Below, in pieces: positions 1-64,000 of a DNA stretch of 64,000 bases. The notes beneath the pieces were generated by a model. The model had not been told where the DNA came from. It ran no database searches and saw only the letters and a program-made list of their open reading frames with translations. Both the position numbers and the translations under genes were made by a program. Source of the stretch: Rhizobium etli 8C-3 (GTDB lineage Bacteria; Pseudomonadota; Alphaproteobacteria; Rhizobiales; Rhizobiaceae); the NCBI RefSeq assembly GCF_001908375.1, contig NZ_CP017241.1, positions 251,001 through 315,000 on the forward strand, read 5' to 3'. Every line of letters begins with the position of its first letter. The stretch's first letter is position 1.

Positions 1-194
1 CCGCGACTCTGAACGTGACGAAACCGGTTATCACCCGGGCGCTGGATACGATGGGCGAAATGGGCCTTGTCGATCGGGCACGCGACGAAAGCGACCGCCG
101 GAACGTGATCATCAAGCGCACCGTCGGCGGCGCGCTCTATCTCGAGAAGCTCGGCGACCTGGTGCGTGACCAGGGGCGCCGCCTGCCGATCTAA
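1..194 (+). CDS. MarR-family regulator, C-terminal part (truncated by window edge)
   Basis: Reading from base 3 to the TAA at 192-194 gives about 63 residues that look like the second half of a MarR winged helix. The recognition helix and wing contain LNVTKPVITRALD, then LVDRARDESDRRNV with the DxxDRR wing signature, and a short basic C-terminal helix follows. The start lies outside the window, so its ligand and DNA-binding N-terminal part cannot be judged. It sits 17 bases before the NlpC/P60 gene on the same strand, so the two may be co-transcribed. It is too short for the open reading frame to be prominent on its own. Confidence 0.75.
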   Translation, partial: ATLNVTKPVITRALDTMGEMGLVDRARDESDRRNVIIKRTVGGALYLEKLGDLVRDQGRRLPI

Positions 195-211
195 GTGGAA
201 TGGAGATGACG

Positions 212-1060
212 ATGCTCGACCGCCGCCTGCATGCCTATCGGCCCGATCTTGCCGAAGCGGGTCTTGAAGGCAAGGTCGAGGCCTTGCGCTTCGTTTTCGG
301 TAGCCCGGCGCGGATCGCCGTTCCCGTTGCACCGCTTCGCCCGCAACCGGACATTTCGGTCGGCATCGACACCGAACTGCTCCTCGGGGAGGATGTAACG
401 GTCTTTGACCGCGCCGGGGGCTGGTGCTGGATAAAGGCCGCTTCGGACGGTTATGTCGGCTACATGCCGGAGGAGATGCTGTCAGGCGCCCAGGCGGAGC
501 CGACACATATCGTCACCGTGCAGCGCACGTTCCTCTATCCGCAACCCGAATTGCGAACACCCTATCGTTTCGTGCTTTCCATGGGCAGCCGCGTCAGGGT
601 CGCGGGTGAGGAAGAGGTGCGCGGAAACCACTACGTGGTTCTGGAGGATGGCACCGCCATTTTTGCAAGGCATGTCCAGCCGGTCAGCGCCGGCAAGGAT
701 GACGACTACGTCGAGATCGCGTCGCGCTTCGTGAATGCGCCCTACCTGTGGGGCGGTCGTTCAGGCCTTGGCATCGATTGTTCTGCCCTCGTTCAATTGG
801 CCATGCTGATGACCGGCAGAAGCGCGCCGCGCGACACGGACATGCAGGCAGCAGGTCTTGGCGAGAGGATCGATCGCTCAGGACTTCGCCGCGGCGACCT
901 GGTCTTCTGGAAGGGACATGTCGCAATCATGGAGGACCCCGAAACGATCATTCACGCCAACGGCTACACGATGACAGTTGCCCGCGAGAATTTCGAGGCG
1001 GCCGTCAAACGGATCGGCGAGCTCTACCAACAGCCGACCGGCTACCGCCGTCCGGTCTGA
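212..1060 (+). CDS. NlpC/P60 family peptidoglycan hydrolase with N-terminal SH3-like domain
   Basis: The 282-residue protein is a probable cell-wall endopeptidase of the NlpC/P60 (CHAP-related) cysteine peptidase superfamily. Residues about 55-145 form an SH3-like region. The catalytic domain starts near residue 165 with NAPYLWGGRSGLGIDCSALVQ, where Cys190 is the likely nucleophile. His236 in GHVAIM is the likely base, followed by HAN. No signal peptide is evident, which is common for rhizobial members. In-frame ATGs exist at 200, 206 and 212. I prefer 212 because GGAG at 202-205 lies six bases before it. Its stop abuts the stop of the convergent permease gene with no gap. Confidence 0.85.
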   Translation: MLDRRLHAYRPDLAEAGLEGKVEALRFVFGSPARIAVPVAPLRPQPDISVGIDTELLLGEDVTVFDRAGGWCWIKAASDGYVGYMPEEMLSGAQAEPTHIVTVQRTFLYPQPELRTPYRFVLSMGSRVRVAGEEEVRGNHYVVLEDGTAIFARHVQPVSAGKDDDYVEIASRFVNAPYLWGGRSGLGIDCSALVQLAMLMTGRSAPRDTDMQAAGLGERIDRSGLRRGDLVFWKGHVAIMEDPETIIHANGYTMTVARENFEAAVKRIGELYQQPTGYRRPV

Positions 1061-1918
1061 TCAAAATCGCCGCGGGTCGAGGAAATCGCGCAGTCCATCG
1101 CCCAGCATGTTGAAGCCGAGAACGCCGAGCGCGATTGCAAGGCCGGGCAGGATGGCAAGCCATGGCGCCAGCCCAAGATAGGTTTGGGAATCGGCGAGCA
1201 TCCGACCCCAGGTCGGCGCCGGCGGCGCCACGCCGAGGCCAAGGAAACTCAATCCGGCCTCAGTGAGGATCGCCAGCCCAAGCTGGATTGAGCCATGGAC
1301 GATGATCTGGTTCATGATGTTGGGAAGCACATGGCGCACCGAGATCGTCAAGCGGCTGTTGCCGATCGCGCGCGCCGCCAGCACATAGTCGCGGCTCCAG
1401 GCCTGAAGGGCAGCAGCAAGTGTCACCCGCGCGAAGACCGGGATCATGAAGGCGGCAATCGCCATGATCGCCGTGGCCCTGCCGGACCCGAGAAAAGCAC
1501 CGAGAATCATCGCCGAGAGGATCGGCGGCAGCGAGAAGATGATGTCGCAGACGCGCATCAGCAGTGTTTCGAAAATGCCGCGGGTCGCTGCTGCCGAAAT
1601 GCCGGCAAGCGAACCGATCGCGCCGCCGATGGCTACCGCGGTGATGGCGATCGACAGCGAATTCCAGCATCCGGCCATCAGCATCGAAAGAACGTCGCGG
1701 CCGAATTGGTCGGTACCGAGCACGCCGTAAGCGAAAGGCGGCTGCAGTTTGTAGATGATGTGCATCTTTGCTGGCGGCACCGGCGTCCAGACGAGTGACA
1801 GAAGTGCAACCGAAACAAGCAGTCCGACGACCGATGATCCTGCGAGAAGCCTTGTGTGCCGGCTAATGATAAATAGGCGCCTTTTGATGGAAGTATCGGA
1901 TGCGAACGCCATTGTCAT
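1061..1918 (-). CDS. Dipeptide/oligopeptide-type ABC transporter permease (DppC/OppC-like)
   Basis: This 285-residue inner-membrane permease has a cytoplasmic N-terminus, one early transmembrane helix, and a BPD_transp_1 core. The core has the EAA-type loop near LAARAIGNSRLTISVRHVLPN, as in DppC/OppC/GsiD. The start is the ATG at 1918, which overlaps the TGA of the upstream permease as ATGA, so the two are translationally coupled. Continuing the frame upstream of 1918 gives an Arg/Ala-rich shadow of the neighbouring gene and was discarded. No ATP-binding subunit follows; the next gene is convergent. The transporter must therefore borrow ATPases from elsewhere if it works. Substrate (peptide, nickel, or other) cannot be told from permease sequence. 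Confidence 0.9.
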   Translation of the reverse strand: MTMAFASDTSIKRRLFIISRHTRLLAGSSVVGLLVSVALLSLVWTPVPPAKMHIIYKLQPPFAYGVLGTDQFGRDVLSMLMAGCWNSLSIAITAVAIGGAIGSLAGISAAATRGIFETLLMRVCDIIFSLPPILSAMILGAFLGSGRATAIMAIAAFMIPVFARVTLAAALQAWSRDYVLAARAIGNSRLTISVRHVLPNIMNQIIVHGSIQLGLAILTEAGLSFLGLGVAPPAPTWGRMLADSQTYLGLAPWLAILPGLAIALGVLGFNMLGDGLRDFLDPRRF

Positions 1919-2862
1919 ACATTCCTTCGCAGTCGCGGATCGATCGCCAGATAGGACATCTCGACGAGGAAATTCATGATGACGACGAGCGCGGCAAGAA
2001 ACAGCACGACGTCCTGCATGGCGATGATGTCGCGTTGCGACAATGCCTGGTACGCAAGCCGTCCGAGACCTGGAAGGTTGAAGACGTTTTCGACCAGAAC
2101 CGCGCCCGCTACCAGGAACGTGAACTGCAGTCCAAGGGTCGTCAGGATCGGCACCAGTGCATTCGGCACGGCGTGCCGCCATAAGACGGCGCGCCCGGAC
2201 AATCCCTTCGCCAATGCCGTCCGCGTGAAATCCTCGTGCAGCGTTTCCAGTACCGCTGTGCGGGTGACGCGCGTCAGCACGCCCGCTTGCGGAAGCGCCA
2301 AGGCCGTGGCGGGCATAACCAGCGCCTGCAGTGCCGGCCAAAGCCCGCCATTCCAGCCGGGGAAGCCACCTGCAGGCAATAGTCCGAGCGTTGTCGAAAA
2401 CACGATGATCAGCAGCAGTGCCACCCAGAAGGCGGGAACGGCAATGCTTAGCTGTGAAAAGAGCGTCGCCATGATATCGGCGATGCCGTTCGGCCGAGCC
2501 GCCGCAAAGGAACCGAGCGGCACGGCGATGACGACGGAAAGGAGGATCGCGAGCAGCGCCAGCGGCAGCGTCACCGCCAACCGTTCGAGGATCAGTCCTG
2601 CAACCGGCACGCCATAGGTATAAGACTGGCCGAGATCGCCGGAAAACACCCCGGCTAACCATTGGCCGTAGCGAAGGATCAGAGGCTGATCGAGGCCGAG
2701 TTCATGGCGAAGTGCTGCCAGCGTCTCGGGCGTCGCCGAGGTTCCGAGCATGATCGAAGCGGGATCGCCCGGCAGCAGGTCCATGACCGCAAAGACCAGG
2801 AAGGAGACGGCAGCAAGCGTCAGGATCAGTCCGGCAAAGCGGCGGCCAAGAAGAGCGATCAT
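1915..2862 (-). CDS. Dipeptide/oligopeptide-type ABC transporter permease (DppB/OppB-like)
   Basis: This 315-residue permease has the DppB layout. An N-terminal helix (residues about 9-30) is followed by the family motif LLPGDPASIMLG and a periplasmic segment, then the BPD_transp_1 domain with an EAA loop near ALAKGLSGRAVLWRHAVPNAL. The start at 2862 gives MIALLGRRFAGL, the usual beginning of the family; longer readings add non-homologous residues. It overlaps the next permease by four bases and lies 229 bases downstream of the binding-protein gene, separated from it by a perfect hairpin at 3006-3028. That arrangement is typical for keeping more binding protein than permease. Confidence 0.9.
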   Translation of the reverse strand: MIALLGRRFAGLILTLAAVSFLVFAVMDLLPGDPASIMLGTSATPETLAALRHELGLDQPLILRYGQWLAGVFSGDLGQSYTYGVPVAGLILERLAVTLPLALLAILLSVVIAVPLGSFAAARPNGIADIMATLFSQLSIAVPAFWVALLLIIVFSTTLGLLPAGGFPGWNGGLWPALQALVMPATALALPQAGVLTRVTRTAVLETLHEDFTRTALAKGLSGRAVLWRHAVPNALVPILTTLGLQFTFLVAGAVLVENVFNLPGLGRLAYQALSQRDIIAMQDVVLFLAALVVIMNFLVEMSYLAIDPRLRRNV

Positions 2863-3005
2863 AGGCGCAGCTTGCTTGCAGCCGACACATTTCCTGTCCC
2901 CGCGCTTGTGCCGAAGGTCAGCAAAGAAAACCAGCCACGGCGCGCAGGCGGCGCGAACGACCCTATCGAAAGGTTCATTTGCGCCCAAGGGGTTCGGCGT
3001 TCTGG

Positions 3006-3028
3006 ATCCCTGTGACAGGCACAGGGAT
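3006..3028 (-). terminator. Intercistronic hairpin between binding-protein and permease genes
   Basis: ATCCCTGTG at 3006-3014 and CACAGGGAT at 3020-3028 form a perfect nine-base stem around a five-base loop. Neither strand has a run of T after it, so it is unlikely to be a strong intrinsic terminator. It is better read as an mRNA-stabilising or attenuating hairpin, as seen after binding-protein genes in several ABC operons. The role is inferred from position only. Confidence 0.45.
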
Positions 3029-3091
3029 GAGAATAAGGAGAATTGCGCGTCACCTATTCATGCCTTCTGCATGTCCAGTCCAAACTCAGCC

Positions 3092-4624
3092 TCACTCCTT
3101 CCATGCCACATTCGTCAGAACGTTCGAAGGAATCGGCTCGTTTTCCCACAAGCCCTTGAGATTCTTGTCCCATACGCCGAGCTTGGGCATGGCGAACAGA
3201 TATAGCGCCGGCACATCCTCGGCGAGGATTTTCTGCGCCTCCACGTTGATCTTGCTCTGCAAGGCGGGATCGGTCGTCTCCTGCACCTTCTTCATCAGAT
3301 CGTTGAAGACGGGGTTCTTGTAGTTGAAGTAGTAGGGATCGCGGGAATAGATGTCGATATCCATCGGCTCGGCATGCGCCACGATGGTCATTTCGTAGGC
3401 GCGGTCCTTCATCACATCCTGGACCCATTTTGCCGGAAATTCCGTCGGTTCAATATCCATGGTCACGCCGATCTCGGCAAACATTGCCTGCATGACCTGG
3501 GCGCTGCGGGGCGCATAGGCCATCTGCGGCGATTTGATCGTAAAGGTGAAGCCATTCGGATAACCGGCTTGCGCAAGGAGCGCCTTGGCCTTTTCGGGAT
3601 CGTAAGGCAACACGCCGGTCATGTCCTGATAACCCGGATCGTTCGGTGTATAATGGCTACCGATCGCCGTGCCGAGACCCGACCAGGCCCCGTCGATGAC
3701 GGTCTGGCGGTCGATCGCCATCATCAGAGCCTGGCGCACCCGCTTGTCGTCGAATGGCTTCCTGGAATTGTTCATGCCCGCAACGACCTTGAGTTCGGTA
3801 TTGCCGATCTTCGTCACGAGCCGTCGATCGCCTTCGAAGGAGCTCATCAGCTCGGGTGCGGCGAATTCCGGAATGGCGTCGACGTCGCCTGCCTTCAATG
3901 CGGCAGCCTGTGCTTGCGGGTCTGCTATGAAGCGAAAGGTCACCTTGTCGAGCTTCACGGATACCTGGCTGTTCCAGTAGGCTTCGTTTTTCGCGAGCTC
4001 GACCTTGTCGCCCTTCGCCCAGTTGACGAATTTGAACGGGCCGGTTCCGACCGGGTGTGTCTTGTCGCTCGCGGCAGATTTCGGACCAACCATGACCGAT
4101 GCCGGCCAGCCAAGCCAGTAAAGCAGGCTTCCCGTCGGCTGCGAGAGGCGCAGGACCAGCGTTTCGGGATCCGGCGTATCGATGGAGGCAATCGAGGCGA
4201 AGAAGCGCTTCTGCGGATTGACCGAATCTTTGCCGCGGGCACGTTCCAACGCGAACTTGGCGGTCGCGGAATCGAAGGCTTCGCCGTCGTGGAACTTGAC
4301 GCCGGTCTGAAGCTTGAACCTATAGGTCAGCCCGTCCGGCGAAATTTCCCAGCTCTTGGCAAGCTGCGGTCGGACCTTGCCGACCTCGTCGATCGACACC
4401 AGCCCTTCAAAGATATTCTGCCAGGTCACCTGACCGATCGCGACCGGTGCGGCGATTGTCGGATCGAGCCCGGTCGGCTCGACGCTCATGGCGAGATTGA
4501 GCGCCGCCTTGCCCGCTTTTGCCGGCATGACGGCGCAAGCCATCATCGCGACGGAAAGGGCGGCGCTGAGGAAAATGCCGTGGGCAAGGCGTGTGAAAGG
4601 TGCCGGCAACAGGCTGGTGATCAT
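3092..4624 (-). CDS. ABC transporter periplasmic substrate-binding protein, family 5 (DppA/OppA-like)
   Basis: This 510-residue SBP_bac_5 protein delivers a peptide or peptide-like ligand to the DppB/DppC permeases downstream. The signal peptide covers about residues 1-38 (basic start, hydrophobic core, cleavage after AVMPAKA). The mature part has the family landmarks EPTGLDP, the signature around GLTYRFKLQTGVKFHDG, and PVGTGPFKFVNW. I chose the ATG at 4624 (MITSLLP) because it places the signal peptide at the N-terminus; the track-style extension upstream adds a spurious segment. The 122-base gap after the LysR gene may hold its own promoter. Ligand identity is not visible. Confidence 0.92.
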   Translation of the reverse strand: MITSLLPAPFTRLAHGIFLSAALSVAMMACAVMPAKAGKAALNLAMSVEPTGLDPTIAAPVAIGQVTWQNIFEGLVSIDEVGKVRPQLAKSWEISPDGLTYRFKLQTGVKFHDGEAFDSATAKFALERARGKDSVNPQKRFFASIASIDTPDPETLVLRLSQPTGSLLYWLGWPASVMVGPKSAASDKTHPVGTGPFKFVNWAKGDKVELAKNEAYWNSQVSVKLDKVTFRFIADPQAQAAALKAGDVDAIPEFAAPELMSSFEGDRRLVTKIGNTELKVVAGMNNSRKPFDDKRVRQALMMAIDRQTVIDGAWSGLGTAIGSHYTPNDPGYQDMTGVLPYDPEKAKALLAQAGYPNGFTFTIKSPQMAYAPRSAQVMQAMFAEIGVTMDIEPTEFPAKWVQDVMKDRAYEMTIVAHAEPMDIDIYSRDPYYFNYKNPVFNDLMKKVQETTDPALQSKINVEAQKILAEDVPALYLFAMPKLGVWDKNLKGLWENEPIPSNVLTNVAWKE

Positions 4625-4746
4625 GGTCCTGCGGATCCTAAAAACGATGTGAAGCGATATGCACATTATGTGTTCACAGTGTATCGAAAAAAGCTACACA
4701 CCAAAAACAGAAGAAATGCAAGCGGTCTGCCTTCGCGACCGCGGTC

Positions 4747-5652
4747 TCAGCGGCTCTTCAGTTTCGTCCGCATGAAATTCTCGATAAACCCGATGAGCTT
4801 GCCGGCGGCGAAGGAGAGCTGCCGGTCCGGTGCGATCGAAAGTTCGGCATGGGTGCGGATGGAGCTTTCGCTGGAAAGCGCAATTGCAGCAAGCTGACCC
4901 GCCTCGATCTCGCGGCGGACAGCAAGGGCCGGCAGGAGCGTCACCGCGCTATCGCTGAGCACGAGTTCCTTAAGCATTTCCAGCGAACTTACCGTGAAAA
5001 CAGGGTCGATCGTCAGCCCCTGCCGCTCGACAAGTGCATCAAAGCTCTGGCGGAAACCAAACGACTTCTCGGGCAGAGCGAGCTTATCGCGCGCCAGTTC
5101 GCGAAGGCTGATTTCCTTGCGGAGCGCCGCTGCATGACGCGCCGACACGATCAAGTCGTAAGCGATCTCAAATCGTGTGACCACTTTTGCCTCCGATATC
5201 GGCGGCGCAAATAGCGTCAGGGCCATGTCGGCCTGTGCTGCGTTCACCGCTTCGATGGCCTGCCGCGCGCTGGTGATCGTCACTTCGAAGCGAATATTGG
5301 GATAGCTGAGGCTGAACTGCGAAAGCGCGGGAGCAAGAAGGCTGGTGACGATCGCTCCATTGGCGTAGATGGTCACCCTGCCGCGCCCGAGCCCCTTGAG
5401 ATCTTCGATCAGCTGTTGCACGTGCTCGAGTTCGCGAAGCGTCCTGCCCGCGCGCCCGGCAAGCAGCTCGCCTGCGGCCGTCAGCGTCACGCCGCGCGCG
5501 CTGCGTTCGACAAGCGCCGCGCCGAAATATTCTTCGAGATTCTCGATCTGGCGGCTGACGGCAGTCGGCGCGACGCCCAGGTTCTCGGCGGCCTGGCGCA
5601 TGGACTTTGTCCTCACCAGCTCGTCGAAATACATCAGGGCCCGGATCTGCAT
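4747..5652 (-). CDS. LysR-family transcriptional regulator of the peptide-uptake cluster
   Basis: The 301-residue protein has the LysR N-terminal winged helix-turn-helix (residues 1-60, with RQAAENLGVAPTAVSRQIENLE) and a LysR_substrate domain (about 90-290). It is sandwiched between a P1-family peptidase gene 44 bases upstream and the binding-protein gene downstream, all on the same strand. This is unusual for LysR genes, which are more often divergent from their target. It probably controls the peptide uptake/hydrolysis set, but no operator was identified. The effector is unknown. Confidence 0.9.
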   Translation of the reverse strand: MQIRALMYFDELVRTKSMRQAAENLGVAPTAVSRQIENLEEYFGAALVERSARGVTLTAAGELLAGRAGRTLRELEHVQQLIEDLKGLGRGRVTIYANGAIVTSLLAPALSQFSLSYPNIRFEVTITSARQAIEAVNAAQADMALTLFAPPISEAKVVTRFEIAYDLIVSARHAAALRKEISLRELARDKLALPEKSFGFRQSFDALVERQGLTIDPVFTVSSLEMLKELVLSDSAVTLLPALAVRREIEAGQLAAIALSSESSIRTHAELSIAPDRQLSFAAGKLIGFIENFMRTKLKSR

Positions 5653-5696
5653 TTTTTCTCTCCGCCGCTTGGGCCTTCTTTACTTCGTCCAGGCAA

Positions 5697-6683
5697 TCAG
5701 CGCCCGTCCGGGTAAAGCTGGCGCCAGGCTCGCTGCGCACCTTCGTAAGGCAGCGCTGTCGCTTCGTAAACACCGCGCGCGATGGCCCGGGCCATGACCA
5801 TCCCCGCAAGATGGCAAAGCTCCATCAGTTCGCCCCTGTCGGCCATCGCTCGTGCACCGGTCGAGGCGGCAAAGACCGTATCGCCGTCGAGCGGCAGATG
5901 CGCCGGAAGCAGTGCCCTTGCGAGCCCGTCTTGTGCGCCTAGCGAAAGGCGGTGAGCCTCGGTCTTCGTCAGCGCCGCATCGGTCACGACAGCACCGATC
6001 GTTGTTGCGGGCACCGTCAGGCCCTTCAGCCGCAAGCGATGATCTGCCACCTCCGGCATTCCGAGCCCGCCGAATTCACTGTCTTGTTCAAAGGGTGCGG
6101 CCCAGAAATGCGGCCCGTCGCCGATCGTTGCCGAACCGAGCGCATTGACTGCGACGATTGCCGCCACCCGATGCCCGGCGCTGCTGACCGCGCTTGCCGA
6201 GCCGAGCCCGCCCTTGAATGTCGCTGTCGTCGCACCCGTTCCAGCCCCCACCGTTCCGAGCGGAAATTCGCCCTTCGCCGCTGCCTGGAAGGCCGCATAG
6301 CCCATCTCCTGGTAAGGTGAATGCAGGCCCCAATCCTTGTCACCGCCGTTCAGCAGATCGAAGAGGATCGCCTCTGGTACGATTGGCACGCGCACCGTAC
6401 CCACCTGAAATCCGCGGCCTGATTGCCTCAGGCCGGCCTGGACGCCGCCTGCCGCATCCAGCCCGAAGGCCGAGCCGCCGGAAAGAACGAAGGCATCAAC
6501 CTTCTCGACGGTCATCGACGGATCGAGCAAGGCGGTGTCCCGGCCCCCGGGCGCGCCGCCGAGAACGGTGGCCGAAGCCGTCGCCGGTTCGTCGAAGATG
6601 ATCGCGGTGACGCCGGAACCGAGCTTCAGGTCCGTTGCCTGGCCGACCGAAACGCCTTCGATGTCGGTAATGAGATTGAGCAA
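5697..6683 (-). CDS. P1-family (DmpA-like) aminopeptidase / Ntn-fold self-processing hydrolase, TTG start
   Basis: The 328-residue protein matches the DmpA/NylC (peptidase P1) family of Ntn-like hydrolases that cleave themselves to expose an N-terminal Ser/Thr nucleophile. Visible landmarks are ITDIEGVSVGQATD at the start, the Gly-rich FVLSGGSAFGLDAAGG, and a TTIGAVVTDAALTK segment that aligns with the nucleophile region. The Asn/Gly usually before the nucleophile is not obvious, so self-cleavage is not certain. The best start is a TTG at 6683 (MLNLITDIEG), with AAGGA about eight bases upstream; no ATG fits. Its position before the LysR and peptide-transport genes suggests it hydrolyses imported small peptides or beta-peptides. 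Confidence 0.85.
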   Translation of the reverse strand: MLNLITDIEGVSVGQATDLKLGSGVTAIIFDEPATASATVLGGAPGGRDTALLDPSMTVEKVDAFVLSGGSAFGLDAAGGVQAGLRQSGRGFQVGTVRVPIVPEAILFDLLNGGDKDWGLHSPYQEMGYAAFQAAAKGEFPLGTVGAGTGATTATFKGGLGSASAVSSAGHRVAAIVAVNALGSATIGDGPHFWAAPFEQDSEFGGLGMPEVADHRLRLKGLTVPATTIGAVVTDAALTKTEAHRLSLGAQDGLARALLPAHLPLDGDTVFAASTGARAMADRGELMELCHLAGMVMARAIARGVYEATALPYEGAQRAWRQLYPDGR

Positions 6684-6727
6684 GTGTGCCGTCCTTGTTG
6701 ACGTAGGATAGGATCGCAACCAGCACG

Positions 6728-6761
6728 AAAAAACAAGACCGGCCCCGTTTTGGGACCGGTC
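6728..6761 (-). terminator. Intrinsic terminator after the 64-residue gene
   Basis: A ten-base stem with one mismatch (6737-6746 with 6752-6761) around a short loop is followed, reading the minus strand, by TTGTTTTTT. It lies just downstream of the small gene at 6806-7000 and ahead of the P1 peptidase gene. It would separate their transcripts. Confidence 0.65.
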
Positions 6762-6805
6762 ATGAACCTTTAAACGCGATGAAGTGCGGCAACCAAAGCC
6801 TGTTT

Positions 6806-7000
6806 TCAGGCATGGATTGGCTTTGGATGGCGCCGGGTCATCAGATCGTGGATCGCGAGCTTCACCTCGTCCGGCGAACTGAAACGCTGCTCGTCAAGGT
6901 CGTGCACGTGAAACTTCACGGCGATGAATTTCAGCCGGTCTTCATCTGGGATGACGATCCCCACGGGAACGCCTGCATATTCGATAACTTGCTTTTTCAT
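6806..7000 (-). CDS. Small conserved-looking hypothetical protein, 64 residues
   Basis: The ATG at 7000 is preceded by AGGAG with good spacing, and the coding sequence is followed by an intrinsic terminator, so this is very likely a real small gene. The product has a mixed alpha/beta look with VIEYAGVPVGIVIPDEDRL, then a FIAVKFHVHDLD strand, then an acidic helix. It has no signal peptide, membrane helix, cysteine pair or helix-turn-helix. I do not recognise a named family, and I assign no function. The frame continues upstream to 7168 but without support for a longer start. Confidence 0.7.
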   Translation of the reverse strand: MKKQVIEYAGVPVGIVIPDEDRLKFIAVKFHVHDLDEQRFSSPDEVKLAIHDLMTRRHPKPIHA

Positions 7001-7516
7001 GCGTAGAACTCCTGCCGCGCGGACTGCGAGGCGATGACGAATTGACTTGTCTGATACCGTTGAAAGGGGACGAAGGTCACATTCGACAGTTCGGGCGGGA
7101 GAGGGCGCCCGGACGGTCATTACCGAGCACAATTCGCCCAAGGAGGGTGGCGAGAATACCGATATCAATCATGTCTCGTTCCTTGTGTTGGCGTTGCACT
7201 CTTGAGGTCTCGAAAGGCTCGGGACCCAGCGACGACTATCTCTTAATCTACTTTATTTGTAGAGAATAGAGTACAGCCTGTCAGAAACATATTCCGAAAC
7301 GTGTCAAAATATCGACGTTTCGAAAAAAATAATTCCACCACAGTCATACTTGCTGAAAGAACCCTATCAGATCTTTGTGCAAATTGCGTGACGGCCGGAA
7401 GCCTCGTTTCGATCACCGGGAAAGACATAGGAAGTCGCTTTGATTCCGGCAATGGGGCTTTTGATTAAAAAACCGAAAGCCTCGAAATGACCGCATTGTT
7501 TAATGGTGCAGGAGGA
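7001..7516. other. Gene-free, relatively AT-rich intergenic region
   Basis: About 515 bases with no convincing gene on either strand. The part from roughly 7230 to 7500 is visibly richer in A and T than its surroundings. It should hold the promoter of the minus-strand 64-residue gene and the 3' end of the aminotransferase transcript. I could not identify a clear terminator or operator in it. Confidence 0.5.
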
Positions 7517-10444
7517 TCACCAGCCCTCGGACAGCACCTTTTCCAGCATGTCGGCGAAGAAGTCGGCGCTCTCGATGGTCAGGCAAAGCGGCGGCTTGAT
7601 CTTCAACACGTTCAGGTGGTCGCCGGTTGGCTGCATGATCACGCCGAGCTCGAGAAGACGGTTGCAGATGGCCGCCGTCTCTTGCGTGGCTGGCTCCAGC
7701 GTCGTTCTGTCGCGCACGAATTCAAGACCGAGATAGAGCCCCATGCCGTGGACGGCGCCCGCAATCGGGTGCTTGTCGATCAGAGCTGCGAGCCGGCTTT
7801 TAAGATGGTCCCCGACATCGCGTGCGTTGTCCTGGAGTTTTTCGTCCACCATGACGTCGAGCACCGTCATGCCGGCAACGCAACTGACGGGGCTGCCGCC
7901 GGAGGAGGAAAAGAAATAGCCTTCCTTTTCCAGCGATCCGGCGATTTCCTGCGTCGTAATCACCGCGCCGAGCGGGTGGCCGTTGCCCATACCCTTGGCG
8001 ATGGTGATGATATCGGGCACGACGCCCTGCTGTTCGAAGCCCCAGAAGTGATGTCCAAGCCTGCCATAGCCGACCTGCACCTCGTCGGCGATGCAGACTC
8101 CTCCGCGGGCGCGAACCTGAGCATAGACTTGCGATAAATATCCGTCCGGCAGAGAAATGCCGCCGGCGTTGCCATAGACGGATTCGGCAATGAAGCCCGC
8201 AAGCCCCTGCCCTTCGGCATCGATCGACTGCAAATCAGGCGCCATCGCGGTGAGATAGTCTCCGGCCGAATCGGGCCCACGAAATTCGCCGCGATAGGTG
8301 TTGGGTGAAGCGACCGCATGCACCCAATTCGGCCGGGTCGCCAGGGCCTGAGGATTGTCGGCAATCGAGGTTGAGACAGCCTCGCTTGCGACCGACCAGC
8401 CATGGTAGGCTTCCAGCAGGCAAAGCATGTTGCGCGCTCCCGTATGCGCCCAGGCGAGCCGGATCGCCAGGTCATTTGCCTCCGATCCGCTGTTGACGAG
8501 GAAGATACGGTCCAGTCCGTCGGGCGCCAGAGCTGCCAGTCGCTCGCAGAACTCGCCGATCGCTGCATAGTGGAAGCGCGAATTGGTGTTGAGCTTCAGC
8601 CATTGTTCGCCGATCGCTTCTGCCATGCGCGGATGCCCGTGGCCGAGAATCGTGACATTGTTGACCATGTCGAGATAGGCGCGCCCCTCGACATCGAACA
8701 TGTGTTCCTTCCAGCCGCGCTCGATCTGCGGCGGCACCTCGTAGTAATTCTTCTGCGGTTTTGCGAGATGTGCCTTTCGCCTCGAGAGCAGTCCTTCCGC
8801 CTCCGGCTCGGGCGCACGGGCGCCAGGCCCAAGCAGGCCTGCAGGCGAGGGGCAAAGGACCGACCAGGCGGCGGCCTCCTGCGGCGAGGCAAAGAGCGGC
8901 GGTTCGAACGAGGGAACCGTGCAAAGCTGGACACGCAAGCCGCCGAGCGAAGAGGCGTCGCCCGAGACGGTCCCGATGATCTGCCCCTGTTCCACCCCGG
9001 CGCCATCCTCGACAGAGAGTTCGAGGCCATCGAGATGCAGATTGATACCGTCGCCGATCAGGACGAGATGGTGGTTCTTGCAATCAATGCGTCCTGCAAA
9101 AGGTGCAGCAACGCGGTTGCCACCGGGGAGGCAGATGTCGGTATGCAGCGCGTAGGTCGATGGCTGCCTGGCGCTTCGAAGAACGGCGCGCGAAAGCCGG
9201 TATTCGCCGTAGCGGGTCGCGGCGATTCCCGCCTCATTCGCTGCGCGCGCCAAGAGCCGCCAGTCCATTTCCGCATTCAGCCAGTTTCCGGCCGCAAAAT
9301 GCGGGCTTTGAACGCCGAGGTCGAGATAGGCGATGTTTGCAAGGTCGATCTCCGGCAGAAGCGCGTGCCAGCCGGACATGTCGACCGTCGCCATGTCGGC
9401 GCCCACGGCGTCGAGGATTGCCGCCTCCATCAATTCGAAGGAAACGGACATGGCCGTGTCGAAGATCTGCCGTTCAAGCTTCAGATTGGCGCGGACGTAA
9501 TCGTTTTCCGGGTCGATCGAAATTTGCTGTTCGCTACTTGCGACGAGAATGACGGCGCGCGCCACAATCAGCGGCCAGAGCGCCTTCAGTTCCTCGTCTG
9601 TCAGCGGATAGATCTCGTGATAGGCCTTGACCGCGGGCAGGATGTAGAACGGATCGCCATCAGCCTGATGCAGCAGCGAGGCGCAGGTAACGGCAAGGTC
9701 GCCGACGAGCCAGCCTCGAATGATATCGCCGAAATCGATGACGCCATCAGGCATCGGCCGCCCTTGCTCATCAATCCTGCAGACGACGTTGTCGCCTGTT
9801 ACATCATGGTGCACGGCCTGGACGCGAAGCGATGGCGCAAGCGGCTGGATGCGGCGGACGGCAAGCACCATGCTCTTGGCGATGCGGTCGCGCGCCGCGC
9901 TGTCGGTGATGGCCGAAAGCAGCTGGACGGCAACAGGCCCTGCCCGGCGCAGGTCCCATTGCAGGCTGCGGTCGAGGCCGGAATGGTTGAAGTCGGCGAG
10001 CGCCTGTGCCAACCGGGCGCAGAGCGCGCCGAGGGCTGCGACCGAAACCTTGGGCAGGTATTTGCGATGCGTCAGCCCTTCGCCTTCGAGATATTCGAGC
10101 AGGCGCACCTTGAAGGTCTGTTCGCGGACCGTGACGGCGATGATGTCCTGGCCGTCCGTCGAGCTCATGACTCTCGGGACACGGGGCGTACCGTCCTTGC
10201 TGGTCAGATACCGGATTGCAGCATTCTGCGCCTCCAGTTCCAGCGTATCGTAGGCCATGTGGCAGATCTTCAGCACATAGCTGCCATCACCAGTATTGAT
10301 CCGGTAGTTGCGGTCCTGCTGGCTGCCGAGTTCCGTGATCGTGCCGTGGAGCCCGTAGCGGGATTGCAGGATCGTTTCTGCTTCGGCCGGCGTTACGTCC
10401 GGGCGCGGCAATTCCATACGATCGGCACGCGCATCATCGGTCAT
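7517..10444 (-). CDS. Three-domain protein: APH-like kinase + M23-like fold + class III PLP aminotransferase
   Basis: This 975-residue protein is a natural fusion. Residues about 20-330 form an aminoglycoside-phosphotransferase/homoserine-kinase-like domain with catalytic-loop [14 protein letters not shown] and metal-binding VIDFGDI. Residues about 400-530 resemble an M23/biotinyl-like beta fold ([27 protein letters not shown]) lacking clear zinc ligands. Residues about 555-975 are a class III aminotransferase; Lys817 in IAKGMGNG is the PLP lysine. The C-terminal part resembles the AGXT2L/ethanolamine-phosphate phospho-lyase branch, so it may first phosphorylate and then transform an amino alcohol or related amine. 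I chose the ATG at 10444 because GGGGGAT precedes it; an ATG at 10459 is possible. Confidence 0.88.
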
Positions 10445-10538
10445 GGCATCCCCCAGCATGATTCGATTTTCCACATTAAGCAGATAATCGAATGCATGGC
10501 ATAGGCAAGCGCTCACTACTACCCTTTCGGGTGCGGTT

Positions 10539-11423
10539 TCAACCCATACGTTCGGAGGCGTAGCTTCCCGGGCTTGCCGGGAAGACGACGGTGCGGTTGC
10601 CGTTCAAGAAGACGCGGCGATGAATATGGGCATGAATGGCGCGTGCCAGCACCTGGCTTTCGACGTCGCGGCCGATCGAGACATAGTCCTCGGCACTCTG
10701 GGCATGCGTGATGCGCGCCGTGTCCTGCTCGATGATTGGACCCTCGTCGAGGTCGGCGGTGACGTAGTGCGCCGTGGCGCCGATCAGCTTTACGCCGCGC
10801 TCGTGGGCCTGCTTGTACGGGTTGGCGCCCTTGAAGGACGGCAGGAAGGAATGGTGGATATTGATGATCCGGCCTGACATCTTGCGGCACATCGCATCGG
10901 AAAGCACTTGCATATAGCGGGCGAGCACGATCAGTTCCGTGCCGGTCTGGTCGACGAGCTCAAGCAGCTGGGCTTCGGCCTGCGGCTTGTTCTCCTTGGT
11001 GACCTTGATGTGATGGAAGGGAATGTCGTGGTTGACCACGACCTTTTGATAGTCGAAGTGATTGGACACGACGCCGACGATGTCGATCGGCAGTGCGCCG
11101 ATTTTCCAGCGGTAGAGCAGGTCGTTCAAGCAGTGGCCGAAGCGGGAGACCATCAAGAGCACCTTCATGCGGCTGTCCCCGTCGTGGATTTCAGCCTCCA
11201 TCGCGAATTTCTCGGCAATCGGCTTGAAGCCTTCCTTCAGCGCCGGCAGTGCAACGCCTTCCTCGGAAATGAAGCTGACGCGGGTGAAGAATTTGCCGGT
11301 GTCGAGGTCGTCGAACTGCGAGCTATCGACGATGTTGCAACCCTGCTCGGCGAGATAATTCGAAATCGCCGCCACGATGCCGCGCGTCGATTGGCACGAT
11401 ACAGTCAGTACATAATGCGTCAT
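10539..11423 (-). CDS. purU: Formyltetrahydrofolate deformylase
   Basis: PurU hydrolyses 10-formyl-tetrahydrofolate to formate and tetrahydrofolate in the cytoplasm, balancing one-carbon pools and feeding formate to purine synthesis. The 294-residue protein has an N-terminal ACT domain (about 4-85, with SCQSTRGIVAAISNYLAEQGCNI split across its first helix). A formyltransferase-type catalytic domain follows, with VVSNHFDY, the conserved LARYMQVLS, and the catalytic IINIHHSFLPSFKG. The Asp/His pair of the family is present around ATAHYVTADLDEGPII. It lies 94 bases upstream of the three-domain aminotransferase gene on the same strand, so the two may share a transcript. Confidence 0.96.
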   Translation of the reverse strand: MTHYVLTVSCQSTRGIVAAISNYLAEQGCNIVDSSQFDDLDTGKFFTRVSFISEEGVALPALKEGFKPIAEKFAMEAEIHDGDSRMKVLLMVSRFGHCLNDLLYRWKIGALPIDIVGVVSNHFDYQKVVVNHDIPFHHIKVTKENKPQAEAQLLELVDQTGTELIVLARYMQVLSDAMCRKMSGRIINIHHSFLPSFKGANPYKQAHERGVKLIGATAHYVTADLDEGPIIEQDTARITHAQSAEDYVSIGRDVESQVLARAIHAHIHRRVFLNGNRTVVFPASPGSYASERMG

Positions 11424-11637
11424 GGCTTTCTTCTCTTTCGCGGCATTAGCCGACAGGTCTGCTTAGATCAAAGCAGCTACGCCGCATAGGCGAAGCTCTT
11501 TCGTTCGTGCAACGTTTGCAAGAGAAGCTGTCAAGGACTTGCAGGCTCCTGCATCCGCTCGTTACGCTCCAACTTACGCAAATCATGGCGAGGCTTTGTT
11601 CCGCCTGCGCCGTCGCGTATCCCCGCCGCGCAACCGC

Positions 11638-12882
11638 TCAGGCAGAAACCGGCATGCCCACTTTACCGGCAGCGCGTTTCCCGCGCACGCCCTCGTTGAC
11701 CCTCAGGAAGCCGACGAGCAGCCAGACGAGGCCGGCCGTCTTCATGGAGAATATCGCCGTGGAGCCGATCATCAGGTTCAGGAACATGAAAAGCGACAGC
11801 GAATGGGCAAGACGCTTCTGGTTCGGCGTCTCGCTTGCCGGGAAAAAGGAGACGAACAGCCAGAAGAGGATGAGGCCGAAGATCGTGGCGCCATAGGTTA
11901 TGTAGACGTAGCCGCTGTCGACAAAGGTCGTGGCTTTCTCGAGTTCAAGGCCAAGTGCAGCCGGGATATCCATCGCGAGGATGTTCCGGATTGTACCGCT
12001 GATGCGGCCGACGAAATCGTCGTCATGGGCATCGGGACGGAATGCATGGATGACGAAGCCCATGACGATAATCGTCGGCATCATCAAGAAATCGCAAATC
12101 TTCGGAATCCACGGAAAGATAAAGTAGCCGCCGAGGCAGGCCAGGCTGAATATCAGCATCGTACGCGTGTCGTTGGTCACGAGGATCAGCATGACGGCGA
12201 ACACGAAGAGCAGCCGGTCGAACGATCTCAGGCGATTGGAAAAACTGACGAGATAGATGACCAGCACGCCACAGAAATTGGCAAGGGACACCTGCTCCAG
12301 GAAGATCGATGAGGACCGGTGATCGATAATTCCGAAGGAAAAGCGGGACGGGAAGCCGAGCGCGCCGCGAAACAGCCCGATGTCGCTATAGGTGGCGCGC
12401 GGCACGCCGCGGGTGTTTTCGAAATATTCAGCCGGATGGAAGAGCGCCACATAGGCTTGCACAGAGACAATCTCGCAGATCAGCACCGCCAGCACGACAA
12501 CGCAGCATAACTTGAATATCAGCTTCAGCGTTCGTTCGTTCGTCCATCGGCCCATGATGACGAAAGCGAAGATGATGAGCACGTTGCGCAGGTGGTCGAT
12601 ATAGCCTGAGCGATTGACCGCGATCACATAGATGGTGAGGAGGATTGTCGCCAGCAAATAGCCAAGCGGAGCGAGGTCTTCTTCATAAAGGCCCCTCTTC
12701 AAAAGGAAGCCAAATGAATAGATCAGCAGCAGGATTTCGCTGAGGGCGACATGTGACGACGCAAGGGGCGTGATGTTGTGATTGATGAAGGCGAGAATGC
12801 AATTATAAGTGACCGCCAGCACGCCGACTGCCAGGATGCCGTAGTCGATCGGTTCCTTCGTTGTTGCATCTCGCTGCTCCAT
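11638..12882 (-). CDS. O-antigen ligase/polymerase-like polytopic membrane protein
   Basis: The 414-residue product is strongly hydrophobic with roughly ten to twelve transmembrane segments and one large periplasmic loop (about 145-185, with HPAEYFENTRGVPRATYSD). This is the layout of Wzy/WaaL/ExoQ-type polysaccharide polymerases and ligases. Those proteins share little sequence, so the exact activity is inferred. I chose the ATG at 12882, six bases after the stop of the glycosidase gene, which makes an operon with it. A GTG at 12909 would overlap that gene by 22 bases. Its neighbours (GH5 enzyme, Wzz-like protein) support a surface-polysaccharide role. Confidence 0.75.
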   Translation of the reverse strand: MEQRDATTKEPIDYGILAVGVLAVTYNCILAFINHNITPLASSHVALSEILLLIYSFGFLLKRGLYEEDLAPLGYLLATILLTIYVIAVNRSGYIDHLRNVLIIFAFVIMGRWTNERTLKLIFKLCCVVVLAVLICEIVSVQAYVALFHPAEYFENTRGVPRATYSDIGLFRGALGFPSRFSFGIIDHRSSSIFLEQVSLANFCGVLVIYLVSFSNRLRSFDRLLFVFAVMLILVTNDTRTMLIFSLACLGGYFIFPWIPKICDFLMMPTIIVMGFVIHAFRPDAHDDDFVGRISGTIRNILAMDIPAALGLELEKATTFVDSGYVYITYGATIFGLILFWLFVSFFPASETPNQKRLAHSLSLFMFLNLMIGSTAIFSMKTAGLVWLLVGFLRVNEGVRGKRAAGKVGMPVSA

Positions 12883-12887
12883 CTCCG

Positions 12888-13952
12888 CTACCTGCCCATC
12901 GTCCGGCACGCGTCCTCGGCAGGAGAAGGCGCCTTGGCGGCGGCTTCCAGCACCGCGATCTGCTTTCGCTCATGGCCCTCGTGGGGCTGCACGTTCAAGG
13001 GCTCGCTTTCTGGCCACCAGTCGCCGGCCACCCAATAGGTCCAGCCAAGCCAGACGTCGGAATTGTCGTGGATCGCATCCAGAACCGACTTCAAGCCGGC
13101 GATGCATTCCGGTGCCTGCGAAACGCCGAATTCGCCCAGCAGGACCTTGGTGCCGTTCTTGCGAGCCCAATCGGACATGCCGATGATGGCATTCCTGGCA
13201 TTCTCACTGCCGGAGCATTCGTCATGCGTGCCGGAAAAGTCGCTGTCGAAATATTGGTGAACCTCGAAGGCATAGTTCTTGCGCGGGTCCTTGACGCCGA
13301 GCATCACGGTGTCGTTTGGCCCGCCCGGGCCATCGGACTGCCAGGAATGGGCGCCTGTCCATTTCGTGCCCGGCACGAGGATCAGATTGTTGGCGCCGAC
13401 TGCCCGGATGCCGCGGAACGCCGCGTTGGCTGCGTTCAGCCATTTGTCGCTGGCAATGTCGTGTGGCTCGTTCATGAGCCCGAAAATCACGTCGTCCTGG
13501 TTGGCAAATTCGGATGCGAGTCTTGTCCAGAAATCTGCAAATGCCAGCGTCGTCGCCGGCGGTGTCCCGACTTGGGTTTTCTTGTACTGGGCATAATTGT
13601 GCGGATCGAGAATGACGCTCATCTTATGTTTTCGAAAAAGCGCCACCGTGTCCTTGATGCGCTGGAGTTCGGCGTCGTCCAATGCCTGCCCGAGTTCGGG
13701 CTGCAGCCGCTCCCACAAGAAAGGCAAGCGGACGATATTCATCCCCTTCTGCTTGAAGTAGCCGATCGTCACTTCGGAGGGGTAGGCATAGTCCTTGAAA
13801 ACCTCTCCCTCCGGATTGCCGAATTCTCCACCGGAAAGGTTGATGCCGCGAAAGCAGGGGCCCGCGGCGTCGGCAGGGCCCGCGTTCCACGGCAGCATTG
13901 CTGCCGCGGCAATCGTCAGCATGTGGCGCCTTGGGGAAAACGCGGCCTTCAT
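12888..13952 (-). CDS. Exported glycoside hydrolase family 5 (endoglucanase-like)
   Basis: The 354-residue protein is a GH5 (cellulase family) beta-glycanase. Residues about 1-30 are a signal peptide; SPRRHML before the hydrophobic core has a twin-arginine look, though Sec export is also possible. The (beta/alpha)8 landmarks are GINLSGGEFG, NIVRLPFLWERL, ILDPHNYA, the acid/base Glu162 in LMNEPHD, VHQYFDSD, and the nucleophile Glu274 in LLGEFGVS. An upstream ATG at 13979 would add nine residues. It probably trims or releases an exopolysaccharide or cellulose. It is the first gene of a two-gene minus-strand operon with the polymerase-like protein and is divergent from the Wzz-like gene. Confidence 0.9.
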   Translation of the reverse strand: MKAAFSPRRHMLTIAAAAMLPWNAGPADAAGPCFRGINLSGGEFGNPEGEVFKDYAYPSEVTIGYFKQKGMNIVRLPFLWERLQPELGQALDDAELQRIKDTVALFRKHKMSVILDPHNYAQYKKTQVGTPPATTLAFADFWTRLASEFANQDDVIFGLMNEPHDIASDKWLNAANAAFRGIRAVGANNLILVPGTKWTGAHSWQSDGPGGPNDTVMLGVKDPRKNYAFEVHQYFDSDFSGTHDECSGSENARNAIIGMSDWARKNGTKVLLGEFGVSQAPECIAGLKSVLDAIHDNSDVWLGWTYWVAGDWWPESEPLNVQPHEGHERKQIAVLEAAAKAPSPAEDACRTMGR

Positions 13953-14085
13953 CGATCTCGCTTTCAGGAGTTCTGCCATGTTCCGGCAATATCGGGTAGG
14001 GTATCTTAACGCTCCGTTAGCTAAGGATTTCTAAAGTCGGTCTACCTCCGCCAAAGATCTGTGTCGGCAGGTCACGAGTGTGTTC

Positions 14086-15681
14086 ATGAGCCAATTCGAC
14101 AGGAACAGGGTTAGTCGGCTGCCTAGCTGGCGAAGCTACGAGCCTGCGCCAACCGCGCCGGAAAGCTCTCCCGCGCGCGCGCCTGTCCTCAGGCCTGGTG
14201 ATTTCGCAAAATCCAATCCCGAGCCGGAGGCGCAGCCGTCGCCCGCACCGCCAGAAAAGGACTTGCGCCGGACACAGCCTGTGCCATTGAAGCCGCAGCC
14301 TGCCATTGTCCGCGCAGTGCCGGTTTCAGTCGATCCTGACGCGCCGCTTGTCGATACGCGCTCGGTCATCTTTGCGATCTGGAACAGAAGGCTGATTGTC
14401 CTCGCCCTGACCGCGCTCGGCGCTTTGGCGGGCGGCGCCCTGCTGCCGTTGCTGCCGCAAAAATTCACCGCAAGCACCAGCCTTTACTTCGACCCGCGCC
14501 AGATCGGACTTGCTGATCCGCAGACACAATCAACGACGATTTCGCCCGAGATGATTTCGTCGATGATCGACAGCCAGGTGCAGATTTTGATGTCCGGAAA
14601 TGTGCTGCGCCGGGTTGCCGATACGATGAAGCTTGCAGAGGATCCGGAATTCAACGGCGGCCGGAGCGACGACGCAGCTGTGGTCGGCGCCCTTGAGAAG
14701 GCGCTCACGATCACCCGCCAGAGCAGCACCTATGTCGTATCGCTGACGGCCGTGACGAACAACCCGGAGAAATCCGCCAAGCTTGCAAACCAGGTCGTGA
14801 CTTCCTTCATGCAGGAGGAAAGCAGTGCCTCGACAGGTCTGTATAAGAATACCGCGGCGACGCTCGATGTTCGATTGACCGATCTGCGCCAGAAAGTGCA
14901 GGAGGCCGAGCAGGCCGTCGAGACCTTCCGCGCCGACAACGACATGGCGGCAACGGAGGGCAATCTGATTTCCGACCAGCGCCTTGCCTCGTTGAATACG
15001 CTGCTGCTGACTGCGCAGGAAAAGACGATTCAGGCCAAGGCCCGCGCGGATGCGGCCGCCAATATGAGCTTCGAGGATGTCGTCGCCAATAGTCGAACCG
15101 AGGGCGGTTCTGTGAACTCGTCGCTCGCGAGCCTTCGACAGCAATATTCCGCGCAGGCCGCAGCCGTCGGCAGCCTCGAAAGCCAGATGGGTGCGCGCCA
15201 TCCGCGCCTGCAGGCCGCCCGCTCGTCACTGCAGAGCATTTCGGGCGAAATAAAGGGGGAATTGCAGCGCATGGTGGCTTCGGCGCGCGCCGATTACGAG
15301 CAGGCGACAAAGGCCGAGGAGGCGATTGCCAAGGAACTTAACATTCAAAAGGCACTGCAGGCGACCACGTCCGACAAGCAAGTGGAACTCAACGAACTGC
15401 AGCGCAAGGCGACGGCCGCCCGGGAAATCTACGAGAGCGTCCTGAAGCGCTCCAGCCAGACGACCGAGGAGCAGAACCTTCCGCAGAGCAATATCCGCGT
15501 CATTTCAGAAGCCGAACCCCCAACGAAAGCGGACGGCCCCGGCAAGAAGACCCTGTTGGTCGCCGGCGTCATCGGCGGGCTGTTCACCGGCTTTGCCGCC
15601 GGCGCGGCATTTGCGATCCTGGCAAGCCTCTTTGCCCATCCGGTCATTCGGAGCTATTTCCGCCGGCACGCCCAGCGGTAG
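14086..15681 (+). CDS. Wzz/GumC-type polysaccharide chain-length/export protein
   Basis: This 531-residue polysaccharide co-polymerase starts with a Pro-rich cytoplasmic tail of about 85 residues. It then has a transmembrane helix at about 103-123 (RLIVLALTALGALAGGALL), the Wzz beta-strand segment QKFTASTSLYFDPRQIGL, and a long periplasmic coiled coil (about 240-460, many Glu/Gln/Ala heptads). A second membrane helix lies near 495-518. No cytoplasmic tyrosine kinase domain is fused; the protein ends soon after the second helix, so a separate BY-kinase would be expected if any. The start is an ATG at 14086; a GTG at 14080 is an alternative. It is divergent from the GH5/polymerase operon, indicating one locus. 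Confidence 0.88.
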   Translation: MSQFDRNRVSRLPSWRSYEPAPTAPESSPARAPVLRPGDFAKSNPEPEAQPSPAPPEKDLRRTQPVPLKPQPAIVRAVPVSVDPDAPLVDTRSVIFAIWNRRLIVLALTALGALAGGALLPLLPQKFTASTSLYFDPRQIGLADPQTQSTTISPEMISSMIDSQVQILMSGNVLRRVADTMKLAEDPEFNGGRSDDAAVVGALEKALTITRQSSTYVVSLTAVTNNPEKSAKLANQVVTSFMQEESSASTGLYKNTAATLDVRLTDLRQKVQEAEQAVETFRADNDMAATEGNLISDQRLASLNTLLLTAQEKTIQAKARADAAANMSFEDVVANSRTEGGSVNSSLASLRQQYSAQAAAVGSLESQMGARHPRLQAARSSLQSISGEIKGELQRMVASARADYEQATKAEEAIAKELNIQKALQATTSDKQVELNELQRKATAAREIYESVLKRSSQTTEEQNLPQSNIRVISEAEPPTKADGPGKKTLLVAGVIGGLFTGFAAGAAFAILASLFAHPVIRSYFRRHAQR

Positions 15682-15795
15682 AGGGCTTCGAAATCAATTT
15701 GTCGTGCCCGTGCCTGCTCGACGGCTTGATGCCTGCTTTGCTGCTTCCTAGATTTGAGGACGCTGGAGCCCCTCCTGCGATGAAAGGTCACCGAT

Positions 15796-16128
15796 ATGCG
15801 ATCCCTGCCGATGTTGCTCGCTGCCCTTTCTGTTGTCAGCGGCGTGATCGCCGGGCCGGCTTTTGCAGCGGATTGGAGCCGGGCGGGCAAAGCAGACATT
15901 CAGCCCCTTTATCCCTATCCCGATCTCCCCGGTGTCAAGTCTCAGCCTGACAAGAGGGATGAGGAACAATATGCCTGCCGCACCGAAACACGCGGCATCC
16001 GTCGCAATGGGGACTGGATCTTCCGCTCCGGCGGCATGCCAACCACCGTCTATGTTTGCGATCGCGACGGCTATGTGACCCAAGGGACGAGAGTGCCTGC
16101 AAGAGGCCATTATCAGCCGGTGCGCTGA
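15796..16128 (+). CDS. Secreted hypothetical protein, 110 residues
   Basis: Residues 1-24 form a clear Sec signal peptide (hydrophobic core LLAALSVVSGVIA, cleavage after PAFA). The mature part is about 86 residues, with two cysteines (Cys61 in EQYACRTET and one in YVCDRDG) that could form a disulfide. It is rich in Arg, Gly and Tyr and resembles small periplasmic proteins found in Rhizobiales, but I cannot name a family. It follows the Wzz-like gene by about 115 bases and ends four bases before the convergent DoxX gene. Confidence 0.75.
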   Translation: MRSLPMLLAALSVVSGVIAGPAFAADWSRAGKADIQPLYPYPDLPGVKSQPDKRDEEQYACRTETRGIRRNGDWIFRSGGMPTTVYVCDRDGYVTQGTRVPARGHYQPVR

Positions 16129-16132
16129 GGCT

Positions 16133-16615
16133 TCATGCCGTGCGGGCAAAATGTCGTGCGATGAAGTGGTCGATTGAAATGCGTCCCGGTCCGCCTGCGA
16201 TGATAACCAGAAAGCAGACGGCCCAGGTGCCGTGTGTCGGCCATGCATCGGGATAGACGAAGATTTCGATCACCAGCGTCATTCCGAGAAGAGCCAGTGC
16301 CGAGAGCCGGCTTGCAAATCCCATGATGAGAAGAGCCGGGAACAGGTGCTCGGCGAAGGCTGCAAGATGCGCGGCGAGCCAGGGATCGATAAACGGCAGC
16401 CGGTATTCCGTCTGGAACAGATAGACGGCATTATCGGAAACGCGCCAGCCGTCGAGCTTGGTTTGCCCGGATTGCCAGAATACCGCGCCGATCGAGATGC
16501 GTGAAATCAGGGCGATCAGGTCGTGCGGGATATGACCGAGGAGACGAAGCACACCGCTGAGTTTCTGCGGAAGGCCGCGAGCTTCTATCCTTGTCATGGT
16601 GCTCTCTTCATTCAT
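16133..16615 (-). CDS. DoxX family membrane protein of the bufferin operon
   Basis: This 160-residue DoxX/DoxD-like protein has four predicted membrane helices (about 35-55, 80-105, 105-125 and 130-150). The family signature RISIGAVFWQSGQTKLDGW is at the start of the first and FAEHLFPALLIMGFASRL is in the second half. It starts at an ATG at 16615, eight bases inside the end of the BufC-like gene, so it is translationally coupled as the last gene of the operon. DoxX-family genes frequently close bufferin operons, where they may serve redox or quinone-linked functions in the membrane. Its precise role is not established. Confidence 0.88.
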   Translation of the reverse strand: MNEESTMTRIEARGLPQKLSGVLRLLGHIPHDLIALISRISIGAVFWQSGQTKLDGWRVSDNAVYLFQTEYRLPFIDPWLAAHLAAFAEHLFPALLIMGFASRLSALALLGMTLVIEIFVYPDAWPTHGTWAVCFLVIIAGGPGRISIDHFIARHFARTA

Positions 16616-17402
16616 GATTGTCTCCCGCGCCGTTCCAGCGCACGTCGATGAAGGCGCCGGCCTGCAGCGCGCCGGCGAGGTTGGATGAAAGATCGAAATC
16701 CGGCGCCGCTTCCGTGGCGTGCTCCAAGGCGGCAACGAGTGCGGCACCCTTTGCAAGTTCCGATAGGAAGGTCGCTCCGCCTGCCGGCAGACGATGCACT
16801 TCGACAATCGTACCTGGCCTCACGACCAACACGTCCTCGCCGCTCCAGTCTTCAATCGGCCGAAGCTCCATCTCGCCGGCATTCATTGCCCAGATGGTCA
16901 CAATCGGATGAGGGGATGTGAGGACCGACAGGGAGGGGTGGGCGAGGAATGTCAACTCGGCGAGGCGATCCGGATCGATTGCGGCCAGCCGCTCGGCCTG
17001 CAGCGGAGCCGCGTCTGCCGCGTGGTAGGCTCGCCCGCGCGCCGCTTCCAGACGGATCACATCCGCAAGATAGGCGACGTCCCTGGCGGGCTCGAAGCGT
17101 TCGACGAAATCCGCAAGGTCGTCGCCGTATGCAAGAAGCAGCGGCGAGCGCGGCGGACAGAGCCGAATGAATTCATGCGACATCGCGGCAAAGAACTCTT
17201 TGCCGACGATCTTTTCGGCCACGGGAAACCGAGAGGCGAGCGCCCCCGTCAGTCCGATCGCCACGTTGTTGCGATAGACGCCAAAACGGCGCTTCGGCCG
17301 CGGCCCATTCCAGGCGGTCAAGCCTTCGGGAACCGGCAGGGAGATGTCGGTCAGTGCTGCTGCGAAGTCGTCTTGCGTCGTGGTTGGCACAGAGAACCTC
17401 AT
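16608..17402 (-). CDS. bufC: HvfC/BufC-type partner protein (DUF2063 N-terminal domain)
   Basis: The 264-residue protein carries the DUF2063 (HvfC/BufC N-terminal) domain, with [39 protein letters not shown] sequence split over residues 40-65, and [20 protein letters not shown]. In this family the protein is thought to act as a recognition partner for the DUF692/MNIO enzyme that modifies the precursor peptide. Its ATG overlaps the stop of bufB by four bases (ATGA), and its end overlaps the DoxX gene. The tight overlaps mean one polycistron. Function is from family knowledge, not directly visible. Confidence 0.9.
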
Positions 17403-18250
17403 GCGGCCCGACGTGCGGAGCTCTTGAGGATCGCATCAGCGGCCTCTGCTTCGGCGCGCAATACCGGCCATTCCGGCACGTCGTTGTCCCATTCCACCAG
17501 GCTTGCGATTGGCCCGGTTCGGTTGATCAGTTCCTCGTAGAGCGCCCAGACGGGATCCTTTACGGGCGTGTCATGCGAATCGATCAAAAGCCGCGCGCCC
17601 AAATCGTCCATCGTTTCCGAATGACCGCTCAGGTGGATTTCGCCGACAAACTGAACTGGAAAGCGGGCGAGATAATCGCGCGGGTCCATATGATGGTTGG
17701 TGGAGGCGACGAAGACGTTGTTGACATCGAGGAGCAGGCCGCAGCCGGTTCGCCTGACGACTTCGGCGAGAAAATCGGTCTCTTCGATCGTGCTTTCCTC
17801 GAAGAGCAGATAGGTGGCCGGATTTTCGAGCAACATCTGCCGCTTCAGCGTGTTTTGCACCTCATCGACATGTTCGGCGACCTGCGCAAGCGTCGCCTCG
17901 GTATAAGGCAGCGGCAGGAGGTCACTGAGGAAGACTGCAGCGTGCGTCGACCAGGCGAGATGTTCGGAAAAGCTCTCCGGTTCGTAGCGGTCGCAAAGGG
18001 ATTTCAGGCGGGCAAGATGCACCTTGTCGAGTGGCTGCATCGAGCCGATGGAAAGGCCGACGCCATGGATCGACAGCGCGTAATCTTCTCGCAACTTTCC
18101 AAGCTGGGCATGCGGCGGCCCGCCCGCACCCATGTAATTTTCGGCATGCACTTCGAAGAAGCCGATCGGCTGTGGCTTTGCATAAATGTCGGTGAAATGC
18201 TGCGGCTTGAAGCCGACGCCGGCGCGACGGGGAAGTCCTGACGCTTTCAT
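17399..18250 (-). CDS. bufB: DUF692/MNIO-family peptide-modifying enzyme (BufB-like)
   Basis: The 283-residue protein belongs to the DUF692 family (TIM-barrel multinuclear iron-dependent oxidases, related to MbnB and BufB). Metal-ligand-rich stretches are visible along the barrel: [44 protein letters not shown] and [11 protein letters not shown], each with the conserved His, Glu, Asp or Asn. Such enzymes convert cysteines of the partner peptide into copper-binding heterocycles. It starts at an ATG at 18250, 73 bases after the bufA1 stop, and is coupled to bufC by a four-base overlap. The substrate is very likely the four-cysteine peptide encoded just upstream. Confidence 0.93.
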
Positions 18251-18323
18251 GTCATCTCTCCTGGAAGTGGGACGGCGGTGCTGATAGTCGGGCGCCGCCG
18301 ATCTTTTCGCATATGTTTGGATG

Positions 18324-18608
18324 TCAGGCCGGGGCCGGGCCTTGCTTCAGAGAGCCGTGACCATTCGGCGTCTTCATCGCCTCGCAGGTACCGGCCGGAA
18401 CGAGCTTCCAGGCGTTTTGCTGATAGTCGACCTTCGACGTTCCGGCGCAAGTGGTCCCCGGTCCGGCCGCGCAGTCGTTCTGGCCCTTCATGGCAACGCC
18501 GTAGCACTTTTCCTTGTTGTCCGCGGCCGAAGCGGCGGGAGCGGCAACAGTGGCAAGCGCCGAAGCGAGCGAGCCTGCGAGAGCCAGCGTAACGATGCTG
18601 TTTTTCAT
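18324..18608 (-). CDS. bufA1: Bufferin-type four-cysteine exported metallophore precursor (BufA1/DUF2282-like)
   Basis: This 94-residue precursor has a Sec signal peptide (residues 1-28, cleavage after PAASA) and a mature part with four cysteines at 35, 46, 54 and 75 ([31 protein letters not shown]). This is the DUF2282/bufferin-1 pattern, and the KCYG..KGxNDC start is diagnostic. Bufferins are ribosomal peptides whose cysteines are modified by a DUF692 enzyme and which bind copper in the periplasm. CGGAG lies about seven bases before the ATG at 18608. It heads the operon and is preceded by a GTAACA-N16-CGTA promoter. The C-terminal [14 protein letters not shown] tail is unstructured. Confidence 0.92.
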
Positions 18609-18657
18609 TGTTCATCTCCGTGAGAATGGCAATCCGTGATTGGCTTGCATTGCGGGC

Positions 18658-18683
18658 TACGGAGGCGATCGATGGAATGTTAC
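18658..18683 (-). promoter_or_regulatory. ECF-sigma promoter of the bufferin operon (GTAACA-N16-CGTA)
   Basis: On the minus strand GTAACA (18683-18678) is followed by exactly 16 bases and CGTA (18661-18658). The same two blocks with the same spacing occur in the promoter of the divergent sigma gene. The element resembles the GTAACC-N16-CGAA consensus recalled for Caulobacter SigF. Initiation would fall near 18651, giving a 5' leader of about 40 bases that includes the bufA1 ribosome-binding site. Confidence 0.8.
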
Positions 18684-18793
18684 ATCGCGTATTGCATTTT
18701 TTTGCCGGCCCGGCTTGCCGACTTCGCGATTGCAGGGGAAAAGGCCTGAGAACAAAGGCTCGCCCGCTACCGCGAAGTAATTTCGAACAAGCG

Positions 18794-18819
18794 GTAACAA
18801 AGATGTGTGCCCTCTCGTA
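18794..18819 (+). promoter_or_regulatory. Autoregulatory ECF-sigma promoter upstream of the sigma/NrsF pair
   Basis: GTAACA at 18794-18799, then 16 bases, then CGTA at 18816-18819, identical in both blocks and spacing to the divergent bufferin promoter. This predicts that the sigma factor switches on its own operon together with the bufferin operon. The expected start of transcription (about 18825-18827) lies after the AGAGGA that would serve the GTG start, which leaves the exact start codon or promoter use open. Confidence 0.72.
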
Positions 18820-18833
18820 GAGGATTATGTCGG

Positions 18834-19400
18834 GTGAAATATTCAGCGCGGGAAGAGGAATGGGCAGGCTGGATGCGGAGCGCCATGGATGGCGATGTTA
18901 AGGCCTATCATCGCTTTCTTTCAGCTGTAACGCCTCATCTGCGCGCCATGGCCCGCAGGCGCTGCGAGCAATTTGGCGCGCCGGCAGGCGAGGCCGAGGA
19001 TGTCGTTCAGGAGGTGCTGCTTGCTGTTCACCTGAAACGCGGAACCTGGGATCCGGCTCGGCCCATCGGACCTTGGCTGTCGACGATCGTGCGCAATAAG
19101 CTGATAGACAGCCTGCGCCGCCGCGGCCGTCACATCGATGTGCCGATCGACGATGTGATGACAACGCTCGAGGCGGAAGAACAGGCGAGCAACTTGGATA
19201 GGCTCGACGCCGAACATATGTTGAATCGCCTGAAGGATCCGCAGCGTGATATCGTGCGTTCGATTTCGATCGAGGGAGCAGGTGTTCGCGAAACGGCCGA
19301 AAGGCTGAAGATGAGCGAAGGTGCGGTACGCGTGGCGCTGCACCGGGCGTTGAAGTCGCTGGCGGCCTTATACCGGAGTGAGACGAGTGAAGACCGATGA
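18834..19400 (+). CDS. sigF: ECF RNA polymerase sigma factor (SigF-like, NrsF-controlled)
   Basis: The 188-residue protein has a sigma region 2 (about 20-95, with AEDVVQEVLLAVHLKRGTWD and PWLSTIVRNKLIDSLRRRG) and a region 4 helix-turn-helix (about 130-180, VRETAERLKMSEGAVRVALHR). It has no extra anti-sigma-like extension. A GTG at 18834 has AGAGGA nine bases upstream; an ATG at 18873 would give a 175-residue form. It is followed by, and overlaps by 14 bases, an NrsF-type membrane anti-sigma gene. Divergent from bufA1, it should direct transcription of both operons from matched promoters. The Caulobacter counterpart answers metal stress; that signal is assumed here. Confidence 0.92.
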   Translation: MKYSAREEEWAGWMRSAMDGDVKAYHRFLSAVTPHLRAMARRRCEQFGAPAGEAEDVVQEVLLAVHLKRGTWDPARPIGPWLSTIVRNKLIDSLRRRGRHIDVPIDDVMTTLEAEEQASNLDRLDAEHMLNRLKDPQRDIVRSISIEGAGVRETAERLKMSEGAVRVALHRALKSLAALYRSETSEDR

Positions 19401-20022
19401 CCTGATCAGCCTGCTGGCCCAAGACGCGCCCATCCGCATGCGGCTTGGGCCCTTGCTCGTGGGAGCGCTTTTGATCGGCGTCGCAGTCTCGACAGCGTTG
19501 CTTCTGTCGGCAGTCGGTATTCGCCCCGACATGGCAAGCGCGATCGAAACGGCACGCGTGCTGTTCAAGGTGGTTGTGACCTTGACGCTTGCCGTCGCCG
19601 CTTGCGGGCTTGTCTTTCGCATAGGCCGTCCAGGCGTTCCGCTTTGGCTTTCAAGCCTGGCGCTGTTCGTGCCGCTGATCCTGCTCGTGACAGGCGCCGC
19701 CGCCGAACTGTCGGTCACACCGCAGGATGCATGGGAAACCGCCATGCTCGGGCGCAACGCGAGCTTCTGCCTGTTCTTCATCCCGGTCCTGTCGCTCGCG
19801 CCGCTTGCGGGTTTTCTCTGGGCGCTGAAAAGTGGTGCTGCGGAAAGCCCGGGCCTTGCCGGAGCCGCAGCCGGCCTTGCTGCCGGCGGGATAGCAGCAG
19901 CTCTTTATGCCTGGCACTGCACGGACGACAGCCCGCTATTTGTCGCGGTCTGGTACACCACGGCAATCGCGGCAGTGACAGCCATCGGCGCGCTGATCGG
20001 ATCACGATATCTGAAGTGGTAA
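19387..20022 (+). CDS. nrsF: NrsF-family (DUF1109) membrane anti-sigma factor
   Basis: This 211-residue NrsF protein has a short cytoplasmic N-terminus (MKTDDLISLLAQDAPIRM) followed by six membrane helices (about 23-45, 58-80, 87-110, 125-145, 155-175 and 185-205). In Caulobacter NrsF holds SigF inactive at the membrane, and conserved cysteines sense metals. Here cysteines are visible in AVAACGLVF, NASFCLFF and YAWHCTDDS. The start is the GTG at 19387, since GGAG lies eight bases upstream and the reading gives the family N-terminus. A GTG at 19378 is less likely. It overlaps the sigma gene, so the two are produced together. Confidence 0.9.
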   Translation: MKTDDLISLLAQDAPIRMRLGPLLVGALLIGVAVSTALLLSAVGIRPDMASAIETARVLFKVVVTLTLAVAACGLVFRIGRPGVPLWLSSLALFVPLILLVTGAAAELSVTPQDAWETAMLGRNASFCLFFIPVLSLAPLAGFLWALKSGAAESPGLAGAAAGLAAGGIAAALYAWHCTDDSPLFVAVWYTTAIAAVTAIGALIGSRYLKW

Positions 20023-20048
20023 GAGAACGGTGGTTACGAGGCGACGTG

Positions 20049-20352
20049 CCTTCGCCATCGGCTTTGGAAGCCTGCGATACTTTCTTGGAGGATCCTGTCC
20101 TTGACAAGAAGACGTTGAAAAGCTGGCGGAGCCCGGTCGCGCCTCGTTGCCGGCAATCTATCCACTGGGTGAACAGCTGCAGCACGTGGCGTTTAATCTG
20201 GTGGCTTCGTTCGAGCTACCGTTCGAGCTGGTCGCAAAAGTACATCGGCCGCGGCGACCAGACGAAAATGCTATCACCGAATGCACAGGGCGCGGCAAAT
20301 TCACTATGAAACATGGATTTGAGTGTTTCTGCCCGGCAACGTGCAACATCTG
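20049..20352 (+). pseudogene. Possible frameshifted remnant of an unknown gene
   Basis: Two reading frames that look protein-like meet near 20111. The first gives SALEACDTFLEDPVLDKK. The second continues DVEKLAEPGRASLPAIYPLG and then a hydrophobic helix-rich stretch up to a TGA at 20350. In the second frame there is no ATG and a stop sits just before the coherent part. This fits a decayed gene with a one-base shift, but I do not recognise the family and it could be chance. The rest of the 20023-20430 gap holds nothing I can name. Confidence 0.25.
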
Positions 20353-20430
20353 ACACGAGTGATTGTCGAATTCGCCAATTACGGGGCTGTTTCGGCGGCC
20401 CCTTTGTATTCTATCTTGCCGACTTCGTGT

Positions 20431-20589
20431 TCATTGCGATTGATCGATCGCATGGGGAGGGGATTGCCCTTCCGGATCACCTGGGTGCGTTGTCCAGGTG
20501 AAGATCAACGCAACGGCGCAAGCGATCAGAAAGATTATCGCGACGAACGTCATCATGCGGCGCGGTGGTTTTCGACGTTTCGTGCTCAT
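20431..20589 (-). CDS. Small single-pass membrane protein, 52 residues
   Basis: The frame from the ATG at 20589 gives a short, very basic N-terminus (MSTKRRKPPRRMM), then one strong membrane helix (TFVAIIFLIACAVALIF, residues 14-30), and a polar Pro/Gln-rich tail. The basic start predicts the N-terminus inside. The gene begins 17 bases after the stop of the DUF3606 gene on the same strand with a modest CAGG about six bases upstream, so the two may form an operon. It is too short to be found by ordinary length cut-offs. No family is recognised. Confidence 0.6.
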   Translation of the reverse strand: MSTKRRKPPRRMMTFVAIIFLIACAVALIFTWTTHPGDPEGQSPPHAIDQSQ

Positions 20590-20606
20590 CGCCTGAACCT
20601 GAGCGG

Positions 20607-20789
20607 TTATTTCTGCAGCGCTTTCGCCAACTCGTTTGCCTTGTCGCGACTATTGCCGGCCCTCTTTATGATGTCCTTCGCTTGCTCTACCGTCAGGCCA
20701 TGCTTTTGCTTGAAGTAGTACAGCTCGTACGGCTGGTTGGTTGCAACCCGTGTGCGATCCCTTCCTGTGGCCTTCTTGTTGTCTGCCAT
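20607..20789 (-). CDS. DUF3606 domain protein, 60 residues
   Basis: The start at 20789 has a strong GGGAGGA ribosome-binding site. The product begins MADNKKATGRDRTRVATNQ and continues YELYYFKQKHGLTVEQAKDI, followed by a short helix ending in a Lys-rich tail. This matches DUF3606, a family of small basic stress-associated proteins common in Rhizobiales with unknown biochemistry. Residues upstream of 20789 in the same frame are not part of the family. It is followed by a small membrane protein gene on the same strand. Confidence 0.85.
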   Translation of the reverse strand: MADNKKATGRDRTRVATNQPYELYYFKQKHGLTVEQAKDIIKRAGNSRDKANELAKALQK

Positions 20790-20907
20790 TCCGTCCTCCC
20801 AAGTTTGCGATGCCGACCGTAGGAACGATTTGAATAACAAGTTGGTTCAGGCGGCCCAAGCAATAGGGCAACGAACGTTGTCGGATCGCGCTCAGAATAC
20901 CAGGCAA

Positions 20908-21351
20908 TCACCAAAACTTGGGGGGCTGCAAGACCCCCCGACTCGGATCGAATATATGCGGCCGCAAGGTACTGGGCGGGGGGTTTGTTGCTCCGCCCGA
21001 GGTGCCGGGGGGACTGGTTGGCCCAGGAGGTGTGATCGGCAGCTCTGGAGCTTGTCGGATCCCGCCTGCACCTGGCGATGTTGACGGAATGGCTTTTAAC
21101 ACCTGCGTGAGTAGCTGAAGAGGAGCCGTGACCGCGTTGGAAACGTCGGAAACGGCCTTCGCCACCGGTTGGGCTTTGTCGGCGAGCTTGTTTGCTTCGT
21201 CTATGAGCTCGCGAGCGTTGCGCAGTTCCGCCGTCCATTTCGCCGGTGGCGGCGGCACAAGGCTGTAGCGGTCGGAAACTACGACCGCAAGATAGAGGGT
21301 CCCGAGAAAGATCCAGATCTTCAAGAAGAAGGTAACGAGTTCCTTGATCAT
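20908..21351 (-). CDS. Membrane-anchored hypothetical protein with Pro/Gly-rich tail
   Basis: The 147-residue product begins with a membrane anchor (MIKELVTFFLKIWIFLGTLY, residues 1-27). It continues with a helical, Ala/Lys-rich segment (about 40-85, RNARELIDEANKLADKAQ) and ends in a low-complexity Pro/Gly/Ser-rich tail. It has no recognised domain. The start at 21351 gives the anchor at the N-terminus; the longer reading adds an unlikely segment. The ribosome-binding site is weak. It lies in a gene-poor stretch and may be lineage-specific. Confidence 0.55.
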   Translation of the reverse strand: MIKELVTFFLKIWIFLGTLYLAVVVSDRYSLVPPPPAKWTAELRNARELIDEANKLADKAQPVAKAVSDVSNAVTAPLQLLTQVLKAIPSTSPGAGGIRQAPELPITPPGPTSPPGTSGGATNPPPSTLRPHIFDPSRGVLQPPKFW

Positions 21352-21815
21352 TACGCACCGCCCGGTTGGATGCGCAATTTTGCGCCCAGGCTTGAAGTGA
21401 GTCGAGCGGCGGTACAACCACATTCCCTAATCAAAAGTGATGACGCCACAAACGTAGGCTGTCCCTGCTCAGGCGCCCGTATCTTCGCGCGTCGATCACT
21501 GCAAGCTGAAGAAGGAATATCTCGCGTAAGCAACAGAACGCGCGCCGCTGTTACCACGGTGCCCGATACACGGCAGAGCAGATCAAGGCGCTGAACAAGC
21601 GCAAGCGGAGGGGGCCCTGTGCACCTCGAGCCGCAAGCTGCCCTTACCGGGGAAACGAAGCTCGGTTTCAAGGGCGTAGGGCAAAACCGGCTCTGGCCGA
21701 GACAGGACACCACCTTGGAGGAAGTGCTGAGATAGGAGGGATCGATGCAGCGTTCGTCGGCTGCTTCGGGTGTCGGCTGAGGCCCATAACTCCACCGTCA
21801 CCGTCTCGCGGTATC
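21352..21815. other. Gene-free region
   Basis: About 460 bases without a convincing gene. Open frames exist on both strands but lack ribosome-binding sites and recognisable sequence. No inverted repeats or target duplications typical of an insertion sequence were seen by eye. Confidence 0.4.
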
Positions 21816-22346
21816 CTAGTTTGGCGCAGCGGCTGCGGTTTCACCCGGTGGTAAGATCCGGAACATAAAGGTCGAAACCTTCTCCCCCGGCTTGAAAGGA
21901 CCAGGTATCTGATGGCTGACCGGTTTCAGGCCTTGAAGAAATGCTGCAATCGATGTCACGTCTTCCTCAGTGAGCTCCGCGAATACATGCCACGGCATAA
22001 TTGGCGCCAGGGTGCGACCGTCGGGTCTCTGCCCGGTCTGAATCGCAGTCACGATCTGCTCCCTGGTCCAGCTGCCGATGCCGGTCTCCTTGTCAGGCGT
22101 AATGTTGCGGCCGACGAAAACCCCTTCCCCCGGTATCTCAAAACCGACATCCGAGCCGCCCAGAAATCGCGAGCTATCCGGTTTTCCGAAGAAATATCCT
22201 GGTGTGTGGCAGTCGTTGCAGCCGCCGATCCTGACGAGATATTCGCCCCTGGCAGTCTTCGTATCGTCGGCAGCCGCTGCCATGGAAGGCTGCAGACACA
22301 TTGCATAGGCGGCCAAGAATGCGAACCGGGCGCTCAACCGAAACAT
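21816..22346 (-). CDS. Periplasmic mono-haem c-type cytochrome
   Basis: The 176-residue protein has a Sec signal peptide (residues 1-25) and one haem-binding CNDCH motif at 43-47, inside GEYLVRIGGCNDCHTPGY. A likely axial methionine lies in LAPIMPWHVF. The fold region continues through NITPDKETGIGSWT and ITSIAAFLQGLKP-like sequence, which is typical of class I cytochromes that act as subunits of, or electron acceptors for, periplasmic dehydrogenases. No dehydrogenase gene is adjacent, so its electron donor is unknown. It is flanked by non-coding stretches on both sides and is probably transcribed alone. Confidence 0.88.
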   Translation of the reverse strand: MFRLSARFAFLAAYAMCLQPSMAAAADDTKTARGEYLVRIGGCNDCHTPGYFFGKPDSSRFLGGSDVGFEIPGEGVFVGRNITPDKETGIGSWTREQIVTAIQTGQRPDGRTLAPIMPWHVFAELTEEDVTSIAAFLQGLKPVSHQIPGPFKPGEKVSTFMFRILPPGETAAAAPN

Positions 22347-22985
22347 CTTGCCCTCCGTGGCTTAGCTCACAACTGGAATGAATTGAATATCACGTTGAAG
22401 CCGCTCTATATATTAGCCATTTGGAATTATCGATTGCGCGAAGGACCCGCTATTTTAGGCAGCGTCACGGCATTCAGGAGGATCTTCCGGAAATTCGAAG
22501 TCACCGACGATGTTGGGCTTTGGACGCTGCCGGGGATTGAGGCGCTCGCGTCATCGGAATCGGCCGCATGGCGATGCGTGTCGCCTAAGCGATGCGATTT
22601 TACGCATAGTCAGGGCTCCTGAAGTAATGGCGGAGCGCGTGACGTGCGTCAGTGAACCCGACACTAGCTTCGCGGATGAGCGACGATAAAGAGGGGGCCC
22701 GCCTTTGACGAATGAGGAGGCCAATAGCGATGACTGCCTGATGGATGGCGCAATCCGCTCGCTACTGAGGCTCTCGCCATCCACAGCGGGCGCGATGACC
22801 ATGATCCCGTCTTCTCTCCTTATGCGGCTGCCCGAACCTTGAGCTACTTCGCCGATCGGGGTCCCCGAGGCTGGGGAACGGTCCGGACGTTTCCGCAGCA
22901 TTCGAGTTATCACCTGTGACCCGCGCCAATGACCCAGCGAGCGGCCGGGAAGCCGTTATCAACAAATCAACAAGTTAAGTGGGAA
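22347..22985. other. Gene-poor region between cytochrome c and tRNA-Leu
   Basis: About 640 bases with no convincing gene. A coherent but short plus-strand frame (about 22705-22843, beginning with a TTG) reads TNEEANSDDCLMDGAIRSLL but lacks other support. The stretch just upstream of the cytochrome gene is AT-rich and probably holds its promoter. Being beside a tRNA gene, the region is a candidate decayed insertion site, but I saw no integrase. Confidence 0.4.
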
Positions 22986-23072
22986 TGGTGCCCAGAAGAG
23001 GACTCGAACCTCCACACCCTTTCGGGTACCAGCACCTGAAGCTGGCGCGTCTACCAATTCCGCCATCTGGGC
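22986..23072 (-). tRNA. tRNA-Leu (anticodon CAG)
   Basis: Read on the minus strand, the 87-base sequence begins GCCCAGATGGCGGAATTGG and ends CTGGGCACCA, giving a perfect seven-base acceptor stem and an encoded CCA. The anticodon arm CCAGC-TTCAGGT-GCTGG shows a CAG anticodon. A long variable arm (ACCCGAAAGGGT) and a TTCGAGT T-loop mark it as a class II leucine tRNA. Confidence 0.97.
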
Positions 23073-23275
23073 GACGGAGAGGCATGTAAGGGGGTGGCTC
23101 TTTGCTGTCAACTGGCTTTTTGAAGTTTTCCTGACAGGCTGGAAAAAAGAGCGAATATGCCTCCCGAAGAAGTCGATACGGGACGATCACGCCGAACTGA
23201 ACGGATTTCAATCTTGTGGTGGATGCCATGCGGCGGCGGGTGTTCTATATCTGCAGTAGCAGAAAGGAATCAGTG

Positions 23276-23695
23276 ATGTCTGCTCTTCGAACGATCATCT
23301 TTGGCTCCGTCATCGCCATCGTGCCGCTTGCGGCCAGTGCCGCGCCTCCGCTTGCGCCGCTGCAACAGCGCAATCCGACGATCATCAATGTTCAGTCGAC
23401 CTACTGCGACTATCGCGGGTGCTTCGGCTTCGGACCGCAACAATGGCACCGTCCTGCTTATATCCAGCCGAATTATCGTCCGCCGGAGGCGAGAGGGCCG
23501 ACCTATTACCAGCCGCGCGCCCAGCCCAGGCGGCAGCTCTACTACGATCCGCCGCCAATCCGCCGGATACGTCCGCCAGCGAAGGATATGCATGTGGAAT
23601 GGTGCCGAAATCAGTACCGGACCTACAATCCGAGGACCGATCGTTTCGTGACCTACGAGGGCATCTACAAGACCTGCAAATCGCCCTTCGACTGA
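23276..23695 (+). CDS. BA14K family exported protein
   Basis: The 139-residue protein starts at an ATG at 23276 preceded by AAAGGA with good spacing. Residues 1-22 are a signal peptide (cleavage near ASAAP). The middle is rich in Pro, Tyr, Arg and Gln. The C-terminal about 35 residues form the BA14K domain, with HVEWCRNQYRTYNPRTD and the closing TYEGIYKTCKSPF. BA14K proteins are small envelope proteins of Rhizobiales, first known as Brucella immunoreactive antigens with lectin-like properties. Cysteines at 29-36 and in the BA14K domain may be disulfide-bonded. The neighbouring gene converges with a three-base gap. Confidence 0.9.
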   Translation: MSALRTIIFGSVIAIVPLAASAAPPLAPLQQRNPTIINVQSTYCDYRGCFGFGPQQWHRPAYIQPNYRPPEARGPTYYQPRAQPRRQLYYDPPPIRRIRPPAKDMHVEWCRNQYRTYNPRTDRFVTYEGIYKTCKSPFD

Positions 23696-23698
23696 GGA

Positions 23699-23992
23699 TC
23701 AGCTCTCGAGCGAAACGCGGTCGGCGTGACCGAGATCGCGGCCGGGCTCGATGATGTCCCGCACCCGCTGCTTGAGTTCCTTCGGCCCTGGGAAACCGCC
23801 GTCGCGCTTGCGCTCCCAGATGAGGTCGCCGTTGACGCGGATTTCGAAATTGCCGCCCGTACCCGGAACGAGCGCCACTTCGGCGAGGCTGTCCGCAAAG
23901 GTGTGCAGCAGTTCCTGTGCCATCCAGCCGGCGCGCAGCAGCCAGTTGCATTGGGTGCAGTAGAGGATCGTCACGCGGGCTTTGTCGGTCAT
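23699..23992 (-). CDS. SelT/SelW/SelH (Rdx) family thiol protein, cysteine form
   Basis: The 97-residue protein has a thioredoxin-like Rdx fold with a CTQC motif at residues 12-15 in [16 protein letters not shown]. Animal relatives have selenocysteine at the second position; here it is cysteine encoded by an ordinary codon. The family feature [20 protein letters not shown] follows, then [20 protein letters not shown]. Such proteins are believed to take part in redox control, but the bacterial substrate is unknown. It is a single-gene unit that converges on the BA14K gene. Confidence 0.9.
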
Positions 23993-24149
23993 CGGCAGGT
24001 TCCTTTCAATATTCCGATTTAGGGCCTTCGTGGCCGCTTCGCAACGTCCGGCTTGCGCGGGAAGGCCATGGCATGTTCATGTCACGAAATCAGCTGTGGT
24101 GCTTTGCGGGCAAGTTCGCATGATAGGCGGACAGCAGCGGGAGAGGCAG

Positions 24150-24695
24150 ATGAACGAGCGGGAGAAGATGGCGGCTGGCGAGTGGTATTGTTGTCTTGAT
24201 GGCGAACTCGAAGGGCTGCGCCGGCTAGCGCGCAAGGCGGTTCATCAGCACAACACGATGCCGCCGGACGAACGCGGCAATATGGCACCGGCATTGGCGG
24301 TGCTGTTTGCCAAGGCGCCTGCCGACGCATTCGTCGAGGCGCCGTTTCATTGCTCCTATGGTGTGAACATAGCCCTCGGCAATCGCGTCTATCTCAATGC
24401 CGGCTGTACCATTCTCGATTCGGCAACGGTATCAATCGGCGAGCGTTCCATGCTGGGGCCGGGCGTGCATATATATTGCGCGGAACATCACAAGGATGCG
24501 GCCCTTCGCAAAGCCGGGATCGAGATCGCACGGCCGGTTTCAATCGGGGAGGATGTCTGGATCGGCGGCGGCGCAACCATTCTGGGCGGCGTCTCGATCG
24601 GGGATGGCGCAATCGTCGGCGCAGGCGCGGTTGTGACGAAAGATGTGCCGAGCGGTGCGACGGTCGTCGGCAATCCGGCTCGGATACAGATGTGA
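24150..24695 (+). CDS. Sugar O-acetyltransferase (maltose acetyltransferase / NodL / LacA type)
   Basis: This 181-residue left-handed beta-helix enzyme transfers an acetyl group from acetyl-CoA to a hydroxyl of a sugar. The Mac domain (residues about 5-60, [20 protein letters not shown]) is followed by hexapeptide repeats, with [20 protein letters not shown], the catalytic His in [10 protein letters not shown], and the loop [18 protein letters not shown]. The length is typical of Maa/LacA. I chose the ATG at 24150, which has GAGAGG just upstream and gives the normal N-terminus. A longer frame starting at 23982 adds unrelated residues. NodL is a close relative, but the location among housekeeping genes argues for a general sugar acetyltransferase. 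Confidence 0.9.
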
Positions 24696-24771
24696 TTTCT
24701 TATCCATATCGACATTGGCCTTGATTGACGCCGGATGGCGCTAGATTAACGGCGAACACGGAGGATAGGCG

Positions 24772-25230
24772 ATGGCCAAGAAGAACCTGCCATGGGAAGG
24801 TGGCTGCCGTTGTGGCCGCGTCAGGCTGAAGATCAGCGCAAAGCCGCTGCTCACAATGGCATGTCATTGCACCGGCTGCCAGAAAATGTCGTCCAGCGCC
24901 TATTCTCTGAGCGCCGCGATACCGGCGGAAGGCTTCGAGGTAACGCGGGGCGAACCCGTAATTGGCGGGCTGCACGGCGTAACAAGACACTATTTCTGCC
25001 CACATTGCATGAGTTGGATTTTTACGCGACCCGAGGGCATGGACTGGTTCGTCAATCTGCGTGCAACCATGCTGGATGATACAAGCTGGTTCGCACCTTT
25101 CATCGAGACTTGGACGAGGGAGAAGCTGTCATTTGCCGAAACCGGCGCGGTCTATAGCTTTGAGACGCTGCCGGAAATGGATGCCTATGAGGGGCTGGTG
25201 AAGGAGTATATGGCGCGGGATGAGGCTTAG
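24772..25230 (+). CDS. GFA (glutathione-dependent formaldehyde-activating) family zinc protein
   Basis: The 152-residue protein has the CENP-V/GFA fold with zinc ligands. The first set is GGCRCGRVRLKI and MACHCTGCQKMSSSAY; the second is HYFCPHCMSWIF. GGAGGATAG lies a few bases before the ATG. The family was named for a glutathione-formaldehyde enzyme, but most members have unproven activity. It carries a Trp/Phe-rich C-terminal region. It is separate from the second GFA gene at 44959 and shares only the general motif pattern with it. Confidence 0.9.
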   Translation: MAKKNLPWEGGCRCGRVRLKISAKPLLTMACHCTGCQKMSSSAYSLSAAIPAEGFEVTRGEPVIGGLHGVTRHYFCPHCMSWIFTRPEGMDWFVNLRATMLDDTSWFAPFIETWTREKLSFAETGAVYSFETLPEMDAYEGLVKEYMARDEA

Positions 25231-25282
25231 AAGCCTTGGATCAGAGAAATTCAGGCGGCAGAAATCTCGTTGCCTTTCGAAG

Positions 25283-25738
25283 TCAGGTCTGCGACCAATC
25301 CCCCGTTTCGTCCGGCTGAACAACGCCAACGATCTCTTGATTTGAGGATTCGACCACGATGCCCTTGCAGGCAATGTTGTCCTCTGATCCGATCTTAAGT
25401 TGATAACCGCTGTCCTCGCTCCAGTTCCGCCAGGCGCTCCTTGCAGATCGCTTCGGCGGAACGGTGGAGGTTTTCTGTCCGCTCGAGCAGCCAACCAAGA
25501 CAACGACGCGGGCAAGCTCGCGCTGCTGTTCTTCCGGCAGATGTTTCAAGGACGATCGCATGGGTGTACCGATCGGCCAAGGGCGATTCGTCGTCTGCTG
25601 CTGGAAACTGTAGGAACGGCGGCGGCTTGCAAGCCGGCGCAATCTTCCGCGGCCACGGCGGAGCGGGACGGTAACTTGCTTTTCAGGGGCAGGTGCTTCG
25701 CCGCTTAGCACTTCTGCCATGCGCTCCGTCGCCATCAT
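25283..25738 (-). pseudogene. Possible decayed gene(s); N-terminal fragment resembles nucleotidyltransferase/HEPN proteins
   Basis: On the minus strand the segment starting at 25561 reads MRSSLKHLPEEQQRELARVV, which looks like the first residues of rhizobial nucleotidyltransferase/HEPN proteins. It then degenerates in that frame. A neighbouring frame continues sensibly as LGWLLERTENLHRSAEAICK, and another stretch downstream reads EDNIACKGIVVESSNQEIVG up to a stop at 25283. This fits a frameshifted or rearranged remnant. The similarity is from memory of the family and is weak. The rest of the 25231-25877 interval holds nothing I recognise. Confidence 0.3.
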
Positions 25739-25877
25739 GTCGCGTTGAAGACGACAAGCGGATCAAGCCGCATCATGATGCCGGGCGGCTCCTGCATAGA
25801 GAAGCCGGCCAACAGTGCTCGCAACGCCGGCGCAGGTTATGGGCAGACAATCTGCGCATAACGTCGAAAACAAGGAT

Positions 25878-27710
25878 TTACTCGTCGCCCATCTTCAGCG
25901 CTGCGATGAACGCCTCCTGCGGGATTTCCACCTTGCCGAACTGGCGCATGCGCTTCTTGCCGGCCTTCTGCTTGTCGAGCAGCTTGCGCTTGCGGGTGGC
26001 GTCGCCGCCGTAGCACTTGGCGGTCACGTCTTTGCGCAGCGCTGAGATGGTTTCGCGGGCAATCACATTTCCGCCGATCGCCGCCTGGATCGGGATCTTG
26101 AACATGTGCTTCGGGATCAGCTCCTTGAGCTTTTCGCACATGTCTCGGCCGCGCTTTTCAGCCGCTGTCCGGTGCACCATCATCGACAGCGCGTCGACCG
26201 GTTCGCCGTTGACCAGAATCGACATCTTGACGAGGTTGCCTTCGCGGTGATCGGTCAACGCATAGTCGAAGGAGGCGTACCCCTTCGAAATCGATTTCAG
26301 CCGGTCGTAGAAATCGAACACAACTTCATTGAGTGGCAGATCGTAAGTCAGCATTGCCCGCGTGCCGACATAGGTTAGTTCGATCTGGATGCCACGACGA
26401 TCCTGGCAGAGCTTCAGGATGCCGCCGAGGTAATCGTCCGGCGTCAGGATCGTAGCTCGGATCCAGGGTTCGTGGATTTCTGAGATTTTCACGACATCCG
26501 GCATGTCGGCGGGATTGTGCAACTCACGCTCCGTACCGTCGGTCATGTACATCTTATAGACGACGGAAGGCGCGGTTGCGATGAGGTCCAGGTCGAATTC
26601 GCGTTCCAGGCGTTCCTGGATGATTTCGAGATGAAGCAAGCCGAGGAAGCCGCAACGGAAGCCGAAGCCGAGTGCTGCGGACGATTCCATCTCGAATGAG
26701 AAGGAGGCGTCGTTAAGGCGCAGCTTGCCCATCGCGGCGCGCAGATCTTCGAAATCGGCAGCATCGACCGGGAAGAGACCGCAGAAGACGACGGGCTGGG
26801 CCGGCTTGAAGCCAGGCAGCGCTTCGGCAGTCGGTCGCTTGTCCTCGGTGATCGTATCGCCGACGCGGGTATCGGCCACTTCCTTGATGCTGCCGGTGAT
26901 AAAACCGATTTCGCCAGGACCGAGGCAATCCACATTGACCATCTTCGGCGTCAGCACGCCGACGCGTTCCACCTGATATTTGGCATCGGTGCCCATCATG
27001 CGAATTGTCTGACCCTTGGTCAGTACGCCATCGATGACGCGCACCAGAACCATGACGCCGAGATAGGCGTCGTACCAGCTGTCGACGAGCAGGGCCTTGA
27101 GCGGCGCCTTTTCGCCGCCCGGGCTCTTCGGCGCCGGCAGCTTGTGGACGATGGCTTCCAGCACGGCTGGAATGCCGAGACCGGTCTTGGCGGAAATCAG
27201 GACCGCGTCGGAAGCGTCGATGCCGATCACCTCCTCGATCTGCTCCTTGATGCGCTCAGGTTCTGCCGCCGGTAGGTCGATCTTGTTGAGGACGGTGACG
27301 AGCTCGTGGTTGTTGTCGATCGCCTGGTAGACATTGGCAAGCGTCTGCGCCTCCACGCCCTGGGACGCGTCAACGACGAGCAGCGACCCTTCGCAGGCCG
27401 AGAGCGAGCGCGAGACTTCGTAGGCGAAGTCGACGTGCCCGGGGGTGTCGATCAGGTTCAGGATGTAGGTTTCGCCGTCCTGCGCCTTGTAGTGCAGACG
27501 CACGGTCTGCGCTTTGATGGTGATGCCGCGCTCGCGCTCGATGTCCATGTTGTCCAGCACCTGCTCGGACATTTCGCGCTCGGCAAGGCCGCCGGTCGTC
27601 TGGATCAGGCGGTCGGCAAGCGTCGATTTGCCGTGGTCGATGTGGGCCACGATCGAGAAGTTGCGGATGTGGGACAGCGGAGTCGTCGGATTGGTGCTCA
27701 TGCGCGCCAT
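25878..27710 (-). CDS. lepA: Elongation factor 4 (ribosome back-translocase LepA)
   Basis: The 610-residue translation GTPase LepA binds stalled or mistranslocated ribosomes and assists initiation/assembly. It shows all GTPase motifs: [14 protein letters not shown] (G1), [10 protein letters not shown] (G2), [14 protein letters not shown] (G3), LNKIDLPAA (G4) and ISAKTG (G5). It also has EF-G-like domains II, III and V, and the LepA-specific C-terminal domain (about 490-595, with [17 protein letters not shown] and [16 protein letters not shown]). The start at 27710 ([11 protein letters not shown]) matches the rhizobial form; the second Met at residue 4 is a possible start. It is transcribed away from the XRE-cupin regulator gene. 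Confidence 0.97.
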
Positions 27711-27800
27711 ATAGCAGTGCCGCCCCCCGCCGCAAAGCGGAAAAGAAGGACTCCGTTTAGGATAAAATGCATGTCATGGGCGGTGGCAAAAACCACTTGA

Positions 27801-27832
27801 TTCTATTATATGACCATGTATTTCTATTATAT
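27801..27832 (+). promoter_or_regulatory. Direct repeat operator candidate upstream of the XRE-cupin gene
   Basis: TTCTATTATAT occurs twice without change, at 27801-27811 and 27822-27832, 21 bases apart (two turns of the helix). The copies lie in the short AT-rich gap between lepA and the XRE-cupin gene, within 10-40 bases of its ATG, and could overlap its -10 region. This fits two operator half-sites on one face of DNA and suggests autoregulation. The binding protein is inferred. Confidence 0.6.
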
Positions 27833-27840
27833 TGGAATCT

Positions 27841-28419
27841 ATGGATCGAACGATGGAAACGGAACTCGAGACGGCAATCGGCATTCGCATTCGCAAGCTC
27901 AGGATCGAAAAGGGGCTGACGCTGGATGACCTTGCCAATGCCTCCGGCGTCAGCCGCGCGATGATTTCGCGCATCGAGCGGGCGGAGGCGAGCCCGACGG
28001 CCTCGCTGCTTGCAAGGGTCTGTGCCGCGCTCGGGCTATCGCTTTCGTCCTTCTTTGCCGATGAAGGGCAGGGCTCGCCAATTGCGAGGCGTCACGAGCA
28101 GCAGGTCTGGCGCGATCCGGAAACCGGTTATCTGCGCCGCTCCGTCTCGCCGCCCGCAACCTCGTCCGGGGTCGATATCGTCGACGTAGAGTTTCCCGCC
28201 GGCGCCCGCGTCAGCTTTCCGCCGCATACGGCAAGCCACGGCATGACCCAGCACGTCTGGATGTTCGAAGGCGAGATGGAGATGACCACCGGCGAAACGG
28301 TGCATCACCTTCTGCCCGGCGATTGCCTCTTCATGCCGGTCGGGGAGGGCCATGTCTTCTGCAATCCCACCACCAGACCCGCCCGCTATTGCGTCGTGCT
28401 CAACCGTGGCACCCGCTGA
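27841..28419 (+). CDS. XRE-type transcriptional regulator with C-terminal cupin sensor
   Basis: The 192-residue protein has an N-terminal helix-turn-helix (residues about 12-68, LTLDDLANASGVSRAMISRI and a basic second helix) and a C-terminal cupin domain (about 110-185, with FPPHTASHG and LLPGDCLFMPVGEGHVF). This is the PuuR/SutR-type layout, where the cupin senses a small metabolite such as a polyamine or amino acid derivative. An in-frame TTG at 27832 and ATG at 27853 are alternatives. Paired 21-base-spaced repeats lie directly upstream. It is followed by a GNAT gene 21 bases later and an acetylpolyamine-type deacetylase gene, so it may control their operon. Confidence 0.88.
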   Translation: MDRTMETELETAIGIRIRKLRIEKGLTLDDLANASGVSRAMISRIERAEASPTASLLARVCAALGLSLSSFFADEGQGSPIARRHEQQVWRDPETGYLRRSVSPPATSSGVDIVDVEFPAGARVSFPPHTASHGMTQHVWMFEGEMEMTTGETVHHLLPGDCLFMPVGEGHVFCNPTTRPARYCVVLNRGTR

Positions 28420-28440
28420 TTTGATTTCAGGAGAGAGATC

Positions 28441-28962
28441 GTGACCGTTATTCGTATTCTTGATTCACAACAGGCCAACGCGGCCATTCCGGAACTTTGC
28501 GAGATACTTGCCGACTGCGTGAAGGGCGGCGCCTCGGTCGGTTTCATGCAGCCTTACACGGCGGCCGACGCGGAGCCCTATTGGAGGAGCGTCGCAGAAA
28601 CAGTCGGGGCGGGCGTCAACTTGCTCGCCGTGGCGGAGATCGACGGAAAGATCGTCGGAACAGTGCAGGTCGGATTTGCCTCGATGCCGAACCAGCCGCA
28701 CCGTGGCGATTTGAAGAAGCTGCTCGTGCATCGGTCTGCACGCGGCAAAGGCTTGGCACGGCTGCTGATGGAGGCGATCGAATACGAAGCCGCAAGACAT
28801 GGCAAGCGCCTGCTGGTGCTCGACACGGCAACCGGCAGCGAAGCGGAGGCGATCTATCCGCGGCTCGGCTGGGAGCGCGCCGGCGTCATCCCGGATTATG
28901 CGATGTGGCCGGAGGGCGGCTATTGCGCGACCACGCTTTTCTACAAGCGCATCGCCGCTTAA
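28441..28962 (+). CDS. GNAT family N-acetyltransferase
   Basis: The 173-residue protein starts at a GTG at 28441 with GGAGAGA shortly before. The GNAT fold is visible from about residue 5 to 165, with the acetyl-CoA loop VHRSARGKGLARLLMEAIEY (R/QxxGxG/A) at about 98-118 and the later beta-strand LLVLDTATGSEAEAIYPRLG. The family uses acetyl-CoA to acetylate amines, amino sugars or protein termini. Given its place between a cupin regulator and an acetylpolyamine deacetylase-like gene, an amine substrate is plausible but not shown. Confidence 0.9.
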   Translation: MTVIRILDSQQANAAIPELCEILADCVKGGASVGFMQPYTAADAEPYWRSVAETVGAGVNLLAVAEIDGKIVGTVQVGFASMPNQPHRGDLKKLLVHRSARGKGLARLLMEAIEYEAARHGKRLLVLDTATGSEAEAIYPRLGWERAGVIPDYAMWPEGGYCATTLFYKRIAA

Positions 28963-29022
28963 ACCATTGACAAGGCAGCCGTCTGCCGCGCCTTATCCAA
29001 CAAAACAGATCGGGAGAAGCCG

Positions 29023-30048
29023 GTGCGCGTCATCTATTCCGAAGACCACAAGCTGCGCGATGCGAAGACAGAGCTGCATGGCGGCCTGTTGGTGACGCCG
29101 TTCGAAGGACCGTTTCGCGCAGAGTGGATCCTGGAAGCAGTCAAAGAGGCGGGGTTTTCGGATGTTGTTGCGCCGGAACGGCATGGACTGGAAACCGCAC
29201 TGAAAGTGCATGACGCCGGCTATCTCGACTTCCTGTCAAAGGCTTGGACTATGTGGCAGGCAAGCGGGGCTGCGGGCGAGGCGATCCCGACCTCGCTGCC
29301 GGTGCGCCGTGCAACGCAGCGCGTACCGAACGATATCGACGGCATGCTCGGCTATTACGCCAATGCCACCGAAACCTCGATCACCAACGGCACCCACGAG
29401 GCGGCCGTCGCCTCGATGCAATGCGCGATCACCGGCGCTGATTGGCTGAATTGCGGAAACCGTTTCGCCTTCTCGCTTTGCCGGCCTCCCGGCCATCATG
29501 CAGGCATCGACCTCTTCGGCGGCTATTGCTTCATCAACAACGCCGCCGTCGCGGCGCAACGCCTGCTGGATATCGGCGCAAAGAAGGTTGCGATCCTCGA
29601 TGTCGATTTCCATCACGGCAACGGCACGCAGGACATCACCTACCGCCGCGGCGACATCTTTTTTGCATCGCTGCACGGCGAACCTGCCAATGCCTTTCCC
29701 TATTTCTGGGGCTATGCAGATGAAACCGGCGAGGGCGAAGGAGAAAACTGCAATGCGAACTACCCGCTCCCGCGCGGTACGGCCTGGGCTGCATGGTCGG
29801 CGGCGCTTGCGGATTCGCTTGCGCGCATCAAGGCTTTTGGTGCCGAAGCCATCATCGTCTCGCTTGGCGTTGATACCTTCGAACGCGATCCGATCTCGTT
29901 TTTCAGGCTGACTTCCGATGATTTCACACGCATGGGCGCGTTGATCGCCAAGGCGGGCCTTCCAGTCCTGACCTGCATGGAGGGCGGTTATGGAGTGAGG
30001 GAAATCGGTTTCAACGTCGCCAATATGCTGAAAGGGCTCGAGGCCTAG
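29023..30048 (+). CDS. Histone deacetylase-like / acetylpolyamine amidohydrolase
   Basis: This 341-residue arginase/deacetylase-fold zinc enzyme removes acetyl groups from an amine. The catalytic His-His pair is in RPPGHHAG. The zinc ligands are Asp and His in AILDVDFHHGNGTQD and an Asp in SLGVDTFERDP. An active-site loop is TCMEGGYGV. The acetylpolyamine branch has an extra N-terminal block like VIYSEDHKLRDAKTELHGG, which is present here. The start is a GTG at 29023 with GGGAGAAG about seven bases upstream. It probably recycles acetylated polyamines or related compounds, perhaps countering the neighbouring GNAT enzyme. Confidence 0.92.
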   Translation: MRVIYSEDHKLRDAKTELHGGLLVTPFEGPFRAEWILEAVKEAGFSDVVAPERHGLETALKVHDAGYLDFLSKAWTMWQASGAAGEAIPTSLPVRRATQRVPNDIDGMLGYYANATETSITNGTHEAAVASMQCAITGADWLNCGNRFAFSLCRPPGHHAGIDLFGGYCFINNAAVAAQRLLDIGAKKVAILDVDFHHGNGTQDITYRRGDIFFASLHGEPANAFPYFWGYADETGEGEGENCNANYPLPRGTAWAAWSAALADSLARIKAFGAEAIIVSLGVDTFERDPISFFRLTSDDFTRMGALIAKAGLPVLTCMEGGYGVREIGFNVANMLKGLEA

Positions 30049-30057
30049 AAGCCTTCA

Positions 30058-30612
30058 ATGGACGACCAAAATCAGCCATCCGATGTTCCGACGCCGCGCA
30101 TGCTCTCCTGGGCACGCAACTCGACGATCTATCGCCTCGAGCGCCGGATGATGACGGAAAAACAGCTCTTCGATGCGATCACGCGAAAGGCGAAGCAGAA
30201 ATTCGAAGACATCAGTCCGGCGCAGCTGAAGGCACTTGCCGCTTCGGCGGTCAAATTCGCCTACGACGTGAAGGCTCTGGACGACGTGGCCTATGCAGCG
30301 GTGAGCACCCGCTCGGCGGTACGCGGCGGCAAATCGAAACGCAGCATCGCGCAAAAGCTCTCCTCGAAAGGGGTGGCAAGCGATATCGTCGATACCGCGA
30401 TCGAGCATGCCGACGATCTGTTCGCCGCCGTCGTCTTCGCCCGCAAGCGCTCCTTTGGTCCGTTCCGGCATTGCGACGTTGATGAGAAGCGAAAGGTGAA
30501 GGAGCTTTCAGCTTTTGCCCGGAATGGATTCAGCTTTGAGATCGGCAGGAAAGTATTCGCCATGAGCCGCGGCGAGGCTGAAGAGGTGCTCGAACCCGGG
30601 CTGGCGCTTTAG
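30058..30612 (+). CDS. recX: Regulatory protein RecX
   Basis: RecX binds RecA filaments and limits recombination and SOS induction. The 184-residue product has the three-helix repeat pattern of RecX, with RLERRMMTEKQLFDAITRKA, ISPAQLKALAASAVKFAYDV, IAQKLSSKGVASDIVDTAIE and a basic C-terminus. The ATG at 30058 lies nine bases after the deacetylase gene's stop, so it may be cotranscribed. It is far from any recA in this window, as in many alphaproteobacteria. Confidence 0.85.
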   Translation: MDDQNQPSDVPTPRMLSWARNSTIYRLERRMMTEKQLFDAITRKAKQKFEDISPAQLKALAASAVKFAYDVKALDDVAYAAVSTRSAVRGGKSKRSIAQKLSSKGVASDIVDTAIEHADDLFAAVVFARKRSFGPFRHCDVDEKRKVKELSAFARNGFSFEIGRKVFAMSRGEAEEVLEPGLAL

Positions 30613-30710
30613 CGTCTTGGTGCATAAAGACCGCTTATGTCCGGATCAGAAGTTTGCATTTGCCGCTCTGTGATTGCGTTCGTATCAGTGATGCAAATCG
30701 GGAGCAGGAA

Positions 30711-31622
30711 ATGGATCAGAAGAGGGGCAAACCAACGCCAAACGGCGCTGTCGTTGCGTTAACCGCAGCTGCGCCTGCATTTTCCGGCGGTATTGCGGCT
30801 GGTTCATTGATGTGCCTGCTTTCGATGTCGTCCATTCAGTTCGGTGCGGCATTCTCTTCCGGCGCGATCGCAGCATATGGATCGGCAGGTGCCTCCTGGC
30901 TTAGGCTTGCCTTCGCGGCAGCCATCCTGGCAATCGCCGTTCGTCCGCCCTTGCTGCGCTACAGCCGCGAGCAATGGATCGGCGCATTGGTTCTCGGCAC
31001 CACGACGGCGCTGATGACGATGTCCTTCTTTGCGGCGATCGAGCGAATTCCTTTGGGGCTTGCGGTGGCGATCGATTTTCTTGGTCCGCTCTCCGTCGCG
31101 ACGTTCGGTTATGGCCTGACGCGGCGCCTGATCTGGCCGGTGATCGCCGCAGCCGGTGTTCTCCTCCTCGCCTATGATGGCGAAGGATGGGTCGGCAATC
31201 TGCCCGGCGTTCTCTTTGCCTTCGGCGCCGGCGCGGGCTGGGCATGCTATATCATGCTGACGAAAAAGGTCGGCGCGGCGTTCAAGGGGCTCGAAGGCCT
31301 CTCCATGTCGCTGATCGCGGCGGCGGTGGTGGCGGCGCCCTTCGGCTTTGCCGGTGCCGCGTCGAACTTCGATGGCTACGGTCTCTTCGAGATGGCAGGT
31401 CTGGCGATCCTCGTTCCGCTCCTGCCTTATACCCTGGAAATGATTGCGTTACGACGGATGACGACGGCCGCATTCGGCATCCTCATGAGCTTGGAACCGG
31501 CAATCGGTGCGCTCGCAGGCTTCCTCATCCTTGCCCAGCCCATGACGCTGTTGCAGATGCTCGGGACCGCGCTGGTCGTCGCGGCGAGCGCAGGTGCGAC
31601 CTTTTCAACCGAAAAAGCTTAG
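30711..31622 (+). CDS. DMT superfamily (EamA) exporter, RhtA-like
   Basis: This 303-residue inner-membrane protein has ten predicted transmembrane helices in two EamA repeats (about 15-150 and 160-300). The start at 30711 follows a strong GGAGCAGGAA; the first 20 residues are cytoplasmic. GLAVAIDFLGPLSVATFG is in the first repeat and LMSLEPAIGALAGFLILAQP in the second, the latter a hallmark of the RhtA/YddG amino-acid exporter type. Substrates of the family include threonine, homoserine and other amino acids or metabolites. The gene's stop overlaps the stop of the haemoglobin gene by four bases, tail to tail. Confidence 0.9.
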   Translation: MDQKRGKPTPNGAVVALTAAAPAFSGGIAAGSLMCLLSMSSIQFGAAFSSGAIAAYGSAGASWLRLAFAAAILAIAVRPPLLRYSREQWIGALVLGTTTALMTMSFFAAIERIPLGLAVAIDFLGPLSVATFGYGLTRRLIWPVIAAAGVLLLAYDGEGWVGNLPGVLFAFGAGAGWACYIMLTKKVGAAFKGLEGLSMSLIAAAVVAAPFGFAGAASNFDGYGLFEMAGLAILVPLLPYTLEMIALRRMTTAAFGILMSLEPAIGALAGFLILAQPMTLLQMLGTALVVAASAGATFSTEKA

Positions 31623-32086
31623 GCGGAATTGCGAGCAGGATCGTCGAGTGCGGGATTGTAAAATAGCGATAGCGTCAAGCTCTTCGCGATGCGTTCCGCC
31701 GTCGCCATGAACCAGGCCTTTGCCCCGGCATTCGGAGCGATATCGTCGAGCGTTGCTGAAAAGAGCTCCAGCCATTGGGGAAAAAGATCGGGCGTCATGT
31801 TGGCCACACCGACATGTGCTTGCACCGGCTTGCCGCCGTAGGCGCCGCTGCGGAATGCGACGGAGGACCAGAAGCTCTTCATCTTCGCCATGTGCTCCGG
31901 CCAGCGGCCCGAAAGCCGGGCGTCGAAAACGGGGCCGAGTTCGGGATGCGCAAGGACGCGGCCGTAGAAAGTCTCGACCAGCCTGTCGATGAAGGCATTG
32001 TCGATGCCCATGGCATTCATTTCCATTTCCGCTCGCTGGCGGATTGCGGCGGCATGCGCCGCCCGGCCTTGCAATTCACTATTCAT
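31619..32086 (-). CDS. Group III truncated haemoglobin
   Basis: The 155-residue protein is of the small 2-on-2 haemoglobin type, probably group III. The proximal histidine is His91 in KPVQAHVGVANM. The B-helix region has FIDRLVETFYGRV and the E-F region has WPEHMAKMKSFWSSV. Group III proteins bind oxygen, NO or other ligands, but their role in rhizobia is little known; defence against nitrosative stress is one possibility. I chose the ATG at 32086 (MNSELQGR); a GTG-type or earlier start would add about ten residues. It is divergent from mbfA across about 170 bases that include the Irr box, so iron control is possible. Confidence 0.88.
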   Translation of the reverse strand: MNSELQGRAAHAAAIRQRAEMEMNAMGIDNAFIDRLVETFYGRVLAHPELGPVFDARLSGRWPEHMAKMKSFWSSVAFRSGAYGGKPVQAHVGVANMTPDLFPQWLELFSATLDDIAPNAGAKAWFMATAERIAKSLTLSLFYNPALDDPARNSA

Positions 32087-32196
32087 CCCATACCCATGAT
32101 CGCTTTGTTGCGGCACGCCTCATATAGGCACCTGCCTCGTCCAGCTGAAGTGCACAATTTGTATTGCGGCAATCTGTCAGATCGAACGCCCGATGC

Positions 32197-32225
32197 TTGA
32201 CGCTTTGCGGCGCACTGTTTAGATT
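32197..32225 (+). promoter_or_regulatory. Sigma-70 type promoter of mbfA
   Basis: TTGACG at 32197-32202 is followed by 17 bases and TAGATT at 32220-32225, which matches the -35 and -10 consensus well. The -10 overlaps the first arm of the Irr box, so binding there would block transcription of mbfA. Confidence 0.6.
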
Positions 32226-32240
32226 TAGAATTATTCTAAA
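32224..32240. promoter_or_regulatory. Irr-type iron control element (ICE box)
   Basis: TTTAGAATTATTCTAAA is a perfect inverted repeat of seven bases per arm around a three-base spacer. It matches the rhizobial iron-responsive regulator (Irr) binding motif and lies on the -10 of mbfA, 14 bases before its ATG. In related bacteria Irr represses mbfA when iron is low. The divergent haemoglobin gene may also be touched. Confidence 0.85.
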
Positions 32241-32253
32241 ATGGAGCTTTGTT

Positions 32254-33237
32254 ATGCTGCCGCGGTTTTTCACCTCTTTCAAACGTTCATTCAAATCATT
32301 GTCGGAACAAGAAATTCTGGCGCTGGCGATTGCCTCAGAGGAGGACGACTCCCGCATCTATCGGGCCTATGCCGACAAGCTGAAGGTCGCTTATCCCGCC
32401 TCGGCGCAGATCCTCGAGGACATGGCGGAAGTCGAAAACACGCACCGCAAGTCGCTTATCGAGATACATCGGCAGCGTTTCGGCGAACGCATTCCACTAA
32501 TTCGCCGCGAGCATGTGCAGGGTTTTTATGAGCGCAAGCCGGATTGGCTGCGCAAGAACCTGTCACTGGAAGCGGTTCGGCAGGAAGCCGAGACGATGGA
32601 GGAGCAGGCTTATCGCTTCTACGTCGAGGCGGCAAAGCAGACTTCGGATGCCTCGACGCGCCAGCTTCTCGGCGATCTCGCGCTCGCCGAACAGGGTCAT
32701 GAAGACATTGCCAGAATGCTCGGCGACAAACATACTCCTGAGGATGTAAAGGAAGCCGAGGACGAAACGGCGCGGCGACAATTCGTGCTCACCTATGTGC
32801 AGCCGGGCCTTGCAGGCTTGATGGATGGTTCTGTCTCGACGCTGGCGCCGATCTTCGCCGCCGCCTTTGCGACGCAGGATACGTGGCAGACATTCCTCGT
32901 CGGCCTCTCGGCTTCGGTAGGCGCGGGTATATCGATGGGTTTCACCGAAGCTGCACATGACGATGGTAAGATTTCCGGGCGCGGTTCGCCGATCAAGCGC
33001 GGTTTCGCCTGCGGGATCATGACAACGATCGGAGGCCTCGGCCACGCACTGCCCTACCTCATCCCCCAATTCTGGACTGCGACGATCACTGCCGTCGTCA
33101 TCGTCTTTTTCGAACTCTGGGCGATCGCGTTCATCCAGAACAGATATATGGAAACGCCATTTTTGCGCGCGGCCTTTCAGGTCGTGCTTGGCGGGGGTCT
33201 CGTGCTGGCTGCCGGCATCCTGATCGGCAATGGGTAA
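32254..33237 (+). CDS. mbfA: Membrane-bound ferritin MbfA (iron exporter)
   Basis: This 327-residue protein combines an N-terminal ferritin-like di-iron domain (about 15-165) and a C-terminal VIT1-like membrane domain (about 175-325). Iron ligands are visible in LAIASEEDDSRIYRAY, EVENTHRKSLIE, TMEEQAYRFYVEAAK and LALAEQGHEDIARML. In the membrane part, GLMDGSVSTLAPIFAAAFAT, SASVGAGISMGFTEAAHDDG and later hydrophobic segments mark the VIT1-type transporter. MbfA exports iron and protects against iron and peroxide stress. GGAG lies seven bases before the ATG. It is preceded by an ICE box, predicting Irr repression. Confidence 0.95.
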   Translation: MLPRFFTSFKRSFKSLSEQEILALAIASEEDDSRIYRAYADKLKVAYPASAQILEDMAEVENTHRKSLIEIHRQRFGERIPLIRREHVQGFYERKPDWLRKNLSLEAVRQEAETMEEQAYRFYVEAAKQTSDASTRQLLGDLALAEQGHEDIARMLGDKHTPEDVKEAEDETARRQFVLTYVQPGLAGLMDGSVSTLAPIFAAAFATQDTWQTFLVGLSASVGAGISMGFTEAAHDDGKISGRGSPIKRGFACGIMTTIGGLGHALPYLIPQFWTATITAVVIVFFELWAIAFIQNRYMETPFLRAAFQVVLGGGLVLAAGILIGNG

Positions 33238-33394
33238 GGCCCGGTCAGGCGCGCAGCCGAAGCAATCGACCAAGGGATACGGTTGCAGCGCCGAACGCCT
33301 TGAACTCAATCGAAGAGACGGGAGACCGTGCGTAAAGCAAAGTCTCCCAAAGCGGCCGACGGTCGCGGGCCTTCGTGCTTGAAGATTGAAATTC

Positions 33395-33994
33395 TTACTT
33401 CAGAGCGCCGACCAGGACGTCGCGGCCGTTTTCGATCGTCACCCAGCGGCCGGCATTGTAGCTCGACTGGCGCTTGACGAAGGAATAAGCCGTATCGAAC
33501 CAGGGTTTCACGCCGGAAGCGAGGTTGTCGAGAATGAAGTCGCCTTCGGCTGTGCGAAGCGTCAGCACGGCGTGGCCTTCGCCATCTGGCTTGCGCACCA
33601 CGGTCATCAGAAGATTTGCCGGATCAAAGCCGCGCTGGATCAGAATGCGGCGCTTGAGGAGAGCAAAATCTTCACAGTCGCCCGCCGTTGTCGGATAAGA
33701 CCAGATTTCGTCCTTGCCGTAGATTTCCTTGTCCGTCATCGGGGTGATGGTACTGTTGACGGTGGAATTGACCGAGCGGACAAGAGCCCATTTCTCGCCA
33801 TTCATTTCCGCCGGCCCTGCATTGCGGTCCGCACCGCATTCGATCCGGTGCAACTGGCAGAAATCATAATGGCCGATTGGCTGCGAGGTGGCGCCGCCTG
33901 TAACCATCGAGAGGTTTCTTGTGGGGGCCGGTAACGCGGCCGAAGACATCGCACAAATGGCCATCATAGCCATCAAGTAACCCTTGATCCGCAC
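33395..33994 (-). CDS. Transglutaminase-like cysteine peptidase (BTLCP/DUF920)
   Basis: The 199-residue protein has an N-terminal signal peptide or anchor (residues 1-25) and a bacterial transglutaminase-like cysteine peptidase domain. The catalytic triad is Cys107 in TAGDCEDFALLKR, His in GEGHAVLTL and Asp in FILDNLASGV. LapG, the periplasmic protease that cuts adhesins, belongs to the same superfamily, but no LapA-type adhesin or LapD partner is nearby here. The length fits the family. It is transcribed toward mbfA, and the gap between contains about 150 bases with nothing notable. Confidence 0.88.
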   Translation of the reverse strand: MRIKGYLMAMMAICAMSSAALPAPTRNLSMVTGGATSQPIGHYDFCQLHRIECGADRNAGPAEMNGEKWALVRSVNSTVNSTITPMTDKEIYGKDEIWSYPTTAGDCEDFALLKRRILIQRGFDPANLLMTVVRKPDGEGHAVLTLRTAEGDFILDNLASGVKPWFDTAYSFVKRQSSYNAGRWVTIENGRDVLVGALK

Positions 33995-34180
33995 GCCCGT
34001 TTCCCTGCATCGCCCTTGTATTTGTTAACAAAGAGTTAACGGAGAGGGTGTTGAGGAGTCAATCATTACTTCTTGCGGCTCTGCCCTAACAACCAGACAT
34101 GGTTAAAATGCCACACAACCGGTGGTTTTTTGCAGAGTGCGGTCTCGAACTCTGGTAGAGGCCGCAGGCGCCGGCTTCGG

Positions 34181-34981
34181 CTAACGAACGAGGCTTTTAG
34201 CGGCCGATAGTATCCGCTCGATATCCTGCGGCCGCGAAAGCCGATGGTCGCCATCGCGAATGAAGGTCAGCACGACATTGTCGGCGGGCAGGTGTTCAAC
34301 CAGCTTCATCGCGTGGCTGTAGGGAACGTCCGGATCTTTCATGCCTTGCAGGATATGTACCGCGCAGCCCGTGTTGATGATGCCGGTCAGTACGCGGTTT
34401 TCGCGACCGTCTTCCAGGAGTGCACGGGTGTAGACGTTGGGCTCCGGACTATAGTCGGACTTCTCTTCGAAATAGCCGCGTTCGGCGAGCGAGGCGCGAT
34501 CCTTTTTCCTCAGATGCGGCTCGATGAGATCCGATGTGAAGTCGGGTGCCGGCGCAATCAGCACCATCCCGTCGAGCTTTGGCGTCCCCTCCAAGCTTGC
34601 AAGTTCCTGCGCCAGCCGCAATGCAATCCATCCGCCCATGGAGGAGCCAACGAGGATGATGCGCTCGGGTCTTGCATGGAGGACGACGGCAAGCGCCTCT
34701 TCCAGCCAGCGGGAAATCGTTCCGTCCTTAAACTCTCCACCGGAAAGTCCGTGCCCCGAATAGTCGAGGCGGATGCAGGCAAGTCCGAGTTCACCGGCCA
34801 GCCGATCGAGTTCTATCGCCTTTGTGCCGCTCATGTCCGACCGGTAGCCGGAGAGCCAGACGAAGGTCGGGCCGCAATCCTTCGAGGTGGCTTGACGAAT
34901 GATGAAAGCGATCCTTCGCTCCGCGTCACCTTCGCCCACCGTCAGGAACTGCGGCTCGGATATGGCTGTTGCTTCGGACAT
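34181..34981 (-). CDS. Alpha/beta hydrolase, serine type
   Basis: The 266-residue protein has an alpha/beta hydrolase fold with oxyanion region FVWLSGYRSDMSGT, DYSGHGLSGG, nucleophile Ser114 in LVGSSMGGWIA, and the catalytic His in RDGDHRLSRP. An Asp near the IIN.CAVHILQGMKDPDVPY segment could complete the triad. This pattern is common in thioesterase/carboxylesterase-like proteins of the palmitoyl-thioesterase type. The substrate is not known. A GTG-started reading at 34987 is possible. The gene lies upstream of and in opposite orientation to infC. Confidence 0.88.
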   Translation of the reverse strand: MSEATAISEPQFLTVGEGDAERRIAFIIRQATSKDCGPTFVWLSGYRSDMSGTKAIELDRLAGELGLACIRLDYSGHGLSGGEFKDGTISRWLEEALAVVLHARPERIILVGSSMGGWIALRLAQELASLEGTPKLDGMVLIAPAPDFTSDLIEPHLRKKDRASLAERGYFEEKSDYSPEPNVYTRALLEDGRENRVLTGIINTGCAVHILQGMKDPDVPYSHAMKLVEHLPADNVVLTFIRDGDHRLSRPQDIERILSAAKSLVR

Positions 34982-35153
34982 AAGCACTAACTCCCATTGT
35001 TTGTGCCTATAAAACAGATTCTTGAATAGGCTGACAGCAGGTGATTTTTCCGCTAAAGCGTGTTATTGACGACATCGCAGCGGCAGCGAGACTTCGTTGC
35101 GCCCCAATGGAGCGCGAAGCTGCGATCTGAAACAACTCGAGGAGAGTACGACC

Positions 35154-35690
35154 ATTCGCAGACCTTTTAAAACCGACGCGCCCGTGAAGGAAGGGCCGCG
35201 TTCGAACCGGGAAATCCGTATTCCTAAGGTTCAGTTGATTGATGCTGAAGGACAGAATTTGGGCGTGGTGCCCACCGATCAGGCCCTGAGAATGGCTGAA
35301 GAAGCCGGCCTCGACCTTGTGGAAATTTCTCCCAACGCCGAACCGCCTGTGTGCAAGATTCTCGATCTGGGCAAGCTGAAATACGCCAACCAGAAGAAGG
35401 CCTCCGAGGCGCGCAAGAAGCAGAAGATTGTCGAAGTCAAAGAAATCAAGATGCGGCCGAACATCGACACCCATGATTATGAGGTGAAAATGAAGGCTAT
35501 GGGCCGCTTCTTTGAGGAAGGCGACAAGGTGAAGGTGACGCTGAAGTTCCGCGGCCGCGAAATGGCCCACCAGGAACTCGGCATGAAGCTTCTGCAGCAG
35601 GTCAAGGCCGACACACTGGAATTTGCAAAGGTCGAAGCCGAGCCGAAGCTTGAAGGCCGCCAGATGATGATGGTGCTCGCGCCGAAGTGA
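35154..35690 (+). CDS. infC: Translation initiation factor IF-3 (ATT start codon)
   Basis: The 178-residue IF-3 prevents premature 30S-50S joining and controls start-codon fidelity. It starts [14 protein letters not shown] and contains [20 protein letters not shown] in the N-domain, a helical linker ([18 protein letters not shown]) and the C-domain with [19 protein letters not shown]. There is no ATG, GTG or TTG at the homologous start. The first codon matching family N-termini is ATT at 35154, with GAGGAGAG about eight bases upstream. Non-canonical AUU starts are classic for infC and allow autoregulation because IF-3 rejects them. A terminator follows at 35711. Confidence 0.95.
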
Positions 35691-35710
35691 GCGGGCCACA
35701 TCGATGCATC

Positions 35711-35743
35711 AAAGCCGTCCGTAAGGGCGGCTTTTGTGTTTTT
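35711..35743 (+). terminator. Intrinsic terminator after infC
   Basis: AAAGCCGTCC and GGGCGGCTTT form a nine- to ten-base stem (one G-U pair) around a four-base loop, followed by TTGTGTTTTT. It lies about 20 bases after the infC stop. Thus infC here is transcribed apart from rpmI-rplT. From here to about 36009 there is no convincing gene. Confidence 0.85.
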
Positions 35744-36009
35744 GCGCCAGGCATGGCGCGTGGTGCGTTAAATGGAGCTGTCTGGGCCCCTGTGGCACCC
35801 CAGCGTCGTTTATGGCCGCTACTATTGCAAGCACGCTCGGATCAAATCTTATCGAGGGGTGGGGGCAGCCACTATCGTTGCAGCGAGCATGGTGAGATGG
35901 CTTCTCTTCGGGACAATCTCCTGGCTTTGGGCACGCCATGCCGCCCGCATTCTCATGCCTCGCATGCGTGCCCTTGTTGTTGGAAGGGGCGGTGTGAACC
36001 GCCCGACGG

Positions 36010-36405
36010 TCATTGAATGACCTGGATGACCTTCCGGGAGGAAGGTTCGACGATAACGCGCTGATCGTTGACGATTGCATATGCATATTTCGGATCATCG
36101 GGAACGGGGGTGACGACGACGGTTTCCGGCAGGGGCTGCCCGACGACGACCTTCTCCCTCACCACGACGCGTTCAGCCGGGGCGGGAGCCTGCTCAACGT
36201 AGGTCACCACCTTCGGCGGCGGTGGATCGATGATGCTGCCTGCCACGCCGCCGACGATGCCGCCGACAGCCGCACCGACCGGGCCACCGACAATAGCACC
36301 CGTTGCAGCGCCACCCGCTGCTCCTGTAACCGTCGAGGACTGCGCAAAGGCACACGTCGACGCCAACAGAATACCCGAGGCAAAACCAATCGATTTGATA
36401 TTCAT
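36010..36405 (-). CDS. DUF1236-type exported protein with glycine-zipper region
   Basis: The 131-residue protein starts at an ATG at 36405 preceded by a perfect AAAGGAGG. Residues 1-22 are a signal peptide. Residues about 25-62 are a glycine-zipper-like stretch (GAAGGAATGAIVGGPVGAAV and following Gly/Ala repeats) that can insert into membranes. The C-terminal part is a DUF1236 module, with VPDDPKYAYAIVNDQRVIV and the closing SSRKVIQVIQ. DUF1236 proteins are common in the envelopes of Rhizobiales and have no known activity. Confidence 0.85.
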   Translation of the reverse strand: MNIKSIGFASGILLASTCAFAQSSTVTGAAGGAATGAIVGGPVGAAVGGIVGGVAGSIIDPPPPKVVTYVEQAPAPAERVVVREKVVVGQPLPETVVVTPVPDDPKYAYAIVNDQRVIVEPSSRKVIQVIQ

Positions 36406-36533
36406 CTTCTTTCCTCCTTTGATGCGATTGCTTCCTTGAAAGCCAACGGGGAGATGGAAGAAGTGTTCCAGAGCTGGGACTTTAGGCGGAGGCATGATGG
36501 GACCTTCGTCCGACCCCCGCCAGTCACCGTCGA

Positions 36534-36800
36534 CTACTGCATGGGAAAGCGGCTCAGCATCCGGTCATGGACATTTTCCCAGCCTACGATCATGGCTGCA
36601 ATCGAGATCGCTTTGTCGCGATCTGCAGCCTTCGTTATGTAGCCTTCCAGCAGCACGACCGGACCGAGCATCCTGATCTCGATGGCGCTGCTGTCAATTT
36701 CCGGGTCGGCGGAAAGGGCTGCTGATATCGTCGCGATGGTCGATGCCGAACTATGGCCTTCAAAGCAGCGCTCTTCGTGATTGTCGGGGCCGAATCTCAT
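36534..36800 (-). CDS. BON domain protein, cytoplasmic
   Basis: The 88-residue protein is almost entirely one BON domain, with DPEIDSSAIEIRMLGPVVLL, EGYITKAADRDKAISIA and WENVHDRMLS. BON domains bind phospholipids or stabilise membranes in stress proteins such as OsmY. This one has no signal peptide, so it may act in the cytoplasm. GGAGAAGGAT precedes the ATG at 36800. It lies 129 bases upstream of the DUF1236 gene and on the same strand. The interval from 36801 to 37094 contains no convincing gene. Confidence 0.85.
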   Translation of the reverse strand: MRFGPDNHEERCFEGHSSASTIATISAALSADPEIDSSAIEIRMLGPVVLLEGYITKAADRDKAISIAAMIVGWENVHDRMLSRFPMQ

Positions 36801-37094
36801 ATCCTTCTCCTGTTCCGCCCCTCAACGGACTCAACATTGCATCATATCCGTATATGAGCACCGCGCCCTGCGGTGGCCAGTCCGACTTAGGTCCTGCTTT
36901 CCCTCGGCATCGTCTGCCATAGATGCTGCTCACCCTGTCGAAAGGACATCAAGGAGGTGCTGGTCGTTGTTGCTGAACCCGATCTAAACCTTTCCTGATG
37001 AAGCGCCAGGTTATCGATCCATGGTGGAACAGATAGTGATGCGAACGGTCGGGATATTGGAGCAAGCGAAGATTTCGCGCCTGTGATGCTTGTA

Positions 37095-37312
37095 ATGAGC
37101 GGTCAGGAAAAGCACAGGCTGGTGCGGTCGCTGAGTGAGCTTGCCGGCGACCTGATCGCCGCGTGGCCGACAGACGATGGCGAGCATATATTGCCGCAGT
37201 GAAGACATGCCTGGATGCCATTGAGGGTGATATCCCGGCAAAGACAGCGCGTGCCGCGCTCATTCGCGCTGCCGAAAAAGCCGGAATTCCGGTGATTGCG
37301 GCTGTTCACTGA
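37095..37312 (+). pseudogene. DUF982 domain gene with apparent frameshift
   Basis: The frame from the ATG at 37095 reads MSGQEKHRLVRSLSELAGDL and AAWPTDDGEHI and then hits a stop at about 37202. A second frame takes over near 37187 and reads IAAVKTCLDAIEGDIPAKTA, then RAALIRAAEKAGIPVIAAVH, up to a TGA at 37310-37312. Joined, the two halves form a complete DUF982 domain of about 70 residues, a small family abundant in Rhizobiaceae. One missing base near 37187 explains the break. A short frame at 37021-37086 could be a detached N-terminus. A sequencing error or programmed shift cannot be excluded. Confidence 0.65.
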
Positions 37313-37360
37313 GATCTTGCAACGCTGAAGATCGGTGGATCGGTTTCATAAAAAGGATGC

Positions 37361-37426
37361 ATGAAAAAAAGAGCCAAAGCGCGTCTGCAGCACAGAAAAA
37401 CAGGTAGAGGCGAAGTGCATGAATGA
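37361..37426 (+). CDS. Candidate 21-residue basic microprotein
   Basis: An ATG at 37361 is preceded by AAAAGGA four bases earlier. The short frame gives MKKRAKARLQHRKTGRGEVH and one more residue, with eight Lys/Arg in 21. Its stop at 37424-37426 abuts a perfect 13-base hairpin. This layout (ribosome-binding site, tiny frame, hairpin) could be a real microprotein, a leader peptide or chance. No family is known to me. Confidence 0.3.
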   Translation: MKKRAKARLQHRKTGRGEVHE

Positions 37427-37453
37427 GCCGCGCAGTCCTTGGACTGCGCGGCT
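37426..37453. terminator. Perfect 13-base hairpin between the micro-ORF and the hydrolase gene
   Basis: AGCCGCGCAGTCC (37426-37438) and GGACTGCGCGGCT (37441-37453) pair perfectly around TT. It lies seven bases beyond the 3' end of the minus-strand hydrolase gene and right after the plus-strand micro-ORF. It can act as a two-way terminator, although neither side has a long T run. Confidence 0.65.
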
Positions 37454-37459
37454 TTGAAT

Positions 37460-38437
37460 TCAGTTTTTCCCAGCGAGTTCTCGGCCAAGAAAGTCGTGAA
37501 TAAGCGGCGCTATCACGTCCAGCTTGTCCTCCAGCGCGAAGTGGCCGGTATCGAGAAGATGCAGTTCTGCATCCGGCAGGTCGCGAAGATAGGGAAGCGC
37601 GCCTTCGGCAGGGAAGATCTTGTCGTTTTTGCCCCACACGATCAGCGTCGGCGGCTTGCGATCGCGGAAGAAGGCCTGGAATTGCGGGTAGAGCGGCACA
37701 TTGGTGCGGTAGTCATAGAAGAGGTCCAACTGAATGTCCTTGTTGCCGGGACGATCGAGCAGCGCCTGGTCATGAATCCAGTTGTCGGGGCTGATGCGGC
37801 TCAGATCGCTCATGCCGTCAGTGTACTGGAATTTCGTGGTCTCCAAGGCGACCAGGCCAGAGAGCCCGTCGCGGCTTTCGTTCGAGCCATCGGCCCAGTA
37901 TTTTTTGATCGGATCCCAGAATTCGCGAAGGCCCTCGTCATAGGCATTGCCGTTCTGCACGATAAGAGCCGTCACGCGATCCGGATGCTTCAAGGCGAGC
38001 CGATAACCGACCGGCGCACCATAATCCATGACGTACATGGCGTATTTTTTTGCACCAAGCTGATCGAGCAAACCATCGACGAGGTCGGCATAATGACCAA
38101 AAGTGTAGGCGAATTTGGTATGGTCCGGAGCGTCACTCTGGCCGAAGCCCGGATAGTCCGGCGCGATGACTCGATAGCGATCGGCGAGAAGTGGCATCAG
38201 ATTGCGGAACATATGCGAAGACGTCGGGAAGCCATGCAGCAGAACGACTACGGGGCCGTCTTTCGGACCGGCTTCGCGGTAGAAGATGTTCACACCATCG
38301 ATTGCTGCGGTCCGATAGTGGACGGTACCGGGAGCCTGCCGGGTGATGATAGCTTGGTCGGGCGTGGACGAGGCTGCAAAGGATATGGGGGCAAAGCTGA
38401 CGGTAGCCAGCATCAGGGTCATGATCAGGCGTTTCAT
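37460..38437 (-). CDS. Exported alpha/beta hydrolase, Asp nucleophile (epoxide hydrolase/haloalkane dehalogenase type)
   Basis: The 325-residue protein has a signal peptide (residues 1-20) and an alpha/beta fold with [32 protein letters not shown], and a nucleophile elbow [10 protein letters not shown]. The residue at the usual Ser position is Asp138, as in epoxide hydrolases and haloalkane dehalogenases. The catalytic His is in [13 protein letters not shown] halide- or epoxide-stabilising Trp pair could not be assigned with certainty, so the exact reaction is open. AAGGAGA precedes the ATG at 38437. A perfect hairpin lies just downstream. Export to the periplasm is unusual for this class. 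Confidence 0.88.
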
Positions 38438-38660
38438 GGCGGTCTCCTTCGGGTTTGAGGCGCCAGCTGCGGCTGCCTTGGAGACCAACATATCCTTTCA
38501 CAGAGAAACGATAATCTGCTCAGTGTGGAAGTGATAATTACGACGTGTGAAAGAATGAGCGACGTCACGACCTGGGTTGCTTCAGCAGCTGTCACTGGAG
38601 ATCCGCGCCTCTCAACGGCGGGATCTGGCACCAGTTCGGCGGAAGAATGCGGCGGTGGTT

Positions 38661-39551
38661 TTAGTTCAACAACCGGTTTTCCCGAAGACGCGCCGCCGCC
38701 ATGTCCACGAAGGCCCGAACCTTGGCGGGCGCGTGTCGCCCTTCCGGATGAAGGATGTGAATGGGCATTGGCGGCTCTTCATGATCGCTGAGGACGATCT
38801 GCAGATCCCCCGCAAGCAGGGCCGGGCCGATCTGGTAGTGCAGGACTCGGGTCAGTCCCCAGCCTGCCCGTGCGGCCGTGATAACGGCGTCGTTGGTGTT
38901 GCATTGTAGAAGGGGGTCGATCGTCACCCGCTGATCGTTTGCAAAACGCCATTCCGGCGATGCCCAGGCGCTTGTGGACGCGGCAATGCGATGGTTCTTG
39001 AGGTCGGCGGGCGTGGTTGGAACGCCGTGGCTCTCGAAATAGCTCGGGGACCCGCAGATGACATGCCGAACGGTCCCGACCTTTATGGCAGAGAAACCTG
39101 AGTCCCGCAGGTGTCCGATACGAACGGCCACGTCGACCCCTTCTTCGACGATGTTGACCGGGCGATCGATGAACAGGGTCCGTGCATGCATGGTCGGGAA
39201 GGTGTTCAGGAACTCGGTCACGATGGGCAACACATACATCTGCCCGAACAATGCTGAAGCCGTGATGGCCAGCGTACCCGTTGGAGTGGCATAGGAGCCA
39301 CCCGCGGCAGCCTCCGCTTCGGCAATATCCGCCAATATGCGGCGGCAATCCTCGAAATACCGTGTGCCTGCCTCCGTCATCTTGACGGAGCGCGTCGTGC
39401 GAACGAAAAGGCGGGCGCCAATCAGATCTTCAAGCGCTGCGACGGCGCGGGTGACAGCCGGTGCACTCATATGCATGTGGCGCGCGGTATCCGCAAAACT
39501 TCCGGTCTCCGCAACCTTCGCGAAAATCCGCATTGCCTGCCATCGATCCAT
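38661..39551 (-). CDS. LysR-family regulator of the redox cassette (candidate)
   Basis: The 296-residue LysR protein has a winged helix-turn-helix (residues 1-62, with FADTARHMHMSAPAVTRAVA) and a substrate-binding domain (about 90-290). It resembles the branch in which LysR genes sit near short-chain or redox enzymes. It lies on the same strand and downstream of the GST/flavoprotein/AhpD-like/SnoaL-like genes, separated by a small unknown gene. No clear operator was found at its own promoter. It may control the cassette or the alpha/beta hydrolase gene downstream. Confidence 0.9.
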   Translation of the reverse strand: MDRWQAMRIFAKVAETGSFADTARHMHMSAPAVTRAVAALEDLIGARLFVRTTRSVKMTEAGTRYFEDCRRILADIAEAEAAAGGSYATPTGTLAITASALFGQMYVLPIVTEFLNTFPTMHARTLFIDRPVNIVEEGVDVAVRIGHLRDSGFSAIKVGTVRHVICGSPSYFESHGVPTTPADLKNHRIAASTSAWASPEWRFANDQRVTIDPLLQCNTNDAVITAARAGWGLTRVLHYQIGPALLAGDLQIVLSDHEEPPMPIHILHPEGRHAPAKVRAFVDMAAARLRENRLLN

Positions 39552-39690
39552 TCGCCCCTCAAAGATTGCTCGTGTTGCTCAACGTGACCGTCGCCCAGAA
39601 ATGTATCAATCCCGAAACAGATCGAGCAAGACCGTTTCGAGATTGATACGAATGACATGGCTGGAGATGTCGTGAAAGGTCGACGATGGC

Positions 39691-40008
39691 CTATGGGGAT
39701 CGCAACCGAGATCGGCTGATGTAGGACGCCGCCAGTTCTTCGATGTCGGCACAGGCTTGTGCGTCGATACCGGCTTTCATGGTGCGCTCGCGGTGCTCGG
39801 CGTCTGGTTTGAGGGCCAAGGCTATCGCCTTGGAAAGCTGGAAATCGAAGCTCGAGCCCTTGCGGGCCATATCGACTTCAGCCCCCGTAATGCCGAGCGC
39901 CTTTGCGTCCATTTCCTGCTGTCGGGCAAAAATGGGATCTCCGCGTCCGGCGGTAAGCGCGAGCTCGATCGACAGCCGTGCCCGCGCATCGAGCTTGAAA
40001 CCTGCCAT
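39691..40008 (-). CDS. Hypothetical protein, 105 residues
   Basis: The frame begins at an ATG at 40008 and yields a mainly helical protein rich in Ala, Glu and Lys (MAGFKLDARARLSIELALTA, later KAIALALKPDAEHRERTMK). It has no signal peptide, membrane helix or cysteine cluster. It is set between the SnoaL-like gene and the LysR gene on the same strand, and the ribosome-binding site is modest. I do not recognise it. It may be a member of the same redox cassette. Confidence 0.5.
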   Translation of the reverse strand: MAGFKLDARARLSIELALTAGRGDPIFARQQEMDAKALGITGAEVDMARKGSSFDFQLSKAIALALKPDAEHRERTMKAGIDAQACADIEELAASYISRSRLRSP

Positions 40009-40038
40009 GGTGGCGAGCTCCCTGATGCGGACCTGGCT

Positions 40039-40503
40039 TTAGAAGCCCAAATCGCTCAAGCCCGGGTGATCGTCAGGCCTGCGGCCGAGCGGCCAGCGGA
40101 ACTTGCGCTCCGCCTCCGTGATCGGGCGCTCGTTGATGCTGGCATGCCGCGCCCGCATCAGCCCGTCCTCGGCGAATTCCCAGTTTTCGTTGCCATAGGC
40201 ACGAAACCACTGACCGCTGTCGTCGTGATATTCGTAGGCATAGCGAACGGCGATGCGGTTGCCCTGGAAAGCCCAAAGCTCCTTGATCAGCCGGTAGTCG
40301 AGCTCGCGGTTCCATTTGCGCCTGAGGAAAGCTTCAGCCTCGGCACGGTTGGTCGCGAATTCGACGCGGTTGCGCCAGCGTGTGTCGAGTGTATAGGCGA
40401 GCGCGACCTTGGCGGCATCGCGGCTGTTCCAGCCATCTTCGGCAAGGCGGACCTTTTCGACGGCGCTCTGTTCATTGAAAGGGGGAAGTGGCGGACGAGA
40501 CAT
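40039..40503 (-). CDS. DUF1348 / SnoaL-like (NTF2 fold) protein
   Basis: The 154-residue protein fits DUF1348, a SnoaL/NTF2-like cone-shaped fold. Characteristic stretches are [32 protein letters not shown] and [20 protein letters not shown], then [23 protein letters not shown]2-like proteins include ketosteroid isomerases and many small binding proteins, and no active site can be read with confidence. It lies 70 bases downstream of the AhpD-like gene on the same strand. The start at 40503 (MSRPPLPPF) fits homologues better than the longer frame. Confidence 0.9.
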
Positions 40504-40573
40504 GGTTCGGTTCCTTATAGATTGGGAATGGAAAGGGCGGGTGGCCGCCGCCCAGGCGACCACCGTGAGTTAG

Positions 40574-41122
40574 TCATGCTGGAAGGTGGTCGATGCTGGG
40601 GAAGTCGATTTCGGTGCCCAGGGCTTCGTTGACATAATTGGTGAAGGTGTTCAGCGCGACATGCGCGATGATCTCGAGGATTTCCCCATCGCTGTAACCC
40701 GCGGCGCGGACTTTTTCGACATCGCCTGGGGCCACGGAACCGCCGGCGACGACAAGAGCGCGAGCGAATTCGACGGCGGCGGCTGCCTTTGGATCATTCG
40801 AGGTGCCGCGCCGGTTCTTCTCGATCTCGCTCTCGTCCAGCTTGGCAAACTTGGCGCCGGTATAGCTATGCGCCGACAGGCAGTAGTCGCAACCATTGGC
40901 CTCGGCCATGGCGAGCGCGATCCGCTCGCGGGTGGCCGGAGCCAACTTGCCCTTGCCGAGAGCACCCTGCAGGGCCGCCAGGGCGTTCAGAGCGGCCGGG
41001 CTGTTCGACACCAGGCGGAAGATGTTCGGCACGGAGCCAATCTGTTTCTGGATGGCTTCCAACACGGGGCGGGAAGCTTCCGGTGCATCGTTGATTGTGG
41101 CGGGCGTGGCAATGCGAGACAT
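40574..41122 (-). CDS. Carboxymuconolactone decarboxylase family / AhpD-like peroxidase
   Basis: The 182-residue protein carries the AhpD active-site pattern EANGCDYCLSAH, with Cys78, Cys81 and His85. This places it with AhpD-type alkylhydroperoxidases in the CMD family rather than with the decarboxylase itself. PNIFRLVSNSPAALNALAAL before it and GEILEIIAHVALNTFTNYVN after it are also family features. It may remove organic peroxides, supplied with electrons by an unidentified partner. It lies next to a flavoprotein/ferredoxin fusion and GST gene, which supports a redox-stress role. Confidence 0.93.
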   Translation of the reverse strand: MSRIATPATINDAPEASRPVLEAIQKQIGSVPNIFRLVSNSPAALNALAALQGALGKGKLAPATRERIALAMAEANGCDYCLSAHSYTGAKFAKLDESEIEKNRRGTSNDPKAAAAVEFARALVVAGGSVAPGDVEKVRAAGYSDGEILEIIAHVALNTFTNYVNEALGTEIDFPSIDHLPA

Positions 41123-41250
41123 GTCTATTTCCTTGGTTTAATTGCGAAAGGCTGTCCCCTTCGTCACTTGGAAGATGCTCCCGTTCTGCCGGATGATGAA
41201 CGTTGAAAAAGCGGAAGATACTCTTGCGCCGGATGCATCAATGGGAAGCG

Positions 41251-43317
41251 TCAGAGTTCGAGCTGGATCTGGTTTTCCTCACCGCCCTCCTGTGCGGCGG
41301 GGACCGAGCAGCACAGCAGTACTTCGCCTTCGGCAATCGCCGCCGTCGGCTCCTTGATGTAGGTCACTGCCCCCCTGGTGAGCTTGGTGCGGCATGTGCC
41401 GCAACTGCCTTCCCGGCAACTGAATTCGGGACTGAGGCCGCGCGCTTCCGCCAGCTCCAGCAATGTGCCGGCCTCCGGTGTCCAGCGGGCTTCCTTCAGC
41501 GATCCCATGAAGGCGACCGGTACCGGCTTTGTGGATGGCGGTCGACGCGTGGGCGGGCTCACCCCGGCGTCGAGCGTTCGCTCCAGGGATGACGGGCCGA
41601 AAGCCTCCGCGTGAATGCGGGCATCAGCAATATTATAGCCGCGCAAGCCATCGTACAGTGACTGCGTGAACTGCGGCGGCCCGCAGAGGTAGAAGTCATA
41701 ATCGTCGAACGGCAAGTGGCGGGACAGGAGCGGCATATCGATGCGCCCGATGGCGTCGTAGTCAACGCCTTCTTCAGCGCCATTGGCATCGCTCAAGACC
41801 CGGATCAGCCTCACCGCGCCTCGCGCGGCGTCGACGAGCTCGGCGATTTCCCGATCGAACGGACGCTCCTGCCTGGAACGCGCCGCGTGAAAAAGAAAGA
41901 TCGGGCGAATGCGCTGCTTGCGCAGCCCCTCGTAGACAACGTGGCGCAACATGGCAAGCAGGGGCGTTATCCCAACACCGCCGGCAAGCAGCACTGCCGG
42001 ACGGGCAGCGCGGGCGTCGATGGTAAAACTGCCGGCCGGCGAGCGCGCCTCGATCGTGTCGCCGACGCGGATGTGATCGTGGAGATGTTGCGATACCGCA
42101 CCGTCGCGCTTGACACTGATGCGGTAAAGGCCGTCCGAGGGTGCCACTGACAGCGTATAGGTTCGGATAGCAGGCTTGTCGACGCCTGGAACGCTGATGC
42201 GGATCGGCAGATGCTGGCCGGCAACATGCGGCAGCAAACCTGCCCCATCGCTCGGCTGAAGGTGAAACGAACGGATGGAGGCGCTTTCTTCCACAATCCT
42301 GGTCACGGTCAGGGCGCGCCACCGGGTGGCCACTTCCGCAGCGCGCAGCCGGTCCGCCGCCTGCGCCCAATCGCCGGTCATCAACGAATTGGCAGACCAG
42401 CCGTCGTCCCGGAAGGACCAGCGCAGTGCCAATGCGTTCCGCCGACGGATGATCCGACGTGCCTTGAACGTCCACAGTCGTTCGGCGCCCTGAAAGGCCG
42501 CGATCTCCGGTGAATTAAGGATAACCTCGGCGTCACCGGTCATCTGCAGCATGTCGCCGCTGGAATAATCGACGAAGACAAGCCCGGCCTTGCCGTTCAA
42601 CAGGATGTTGCCGAGCGTTGCAAAAAAGAGGTTCCCGTCAAAGTCCGGGATCGTCAGTGTCCCGTCGCCCGCAACGCGAACGAAACCGGCCTTGCCGCCG
42701 CGATGCGACACGTCGACCTGGCGTCGATCTTCGCGATCGGCATAAGAGGCGACGAAAAACGCATCCGCCGCCGTGATCATGGCGCGTGCAGCACTATCGA
42801 GGTCGGGCAGGTCTTCGACGGTGCCGGAAAAATCTCCGCCGGGATTTCGAACGAATTCGAAATCCCGCAGCTGGATGTAACGCGGGCAGTTTCCGAAGCT
42901 CTGGTCGACATCCACGCGGAAGCCGTCGGGTGAATTGGAGACGAAGCCGTTCATGCGGTTGCGCCGCCTTGTGTGCATCTCCATGCCAAGCAGGCCGATG
43001 GGCCGGCCCTCGGCCAGACCCTCGCTTGCGGGGTCGCTGGGATCTCTTGTGGCCGCGATATTCAAGGCGGTTGACGATGGAGAGGACATGAAGCCCGGGT
43101 GCCCTTCAAGGAAGGTTGCCCAGGCGTCACCGCGGCCGTCGACGCTGCCCAGCACGACGAACGGCAGCTGAGCGTAGAAGTCGCGATGCTGGTCTGGCAT
43201 GAAATCGCGGATGACACGCTGGCCGACGGCCGCCATGCGTTCGGCGACGCCGACCTTCTGCTGAATATAGGTCTCTCCTTCGTGCCAGACCGGCAGGGGC
43301 TTCAAGGTCTCGTTCAT
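41251..43317 (-). CDS. Fusion: PNPOx-like FMN domain + ferredoxin-NADP reductase + [2Fe-2S] ferredoxin
   Basis: The 688-residue protein has three parts. Residues about 35-190 are a pyridoxamine-5'-phosphate-oxidase-like FMN-binding split barrel (LPFVVLGSVDGRGDAWATFL). Residues about 335-580 are an FAD/NAD(P)-binding ferredoxin reductase domain, with IRTYTLSVAP and the nucleotide-binding VLLAGGVGITPLLAMLRHV. Residues about 600-688 are a plant-type ferredoxin with CREGSCGTCRTKL and a last Cys in VLLCCSVP. It should pass electrons from NAD(P)H via FAD and the iron-sulfur cluster to an unknown acceptor. The start at 43317 was chosen over upstream frames. Confidence 0.92.
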   Translation of the reverse strand: MNETLKPLPVWHEGETYIQQKVGVAERMAAVGQRVIRDFMPDQHRDFYAQLPFVVLGSVDGRGDAWATFLEGHPGFMSSPSSTALNIAATRDPSDPASEGLAEGRPIGLLGMEMHTRRRNRMNGFVSNSPDGFRVDVDQSFGNCPRYIQLRDFEFVRNPGGDFSGTVEDLPDLDSAARAMITAADAFFVASYADREDRRQVDVSHRGGKAGFVRVAGDGTLTIPDFDGNLFFATLGNILLNGKAGLVFVDYSSGDMLQMTGDAEVILNSPEIAAFQGAERLWTFKARRIIRRRNALALRWSFRDDGWSANSLMTGDWAQAADRLRAAEVATRWRALTVTRIVEESASIRSFHLQPSDGAGLLPHVAGQHLPIRISVPGVDKPAIRTYTLSVAPSDGLYRISVKRDGAVSQHLHDHIRVGDTIEARSPAGSFTIDARAARPAVLLAGGVGITPLLAMLRHVVYEGLRKQRIRPIFLFHAARSRQERPFDREIAELVDAARGAVRLIRVLSDANGAEEGVDYDAIGRIDMPLLSRHLPFDDYDFYLCGPPQFTQSLYDGLRGYNIADARIHAEAFGPSSLERTLDAGVSPPTRRPPSTKPVPVAFMGSLKEARWTPEAGTLLELAEARGLSPEFSCREGSCGTCRTKLTRGAVTYIKEPTAAIAEGEVLLCCSVPAAQEGGEENQIQLEL

Positions 43318-43377
43318 GTCCTGTTTCCCCGAAAATGTAGATCGGGCGCACGCAAGCCGCACGCCCGTACCCTGGCC

Positions 43378-43989
43378 TCAAGCGGCAAGGCCGACGGGCG
43401 TTTGAACGAAGGGGACGAAGCCTGGCAGCGCTTCGATACGACGAAGGAACGCGTCGACGGCAGGGTAGGTGGAGAGGTCGACGTTGCCTTCCGGCGCACG
43501 GGCCACATAGCTGTAGATCGCAACGTCCGCGATCGTTGGCCTGTCGCCGACGAGCCAGTCGTGATCGGTAAGCTGGCTTTCGAGCTTGCGCAGCAGCGCA
43601 TGGGCGCGGCCGATAACCTCTTCGGGATTATATTTGGCGCCGAAGACTGTGATCAGCCGCGCCGCTGCCGGACCATAAGCCACTTCACCGGCGGCAACCG
43701 ACAGCCAGCGCTGGACGGCGGCGGAGCCCTTGGCGTCTTCGGGTAGCCAATCGGTACGGGCCGCTTTCTTTGCGAGATAGACCAGGATGGCGTTGGAATC
43801 GGCGATCACGACGTCGCCATCCTCCAGCACCGGCACCTGGCCGAATGGGTTCAGCTTGAGAAATTCGGGCGTCTTGTGCGCGCCGGACTTCAGGTCCACC
43901 TCGACCAGCTCGTGGGGCAGGCCAAGCAGCGAGACGAACAGACGTGCCCGATGCGAGTGACCCGACAGAGGGTGATGATAAAGTTTCAT
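43378..43989 (-). CDS. Glutathione S-transferase family protein
   Basis: The 203-residue protein has a thioredoxin-fold N-domain (residues 1-80, [20 protein letters not shown] with Ser/His near the active site, then [20 protein letters not shown]) and a helical C-domain (about 90-203, with [20 protein letters not shown]). This is a full-length GST typical of bacterial detoxification classes. AGGAGC lies six bases before the ATG at 43989. It is the first gene of a minus-strand run with the flavoprotein fusion, AhpD-like and SnoaL-like genes, with gaps of 60-130 bases. An inverted repeat 100 bases upstream may serve the LysR regulator. Confidence 0.93.
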
Positions 43990-44958
43990 GTTGTGCTCCT
44001 GCGAACTTGGCCGGGTCCATTCCCGATCCGCATGCCGAAGGTGCGACAGGTGGCCGCCAATGAGAACGGCCGCGTTTGGCAGTTCATAATTGCAGTTGAC
44101 GCAATAGTTTGGAAAAAAGCTGGCGGCCAAGATCGACCCGACCTGGCGGAAACGCATCACGTTTGGCCTGATTTCACTCACGAGATGGAATGATGTCTTG
44201 CCTGTTTAACGTCTTCAACATCAGCACGCTTCGTCGGATTTTGCTGCCCGGACACATCGAACCAGGTGAAAGACATGTACGACGACATCATGATCGCTGA
44301 ATGGATCGAAGCTGCGTTCACGCCGTGGGGCAGTCGACCGGATGGAAATGAGTTGGCGGAACACCGCCAAGGACCCGACTGGACTTCCAGGGAGCGTCTT
44401 TTGCCGGAAAATGATCGCCTTGACCGCTTACGAGGCACCTATGAGCAACTGCTCGCGCACTAGCGGTCGCTGGAAGCTCACTGCGGGGACAAGGTGAGTT
44501 CTCGCCCCCTCACAGGCCCAGAGAATGAAGCGCAACAGTTGTCGAGCAGGTGATCCGTTCCCCAATCGGGGCTTCCGGCAAGCCGTTTCGGCCGAATTGA
44601 CACCGAGGACCCGACGCAGCCTCTCAAAGGCGAACGCGCGTGAGCGCCGCATATCGGTCGTCGAAGCCACGTTGAGCAACTTCCAAAAGCGGAAATTACC
44701 AGCGTCTGCACCGGAACTTCGTGGGCTGCGGACCCACCTCAACAGTCTCTGCCAGCTTCGGTCATCGACTTAACCGGCGGTTGAAGCCGAAGGAGTGGGC
44801 AGAACGGTCGATAAGGCGTGATCGGGTCCATTTTTTTGGGCTCGCAAACTACGCCCACTAACACCAGATTTGGATCCGCTCCGGGGAGGCTGGACGACCA
44901 AAAGGCGAAAACTTAAAAGAGACTAATCCCAGACTCGCCTCTTGAAGGAGGAGAAGAA
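43990..44958. other. Gene-free region between GST and GFA genes
   Basis: About 970 bases with no convincing gene. Only short frames without clear ribosome-binding sites are present, for example a 65-residue plus-strand frame at 44266-44463. The part nearest the GST gene contains its promoter and an inverted repeat at 44089-44105. The remainder could be decayed sequence; I recognise no insertion element. Confidence 0.5.
44089..44105. promoter_or_regulatory. LysR-type operator candidate upstream of GST
   Basis: ATTGC-AGTTGAC-GCAAT is an inverted repeat of five bases per arm with a seven-base spacer, and it contains the T-N11-A signature common to LysR binding sites. It lies about 100 bases upstream of the GST start. 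Binding by the LysR protein encoded at 38661-39551 is an inference. Confidence 0.4.
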
Positions 44959-45459
44959 ATGAAACGCATCGAGATGGAGGTGAGCGGCGGCTGCCAGTGC
45001 GGTGCCGTGCGCTACCACGCAACCGCAATGCTCGACAACTCGCATCTCTGCCATTGCCGCATGTGCCAGAAAGCTTCGGGCAACATCTTTGCCGCGCTCG
45101 TCGCCGCACCCGATGATGCTCTCACCTGGACACGCGGCAAGCCGAGCGTGTGGAAGAGCTCGGAGCTTGTCGAGCGCGGCTTCTGCGCCAATTGCGGCAC
45201 GCCGTTGTTCTTCCACCACCTCGAAAACGGTCGCACCAACCTGATGATCGGTTCGCTTGACGATCCGCACGCCTTCTCGCCGCTTGCCAATACCTGCACC
45301 GAGAACATGGTGGCATGGTTCGATAAGATCACGGGCATAGAAAATACCGGTGCGACCGAAAACAACGGCGCCGAGTGGGCCGCGGCGATCAAGGAGAGCA
45401 ACAACCAGCACCCCGATCACGATACCACCTCATGGGCGGTGAGAGGGCGAGATGGCTGA
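44959..45459 (+). CDS. GFA family zinc protein, second copy
   Basis: The 166-residue protein has the GFA/CENP-V zinc-binding fold, with GGCQCGAVRYHA, LCHCRMCQKASGNIFA and GFCANCGTPLFF. The ATG follows GAAGGAGGAGAAG. It differs enough from the other GFA protein in this window (24772) to be an old paralogue rather than a recent copy. Function is unproven for most of the family. The C-terminal part (AEWAAAIKESNNQHPDHD) is shared by many rhizobial relatives. It lies 305 bases before rpmI. Confidence 0.9.
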   Translation: MKRIEMEVSGGCQCGAVRYHATAMLDNSHLCHCRMCQKASGNIFAALVAAPDDALTWTRGKPSVWKSSELVERGFCANCGTPLFFHHLENGRTNLMIGSLDDPHAFSPLANTCTENMVAWFDKITGIENTGATENNGAEWAAAIKESNNQHPDHDTTSWAVRGRDG

Positions 45460-45551
45460 GCCCGAGGTCAACGGGTCATGTCCTTGCTCGCCCGCTTCCT
45501 CGCCGACACTCCTGCCTATCCAGCATGACTGAAGAATCCTCCTCTGCCCCG

Positions 45552-45580
45552 TTGCACTTTCGCGGCGCTGCGGGTATAAG
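45552..45580 (+). promoter_or_regulatory. Sigma-70 type promoter for rpmI-rplT
   Basis: TTGCAC at 45552-45557, a 17-base spacer and TATAAG at 45575-45580 match the -35/-10 consensus well. Initiation near 45587 would give a leader of roughly 180 bases before rpmI, long enough for translational control by L20. The remaining part of the 45460-45764 gap contains no gene. Confidence 0.6.
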
Positions 45581-45764
45581 CGCGCGTCCGAACTGACCGG
45601 CAGGGCATGCCGTGGCAGTTTCGAATGCTTGCGGGACGGTTTCGTCGCCATGCCCGCGGATCAACAACAAACGCTCCCGCACCTTGTTGCGACGGCCGGA
45701 AGACCGGACATCGCAGGAGGGCTTTTTGAAGAAGCGCGCAGGAGGATAGAAACGGAGTAGCAAA

Positions 45765-45968
45765 ATGCCCAAGATGAAGACGAAATCCTCCGCCAAGAAG
45801 CGGTTCAAGATTACCGCGACCGGCAAGGTCAAGGCCGCTGCTGCTGGCAAACGCCATGGCATGATCAAGCGTACCAACAAGTTCATTCGCGACGCACGTG
45901 GCACGATGGTTCTCGCAGAACCCGATGGCCGCAAGGTTGTGAAGAACTACCTGCCGAACGGTCTCTAA
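45765..45968 (+). CDS. rpmI: 50S ribosomal protein L35
   Basis: This 67-residue bL35 reads [20 protein letters not shown] followed by the [19 protein letters not shown] core. It is very basic and of normal length. The ATG has AACGGAGTAG upstream. It is followed 39 bases later by rplT, and is preceded by a recognisable promoter. In many bacteria infC lies directly upstream of rpmI; here infC is 10 kb away. Confidence 0.98.
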
Positions 45969-46007
45969 GACTATTCCGCGAACGCTTTAGATTAAGGAGA
46001 TCATGAA

Positions 46008-46412
46008 ATGGCACGTGTAAAAAGAGGCGTTACAGCCCATGCCAAGCACAAGAAAGTTCTGAAGGCAGCAAAGGGCTTTTACGGCCGCCGCAAGAACACC
46101 ATCCGTACCGCCAAGGCTGCCGTTGATCGCGCCAAGCAGTACGCCTACCGTGACCGCAAGGTCAACAAGCGCAATTTCCGCGCGCTTTGGATCCAGCGCA
46201 TCAATGCTGCCGTCCGCGAATTCGGCCTGACCTACGGCCGCTTCATCGACGGCCTGAACAAGGCTGGCATCGAAGTCGACCGCAAGGTCCTCTCCGACAT
46301 GGCGATCCATGAGCCGGAAGCATTCGGCGCGCTCGTCGCAGCCTCCAAGAAGGCCCTCGAGTACCTCAAGGATGCCGGTACGACGAACGAGTTTGAAAGC
46401 GCGGTTCGTTAA
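46008..46412 (+). CDS. rplT: 50S ribosomal protein L20
   Basis: This 134-residue bL20 has the long basic N-terminal helix ([39 protein letters not shown]) that reaches into the ribosome, and a globular C-terminal domain (residues about 60-118). AAGGAG precedes the ATG. L20 is needed for 50S assembly and in many bacteria represses its own operon by binding the mRNA leader. A terminator follows at 46453. Confidence 0.98.
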
Positions 46413-46452
46413 CCAGCGCTTCCCAAGCTTGACGCTTTTTTGAATTTTGGGA

Positions 46453-46485
46453 AACCCGCGCTGGTTTGGGCTGGCGCGGGTTTTT
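46453..46485 (+). terminator. Intrinsic terminator/attenuator between rplT and pheS
   Basis: AACCCGCGC (46453-46461) and GCGCGGGTT (46474-46482) form a perfect nine-base stem followed by a run of T. It lies about 40 bases after rplT and 80 bases before pheS. It could end the ribosomal-protein transcript or attenuate read-through into pheST. Confidence 0.85.
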
Positions 46486-46561
46486 CTTTCTCTTTACTCC
46501 TTGCCCGGCCGGTTTAACCAGCCTCCGATTCCCGCCTGATCCCGGACGGAAAGAATTGACG

Positions 46562-47644
46562 ATGTCAGATATCGACCAGCTCAAATCATCGCTGCTTGCG
46601 GAAATTGTTGCCGCTAACGACGAACCGGCACTCGAAGCCGTGCGCCTTTCGGCCCTCGGGAAAAAGGGTTCCGTTTCCGAGCTCCTGAAGACGCTCGGCA
46701 CGATGTCGCCCGAAGAGCGCCAGACCAAGGGCGTTGCAATCAACGTCCTCAAGAATGAGGTCGCGGATGCCCTTGCCGCTCGCAAGGCGACGCTCAAGGA
46801 AGCGGCGGTCAATGCCCGCCTGAGGGCCGAGACGGTCGACATCAGTCTGCCGGTCCGCTCCTCGCCCGCCGAGCGCGGCCGCATTCACCCGATCAGCCAA
46901 ATCGTCGACGAAATCACCGCGATCTTCGGCGACATGGGCTTCTCGATAGCCGAAGGTCCGGATGTCGAGACCGACTATTACAATTTCACGGCGCTGAATT
47001 TCCCCGAAGGCCACCCGGCCCGCGAGATGCATGACACCTTCTTCTTCCAACCGGATGAGGACGGCGAGCGCAAGGTGCTGCGTACGCACACCTCGCCCGT
47101 ACAGGTGCGCACCATGGAAGCGCAGAAGCCGCCGATCCGCATCATCATCCCCGGCAAGACCTATCGTCAGGATTCGGATGCGACCCATTCGCCGATGTTC
47201 CATCAGGTCGAGGGACTGGTAATCGACACGAAGGCGAATGTCGCCAACATGCGCTGGGTGCTCGAAGAGTTCTGCAAGGCCTTCTTCGAGGTCGACAGCG
47301 TGACAATGCGCTTTCGCCCGTCCTTCTTCCCGTTCACCGAACCGTCCTTTGAAGTCGATATCCAATGCGATCGATCAGGCCCGATCGTCAAATTCGGGGA
47401 GGGAACGGATTGGATGGAAATCCTCGGCTGTGGCATGGTCCATCCGAACGTACTGCGCTATGGCGGTCTCGACCCGGACGAATATCAGGGCTTTGCCTGG
47501 GGGATGGGCCTCGACCGCATCGCCATGCTGAAATACGGCATGCCCGACCTGCGCGATTTCTTCAACGCCGATGTTCGCTGGATGACCCACTATGGCTTCC
47601 GCCCGCTCGACATGCCGACGCTGTTCGGCGGCTTGAGCGTGTAA
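46562..47644 (+). CDS. pheS: Phenylalanyl-tRNA synthetase alpha subunit
   Basis: The 360-residue PheS forms the alpha2beta2 enzyme with PheT that charges tRNA-Phe. Residues about 1-85 form the N-terminal tRNA-binding coiled coil. Class II motifs are visible: [19 protein letters not shown], motif 2 [20 protein letters not shown] with the ATP-binding Arg, and motif 3 [17 protein letters not shown] near the C-terminus. The ATG at 46562 gives the usual start [10 protein letters not shown]. It is followed by pheT after 15 bases in the same transcript. Confidence 0.98.
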
Positions 47645-47659
47645 GGGAGGATTGAGACC

Positions 47660-50083
47660 ATGAAATTCACACTCTCCTGGCTGAAGGATCATCTGGAAAC
47701 GGATGCCGCCCTGGATGAAATCTGCACCCGCCTGACGATGATCGGGCTGGAAGTCGAAGACGTCGATGACAAGGCGGCCTTCAGGCCTTTCATCATCGCC
47801 AAGGTTCTCTCCGCCGAAAAACATCCGCAGGCCGATCGCCTCAAGGTTCTCTCGGTCGATACCGGCAAGGGTGCTCCGATCCAGGTTGTCTGTGGGGCGC
47901 CGAATGCCCGGGCGGGGCTCATCGGAGCATTTGCCGCATCGGGCACCTATGTTCCCGGCATCGACGTGACGCTTTCCGTCGGCAATATCCGCGGCGTTGA
48001 AAGCCACGGCATGATGTGCTCCGAAAAGGAACTCATGATTTCTGACAATCATGAGGGAATCATCGATTTGCCCGAAGACGCCCCAATCGGGTCCAGCTAT
48101 GCGGCCTATGCCCATCTCGACGACCCTGTCATCGAGATCAATCTTACGCCGAACCGTCCGGACTGCACGAGCATCTTTGGCATCGCCCGCGATTTGGCCG
48201 CTTCGGGTCTCGGCACGCTGAAGGCGCGGCCTGCGCCGTCTTTTGCCGTCGAGGGCGAGACGCCTGTCAGGGTGAAGCTCGAACTTGACGACGAAAAGCT
48301 CTGCCCTGGTTTTGCGCTCCGCCTCGTGCGCGGCGTCAGGAACGGCCCGAGCCCGCGCTGGATGCAGCAGCGGCTGCTGGCAATCGGTCTGCGTCCAATT
48401 AATGCCCTGGTCGATATCACCAACTACATGACCTTCGACCAGGGCCGGCCGATGCACGTCTTTGACGCTGCCAAGGTCAGCGGCAATCTGACCGTCCGCC
48501 GCGCGAGGGAAGGCGAGACGGTGCTGGCGCTCGACCAGCGCGAATACAAGCTTGGGCCCAACAATGTCGTGATCGCCGATGCGGACGGCATCGAGTCGAT
48601 CGGCGGCATCATGGGCGGCGAGCATTCGGGCTGCGACGAAAAGACGACTGACGTGCTGATCGAATCTGCGCTCTGGGACCCGATGAATATTGCCAAGTCC
48701 GGCCGCGGTCTGGGCATCATCACCGATGCCCGCTATCGCTTCGAGCGCGGTGTCGATCCGGAATATATGGTTCCCGGACTGGAGCGCACGACCGAACTCG
48801 TTCTTGAACTTTGCGGCGGCACGCCGGCAAAGGCCGATGTCGTCGGCTACAAGGGGTATCAGCCGAAGATCGTCGATTTCCCCTACAGCGAAGTCAGGCG
48901 CCTGACCGGCCTCGAAGTCTCGACCGAGGAGAGCAAGGATATCCTGACCCGCCTCGGCTTCGTGGTGACGGGTTCGGGCGAAAGCGTATCGGTCGCCGTT
49001 CCTTCCTGGCGTCCGGATATCGGCGGTAAGGCCGACCTCGTTGAGGAAGTCATGCGCATCCACGGCGTCGACAACATCAAGCCGGCGCCCTTGGAAAGCC
49101 ATGCAGCGGTGAACGGCAAGATCTTGACGACGCTGCAGATCCGCACGCGGATGGCCAAGCGGGCGCTCGCCTCGCGCGGCATGCTGGAGGCAGTGACCTG
49201 GTCCTTCATTTCGCAAGAGCAGGCGAAGCTCTTCGGCGGCGGTTCACCGGCACTCAAGCTTGCAAACCCGATCGCAGCCGAAATGTCCGACATGCGCCCC
49301 TCGCTCCTGCCGGGCCTGTTGATGGCTGCGCAGCGAAACGCCGACAAGGGCCACGGCGATGTGGCGATCTTCGAAGTCTCCGGAACCTACGAGAATGACC
49401 GGCCGGAAGGCCAGCGTCGTGCTGCCGGTGGCATTCGCCGCGGCACGGCCTCGCTCACTGGCGCTGGCCGCATGTGGTCGAACAGTTCGAGGGGCGGCGG
49501 CAAGCCGGTCGACGTCTTCGACGCCAAGGCCGACGCGCTGGCGGTGATGGAGGCCTGCGGCCTGCCGATGGGCAATATCCAGATAGAACAGGGCGGACCG
49601 GATTGGTACCACCCAGGCCGTTCCGGCACCATCAAGATGGGCCCGAAGGTCGTCCTCGGCTATTTCGGCGAATTCCATCCTTCGACACTCGAAGCACTCG
49701 ATGTCTCAGGCGCGCTCTGCGGCTTCGAGGTCTATATCGACGCGATGCCCGAGCCGAAGAAGAAGGCGACGCGGACCAAGCCGGCGCTGGAGCTTTCGCC
49801 ATTCCAGGCCGTCAAGCGCGATTTCGCCTTCGTCGTCGACAAGGCGGTTGAAGCCGGCGCGATCATAAAGGCTGCGAGCGGTGCCGATCGCAGGCTGGTC
49901 ACCGGCGTCAATGTCTTCGACATCTTCGAAGGCGGATCGCTTGGGGAAGGCAAGAAGTCGGTTGCGATCGAAGTGCAGATCCAGCCCGTCGAGCGGACGC
50001 TGACGGACGAGGATTTTGAGGCACTGACGCAGAAGATCGTGGCGAGCGTGATGAAGTTCACGGGCGGTGTGCTGCGTAGCTGA
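47660..50083 (+). CDS. pheT: Phenylalanyl-tRNA synthetase beta subunit
   Basis: The 807-residue PheT has the tRNA-binding OB fold (about 40-150), the B3/B4 editing domain (about 205-380), the B5 domain (about 400-475), the catalytic-like core, and the C-terminal ferredoxin-fold anticodon-binding domain (about 712-806). [14 protein letters not shown] in the OB fold and [15 protein letters not shown] in the C-terminal domain are typical. GGAGG lies before the ATG. It provides editing of mischarged Tyr-tRNA-Phe. It is the last gene of the pheST unit; the next gene faces it. Confidence 0.98.
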
Positions 50084-50144
50084 CATAAGTCGGGCACTGC
50101 GGGCCGGCGGTTGCGCCGGCCTCATGCTGTGAAAGCTGCGCTAG

Positions 50145-50504
50145 CTAGGAATGCAGGTAGTAGACCTTGTTGACGATCGTCCATCGACCGTCGATCTTCA
50201 GCATCGATAGATAGTCGGTAAAGCGCATCCCGGCGAATTCGTCAGTCACCTTTGCCATCGCGGCATCGCCTGCGACATCGATCATTGTTATATCCATATA
50301 GGGTTGGGTCCCCGGCGGAGCGGCGCCTTCGGCTGTGATCGCAGCGATGAATTCGTCGCGCGTCAGCCATTCGACCGCATGTTCATAGTGACCGATGATC
50401 GCGCTTTGCGGATGGAACGCCTTTCGCAAAGCCGCTTCGTTGGCAAAGGTCATGCCTTCGACGTAGAGATGGACGACTGCTTCGATTGCCTGCTGTTCGG
50501 ACAT
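50145..50504 (-). CDS. NTF2-like (SnoaL/lumazine-binding type) protein
   Basis: The 119-residue protein has the NTF2-like cone fold of the putative lumazine-binding family, with AIEAVVHLYVEGMTFANEAA, FHPQSAIIGHYEHAVEWLTR and the closing KIDGRWTIVNKVYYLHS. A start at 50504 is preferred; GGAG lies about ten bases upstream. A longer reading from 50534 is possible. No catalytic residues can be read confidently. It is independent of the DUF892 gene on the same strand, with a gap of about 120 bases. Confidence 0.85.
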   Translation of the reverse strand: MSEQQAIEAVVHLYVEGMTFANEAALRKAFHPQSAIIGHYEHAVEWLTRDEFIAAITAEGAAPPGTQPYMDITMIDVAGDAAMAKVTDEFAGMRFTDYLSMLKIDGRWTIVNKVYYLHS

Positions 50505-50625
50505 ATCTTGCACGCTCCGTATCGGCCTCGACATAACGGTGGAAGATTTAGAGGCGGGTGGTCCCTTGACAAGCCGTACCAAGGCTGGAGCAGCCGGTAA
50601 GACCGGCTCCTCCAGTCGATTGTCG

Positions 50626-51126
50626 TCAAGCTGCGCGGGCGGCTTTCTGGTTTGCGGCGCTGACGGCGAGTTTCGTAAGCAACTTGTCAGTTGCCTCTTC
50701 TTCCAGCAAGGTCTGGTCCAGCAGCGCAACGGCGTCCTTGTATCCGAGGTTCTGCGCCCAGGTCTTCAGTGTGCCGTAACGGGCGATCTCGTAGTGCTCC
50801 ACGGCCTGCGCCGCAGAGATCAGGCCGGCGTCGACAGCGGCCGTCCCCTTGAATTCTTCCATGATCTCTTCGCCTTCGGCGATGATGCCCTGAATCGCTT
50901 CGCAGGTCTTGCCCTGAGCACGTTTGCCGGCAATCTCGAACACCTGCTGCAAACGTTCCAGATGGGTTTCGGTTTCTTCCTTGTGCTTTTCGAAACCGGC
51001 CTTCAGATCGGCGGACTGAGCAGCGCGGGCCATCTTCGGCAGGGCGCGCAGAATCTGCCGCTCGGTGAAGTAGATGTCCTTCAAGGTGTCGTAATAGAGA
51101 TCCTCAAGTGACTTTTGCTTGGCCAT
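50626..51126 (-). CDS. DUF892 (YciE/YciF) ferritin-like stress protein
   Basis: The 166-residue four-helix bundle belongs to the YciE/YciF family. Conserved Glu/His stretches are LYYDTLKDIYFTERQILRAL, HKEETETHLERLQQVFEI and QAVEHYEIARYGTLKTWAQ, which would bind a di-metal site. Such proteins are induced by osmotic and general stress in enterobacteria. The ATG at 51126 has AAGGAACGAAG before it. It is divergent from the M15-like gene. Confidence 0.93.
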   Translation of the reverse strand: MAKQKSLEDLYYDTLKDIYFTERQILRALPKMARAAQSADLKAGFEKHKEETETHLERLQQVFEIAGKRAQGKTCEAIQGIIAEGEEIMEEFKGTAAVDAGLISAAQAVEHYEIARYGTLKTWAQNLGYKDAVALLDQTLLEEEATDKLLTKLAVSAANQKAARAA

Positions 51127-51279
51127 TTCTTCGTTCCTTGTTCTCGTTTTTGGACTCACGCAGTCGTGAACCCTTACAGAAGCGACCTCGTTGGAAATTG
51201 TTCCGTTGGAGCCCGCACTTTCCGGGTGGCGATAGCGCGATCACGCGCTAGGCTCGGCCAGCGGATGGAGGAGAGACGC

Positions 51280-51897
51280 ATGAACAAGCCTGGGTCGATG
51301 AAATCACTCGAGGATATGGGACGGGTGCGGCTATCGAAGAATTTCTTCCTGCGCGATTTCCTCCATTCCGAGATCGCAAATTTCTATCGCATTCCAAATA
51401 TTCCAGACGATCCCGATCTTGCAATCGAGGCGGGCAGGCGGCTTTGCAAGGAACTGCTCGAGCCGCTTCAGGCAACGTTCGGCAGGCTGCACATCCGCTC
51501 GGGCTACCGCTCTGCCGCCGTCAACGGGTTTGGAAACAAAAACAAGCTCAATTGCTCGACCAATGCCTCGAGCGCGGCGGACCATATCTGGGACATGCGC
51601 GATTTCGATGGCTGCATGGGGGCGACGGCCTGTATCGTCGTACCCTGGATGATCGATACTTATCGAGATGAGCAAGATTGGCAGAAGCTCGCGTGGTGGA
51701 TCCACGATCATCTGCCCTATGCATCTCTCTGCTTCTTCCCGAAACTATGGGCCTTTAATATCCAGTGGCATGAGCGGCCAAAGCGTACGATCCAGAGCTA
51801 CGTGCGGCCGCGCGGAACTCTCACCAAGTCTGGGATGGCGAATTGGCAGGGAGATCATGCGCAATACTACGAAGGCTTCCCGCCTCTCAGAAACTGA
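51280..51897 (+). CDS. Peptidase M15-like protein (D-Ala-D-Ala carboxypeptidase type), tentative
   Basis: The 205-residue protein starts at an ATG at 51280 with GGAGGAGA just upstream. It has FFLRDFLHSEIANFY at the N-terminus, then FGRLHIRSGYRSAAVNGFG, and a candidate metal site SAADHIWDMRDFDG with further His in WWIHDHLPYASL and IQWHERPKR. The order Arg-Ser-Gly-Tyr-Arg, then His/Asp, then a final His resembles the M15 (VanY/YcbK) zinc peptidase fold, but the spacing is not perfect and no signal peptide is seen. Phage-type endolysins and unrelated proteins are alternatives. It overlaps the next gene tail to tail by 11 bases. Confidence 0.7.
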   Translation: MNKPGSMKSLEDMGRVRLSKNFFLRDFLHSEIANFYRIPNIPDDPDLAIEAGRRLCKELLEPLQATFGRLHIRSGYRSAAVNGFGNKNKLNCSTNASSAADHIWDMRDFDGCMGATACIVVPWMIDTYRDEQDWQKLAWWIHDHLPYASLCFFPKLWAFNIQWHERPKRTIQSYVRPRGTLTKSGMANWQGDHAQYYEGFPPLRN

Positions 51898-52330
51898 TGC
51901 GATAGCGGATGTGCCCGTCGCTTTCGACATAGCTGTCGTAGAGCGCACGTGCCCTCCTGTTCTGTGCGTTGGTGTGCCAATAAAGCCGCGACCAGCCGTT
52001 CTGCTTGCAGAGCAGAACCAGGTCATCCATGAGCGCCCGGCCGACCCCTTTGCCGCGCGCGCCTGGGTCGACGAACAGGTCTTCGAGATAGCAGTCCCTG
52101 CCGTCAATCCATGTGCCTTCATGCGTCAGCGATAGGGTGAAGCCCATAACCTCTCCGTCGACTTCGGCAACACGCATGAAGATTGCTGACGCCGGATCGA
52201 AAACCCGGCGCCACGTTGAATTGGTAATGCCGCCATTAACCGTGACTTCATAAAAGGCGAGGTAATCCTGCCAGAGTTCGCGCCAGCGCGCTTCGTCTTC
52301 CGGTCTGGCATCGCGGATCGTCACGGTCAT
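51887..52330 (-). CDS. GNAT family N-acetyltransferase
   Basis: The 147-residue protein has the GNAT fold with TIRDARPEDEARWRELWQDY at the start, the acetyl-CoA loop FVDPGARGKGVGRALMDDL at about 90-110, and LYWHTNAQNRRARALYDSY near the end. The family transfers acetyl to small amines or peptides. It starts ten bases after the aldo/keto reductase stop in the same direction, so it is the second gene of an operon with that reductase as first gene. Substrate unknown. Confidence 0.92.
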   Translation of the reverse strand: MTVTIRDARPEDEARWRELWQDYLAFYEVTVNGGITNSTWRRVFDPASAIFMRVAEVDGEVMGFTLSLTHEGTWIDGRDCYLEDLFVDPGARGKGVGRALMDDLVLLCKQNGWSRLYWHTNAQNRRARALYDSYVESDGHIRYRISF

Positions 52331-52340
52331 GTCGTCCCCC

Positions 52341-53288
52341 TCAGGCGCCTGCCTCGTCGAGCAGTCTCATTGCTTCGTCAGAAAGCTCAAGCCTGGCCGC
52401 CTTTACCAAGCTATCGAGCTGTGATGTGCTGGTAGCACTGGCGATCGGTGCCGTCACGCCTTTCTTGTTGAGCAGCCAGGCGAGCGAGATCTCGGCAGGT
52501 TTCGCGCTCGTCTCGGCGGAAATCTGGTCGAGTGCGGCCAGAATGCGCATTCCCTTATCATCGAGATATTTCATGACCCGATCTTTGCGGGCCTTGCCCT
52601 CCGTATCGGTCTTGCTGCGGTACTTACCGGTGAGAAAGCCGGCTGCGAGGCTGAAATAGGTGATGACACCGATGTCTTCCTTCACGCAAAGATCGGCAAG
52701 CCGGCCCTCGAAGCCCGATCGCTCATAGAGATTATATTCGGGTTGCAGGACATCGTAGCGAGGAACGCCAGCCTTCCAGGCGGCATCGAAGGATGCCTGA
52801 AGCTGGCTGGCATCGAGATTGGAACAGCCCATCGCCCGGATTTTGCCCTGCTGCTTCAGCTTGGCGAAGGCGCCGAGCGTTTCTTCATAGGGCGTATTTT
52901 CGTCGGGCCAGTGGGACAGGTAGAGGTCGATGTAATCCGTCTGCAGGCGGCGGAGCGAATCTTCCACGGCCTTGAGGATATATTGCTCTTTCAGCGTCTT
53001 TCCTTGGCCCATGTCGGAGCCGACCTTGGTGATGATGACAGCCTGGTCGCGGGAGACCTTGGCGTTCTTTAGCCACTTGCCGATGATCTCCTCTGACTCG
53101 CCGCCTTTGTTGCCGGGCACCCAGGATGAGTAGACGTCGGCCGTGTCGATGGTATTGAGACCTGCTTGGAAGAATGCGTCGAGGATATCAAAGGAGGTTT
53201 TCTCGTCGGCGGTCCATGCAAAGACATTGCCGCCGAAGACGATAGGCGAGATTGAAAGGCCTGTTTTTCCGAGCCGGCGCATTTCCAT
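52341..53288 (-). CDS. Aldo/keto reductase
   Basis: The 315-residue NADPH-dependent oxidoreductase has a (beta/alpha)8 barrel. The catalytic tetrad is visible as Asp and Tyr in TIDTADVYSSW, Lys in VIITKVGSD and His in LYLSHWPDE. Cofactor binding is suggested near ITYFSLAAGFLTGKYRS and the C-terminal PIASATSTSQLDSLV. The family reduces aldehydes, ketones and sugars. It is divergent from the Gfo/Idh/MocA gene 179 bases away and is followed by the GNAT gene. Confidence 0.94.
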   Translation of the reverse strand: MEMRRLGKTGLSISPIVFGGNVFAWTADEKTSFDILDAFFQAGLNTIDTADVYSSWVPGNKGGESEEIIGKWLKNAKVSRDQAVIITKVGSDMGQGKTLKEQYILKAVEDSLRRLQTDYIDLYLSHWPDENTPYEETLGAFAKLKQQGKIRAMGCSNLDASQLQASFDAAWKAGVPRYDVLQPEYNLYERSGFEGRLADLCVKEDIGVITYFSLAAGFLTGKYRSKTDTEGKARKDRVMKYLDDKGMRILAALDQISAETSAKPAEISLAWLLNKKGVTAPIASATSTSQLDSLVKAARLELSDEAMRLLDEAGA

Positions 53289-53467
53289 GGCGCTATCCTA
53301 AAATGTTGATTTGATTGAAGGGGCATACGCGACAGAGGGTCGCCGGGAGTAAACTAGGGCATGTTGGGGCAGAGGAAAACCAATCTTCCGTGATTTGCGC
53401 GCGCGCCATTGCGTCGCCCGCCACCCCTGAATAAGGTTGCACCCAATCAAGCTCAGGGAGGTAAGCC

Positions 53468-54454
53468 ATGCTCCGTTTCGGTATCATTTCGACGGCAAAG
53501 ATCGGCCGTGAACTCGTCGTTCCTGCCATTCAGGACGCGGAAAACTGTGTCGTCACCGCGATTGCCAGTCGCGACCTGAAAAAGGCGCGCGAGATGGCTG
53601 ACCGCTTTTCAGTTCCTCATGCCTTTGGCTCTTATGAGGAGATGCTCGCCTCCGACGTGATCGACGCCGTCTACATCCCGCTGCCGACTTCGCAGCACGT
53701 CGAATGGTCCATCAAGGCGGCAGACGCCGGCAAGCATGTCCTTTGCGAAAAACCGATCGCGCTCAATGCGGGCGAGATCGACAGCCTCATTTCTGCTAGG
53801 GATCGCAACAAGGTCCTGATTACCGAAGCCTATATGGTGACCTACGCGCCGGTATGGCGAAAGGTCCGCTCGCTGATTGCCGATGGCGCAATCGGCAAGC
53901 TTCGCCATGTCCAAGGTGCCTTCACCTATTTCAATCGCGATCCCGGCAACATGCGCAATATTCCAGAACTTGGCGGCGGCGGCCTACCCGATATCGGCGT
54001 CTATCCGACGATCAGCACGCGCTTTTCGACAGGCAAGGAACCACTGCGCATCCAGGCCGTCACCGAACGTGACAAGGAATTCGGCACCGATATCTATTCG
54101 AGCGTCAAGGCCGATTTCGGCGATTTCGAGCTGAGCTTCTACATCTCGACCCAGATGGCAAACCGCCAGGTCATGGTGTTCCATGGCACGGAAGGTTACA
54201 TCGAGGTAAAATCGCCCTTCAATGCCGACCGCTGGGGGCCGGAGGAACTGGAGCTCGCCAACCGGAGCCACGACGAGTCGACCATCTTCCGCTTCCAGGA
54301 CAGCCGCCAGTACAAATGTGAAGCAGAAGCTTTCGCCCGCGCAGCCAGGGGCGAGAAGGAAGAGGTCGTCACGCTCGAAAGCTCGAAGCTGAACCAAAAG
54401 GTGATCGACGCGATTTACCGGGCGAGCGAGAAGGACGGCTGGGAGCCTGTTTGA
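53468..54454 (+). CDS. Gfo/Idh/MocA family oxidoreductase
   Basis: The 328-residue NAD(P)-dependent oxidoreductase has a Rossmann domain (about 1-120) with [20 protein letters not shown] and the EKP-containing motif [16 protein letters not shown], and a C-terminal substrate domain. The catalytic His region is [19 protein letters not shown]. Enzymes of this family oxidise sugars, inositols or trans-dihydrodiols. GGGAGG precedes the ATG. Its stop directly abuts that of the convergent GtrA gene. It may use inositol- or sugar-type compounds, but the substrate is not visible. Confidence 0.93.
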
Positions 54455-54847
54455 TTATTCACGAAATGCGAACCGGCTGTAGCCGAAGATTGCAAAGCAC
54501 AATGCAGAGGCGGAGGCGAGAACCGTCGCCGCCAACGGCTGCAGGGACGGCAAACCTGTTATGAGGGCGGCGTAGAGACCATAGTTCAAGATCGCCGAAG
54601 TCAACAGGATGGCGACGATACCGGCGCGGCCGACCGACAGGCGGCCGGCTGCCGTCAGATCGATGCATCGCAGCATCGCGAGCATAATGCCAAGGACTGC
54701 AGCAAGGCTAACTGCCCGCGTCAGGAGCGGGCCTTGCATCGCCTTCAGCAGCAAATGGAAGAGCAGCGTTTCGGTTGCCGATCCCAATAGCGACATTGCG
54801 GCAAAGCGCAGAAGCGACCCACTTCGATTGAGAGGGGCGTCAGCCAT
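54455..54847 (-). CDS. GtrA-family membrane protein
   Basis: The 130-residue protein has four predicted transmembrane helices (about 10-30, 38-55, 70-90 and 100-122) and the GtrA signature with ATETLLFHLLLKA in the first helix and AGIVAILLTSAILNYGLYAA later. GtrA-family proteins are believed to flip lipid-linked sugars, often bactoprenyl-linked glucose, across the inner membrane. It starts at 54847, eight bases inside the SMR-type gene, so it is the last gene of a coupled set. The longer frame to 54916 includes the neighbouring gene's codons and was not used. Confidence 0.85.
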   Translation of the reverse strand: MADAPLNRSGSLLRFAAMSLLGSATETLLFHLLLKAMQGPLLTRAVSLAAVLGIMLAMLRCIDLTAAGRLSVGRAGIVAILLTSAILNYGLYAALITGLPSLQPLAATVLASASALCFAIFGYSRFAFRE

Positions 54848-55202
54848 TGATCGCGAGCATGCCGGCAATAATGAAAGCCGCGCCAATGGCGTAGCGAACA
54901 GTGAGGGCTTCCCCAAGAAAGAGCTGCGCCAGCAATGGCACGAAGCAGAAGGTCAATCCCATAAACGAGTAGGCAATCGTCAGCGGGACGGCTTTCAGGA
55001 CATAAATCCAGATAATCGTTCCGAGGCCGTAAAGGAGCAGCGCTGCAAGCAACACGGGGTTGAGAAGCAGCACAAGAACGTTGCGGACGCTGAACTCGCC
55101 TGTTGCCGCGCTCGCCAGCTTGAACAGCACCTGGCCCGAGGCAATCAGCAACGGCGTGCCGACAAGCCCAATCCATGTTGCGGTCGAGAAAGTGGAAAGC
55201 AT
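54840..55202 (-). CDS. SMR/EamA-type four-helix flippase subunit (ArnE/ArnF-like)
   Basis: The 120-residue protein has four transmembrane helices and resembles the small multidrug resistance/ArnE-ArnF family. WIGLVGTPLLIASGQVLFKL is the first helix, YGLGTIIWIYVLKAVPLTIA follows, and the last helix is LTVRYAIGAAFIIAGMLAI. The ATG at 55202 is preceded by AAGGACGG with seven bases spacing; an upstream TTG at 55217 is not needed. It overlaps the GtrA gene by eight bases. ArnE/F-type pairs move lipid-linked aminosugars across the membrane, so here it may help translocate the lipid-linked product of the GT2 enzyme. Confidence 0.85.
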   Translation of the reverse strand: MLSTFSTATWIGLVGTPLLIASGQVLFKLASAATGEFSVRNVLVLLLNPVLLAALLLYGLGTIIWIYVLKAVPLTIAYSFMGLTFCFVPLLAQLFLGEALTVRYAIGAAFIIAGMLAING

Positions 55203-55213
55203 CGAACCGTCCT

Positions 55214-55918
55214 TCAATTCCCTGCACCTCTCTCTTCCGAATAGAAGATGTCGCGACCGATGTCCTCGCAGACAAAGGCTGGAGGCACCGGGTGGACAGC
55301 TCTGAGGAAGGAGTGCGTATAAGGGAAGAAATTGAAGTGCGGATTGAACGTGTAGCGATATTCGCGTTCCCTCGGCACAACGATAATCAGGCGGCGTTTT
55401 GCAATCCGGCGCAGTTCGGCAATCGCTTGCCGGTAGTCGAGAATATGCTCGATCACGTGCGTGCAGATTACCGTGTCGAATTCGGCGTCGGCAAAGGGGA
55501 GGTTTTCGACCTTGGCTGCGACATATTCGATGCCAGGCAGCCGTGATGCGTCTTCAATGACAAAGTCGACGCCTGTAAGGCGCTTGAGCCCAGGATGCGC
55601 TGACTGGATGCTGCGGAGCAGCGCTCCCGTGCCGCAGCCGATGTCGCAGACGCTCTCTCCCGCGATCGATCCGAGGATGCGGCTGATGCAGGCCGCAGAA
55701 TTGTCGGTGCCTTCGTGAACTCGCGGATGATTGCGGTAAAGCTCGGCATATTCCTCTGCCGAAAGAAACGGTGCTCGCTCGCGAAATTTCGCCAGGTGCG
55801 TGATATGGTCTCCCCAGACGCGCCGCGCAGCCCAGCGAAACGCAAAGGAATCACGGACAAACGGCGGCAGGATGTCTTCCAGCACGAAACGAATGCGGTT
55901 TGTGGTCTCTCTGTTCAT
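55214..55918 (-). CDS. Class I SAM-dependent methyltransferase
   Basis: The 234-residue protein has the Rossmann-type SAM-binding motif VCDIGCGTGALLRSIQSAHP, followed by NLPFADAEFDTVICTHVIEH and LIIVVPREREYRYTFNPH, typical of methyltransferase type 11/25 enzymes. A long N-terminal region (about 1-85) precedes the core. It lies between the GT2 gene and the SMR-type gene on the same strand with short gaps, so it may methylate a sugar or lipid carrier within the same pathway. The acceptor cannot be inferred. Confidence 0.9.
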   Translation of the reverse strand: MNRETTNRIRFVLEDILPPFVRDSFAFRWAARRVWGDHITHLAKFRERAPFLSAEEYAELYRNHPRVHEGTDNSAACISRILGSIAGESVCDIGCGTGALLRSIQSAHPGLKRLTGVDFVIEDASRLPGIEYVAAKVENLPFADAEFDTVICTHVIEHILDYRQAIAELRRIAKRRLIIVVPREREYRYTFNPHFNFFPYTHSFLRAVHPVPPAFVCEDIGRDIFYSEERGAGN

Positions 55919-55948
55919 GAAAAGGGCGTCACCTTTGAGCGGAAGCAG

Positions 55949-56965
55949 CTATGCGATACGCGTGGTCCTGGCACCTTGCGCTGTTTCCATGAGCTTTTCC
56001 GGCATCAAACCCTGGCTCGGCGCGCCGACGCTGAGGTAGTGAATGCGAAGCTGCTCGGCACGCGAGCGTGCGACGGAATCAAGGATCAGACCCGCGGTGA
56101 AGACCATGAAGGAGATCATCATCAGCGCCATGGACAGAACCCATGTCGGCATGCGGTTGACAAGGCCGGTCTCGAAATATTCCGCCAGCACAGGCGCCAT
56201 GAAAGCCATGCTCGACAGCATGAAGAAAGCGCTGATGAGGCCGAAGAAGGCAAAGGGCCGCGTTTCCTTCATCAGCATGGCAAACATCCAGAGAATCTTG
56301 CCGCCGTCCTTCAAGGTCGAGAGCTTCGAGTGCGAACCTTCCGGGCGACGGCCGTAATCGAGTTCCAGCTCGGCGACCGGCAGCTTGAGCCGAGAGGCGT
56401 GGACGGACATTTCGGTCTCGATCTCGAAGCCGGCGGAAACGGCCGGGAAGCTCTTGACGAAACGGCGCGAAAAGGCGCGGTAGCCTGAGAAAATATCGGT
56501 GAAGTCCTGACCGAAGATCGTGCGGTAGAGGATGTTGAAGATGCGGTTGCCGAGAGCATGTCCGTTGCGCCCGGCGTCGGAGTGAACCCCGCGCCGCGTT
56601 CCGACTACCATGTCGGCGCGCTCGGTCAGCAGCGTGCGGATCAACTCTTCGCCGTCTTCCGGCGCATAAGTGCCGTCGCCATCGGCCATCAGATAGATGT
56701 CGGCGTCGATATCGGCGAACATGCGGCGCACGACATGGCCCTTGCCCTGGCGCCGTTCGCGCACGACAGCGGCGCCGGCCAGCATCGCATGGAGCGCGGT
56801 GCCGTCAGTCGAATTGTTGTCGTAGACATGAATCTGCGCTTGCGGCAGTGCCGCCTTGAATCCGCGGACGACTGCACCGATCGTGGCCGCTTCGTTGTAG
56901 CACGGAAGCAGCACGGCGACGTTTGGGGTTTTGATCTGCGATCGTGTCATGATGCCACTCGCCAT
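55949..56965 (-). CDS. Family 2 glycosyltransferase with C-terminal membrane helices (polyprenol-phosphate type)
   Basis: The 338-residue protein has an N-terminal GT-A domain: NVAVLLPCYNEAATIGAVV, nucleotide-sugar and metal motif LMADGDGTYAPED, VGTRRG and the late FTDIFSGYRAFSRRFVKSF. Two C-terminal transmembrane helices lie at about 240-260 and 278-300. This is the architecture of polyprenol-phosphate sugar synthases (GtrB/AglJ type), which make a lipid-linked sugar from a nucleotide sugar on the inner side of the membrane. An ATG at 56965 is preferred over a TTG at 56971. It begins a minus-strand set with methyltransferase, SMR-type flippase and GtrA. Facing it is the STT3-like GT-C gene. 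Confidence 0.9.
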   Translation of the reverse strand: MASGIMTRSQIKTPNVAVLLPCYNEAATIGAVVRGFKAALPQAQIHVYDNNSTDGTALHAMLAGAAVVRERRQGKGHVVRRMFADIDADIYLMADGDGTYAPEDGEELIRTLLTERADMVVGTRRGVHSDAGRNGHALGNRIFNILYRTIFGQDFTDIFSGYRAFSRRFVKSFPAVSAGFEIETEMSVHASRLKLPVAELELDYGRRPEGSHSKLSTLKDGGKILWMFAMLMKETRPFAFFGLISAFFMLSSMAFMAPVLAEYFETGLVNRMPTWVLSMALMMISFMVFTAGLILDSVARSRAEQLRIHYLSVGAPSQGLMPEKLMETAQGARTTRIA

Positions 56966-57105
56966 TGACAATTGGCTCGCAGTCTAAAACACGCAGCGTT
57001 AATAAGACCCTATAATGCGGGAAGAATCAGCAGCCGGTCGGACGCTTTACACTTTCTTGATCTGCAAAAGCTAAAGTTTGCGCAGCTCAGGACGGGACAG
57101 CAGGA

Positions 57106-58962
57106 ATGGCGAACGTCGCAGGAATGACTGGCACTTCAGCTTCTAAATCTTCGCCGCCCACCGTATCGCTTGCCACTATGCGCATGCTTCTTACGCGTCT
57201 GCGCCCGTCCGTTTTGCTTTATAGCGCGGTGCTGATCGCGGGCATTTTGCCGGTGAAGCTGATCGGGACGAAAGACTACGTCGGTGCAGACAATGACGAC
57301 GGTATGCGGCTCGTCGAAGTAAGGGATTTTCTTTCCGGGCAGAGCTGGTTCGATTTGACGCAATACCGGCTGGGCGTTGATGGCACGCTAATGCACTGGT
57401 CGAGGCTGATCGATTTGCCGATCGCCGGGCTCATCAAGTTCTTCGGCTTGTTTCTGGCGAGCGAGCAGGCCGAGGCCGTGGCGCTCGCGCTCTGGCCCGT
57501 TTCACTCGTTATCCCTCTCATGCTTGCGATGGCGATCGCGGGCCGCCGCGTCGGCGGCGTGCCTGCCATGCACATCTCTCTGGCGATGACCGCACTGGGC
57601 GTATGGACCAGCAACCGTTTCGTTCCGGGTGCGATCGATCATCACAATGTGCAGATCGGGCTCGTCGCGATGATGACGGCAATGCTTCTCGATGAGGAGC
57701 ATCGGGCCCGAAGCTATATCGTTGCAGGCTTGATGGCGGCACTGGCGATGGCCATTGGGGTCGAGACCACACCGTTTGTCGCATCGGTCTGTCTTGTCGT
57801 CGCACTTCATTGGGCCTGGGTGGGGGCAGCCTTTCAGAACGCTGCCAAAGCATTCGCACTGACGCTGACGCTGGCCGTCAGTATCCTGTTCTTCTTGACC
57901 ATGCCGCCCCGCCTATATTCGACCGTAACCTGCGATAATTTTTCGCTTGGCTTTTACAGCCTCGCGGCGATCGGCGGTGGGATGCTTGCCGTTGCTGCTG
58001 TTTTCGCAAGCCGTGCGTCGAGGATGGGACGCTTCGCTGCACTCGGTGCCATCGGCATCGCTGTTTCAGCTTCGGCCATCGTGATTGCGCCCCAATGCCT
58101 GCATAATCCGCTTGACGATCTCGATCCCATGCTCGTTGAGTTGTGGCTGAACAACATTTCAGAAGCGCGTTCCATTCTCGACATGATCCGCGACGAGCCT
58201 TTTGGGATCGGTGCCTTTTACGCATCCGGCCTTTTGGGTATTGCTGTCAGTGCATTCCGGATCCTCTATCGCGACAGAGTGCGCATTCACGCCATTCTGC
58301 TTTTCCTGCTCGTCCTCTGCTGGGCGATCGGTCTCATGCAGGTGCGCGGCGTACCCTTTGCAAACCTGATCGCTATCCTGCCACTCGCGCTGCTGATTAT
58401 CGACATCCGCCGTATATCGAACAGCGATCGCGAAAACGTCGCTGTCGCTTCCTGCTACATCATGCTGGTTCTCGCCAGCGTACCTGCTGTCTGGGCCGTT
58501 GCTGGGGCTTTCATCGAGCTGCAAGGGCAGACGGAGCAAGACAAGAAGAAAGAAAAAGACGAGGAAAACAAGCCTTCATGCACCTCAAGAGAGGCGCTTG
58601 CGCCGCTGAAGGCGATGCCTGTCGGCATGGTGGCGGCCTCATCTGAACTCGGGGTGTCGATCCTCCGCTTTACGAGCCACCGTGTTCTGACTGCACCTTA
58701 CCATCGCAATCCCCGGGGTATGCTGACCGAAATGCATATCGGCCTCTCCGAACCGAAGGATGCAAAGGCCTTCCTGAGGGGGGCCGACGTTCGTGTTTTG
58801 GCTTTCTGTCCCGACGATTATCCGACGATGCAGTTCGCAAAACTGAAGCCGGAGGGTCTTTATTCTCAATTGGCGAAGGGCAATGTGCCGTCCTACCTCC
58901 AGCCGCTTCCCAAGGCTGCGGGCGTTGGCGTGCAGTTCTTTCTCTTCAAACCGGAAAAGTGA
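57106..58962 (+). CDS. STT3-like GT-C superfamily membrane glycosyltransferase (candidate)
   Basis: The 618-residue protein has about twelve transmembrane helices in residues 35-485 and a soluble C-terminal domain (about 490-618) with a Lys/Glu-rich linker. The first external loop has YVGADNDDGMRLVEVRDFLS and later GVDGTLMHWSRLIDLPIAG. A later loop has FVPGAIDHHNVQIGL. Acidic residues in the first loop, a Gly..W pair and an Asp-His-His motif are what STT3/AglB oligosaccharyltransferases show, but no WWD(Y/W)G motif is visible in the C-domain. It may transfer a lipid-linked sugar made by the divergent GT2 gene to an unknown acceptor. The assignment rests on pattern, not database hits. Confidence 0.6.
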   Translation: MANVAGMTGTSASKSSPPTVSLATMRMLLTRLRPSVLLYSAVLIAGILPVKLIGTKDYVGADNDDGMRLVEVRDFLSGQSWFDLTQYRLGVDGTLMHWSRLIDLPIAGLIKFFGLFLASEQAEAVALALWPVSLVIPLMLAMAIAGRRVGGVPAMHISLAMTALGVWTSNRFVPGAIDHHNVQIGLVAMMTAMLLDEEHRARSYIVAGLMAALAMAIGVETTPFVASVCLVVALHWAWVGAAFQNAAKAFALTLTLAVSILFFLTMPPRLYSTVTCDNFSLGFYSLAAIGGGMLAVAAVFASRASRMGRFAALGAIGIAVSASAIVIAPQCLHNPLDDLDPMLVELWLNNISEARSILDMIRDEPFGIGAFYASGLLGIAVSAFRILYRDRVRIHAILLFLLVLCWAIGLMQVRGVPFANLIAILPLALLIIDIRRISNSDRENVAVASCYIMLVLASVPAVWAVAGAFIELQGQTEQDKKKEKDEENKPSCTSREALAPLKAMPVGMVAASSELGVSILRFTSHRVLTAPYHRNPRGMLTEMHIGLSEPKDAKAFLRGADVRVLAFCPDDYPTMQFAKLKPEGLYSQLAKGNVPSYLQPLPKAAGVGVQFFLFKPEK

Positions 58963-59016
58963 GCGCTGACCCGAAGCTATGCTGATCTTTCCCTCCGCTT
59001 TCGCTAGAAAGAAAGG

Positions 59017-60597
59017 ATGAGCAATGTCTTCGACACCGATTCGCCCACCAACCTGACTGAATATTCGGTCTCCGAACTTTCGGGATCGATCAAGCGCACG
59101 GTCGAAACCGCCTTCGACCAGGTCCGGGTACGCGGCGAAATTTCCGGCTATCGCGGCCCGCATTCATCAGGGCATGCTTATTTCTCGCTGAAGGACGATC
59201 GTGCGCGTATCGACGCCGTCATCTGGAAAGGCACGTTCTCGCGGCTAAAATTCCGGCCGGAAGAAGGCATGGAGGTGATCGCCACCGGCAAGGTGACGAC
59301 CTTTCCTGGCTCGTCGAAGTACCAGATCGTCATTGAAACGCTGGAGCCCGCGGGTGCCGGCGCGCTGATGGCGTTGATCGAGGAGCGCAAGCGAAAGCTT
59401 GGTGCTGAGGGACTTTTCGACGCGGCGCGAAAGAGGCGGCTGCCGTTCATGCCGAGGATCATCGGCGTCGTCACGTCGCCAACGGGCGCCGTTATTCGCG
59501 ATATCCTGCATCGCATTTCAGATCGTTTTCCAGTCCATGTCATCGTCTGGCCCGTCAAGGTGCAGGGCGATGGTTCCGGCGAGGAGGTGGCCAATGCGAT
59601 CCGCGGTTTCAATGGCTTCCAGCCGGGCGGCGAAGTGCCAAGGCCCGATGTGCTGATTGTCGCGCGTGGTGGCGGCAGCCTCGAAGATCTCTGGAGTTTC
59701 AATGACGAGATTGTCGTGCGCGCCGCCGCTGAAAGTGAAATCCCGCTCATCTCGGCGGTTGGCCACGAAACGGACTGGACTTTGATCGACTATGCAGCCG
59801 ATGTTCGTGCGCCGACGCCCACAGGGGCTGCGGAAATGGCCGTTCCCGTCAAAGCCGAACTGGACGCCCAGGTTTCGGCGCTTTCGGCGCGACTGCAAGG
59901 CTGCACGAACCGGCAGATGGATCACAGGCGGCAGTCCGTTCGGGCATTGATGCGAGCGCTGCCGTCGCTCGATCAGTTGCTGGCACTGCCGCGCCGGCGC
60001 TTTGATGAAGCGGCCGCAGGCCTTGGCCGCGGACTTGAGCTCAACACCATCAACAAGCGCCGGAGCTTCGAGCGCACAGCATCGCATCTGAGGCCGGACG
60101 TTCTTTCCAATCGCATTGTCGAGCGCCGCCAGATGCTGGCCGAGCGGATGACGCGGGCCGAGCGCACGGTGGAGCGACTGATCGATCGCTCCAAGTCCCG
60201 CGTCTTGCGGGCCGATGCCGTCTTTGCATCCTTGCCGATGCGGCTGAAGACGCAGACGGCACGCATGCGTGAGCATCTGACAAACCTGTCCCGTCACGCC
60301 GATACTGCTGTCCGCCATCAGTTGACACGGTCAAGGGGCGAGCTTTCGGCGCAGGACCGCGTGTTGCAGTCGCTGTCCTACAAGAACGTCCTGAAGCGCG
60401 GTTATGCAGTCATTCGCGACGATGAGAACCGGCCAGTATCGCAGGCCGCGGCGCTTTCGCCTGGCGTGGGCATTTCGCTCGAGTTTGCCGACGGCCGCGT
60501 AGGTGCAGTGACCACCGAAGGCGGTGCTCCGCCAAGGAAACGCTCGCCGAAGCCGGAAGAGCCGACGATGCCGCCGAAGCAGGGTAGCCTGTTTTAG
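59017..60597 (+). CDS. xseA: Exodeoxyribonuclease VII large subunit
   Basis: The 526-residue XseA cuts single-stranded DNA with XseB in mismatch repair and DNA damage processing. It has an N-terminal OB fold (about 10-110, with [20 protein letters not shown] and [18 protein letters not shown]), a catalytic domain with [39 protein letters not shown] and [20 protein letters not shown], and a long coiled-coil region at about 280-450. A Pro/Lys-rich tail follows. AGAAAGAAAGG precedes the ATG. It is followed by an oxidoreductase gene after nine bases. Confidence 0.96.
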
Positions 60598-60606
60598 GAG
60601 GGAGTG

Positions 60607-61197
60607 ATGCGTATCCTGCTGGTACTCGCCCACCCGCTCAACGAGAGTTTTGCCGCCTCTGTTGCAAAGACAGCGCGTGAAGCTCTGGTAGAAGCTGGTC
60701 ATTCGGTCGATCTGCTCGATCTCTACGCCGAGGATTTCGACCCTCGCCTCACGAAGACCGAGCGCGGCGGCTACTTCGACATCCCCTACGACACTTCCGG
60801 TGTCTCAAGGATTGTGGAGCGGTTGAAGGCGGCCGATGGATTGATCCTCGTCTTTCCGCAATGGTGGTTCAATTTTCCGGCGATCCTCAAAGGATTCTTC
60901 GATCGGGTCTTTGCGCCCGGTGTTGCCTTCTCGCATGATACGGCCGGCGGACGGATCGTTCCGCAGCTGACGAATATCAAGCTGCTTTGGGCTCTGACGA
61001 CGACGGGCTCGCCCTGGTGGCTGGTTCATCTCTACATGGGCGATCCTGTGCGGCGGCTACTGAAGCGTGGCATTGCAAACTTCTGCTCCAAGGGCCTCAA
61101 TTTTCGAATGCTCAGCCTGCATGACATGGACCGCGCGACGGCCATCAAACGCCAAGCTCATCTTGATCGCGTGCGCAAGGCGCTGAGCGCGATATGA
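60607..61197 (+). CDS. NAD(P)H-dependent flavodoxin-fold oxidoreductase (quinone reductase / KefF type)
   Basis: The 196-residue protein has a flavodoxin fold typical of NQO1/KefF/MdaB reductases. The FMN/FAD-binding loop is near MRILLVLAHPLNESFAASVA, the second binding loop near LILVFPQWWFNFPAILKGFF and DRVFAPGVAF follows. It probably reduces quinones or other electrophiles by two-electron transfer. AGGAGGGAG before the ATG makes translation strong. It is coupled to xseA with a nine-base gap and converges on the MarR gene with no gap. Confidence 0.9.
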   Translation: MRILLVLAHPLNESFAASVAKTAREALVEAGHSVDLLDLYAEDFDPRLTKTERGGYFDIPYDTSGVSRIVERLKAADGLILVFPQWWFNFPAILKGFFDRVFAPGVAFSHDTAGGRIVPQLTNIKLLWALTTTGSPWWLVHLYMGDPVRRLLKRGIANFCSKGLNFRMLSLHDMDRATAIKRQAHLDRVRKALSAI

Positions 61198-61680
61198 CTA
61201 TTCGAACTTCGCGAGGAACTTGCGCAGCAGCGCATCGAGCGCTGCCTTATCTTTATCGCTGAGGCCTTCGATAAGCCGCTGCTGATTGGCCACATGGGCA
61301 CCGGCCGCGGTCTCGACGGCCGCAAAACCGTTCTCCGTCAATGCAATCAGCACGCTTCGCCGGTCGTCGGGATTGAGCACGCGTTCGACGAAGCCTGATT
61401 TCTCGAGCTGGTCGATGCGATTGGTCATGGTACCGGAACTCACCATCGTCATCGCAAGAAGATCGCCAGGCGAGAGGCGATAGGGTTTTCCGGAGCGCCG
61501 AAGCGTTGCCAGCACGTCGAAGGCGGATGACGAGAGCCCGTGCTGAAGCAGGACTTGCTCTACCTCGCGTCCGAGATGTGTCGACAACCGTTTCAGGCGC
61601 CCCAGGATACCCATGGCTTCAACATTAAGGTCCGGCCGCTCACGTTGCCATTGGGACAGGATTTTATCTACGCGGTCCAT
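61198..61680 (-). CDS. MarR-family transcriptional regulator
   Basis: The 160-residue MarR protein has a winged helix-turn-helix (about 55-125, with LSPGDLLAMTMVSSGTMTNR and the DRR-containing wing ERVLNPDDRRSVLIALTENG). The ATG at 61680 is preceded by AAGGATGAG; a TTG at 61701 would add seven residues. It is divergent from the DMT exporter gene across 100 bases that hold a perfect palindrome TCTTGACGTCAAGA and further TCTTGA half sites. It therefore likely represses itself and the exporter, with a ligand that is unknown. Confidence 0.93.
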   Translation of the reverse strand: MDRVDKILSQWQRERPDLNVEAMGILGRLKRLSTHLGREVEQVLLQHGLSSSAFDVLATLRRSGKPYRLSPGDLLAMTMVSSGTMTNRIDQLEKSGFVERVLNPDDRRSVLIALTENGFAAVETAAGAHVANQQRLIEGLSDKDKAALDALLRKFLAKFE

Positions 61681-61721
61681 TGCTTGCTCATCCTTCGACA
61701 AACAAGGGATAGCACGATATG

Positions 61722-61735
61722 TCTTGACGTCAAGA
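61722..61735. promoter_or_regulatory. MarR operator: perfect 14-base palindrome
   Basis: TCTTGACGTCAAGA at 61722-61735 is perfectly palindromic and lies 42 bases from the marR start and 46 from the exporter start. TCTTGA half sites recur at 61759-61764 and 61774-61779, the latter touching the exporter ATG. The size and symmetry are typical for MarR dimers. The motif predicts control of both divergent genes. Confidence 0.8.
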
Positions 61736-61780
61736 TAAATAGCGATATGCTGGTTTTATCTTGAAATAGAGATTCTTGAT

Positions 61781-62692
61781 ATGAAGAAAAACAGCACCTA
61801 TATCGGCGATGTCCTGGTGACAGCCGTCGCGCCCGCCATCTGGGGCAGCACCTACTTCGTGACGACCGCGTTCCTGCCTGCAGGCTATCCGCTGACTGTT
61901 GCGATGCTGCGCGCCTTGCCTGCCGGTCTTGTCTTGCTCGCCACCATCCGTCGCTTGCCGGTTGGTATCTGGTGGGGCAGGGTCTTTATCCTCGGCGCGC
62001 TGAATTTTTCGTTCTTCTGGGCAATGCTTTTCGTTTCGGCCTACCGGCTTCCAGGCGGCGTCGCCGCGACGGTCGGGGCTATTCAGCCGCTGATCGTTAT
62101 CGCGCTGTCGCGCCTCCTTCTTGGCAAACCGATCAAGCTTCTTGCCGTCGTTGCCGGTCTGGCCGGAATGGCTGGCGTCGCCCTGTTGGTGTTGACACCC
62201 AAGGCTGCGCTCGATCCGATTGGCATTGCCGCCGGTCTTGCAGGCGCCGTATCAATGGCTTTCGGCACGGTGCTGACGCGCCGGTGGACGCCGCCGGTAT
62301 CGAACTTGACCTTCACCGCATGGCAACTGACGGCGGGTGGGCTCTTGCTCGTGCCAGTTGCGCTGATTTTCGAGCCGGCTCTTCCTGTACCGACAACGGC
62401 CAATGTGCTGGGCATGGCCTATCTCGGACTGATCGGCGCGGCCTTCACCTATGTCCTATGGCTGCGCGGCCTGTCGAAGATCGAGCCAGCGGCGGCGGCC
62501 TCGCTCGGTTTCTTGAGCCCGCTTGTGGCGACGTGTCTCGGTTGGCTTGCGCTTGGCCAAAGCTTGACGCCCGTGCAGCTCTTCGGTTTCCTGCTCGTAC
62601 TGGCGAGCGTGTGGATCAGCCAGCGAGCGATGGCGCCCGTCAGGCCCATTCTCCCTGCCGCATCACCGCAACCCGCGAACCGTCCGGCTTGA
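61781..62692 (+). CDS. DMT superfamily (EamA) exporter under MarR control
   Basis: This 303-residue transporter has ten predicted transmembrane helices in two EamA repeats. WGSTYFVTTAFLPAGYPLTV at the start, LNFSFFWAMLFVSAYRLPGG and LGFLSPLVATCLGWLALGQS in the second repeat are family features. The ATG at 61781 is close to the palindromic MarR operator. The divergent MarR regulator implies a toxic or signalling compound as cargo, such as an aromatic acid, antibiotic or amino acid. It differs from the other DMT exporter in this window (30711). Its last 53 bases overlap the convergent M29 peptidase gene. Confidence 0.9.
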   Translation: MKKNSTYIGDVLVTAVAPAIWGSTYFVTTAFLPAGYPLTVAMLRALPAGLVLLATIRRLPVGIWWGRVFILGALNFSFFWAMLFVSAYRLPGGVAATVGAIQPLIVIALSRLLLGKPIKLLAVVAGLAGMAGVALLVLTPKAALDPIGIAAGLAGAVSMAFGTVLTRRWTPPVSNLTFTAWQLTAGGLLLVPVALIFEPALPVPTTANVLGMAYLGLIGAAFTYVLWLRGLSKIEPAAAASLGFLSPLVATCLGWLALGQSLTPVQLFGFLLVLASVWISQRAMAPVRPILPAASPQPANRPA

Positions 62693-63893
62693 TGCCATCG
62701 ATATCGACTTTGTCGGAACCGATCATCCAGTCGATATGGATAAGGCTGCTATTTCCGCCCTGGGCCTTGATCTGGTCCTGGCTGAGCTTTGCGCCGTCGA
62801 GGAAGCACTTCGAGTAGCATTGTCCGAGCGCGATATGGCACGAGGCGTTTTCGTCAAAAAGCGTATTGTAGAAAAGGATGCCGCTTGCCGAGATCGGTGA
62901 TGAGTGCGGCACGAGCGCAACTTCGCCGAGGCGGCGCGCGCCGTCGTCGGTGTCGAGCACCTTGTTCAATACCTCTGCGCCGCGCGAAGCCTTGGCCTCG
63001 ACGATCCGGCCCTCTTCGAAACGAACCTGGATGTTGTCTATCAGTGTGCCCTGGTGCGACAGCGGCTTGGTGCTTGAGACATGGCCTTCCACGCGCAGCG
63101 CGTGCGGTGTCGTGAACACCTCCTCCGTTGGGATATTCGGGTTGCAGGTCACGCCGTTCTTGGCGACGGAGGCACCGCCATGCCACTCATGACCGTCGGC
63201 AAGCCCAACGGTCAGGTCGGTGCCTGGACCCTGGAAATGCAGTGCTGCGAAGCGCTGACCGTTCAGCCAGGATGAGCGGGCGGCAAGGTTCGTATTGTGC
63301 TCGATCCAGGCTGCGACCGGATCGTCGAGATCGACGCGAGAGGCGGCAAAGATCGCCTTTGCCAGTTTCGCGACCGCGATTGGCTCTGGATCGTCTGGAA
63401 ACACGACCTTCGCCCAAGACGGATTGGGATAGGCAACGATGTTCCAGTTGATGTCGAAGTTCGAGATCTTTTCAAGCGCTGGTTTGTAGGCAGCGGAGTT
63501 CGCCCGGTTTGCGCGGCTGACCTTGCCGGAATCCTGTTCGGAAAGGAGCATTGGATTGTCGCCGGCAATTGCAAGACGTGCCGCACCGTTTTGAAATGCC
63601 TTTGCCATGCCTTCGTAGAGCCAGCCTGAGGCTCTGTCGAAGCTTTCGTCGCTGCCGTATTGATAGCGGGCAAGCGTGGTCTCTTCATCGGAGTAGAAAG
63701 TCGTAACAAGCCCGGCGCCCGCCATGTAGGCGTGATTGGTGATCAATCGTACCAGCGGCATTGCGACAATCGGCGCGGTCATCACCAGATCCTGACCCCT
63801 TTGTAGCTGCAGGCCGACCCTGACGGCGACCTCGGCGAGCTTTTCCAGCTTGATCGGATCGACGGAATTCTGACTCTGGGGCATGAACGTCAT
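62640..63893 (-). CDS. M29-family metallo-aminopeptidase (AmpS/AmpT type)
   Basis: The 417-residue protein belongs to the M29 aminopeptidase family. The N-domain (about 1-180) begins LEKLAEVAVRVGLQLQRGQD and has DNPMLLS and NIVAYPNPSW; the catalytic domain carries the di-metal ligands in NIPTEEVFTTPHALRVEGHV, LGEVALVPHSSPI and LIHIDWMIGSDKVDIDG. The Glu, His, His and Asp positions characteristic of the family are present. It starts at 63893; a second Met at residue 4 is possible. The last 53 bases overlap the end of the convergent EamA gene. The gap to the window end (63894-64000) holds nothing I can name. Confidence 0.94.
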   Translation of the reverse strand: MTFMPQSQNSVDPIKLEKLAEVAVRVGLQLQRGQDLVMTAPIVAMPLVRLITNHAYMAGAGLVTTFYSDEETTLARYQYGSDESFDRASGWLYEGMAKAFQNGAARLAIAGDNPMLLSEQDSGKVSRANRANSAAYKPALEKISNFDINWNIVAYPNPSWAKVVFPDDPEPIAVAKLAKAIFAASRVDLDDPVAAWIEHNTNLAARSSWLNGQRFAALHFQGPGTDLTVGLADGHEWHGGASVAKNGVTCNPNIPTEEVFTTPHALRVEGHVSSTKPLSHQGTLIDNIQVRFEEGRIVEAKASRGAEVLNKVLDTDDGARRLGEVALVPHSSPISASGILFYNTLFDENASCHIALGQCYSKCFLDGAKLSQDQIKAQGGNSSLIHIDWMIGSDKVDIDGIKPDGSRVAVMRQGEWA

Positions 63894-64000
63894 GGCCGGC
63901 TACCTCTTGAAATCTGCTCTCTGAAGATGCCAGACTTAGACCCCTTTACGGCGAAAATGAAGCTCGCCGGCGTGAAATTGCAAAGCGGCAATACAACGCA

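Follow-up and report, generated by a model that had tools for sequence, protein, structure and literature searches.

The locus described here lies in a window of 64,000 nucleotides of the Rhizobium etli 8C-3 genome (contig NZ_CP017241.1, positions 251,001 to 315,000), and it raises the question of whether one sigma factor controls both its own operon and a divergent set of genes for a copper-binding peptide, and to what signal such a switch would respond. Our analyses indicate that the sigma factor very probably acts as a switch that turns on itself and the copper-peptide genes.

Genes of the divergent locus

The locus consists of bufA1, bufB, bufC and a DoxX-family gene on the minus strand, opposite an ECF sigma factor gene and nrsF on the plus strand (Table 1). 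The gene identities proposed in the initial annotation are well supported, with all six proteins exceeding their Pfam cut-offs. The BufA1 match to PF10048 scored 92 bits (cut-off 22.4), and its four cysteines were retained in 86/86, 86/86, 86/86 and 85/85 aligned copies, the window copy included. Its N-terminus is hydrophobic and ends in AASAA, as judged by eye, and from its sequence the peptide is probably exported. BufB scored 385 bits against the NCBIfam model NF050167 (MNIO_BufB; cut-off 310) and matched in sequence the solved DUF692/MbnB chains 3bww, 8hci and 7dz9; BufC had no match among PDB sequences at E 0.001. The overlapping genes for the DUF2063 partner and DoxX protein, both above Pfam cut-offs, complete the operon. 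An HvfABCX oxazolin-type cluster was rejected as an identity for these genes, as all scores were below the model cut-offs (HvfX 49.6/80, HvfC 35/142 and HvfB 232/360 bits). We read the locus with good confidence as a bufferin operon of the Buf1 type governed by a switch of the sigma-F/NrsF type (ECF16), the ECF16 group number of the sigma factor being borrowed from published relatives.

Table 1. Positions in the window of the genes and predicted promoters of the bufferin and sigma-nrsF operons.
Feature	Position	Strand	Description
bufA1	18324-18608	-	Buf1-type DUF2282 precursor peptide, 94 aa, four Cys; PF10048 E 2.2e-26
bufB	17399-18250	-	MNIO (DUF692) bufferin maturase, 283 aa; PF05114 E 9e-106
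bufC	16608-17402	-	DUF2063 partner protein of MNIO enzyme; PF09836 E 3e-23
DoxX-family gene	16133-16615	-	PF07681 E 7.6e-18; ATG at 16615 taken from sequence
ECF sigma gene (sigF/rpoE7-like)	18834-19400	+	188 aa, regions 2 and 4; PF04542 and PF08281 above cut-offs
nrsF	19387-20022	+	NrsF-family anti-sigma factor, 211 aa; PF06532 E 3.7e-53, 180.8 bits, cut-off 26.8
buf operon promoter, predicted ECF16-type	18658-18683	-	GTAACA-N16-CGTA; ends 49 nt before bufA1; GTAACATTCCATCGATCGCCTCCGTA
sigma-nrsF promoter, predicted autoregulatory	18794-18819	+	GTAACA-N16-CGTA; ends 14 nt before GTG start; GTAACAAAGATGTGTGCCCTCTCGTA

The buf genes had been described as coupled by small overlaps, which holds for bufB/bufC (4 nt) and bufC/doxX (8 nt) but not for bufA1 and bufB, which are separated by 73 nt. 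A candidate attenuator hairpin in that gap was dropped (z-score 0.06), and no known RNA family was identified within 15500-21500 at gathering scores. On the plus strand, nrsF and the sigma gene overlap by 14 nt. The GTG at 18834 is the most likely start of the sigma gene, in preference to the upstream GTG at 18807 within the promoter, because relatives keep a similar spacing between the first motif base and the start: it is 40 nt here, and it falls within 37-40 nt in 49 of the 52 loci whose sigma factor is at least 60% identical.

The sigma factor scored 290 bits against PRK12512 (cut-off 198). A sulfite-responsive ECF26 sigma factor (RpoE1/RpoE4; -35 GGAATA / -10 GT, with a COG5662-type anti-sigma factor) was discarded as an assignment, as both the promoter motif and the anti-sigma family differ. 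A sigma gene adjoined the NrsF gene in 139 of the 141 loci examined; exclusion of the other two (L053, with no sigma match, and L213, with no sigma gene beside NrsF) left 139 loci, which were collapsed to 129 unique loci. Across these, two NrsF cysteines about 50 residues apart, Cys128 and Cys178, were conserved in 129/129 and 127/129, respectively. The window NrsF scored 92 bits against the NCBIfam equivalog model NF042994, below its cut-off of 300, while still matching the Pfam family. Given that this cysteine pair, which is important in Caulobacter NrsF and Bradyrhizobium OsrA, is conserved, metal sensing by NrsF is plausible.

Based on these features, we propose that in an unstressed cell the membrane protein NrsF would hold the sigma factor, which would be released through damage or modification at the two conserved cysteines, by analogy with Caulobacter NrsF and Bradyrhizobium OsrA. 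The freed sigma factor would then read GTAACA-N16-CGTA in both directions, raising its own expression and that of nrsF and switching on bufA1BC-doxX. BufB and BufC would convert the cysteines of BufA1 into copper-binding thiooxazoles, assuming the chemistry of the Caulobacter homolog, and BufA1 would pass to the periplasm and bind excess copper.

A shared motif at both predicted promoters

The same GTAACA-N16-CGTA element reported earlier at both divergent promoters was confirmed as exact on each side. A genome-wide search of both strands (7,309,118 bases) recovered five copies, two of which are those at the locus, although the pattern was not enriched, with six matches to the reversed control pattern. 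By chance, a stretch of 225 bp should contain approximately 0.00015 sites, versus the two observed at the locus. The broader motif GTAAC-N16/17-CG(A/T)A was likewise found at the predicted promoters of both the sigma operon and its proposed target.

Divergent buf genes were present at 63 of the 129 unique sigma-NrsF loci, at least two of the 63 being remnants (L014 and L186). At these 63 loci, GTAACN-N16-CGNA was found on both sides in 51, on the buf side only in six, on the sigma side only in three and on neither in three, so that the buf side carried it in 57, while none of 516 control strand-stretches did. It could be argued that the paired motifs arose by chance and that both operons are read from other promoters, as the absence of genome-wide enrichment over the reversed control would allow. 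However, the pair is conserved in 51/63 loci despite diverged spacers, against 0/516 in the controls, and promoters of this kind have been mapped in both S. meliloti and Caulobacter. As such, a chance origin was rejected and we consider it highly improbable. The proposed control of both operons by a single sigma factor is instead well supported by the conservation of the motif and by published work on orthologs.

That proposal had originally been based on the exact identity of the two boxes. They are identical here, but identity is not required, because loci mixing CGTA and CGAA occur. The -10 pairs at the 51 two-sided loci were CGAA/CGAA in 27, CGTA/CGTA in 23 and mixed in one, and at the eight loci with the buf operon upstream and co-directional, its promoter ended in CGAA in seven; of these seven, six had a sigma promoter ending in CGTA. 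A concerted change from CGAA to CGTA linked to sigma region 2 was considered and dropped. We make no claim of coevolution because changes on a quick sigma tree of the 51 loci were few (two on the sigma side and one on the buf side), the sigma residue differences between -10 types are confounded with clade, and six co-directional loci mix CGTA and CGAA.

Precedents in related bacteria

Related bacteria are already known to have this arrangement, so that the locus adds a solid new example to an established kind of system. Although most rhizobial examples had been called unstudied, some work on rhizobia exists, with S. meliloti RpoE7 as the direct precedent (PMC6180224). The RpoE7-EcfR7 (ECF16)/SMb20530-20527 locus of this rhizobium resembles that of the window in its divergent layout, its DUF692 and DUF2063 genes and a motif on both sides, and overexpression of RpoE7 raised both divergent operons (PMC6180224). 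It differs in its -10, the element there being GTAACA-N16-CGAA at both promoters, which are tabulated among those located by 5'-RACE or RNA-Seq (PMC6180224). According to the same text, SMb20530-20527 encode conserved hypothetical proteins, rather than being described as a bufferin operon, and rpoE7 and its target promoters were not induced by H2O2, CdCl2 or K2CrO4, copper not being among the agents named there (PMC6180224).

In Caulobacter, sigF-nrsF likewise lies beside a DUF2282-DUF692-DUF2063-DoxX operon, CC3254-CC3257 (buf1), and NrsF has the cysteine pair; CC3254-3257 need sigma-F, NrsF is a negative regulator and C131/C181 matter (PMC3511200). The sigma-F motif is GTAACC-N16-CGAA. The regulon is copper-responsive, copper inducing the SigF regulon and a sigF mutant being copper-sensitive (PMC8224329). 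Buf1 of Caulobacter is described as carrying Cu-chelating thiooxazoles (PMC12452194). In Caulobacter a second operon, which includes an msrPQ homolog together with paralogs of the DUF692 and DUF2063 genes, is also under sigma-F control, whereas the second bufferin operon of the window genome (MNIO gene at C1:3068927-3069949) lacked an exact upstream motif, and the 8 kb examined contained no sigma gene. Bradyrhizobium EcfF-OsrA and Brucella BcrS-AbcS (ECF16) share the sigma/anti-sigma family, the cysteine pair and GTAAC-type promoters, but reports on their outputs concern methionine-sulfoxide repair and stress from oxidants or HOCl, and neither main text uses the term DUF692. The gold- and copper-induced gig operons of Cupriavidus and Legionella are named as bufferin clusters (PMC12452194) and likened to the Caulobacter cluster (PMC8224329).

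Copper, oxidation and a probable wider reach of the switch

Of the loci of the six nearest relatives, five keep sigma-nrsF but have no intact buf operon, the operon having been lost. An MNIO gene was detected in 81 of 95 genomes of the genus with this NrsF type versus 23 of 53 without it, which favours a bufferin operon under this switch; in the other 14 of the 95, none was detected. Therefore, bufferin is not the sole purpose of the sigma factor; this comparison makes the bufferin operon a module that can be replaced, a point that the present study adds, and regulator and metallophore are separable. One explanation is that the switch mainly senses periplasmic oxidation (peroxide, singlet oxygen, hypochlorite or oxidised methionine), with bufferin as one of several interchangeable outputs that include methionine-sulfoxide repair, and with copper acting via oxidative or thiol damage rather than direct binding. 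Among 12 genomes picked from the 95, an exact GTAACA-N16-CGTA started 55-125 nt before an MsrB gene in nine (G049, G073, G115, G126, G128, G132, G133, G135 and G136), which was followed by an MsrA or CcdA-like gene; these nine include all seven scanned genomes without a detected MNIO gene. In five of the 12 (G128, G132, G133, G135 and G136), the motif also started 66-68 nt upstream of a gene for cytochrome b561 that is accompanied by a molybdopterin oxidoreductase. In keeping with oxidation as the signal, Bradyrhizobium EcfF-OsrA is reported to be induced by H2O2 and singlet oxygen and to control Msr and cytochrome-biogenesis genes (PMC3420878), and Brucella BcrS operons are reported to be induced by HOCl (PMC8315932). 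Conversely, the three MsrB-like genes of the window genome had no motif match of at least 9/10 in the flanks examined, and the exact motif was not commoner than its reversed control over the 12 genomes (62 vs 89). We thus regard a mainly oxidative signal as a substantial possibility, though short of an even chance. Control of the buf operon remains supported, but the original reading of the system as a metallophore switch is too narrow, because relatives of the sigma factor appear to control methionine-sulfoxide repair too. In view of the motif preceding a methionine-sulfoxide-reductase operon in 7/7 of the scanned genomes without a detected MNIO gene, the role of the switch probably extends more broadly to periplasmic oxidation and metal stress.

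Iron-sulfur dehydratases of the IlvD class are damaged by copper and oxidants, and a further suggestion is that the sigma factor also drives ilvD in the window genome, renewing this enzyme. The third gene-preceding site of that genome starts 195 nt before ilvD, beside msrPQ; an exact site was found at ilvD in all 12 genomes scanned, and the sixth base of the element was A in 28/28 genomes with this NrsF type versus 18/42 without it, where the element exists. However, among 98 genomes of the genus some form of the element was kept in 42/49 without this NrsF type versus 28/49 with it; it was also kept in G067, where no NrsF was found, and was absent in 28/28 genomes examined from other genera. 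It also mostly runs on as CGTATAT, which resembles a housekeeping -10. Moreover, ilvD is not named among the S. meliloti RpoE7 targets in the available text (PMC6180224). Firm membership of ilvD in the regulon was accordingly unsupported, and we consider its control by the sigma factor unlikely.

Returning to the bufferin switch, these observations may be combined by tentatively proposing that the sigma-NrsF pair of this rhizobial clade is possibly a broad sensor of thiol, methionine and copper damage in the periplasm, the copper peptide being a plug-in output repeatedly lost and replaced while the switch persists. In genomes lacking the peptide, the same promoter would instead drive methionine-sulfoxide repair and a molybdenum oxidoreductase, and in the window genome it may also renew the damage-prone dehydratase. 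Sister species that share this switch, some having the peptide and others not, provide a comparison for whether the NrsF signal is copper or oxidation, and the locus itself offers a clean, testable rhizobial bufferin system.

Thirty motif sites were listed in the window genome, and the 27 other than the two locus promoters and ilvD were all inspected, most lying inside predicted ORFs. Among them, site L005 is directed into a DnaJ-like gene of the opposite strand, L478 lies 94 nt before an ORF, and L093 abuts the ATG of a DUF982 ORF, with the identical 26 bases present in genome G023.

Bufferin genes and their facing promoters

The initial annotation had described a bufferin gene set opposite an ECF sigma/NrsF pair, and this was borne out: all six proteins scored above Pfam cut-offs, and the system is real, complete and well placed. 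The genome comprises 7.31 Mb in four contigs. The narrower NCBIfam equivalog cut-offs were not reached by NrsF, DoxX or BufC, and BufB matched solved DUF692/MbnB chains in a sequence search. Rhizobium mongolense and R. sullae are among the loci nearest to the window by NrsF identity. By eye, the Wzz/GNVR gene remains close to the sigma locus in several relatives, and ORFs similar to the 110-aa protein adjoin sigma-nrsF in three relatives without a buf operon at that place (L195, L205, L219).

Features of the locus, of a second operon, and of relatives lacking part of this region (window coordinates unless a contig or locus is named)
Feature	Position	Strand	Remarks
Wzz/GNVR chain-length determinant gene	14080-15681	+	
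110-aa protein, hydrophobic N-terminus	15796-16128	+	no match in Pfam search
DoxX gene	16133-16615	-	above Pfam cut-off
bufC	16608-17402	-	above Pfam cut-off
bufB	17399-18250	-	above Pfam and NCBIfam bufferin-maturase cut-offs
bufA1	18324-18608	-	above Pfam cut-off
GTAACA-N16-CGTA	18683-18658	-	exact
GTAACA-N16-CGTA	18794-18819	+	exact
ECF sigma gene	18834-19400	+	above Pfam cut-off
nrsF	19387-20022	+	above Pfam cut-off
Second Buf1-like operon	G000:C1 ~3,067,660-3,070,260 (L095 2164-4761)		tblastn
Absent from L185 (G051)	16187-18447		
Absent from L186 (G101)	16178-18437		
Absent from L187 (G040)	16200-18643		
L188, L190 (G137, G138)	alignment resumes 18694		doxX 3' end and small inverted doxX piece kept

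The claim that both divergent promoters carry the same GTAACA-N16-CGTA element also held, both copies being exact at the positions in the table. Because only five exact copies occur in the whole genome, the presence of two in the 225-bp gap, where ~0.00015 would be expected, is far beyond chance; the motif is not enriched over the genome as a whole. The third site standing before a gene starts 195 nt 5' of ilvD and adjoins msrPQ. Some form of this element, which mostly reads CGTATAT, was found in 42 of 49 genus genomes without this NrsF type (that is, resembling the NrsF of the window) versus 28 of 49 with it (98 genomes), and it was absent from all 28 genomes of other genera examined. It is probably a promoter of the ordinary kind; the chance that the sigma factor really controls ilvD is small. 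Another exact copy, at G000:C4:462290-462315 (L093 of the same genome) and identical in the related genome G023, lies immediately 5' of the ATG of a DUF982 ORF; it probably does not serve as promoter for this start codon.

The second Buf1-like operon encodes a peptide with four Cys (its matched part is 49% identical to BufA1), an MNIO enzyme, and BufC-like and DoxX-like proteins, followed by an NDH2-like dehydrogenase. Relatives of its MNIO, at 73-91% identity, occur in 15 other genus genomes. No sigma or NrsF gene was found within the 8 kb examined, nor was the exact motif found at this operon.

Conservation and predicted working of the switch

The motif pair was compared across 141 loci: the window, 80 from a collection of named genomes (which gave 90 relatives, the best 80 being taken) and 60 from the same genus or family (40 + 20 chosen from the matches). 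Two without an adjacent sigma gene were dropped, and the remaining 139 gave 129 unique sigma-NrsF pairs, 63 of them with divergent buf genes, counted when within 1.2 kb. GTAACN-N16-CGNA was present on both sides in 51 of the 63, on the buf side only in six, on the sigma side only in three and on neither in three; it occurred in none of 516 control strand-stretches (460 bp each) of neighbouring coding DNA. Among the 66 unique loci without divergent buf genes, 58 kept the sigma-side motif.

At L211, L212, L214, L217, L218 and L220 the buf operon lies upstream of, and co-directional with, sigma-nrsF, and the buf promoter ends in CGAA and the sigma promoter in CGTA; judging from these sequences, one sigma factor may thus read both. 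Duplicated bufA genes near the sigma gene were seen in 16 unique loci (including L015, L192, L194 and L199-L203), the window having one copy; the two copies of L072 are in separate clusters. A second, diverged ECF16/NrsF type occurs in the same genus (L096-L125, NrsF ~33% identical); 27 of its 30 loci have one or more GTAACN-N16-CGAA motifs close to the start of the sigma gene.

The arrangement and its logic are already published for relatives, as follows from the available text of papers on Sinorhizobium meliloti, Caulobacter and bufferin chemistry. S. meliloti RpoE7 most strongly raises a set of four genes that lies opposite rpoE7-ecfR7 and includes a DUF692 and a DUF2063 gene; both divergent promoters there carry GTAACA-N16-CGAA, as opposed to CGTA in the window, and were not induced by H2O2, CdCl2 or K2CrO4 (PMC6180224). 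Caulobacter CC3254-3257 requires sigma-F, with the promoter GTAACC-N16-CGAA, and NrsF, which has two cysteines, acts there as a negative regulator (PMC3511200); the SigF regulon is copper-induced and a sigF mutant copper-sensitive (PMC8224329). Bufferin chemistry is described in PMC12452194, where sigma and NrsF genes occur in Buf1, not Buf2, clusters, and thiooxazole metallophores in PMC13097082. Literature searches for copper work on such rhizobial systems, with most subscription journals outside their coverage, yielded PMC6180224 alone and no study in which a rhizobial bufferin was tested with copper.

The NrsF cysteine pair is near-invariant across relatives and matches by position and spacing (128/178 in the window, 131/181 in Caulobacter, 129/179 in Bradyrhizobium OsrA). 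Given this match, and the requirement in OsrA for C129 to hold the sigma factor and for C179 to respond to H2O2 (available text of PMC3420878), we infer sigma release by cysteine change. By analogy, oxidation or metal modification of the cysteines would free the sigma factor, which would then transcribe from both facing promoters, and thiooxazole-bearing BufA1 would buffer copper in the periplasm; the dependence on sigma, the signal and the modification of the peptide are all predictions for this strain.

Turnover of the bufferin operon

It was a modest surprise that the regulator proved stable and the bufferin operon a module that comes and goes. Among the loci of the six nearest relatives, only L189 (G023) aligned to the window over the full region. 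The other five lost buf genes with at least three kinds of junction, and all five kept sigma-nrsF with its own promoter and have an MNIO gene elsewhere in the genome. On a rapidly built sigma tree, many of whose branches are weak, and with remnants counted as present, a minimum of 23 changes in the presence of divergent buf genes was required. At G040:C31 ~85452-88030 and G101:C2 ~251069-253639, an MNIO gene and an NrsF gene of another kind lie no more than ~2 kb apart, possibly as replacements for the lost window-type operon.

A search with the window NrsF (E 1e-30) passed 97 of 148 genus genomes, from which the weak G069 and G118 were left out. With the second MNIO of the window's genome as reference (E 1e-40), an MNIO gene was detected in 81 of the resulting 95 versus 23 of the 53 others. 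Fourteen genomes thus have this NrsF type and no detected MNIO, one of them (G054) being only 82% complete; the adjacent sigma gene was present in eight of the nine checked, and was not found at the one locus examined in G029. This genome, one of those with no detected MNIO, has seven window-like NrsF genes.

Other candidate outputs of the switch

Exact GTAACA-N16-CGTA sites were scanned, and their context read, in 12 of the 95 genomes. There was no enrichment in number, since 62 sites were found versus 89 in the reversed control. In nine of the 12, including all seven scanned genomes without detected MNIO, a motif starts 55-125 nt 5' of an MsrB gene followed by an MsrA or CcdA-like gene; by eye, these MsrB proteins have a twin-arginine-like start. 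In five, a motif starts 66-68 nt 5' of a gene for cytochrome b561 that is accompanied by a molybdopterin oxidoreductase. The MsrB, MsrA, cytochrome b561 and oxidoreductase identities have Pfam support, and the CcdA-like protein scores 26 bits, slightly under the 27.1-bit cut-off of DsbD_TM. Neither kind of site is present in the window's genome, G023 or G080. At these sites the boxes are constant and the spacers vary from genome to genome, and the sites agree with the Bradyrhizobium EcfF regulon, which in the available text of PMC3420878 includes methionine-sulfoxide reductases and a cytochrome-biogenesis gene.
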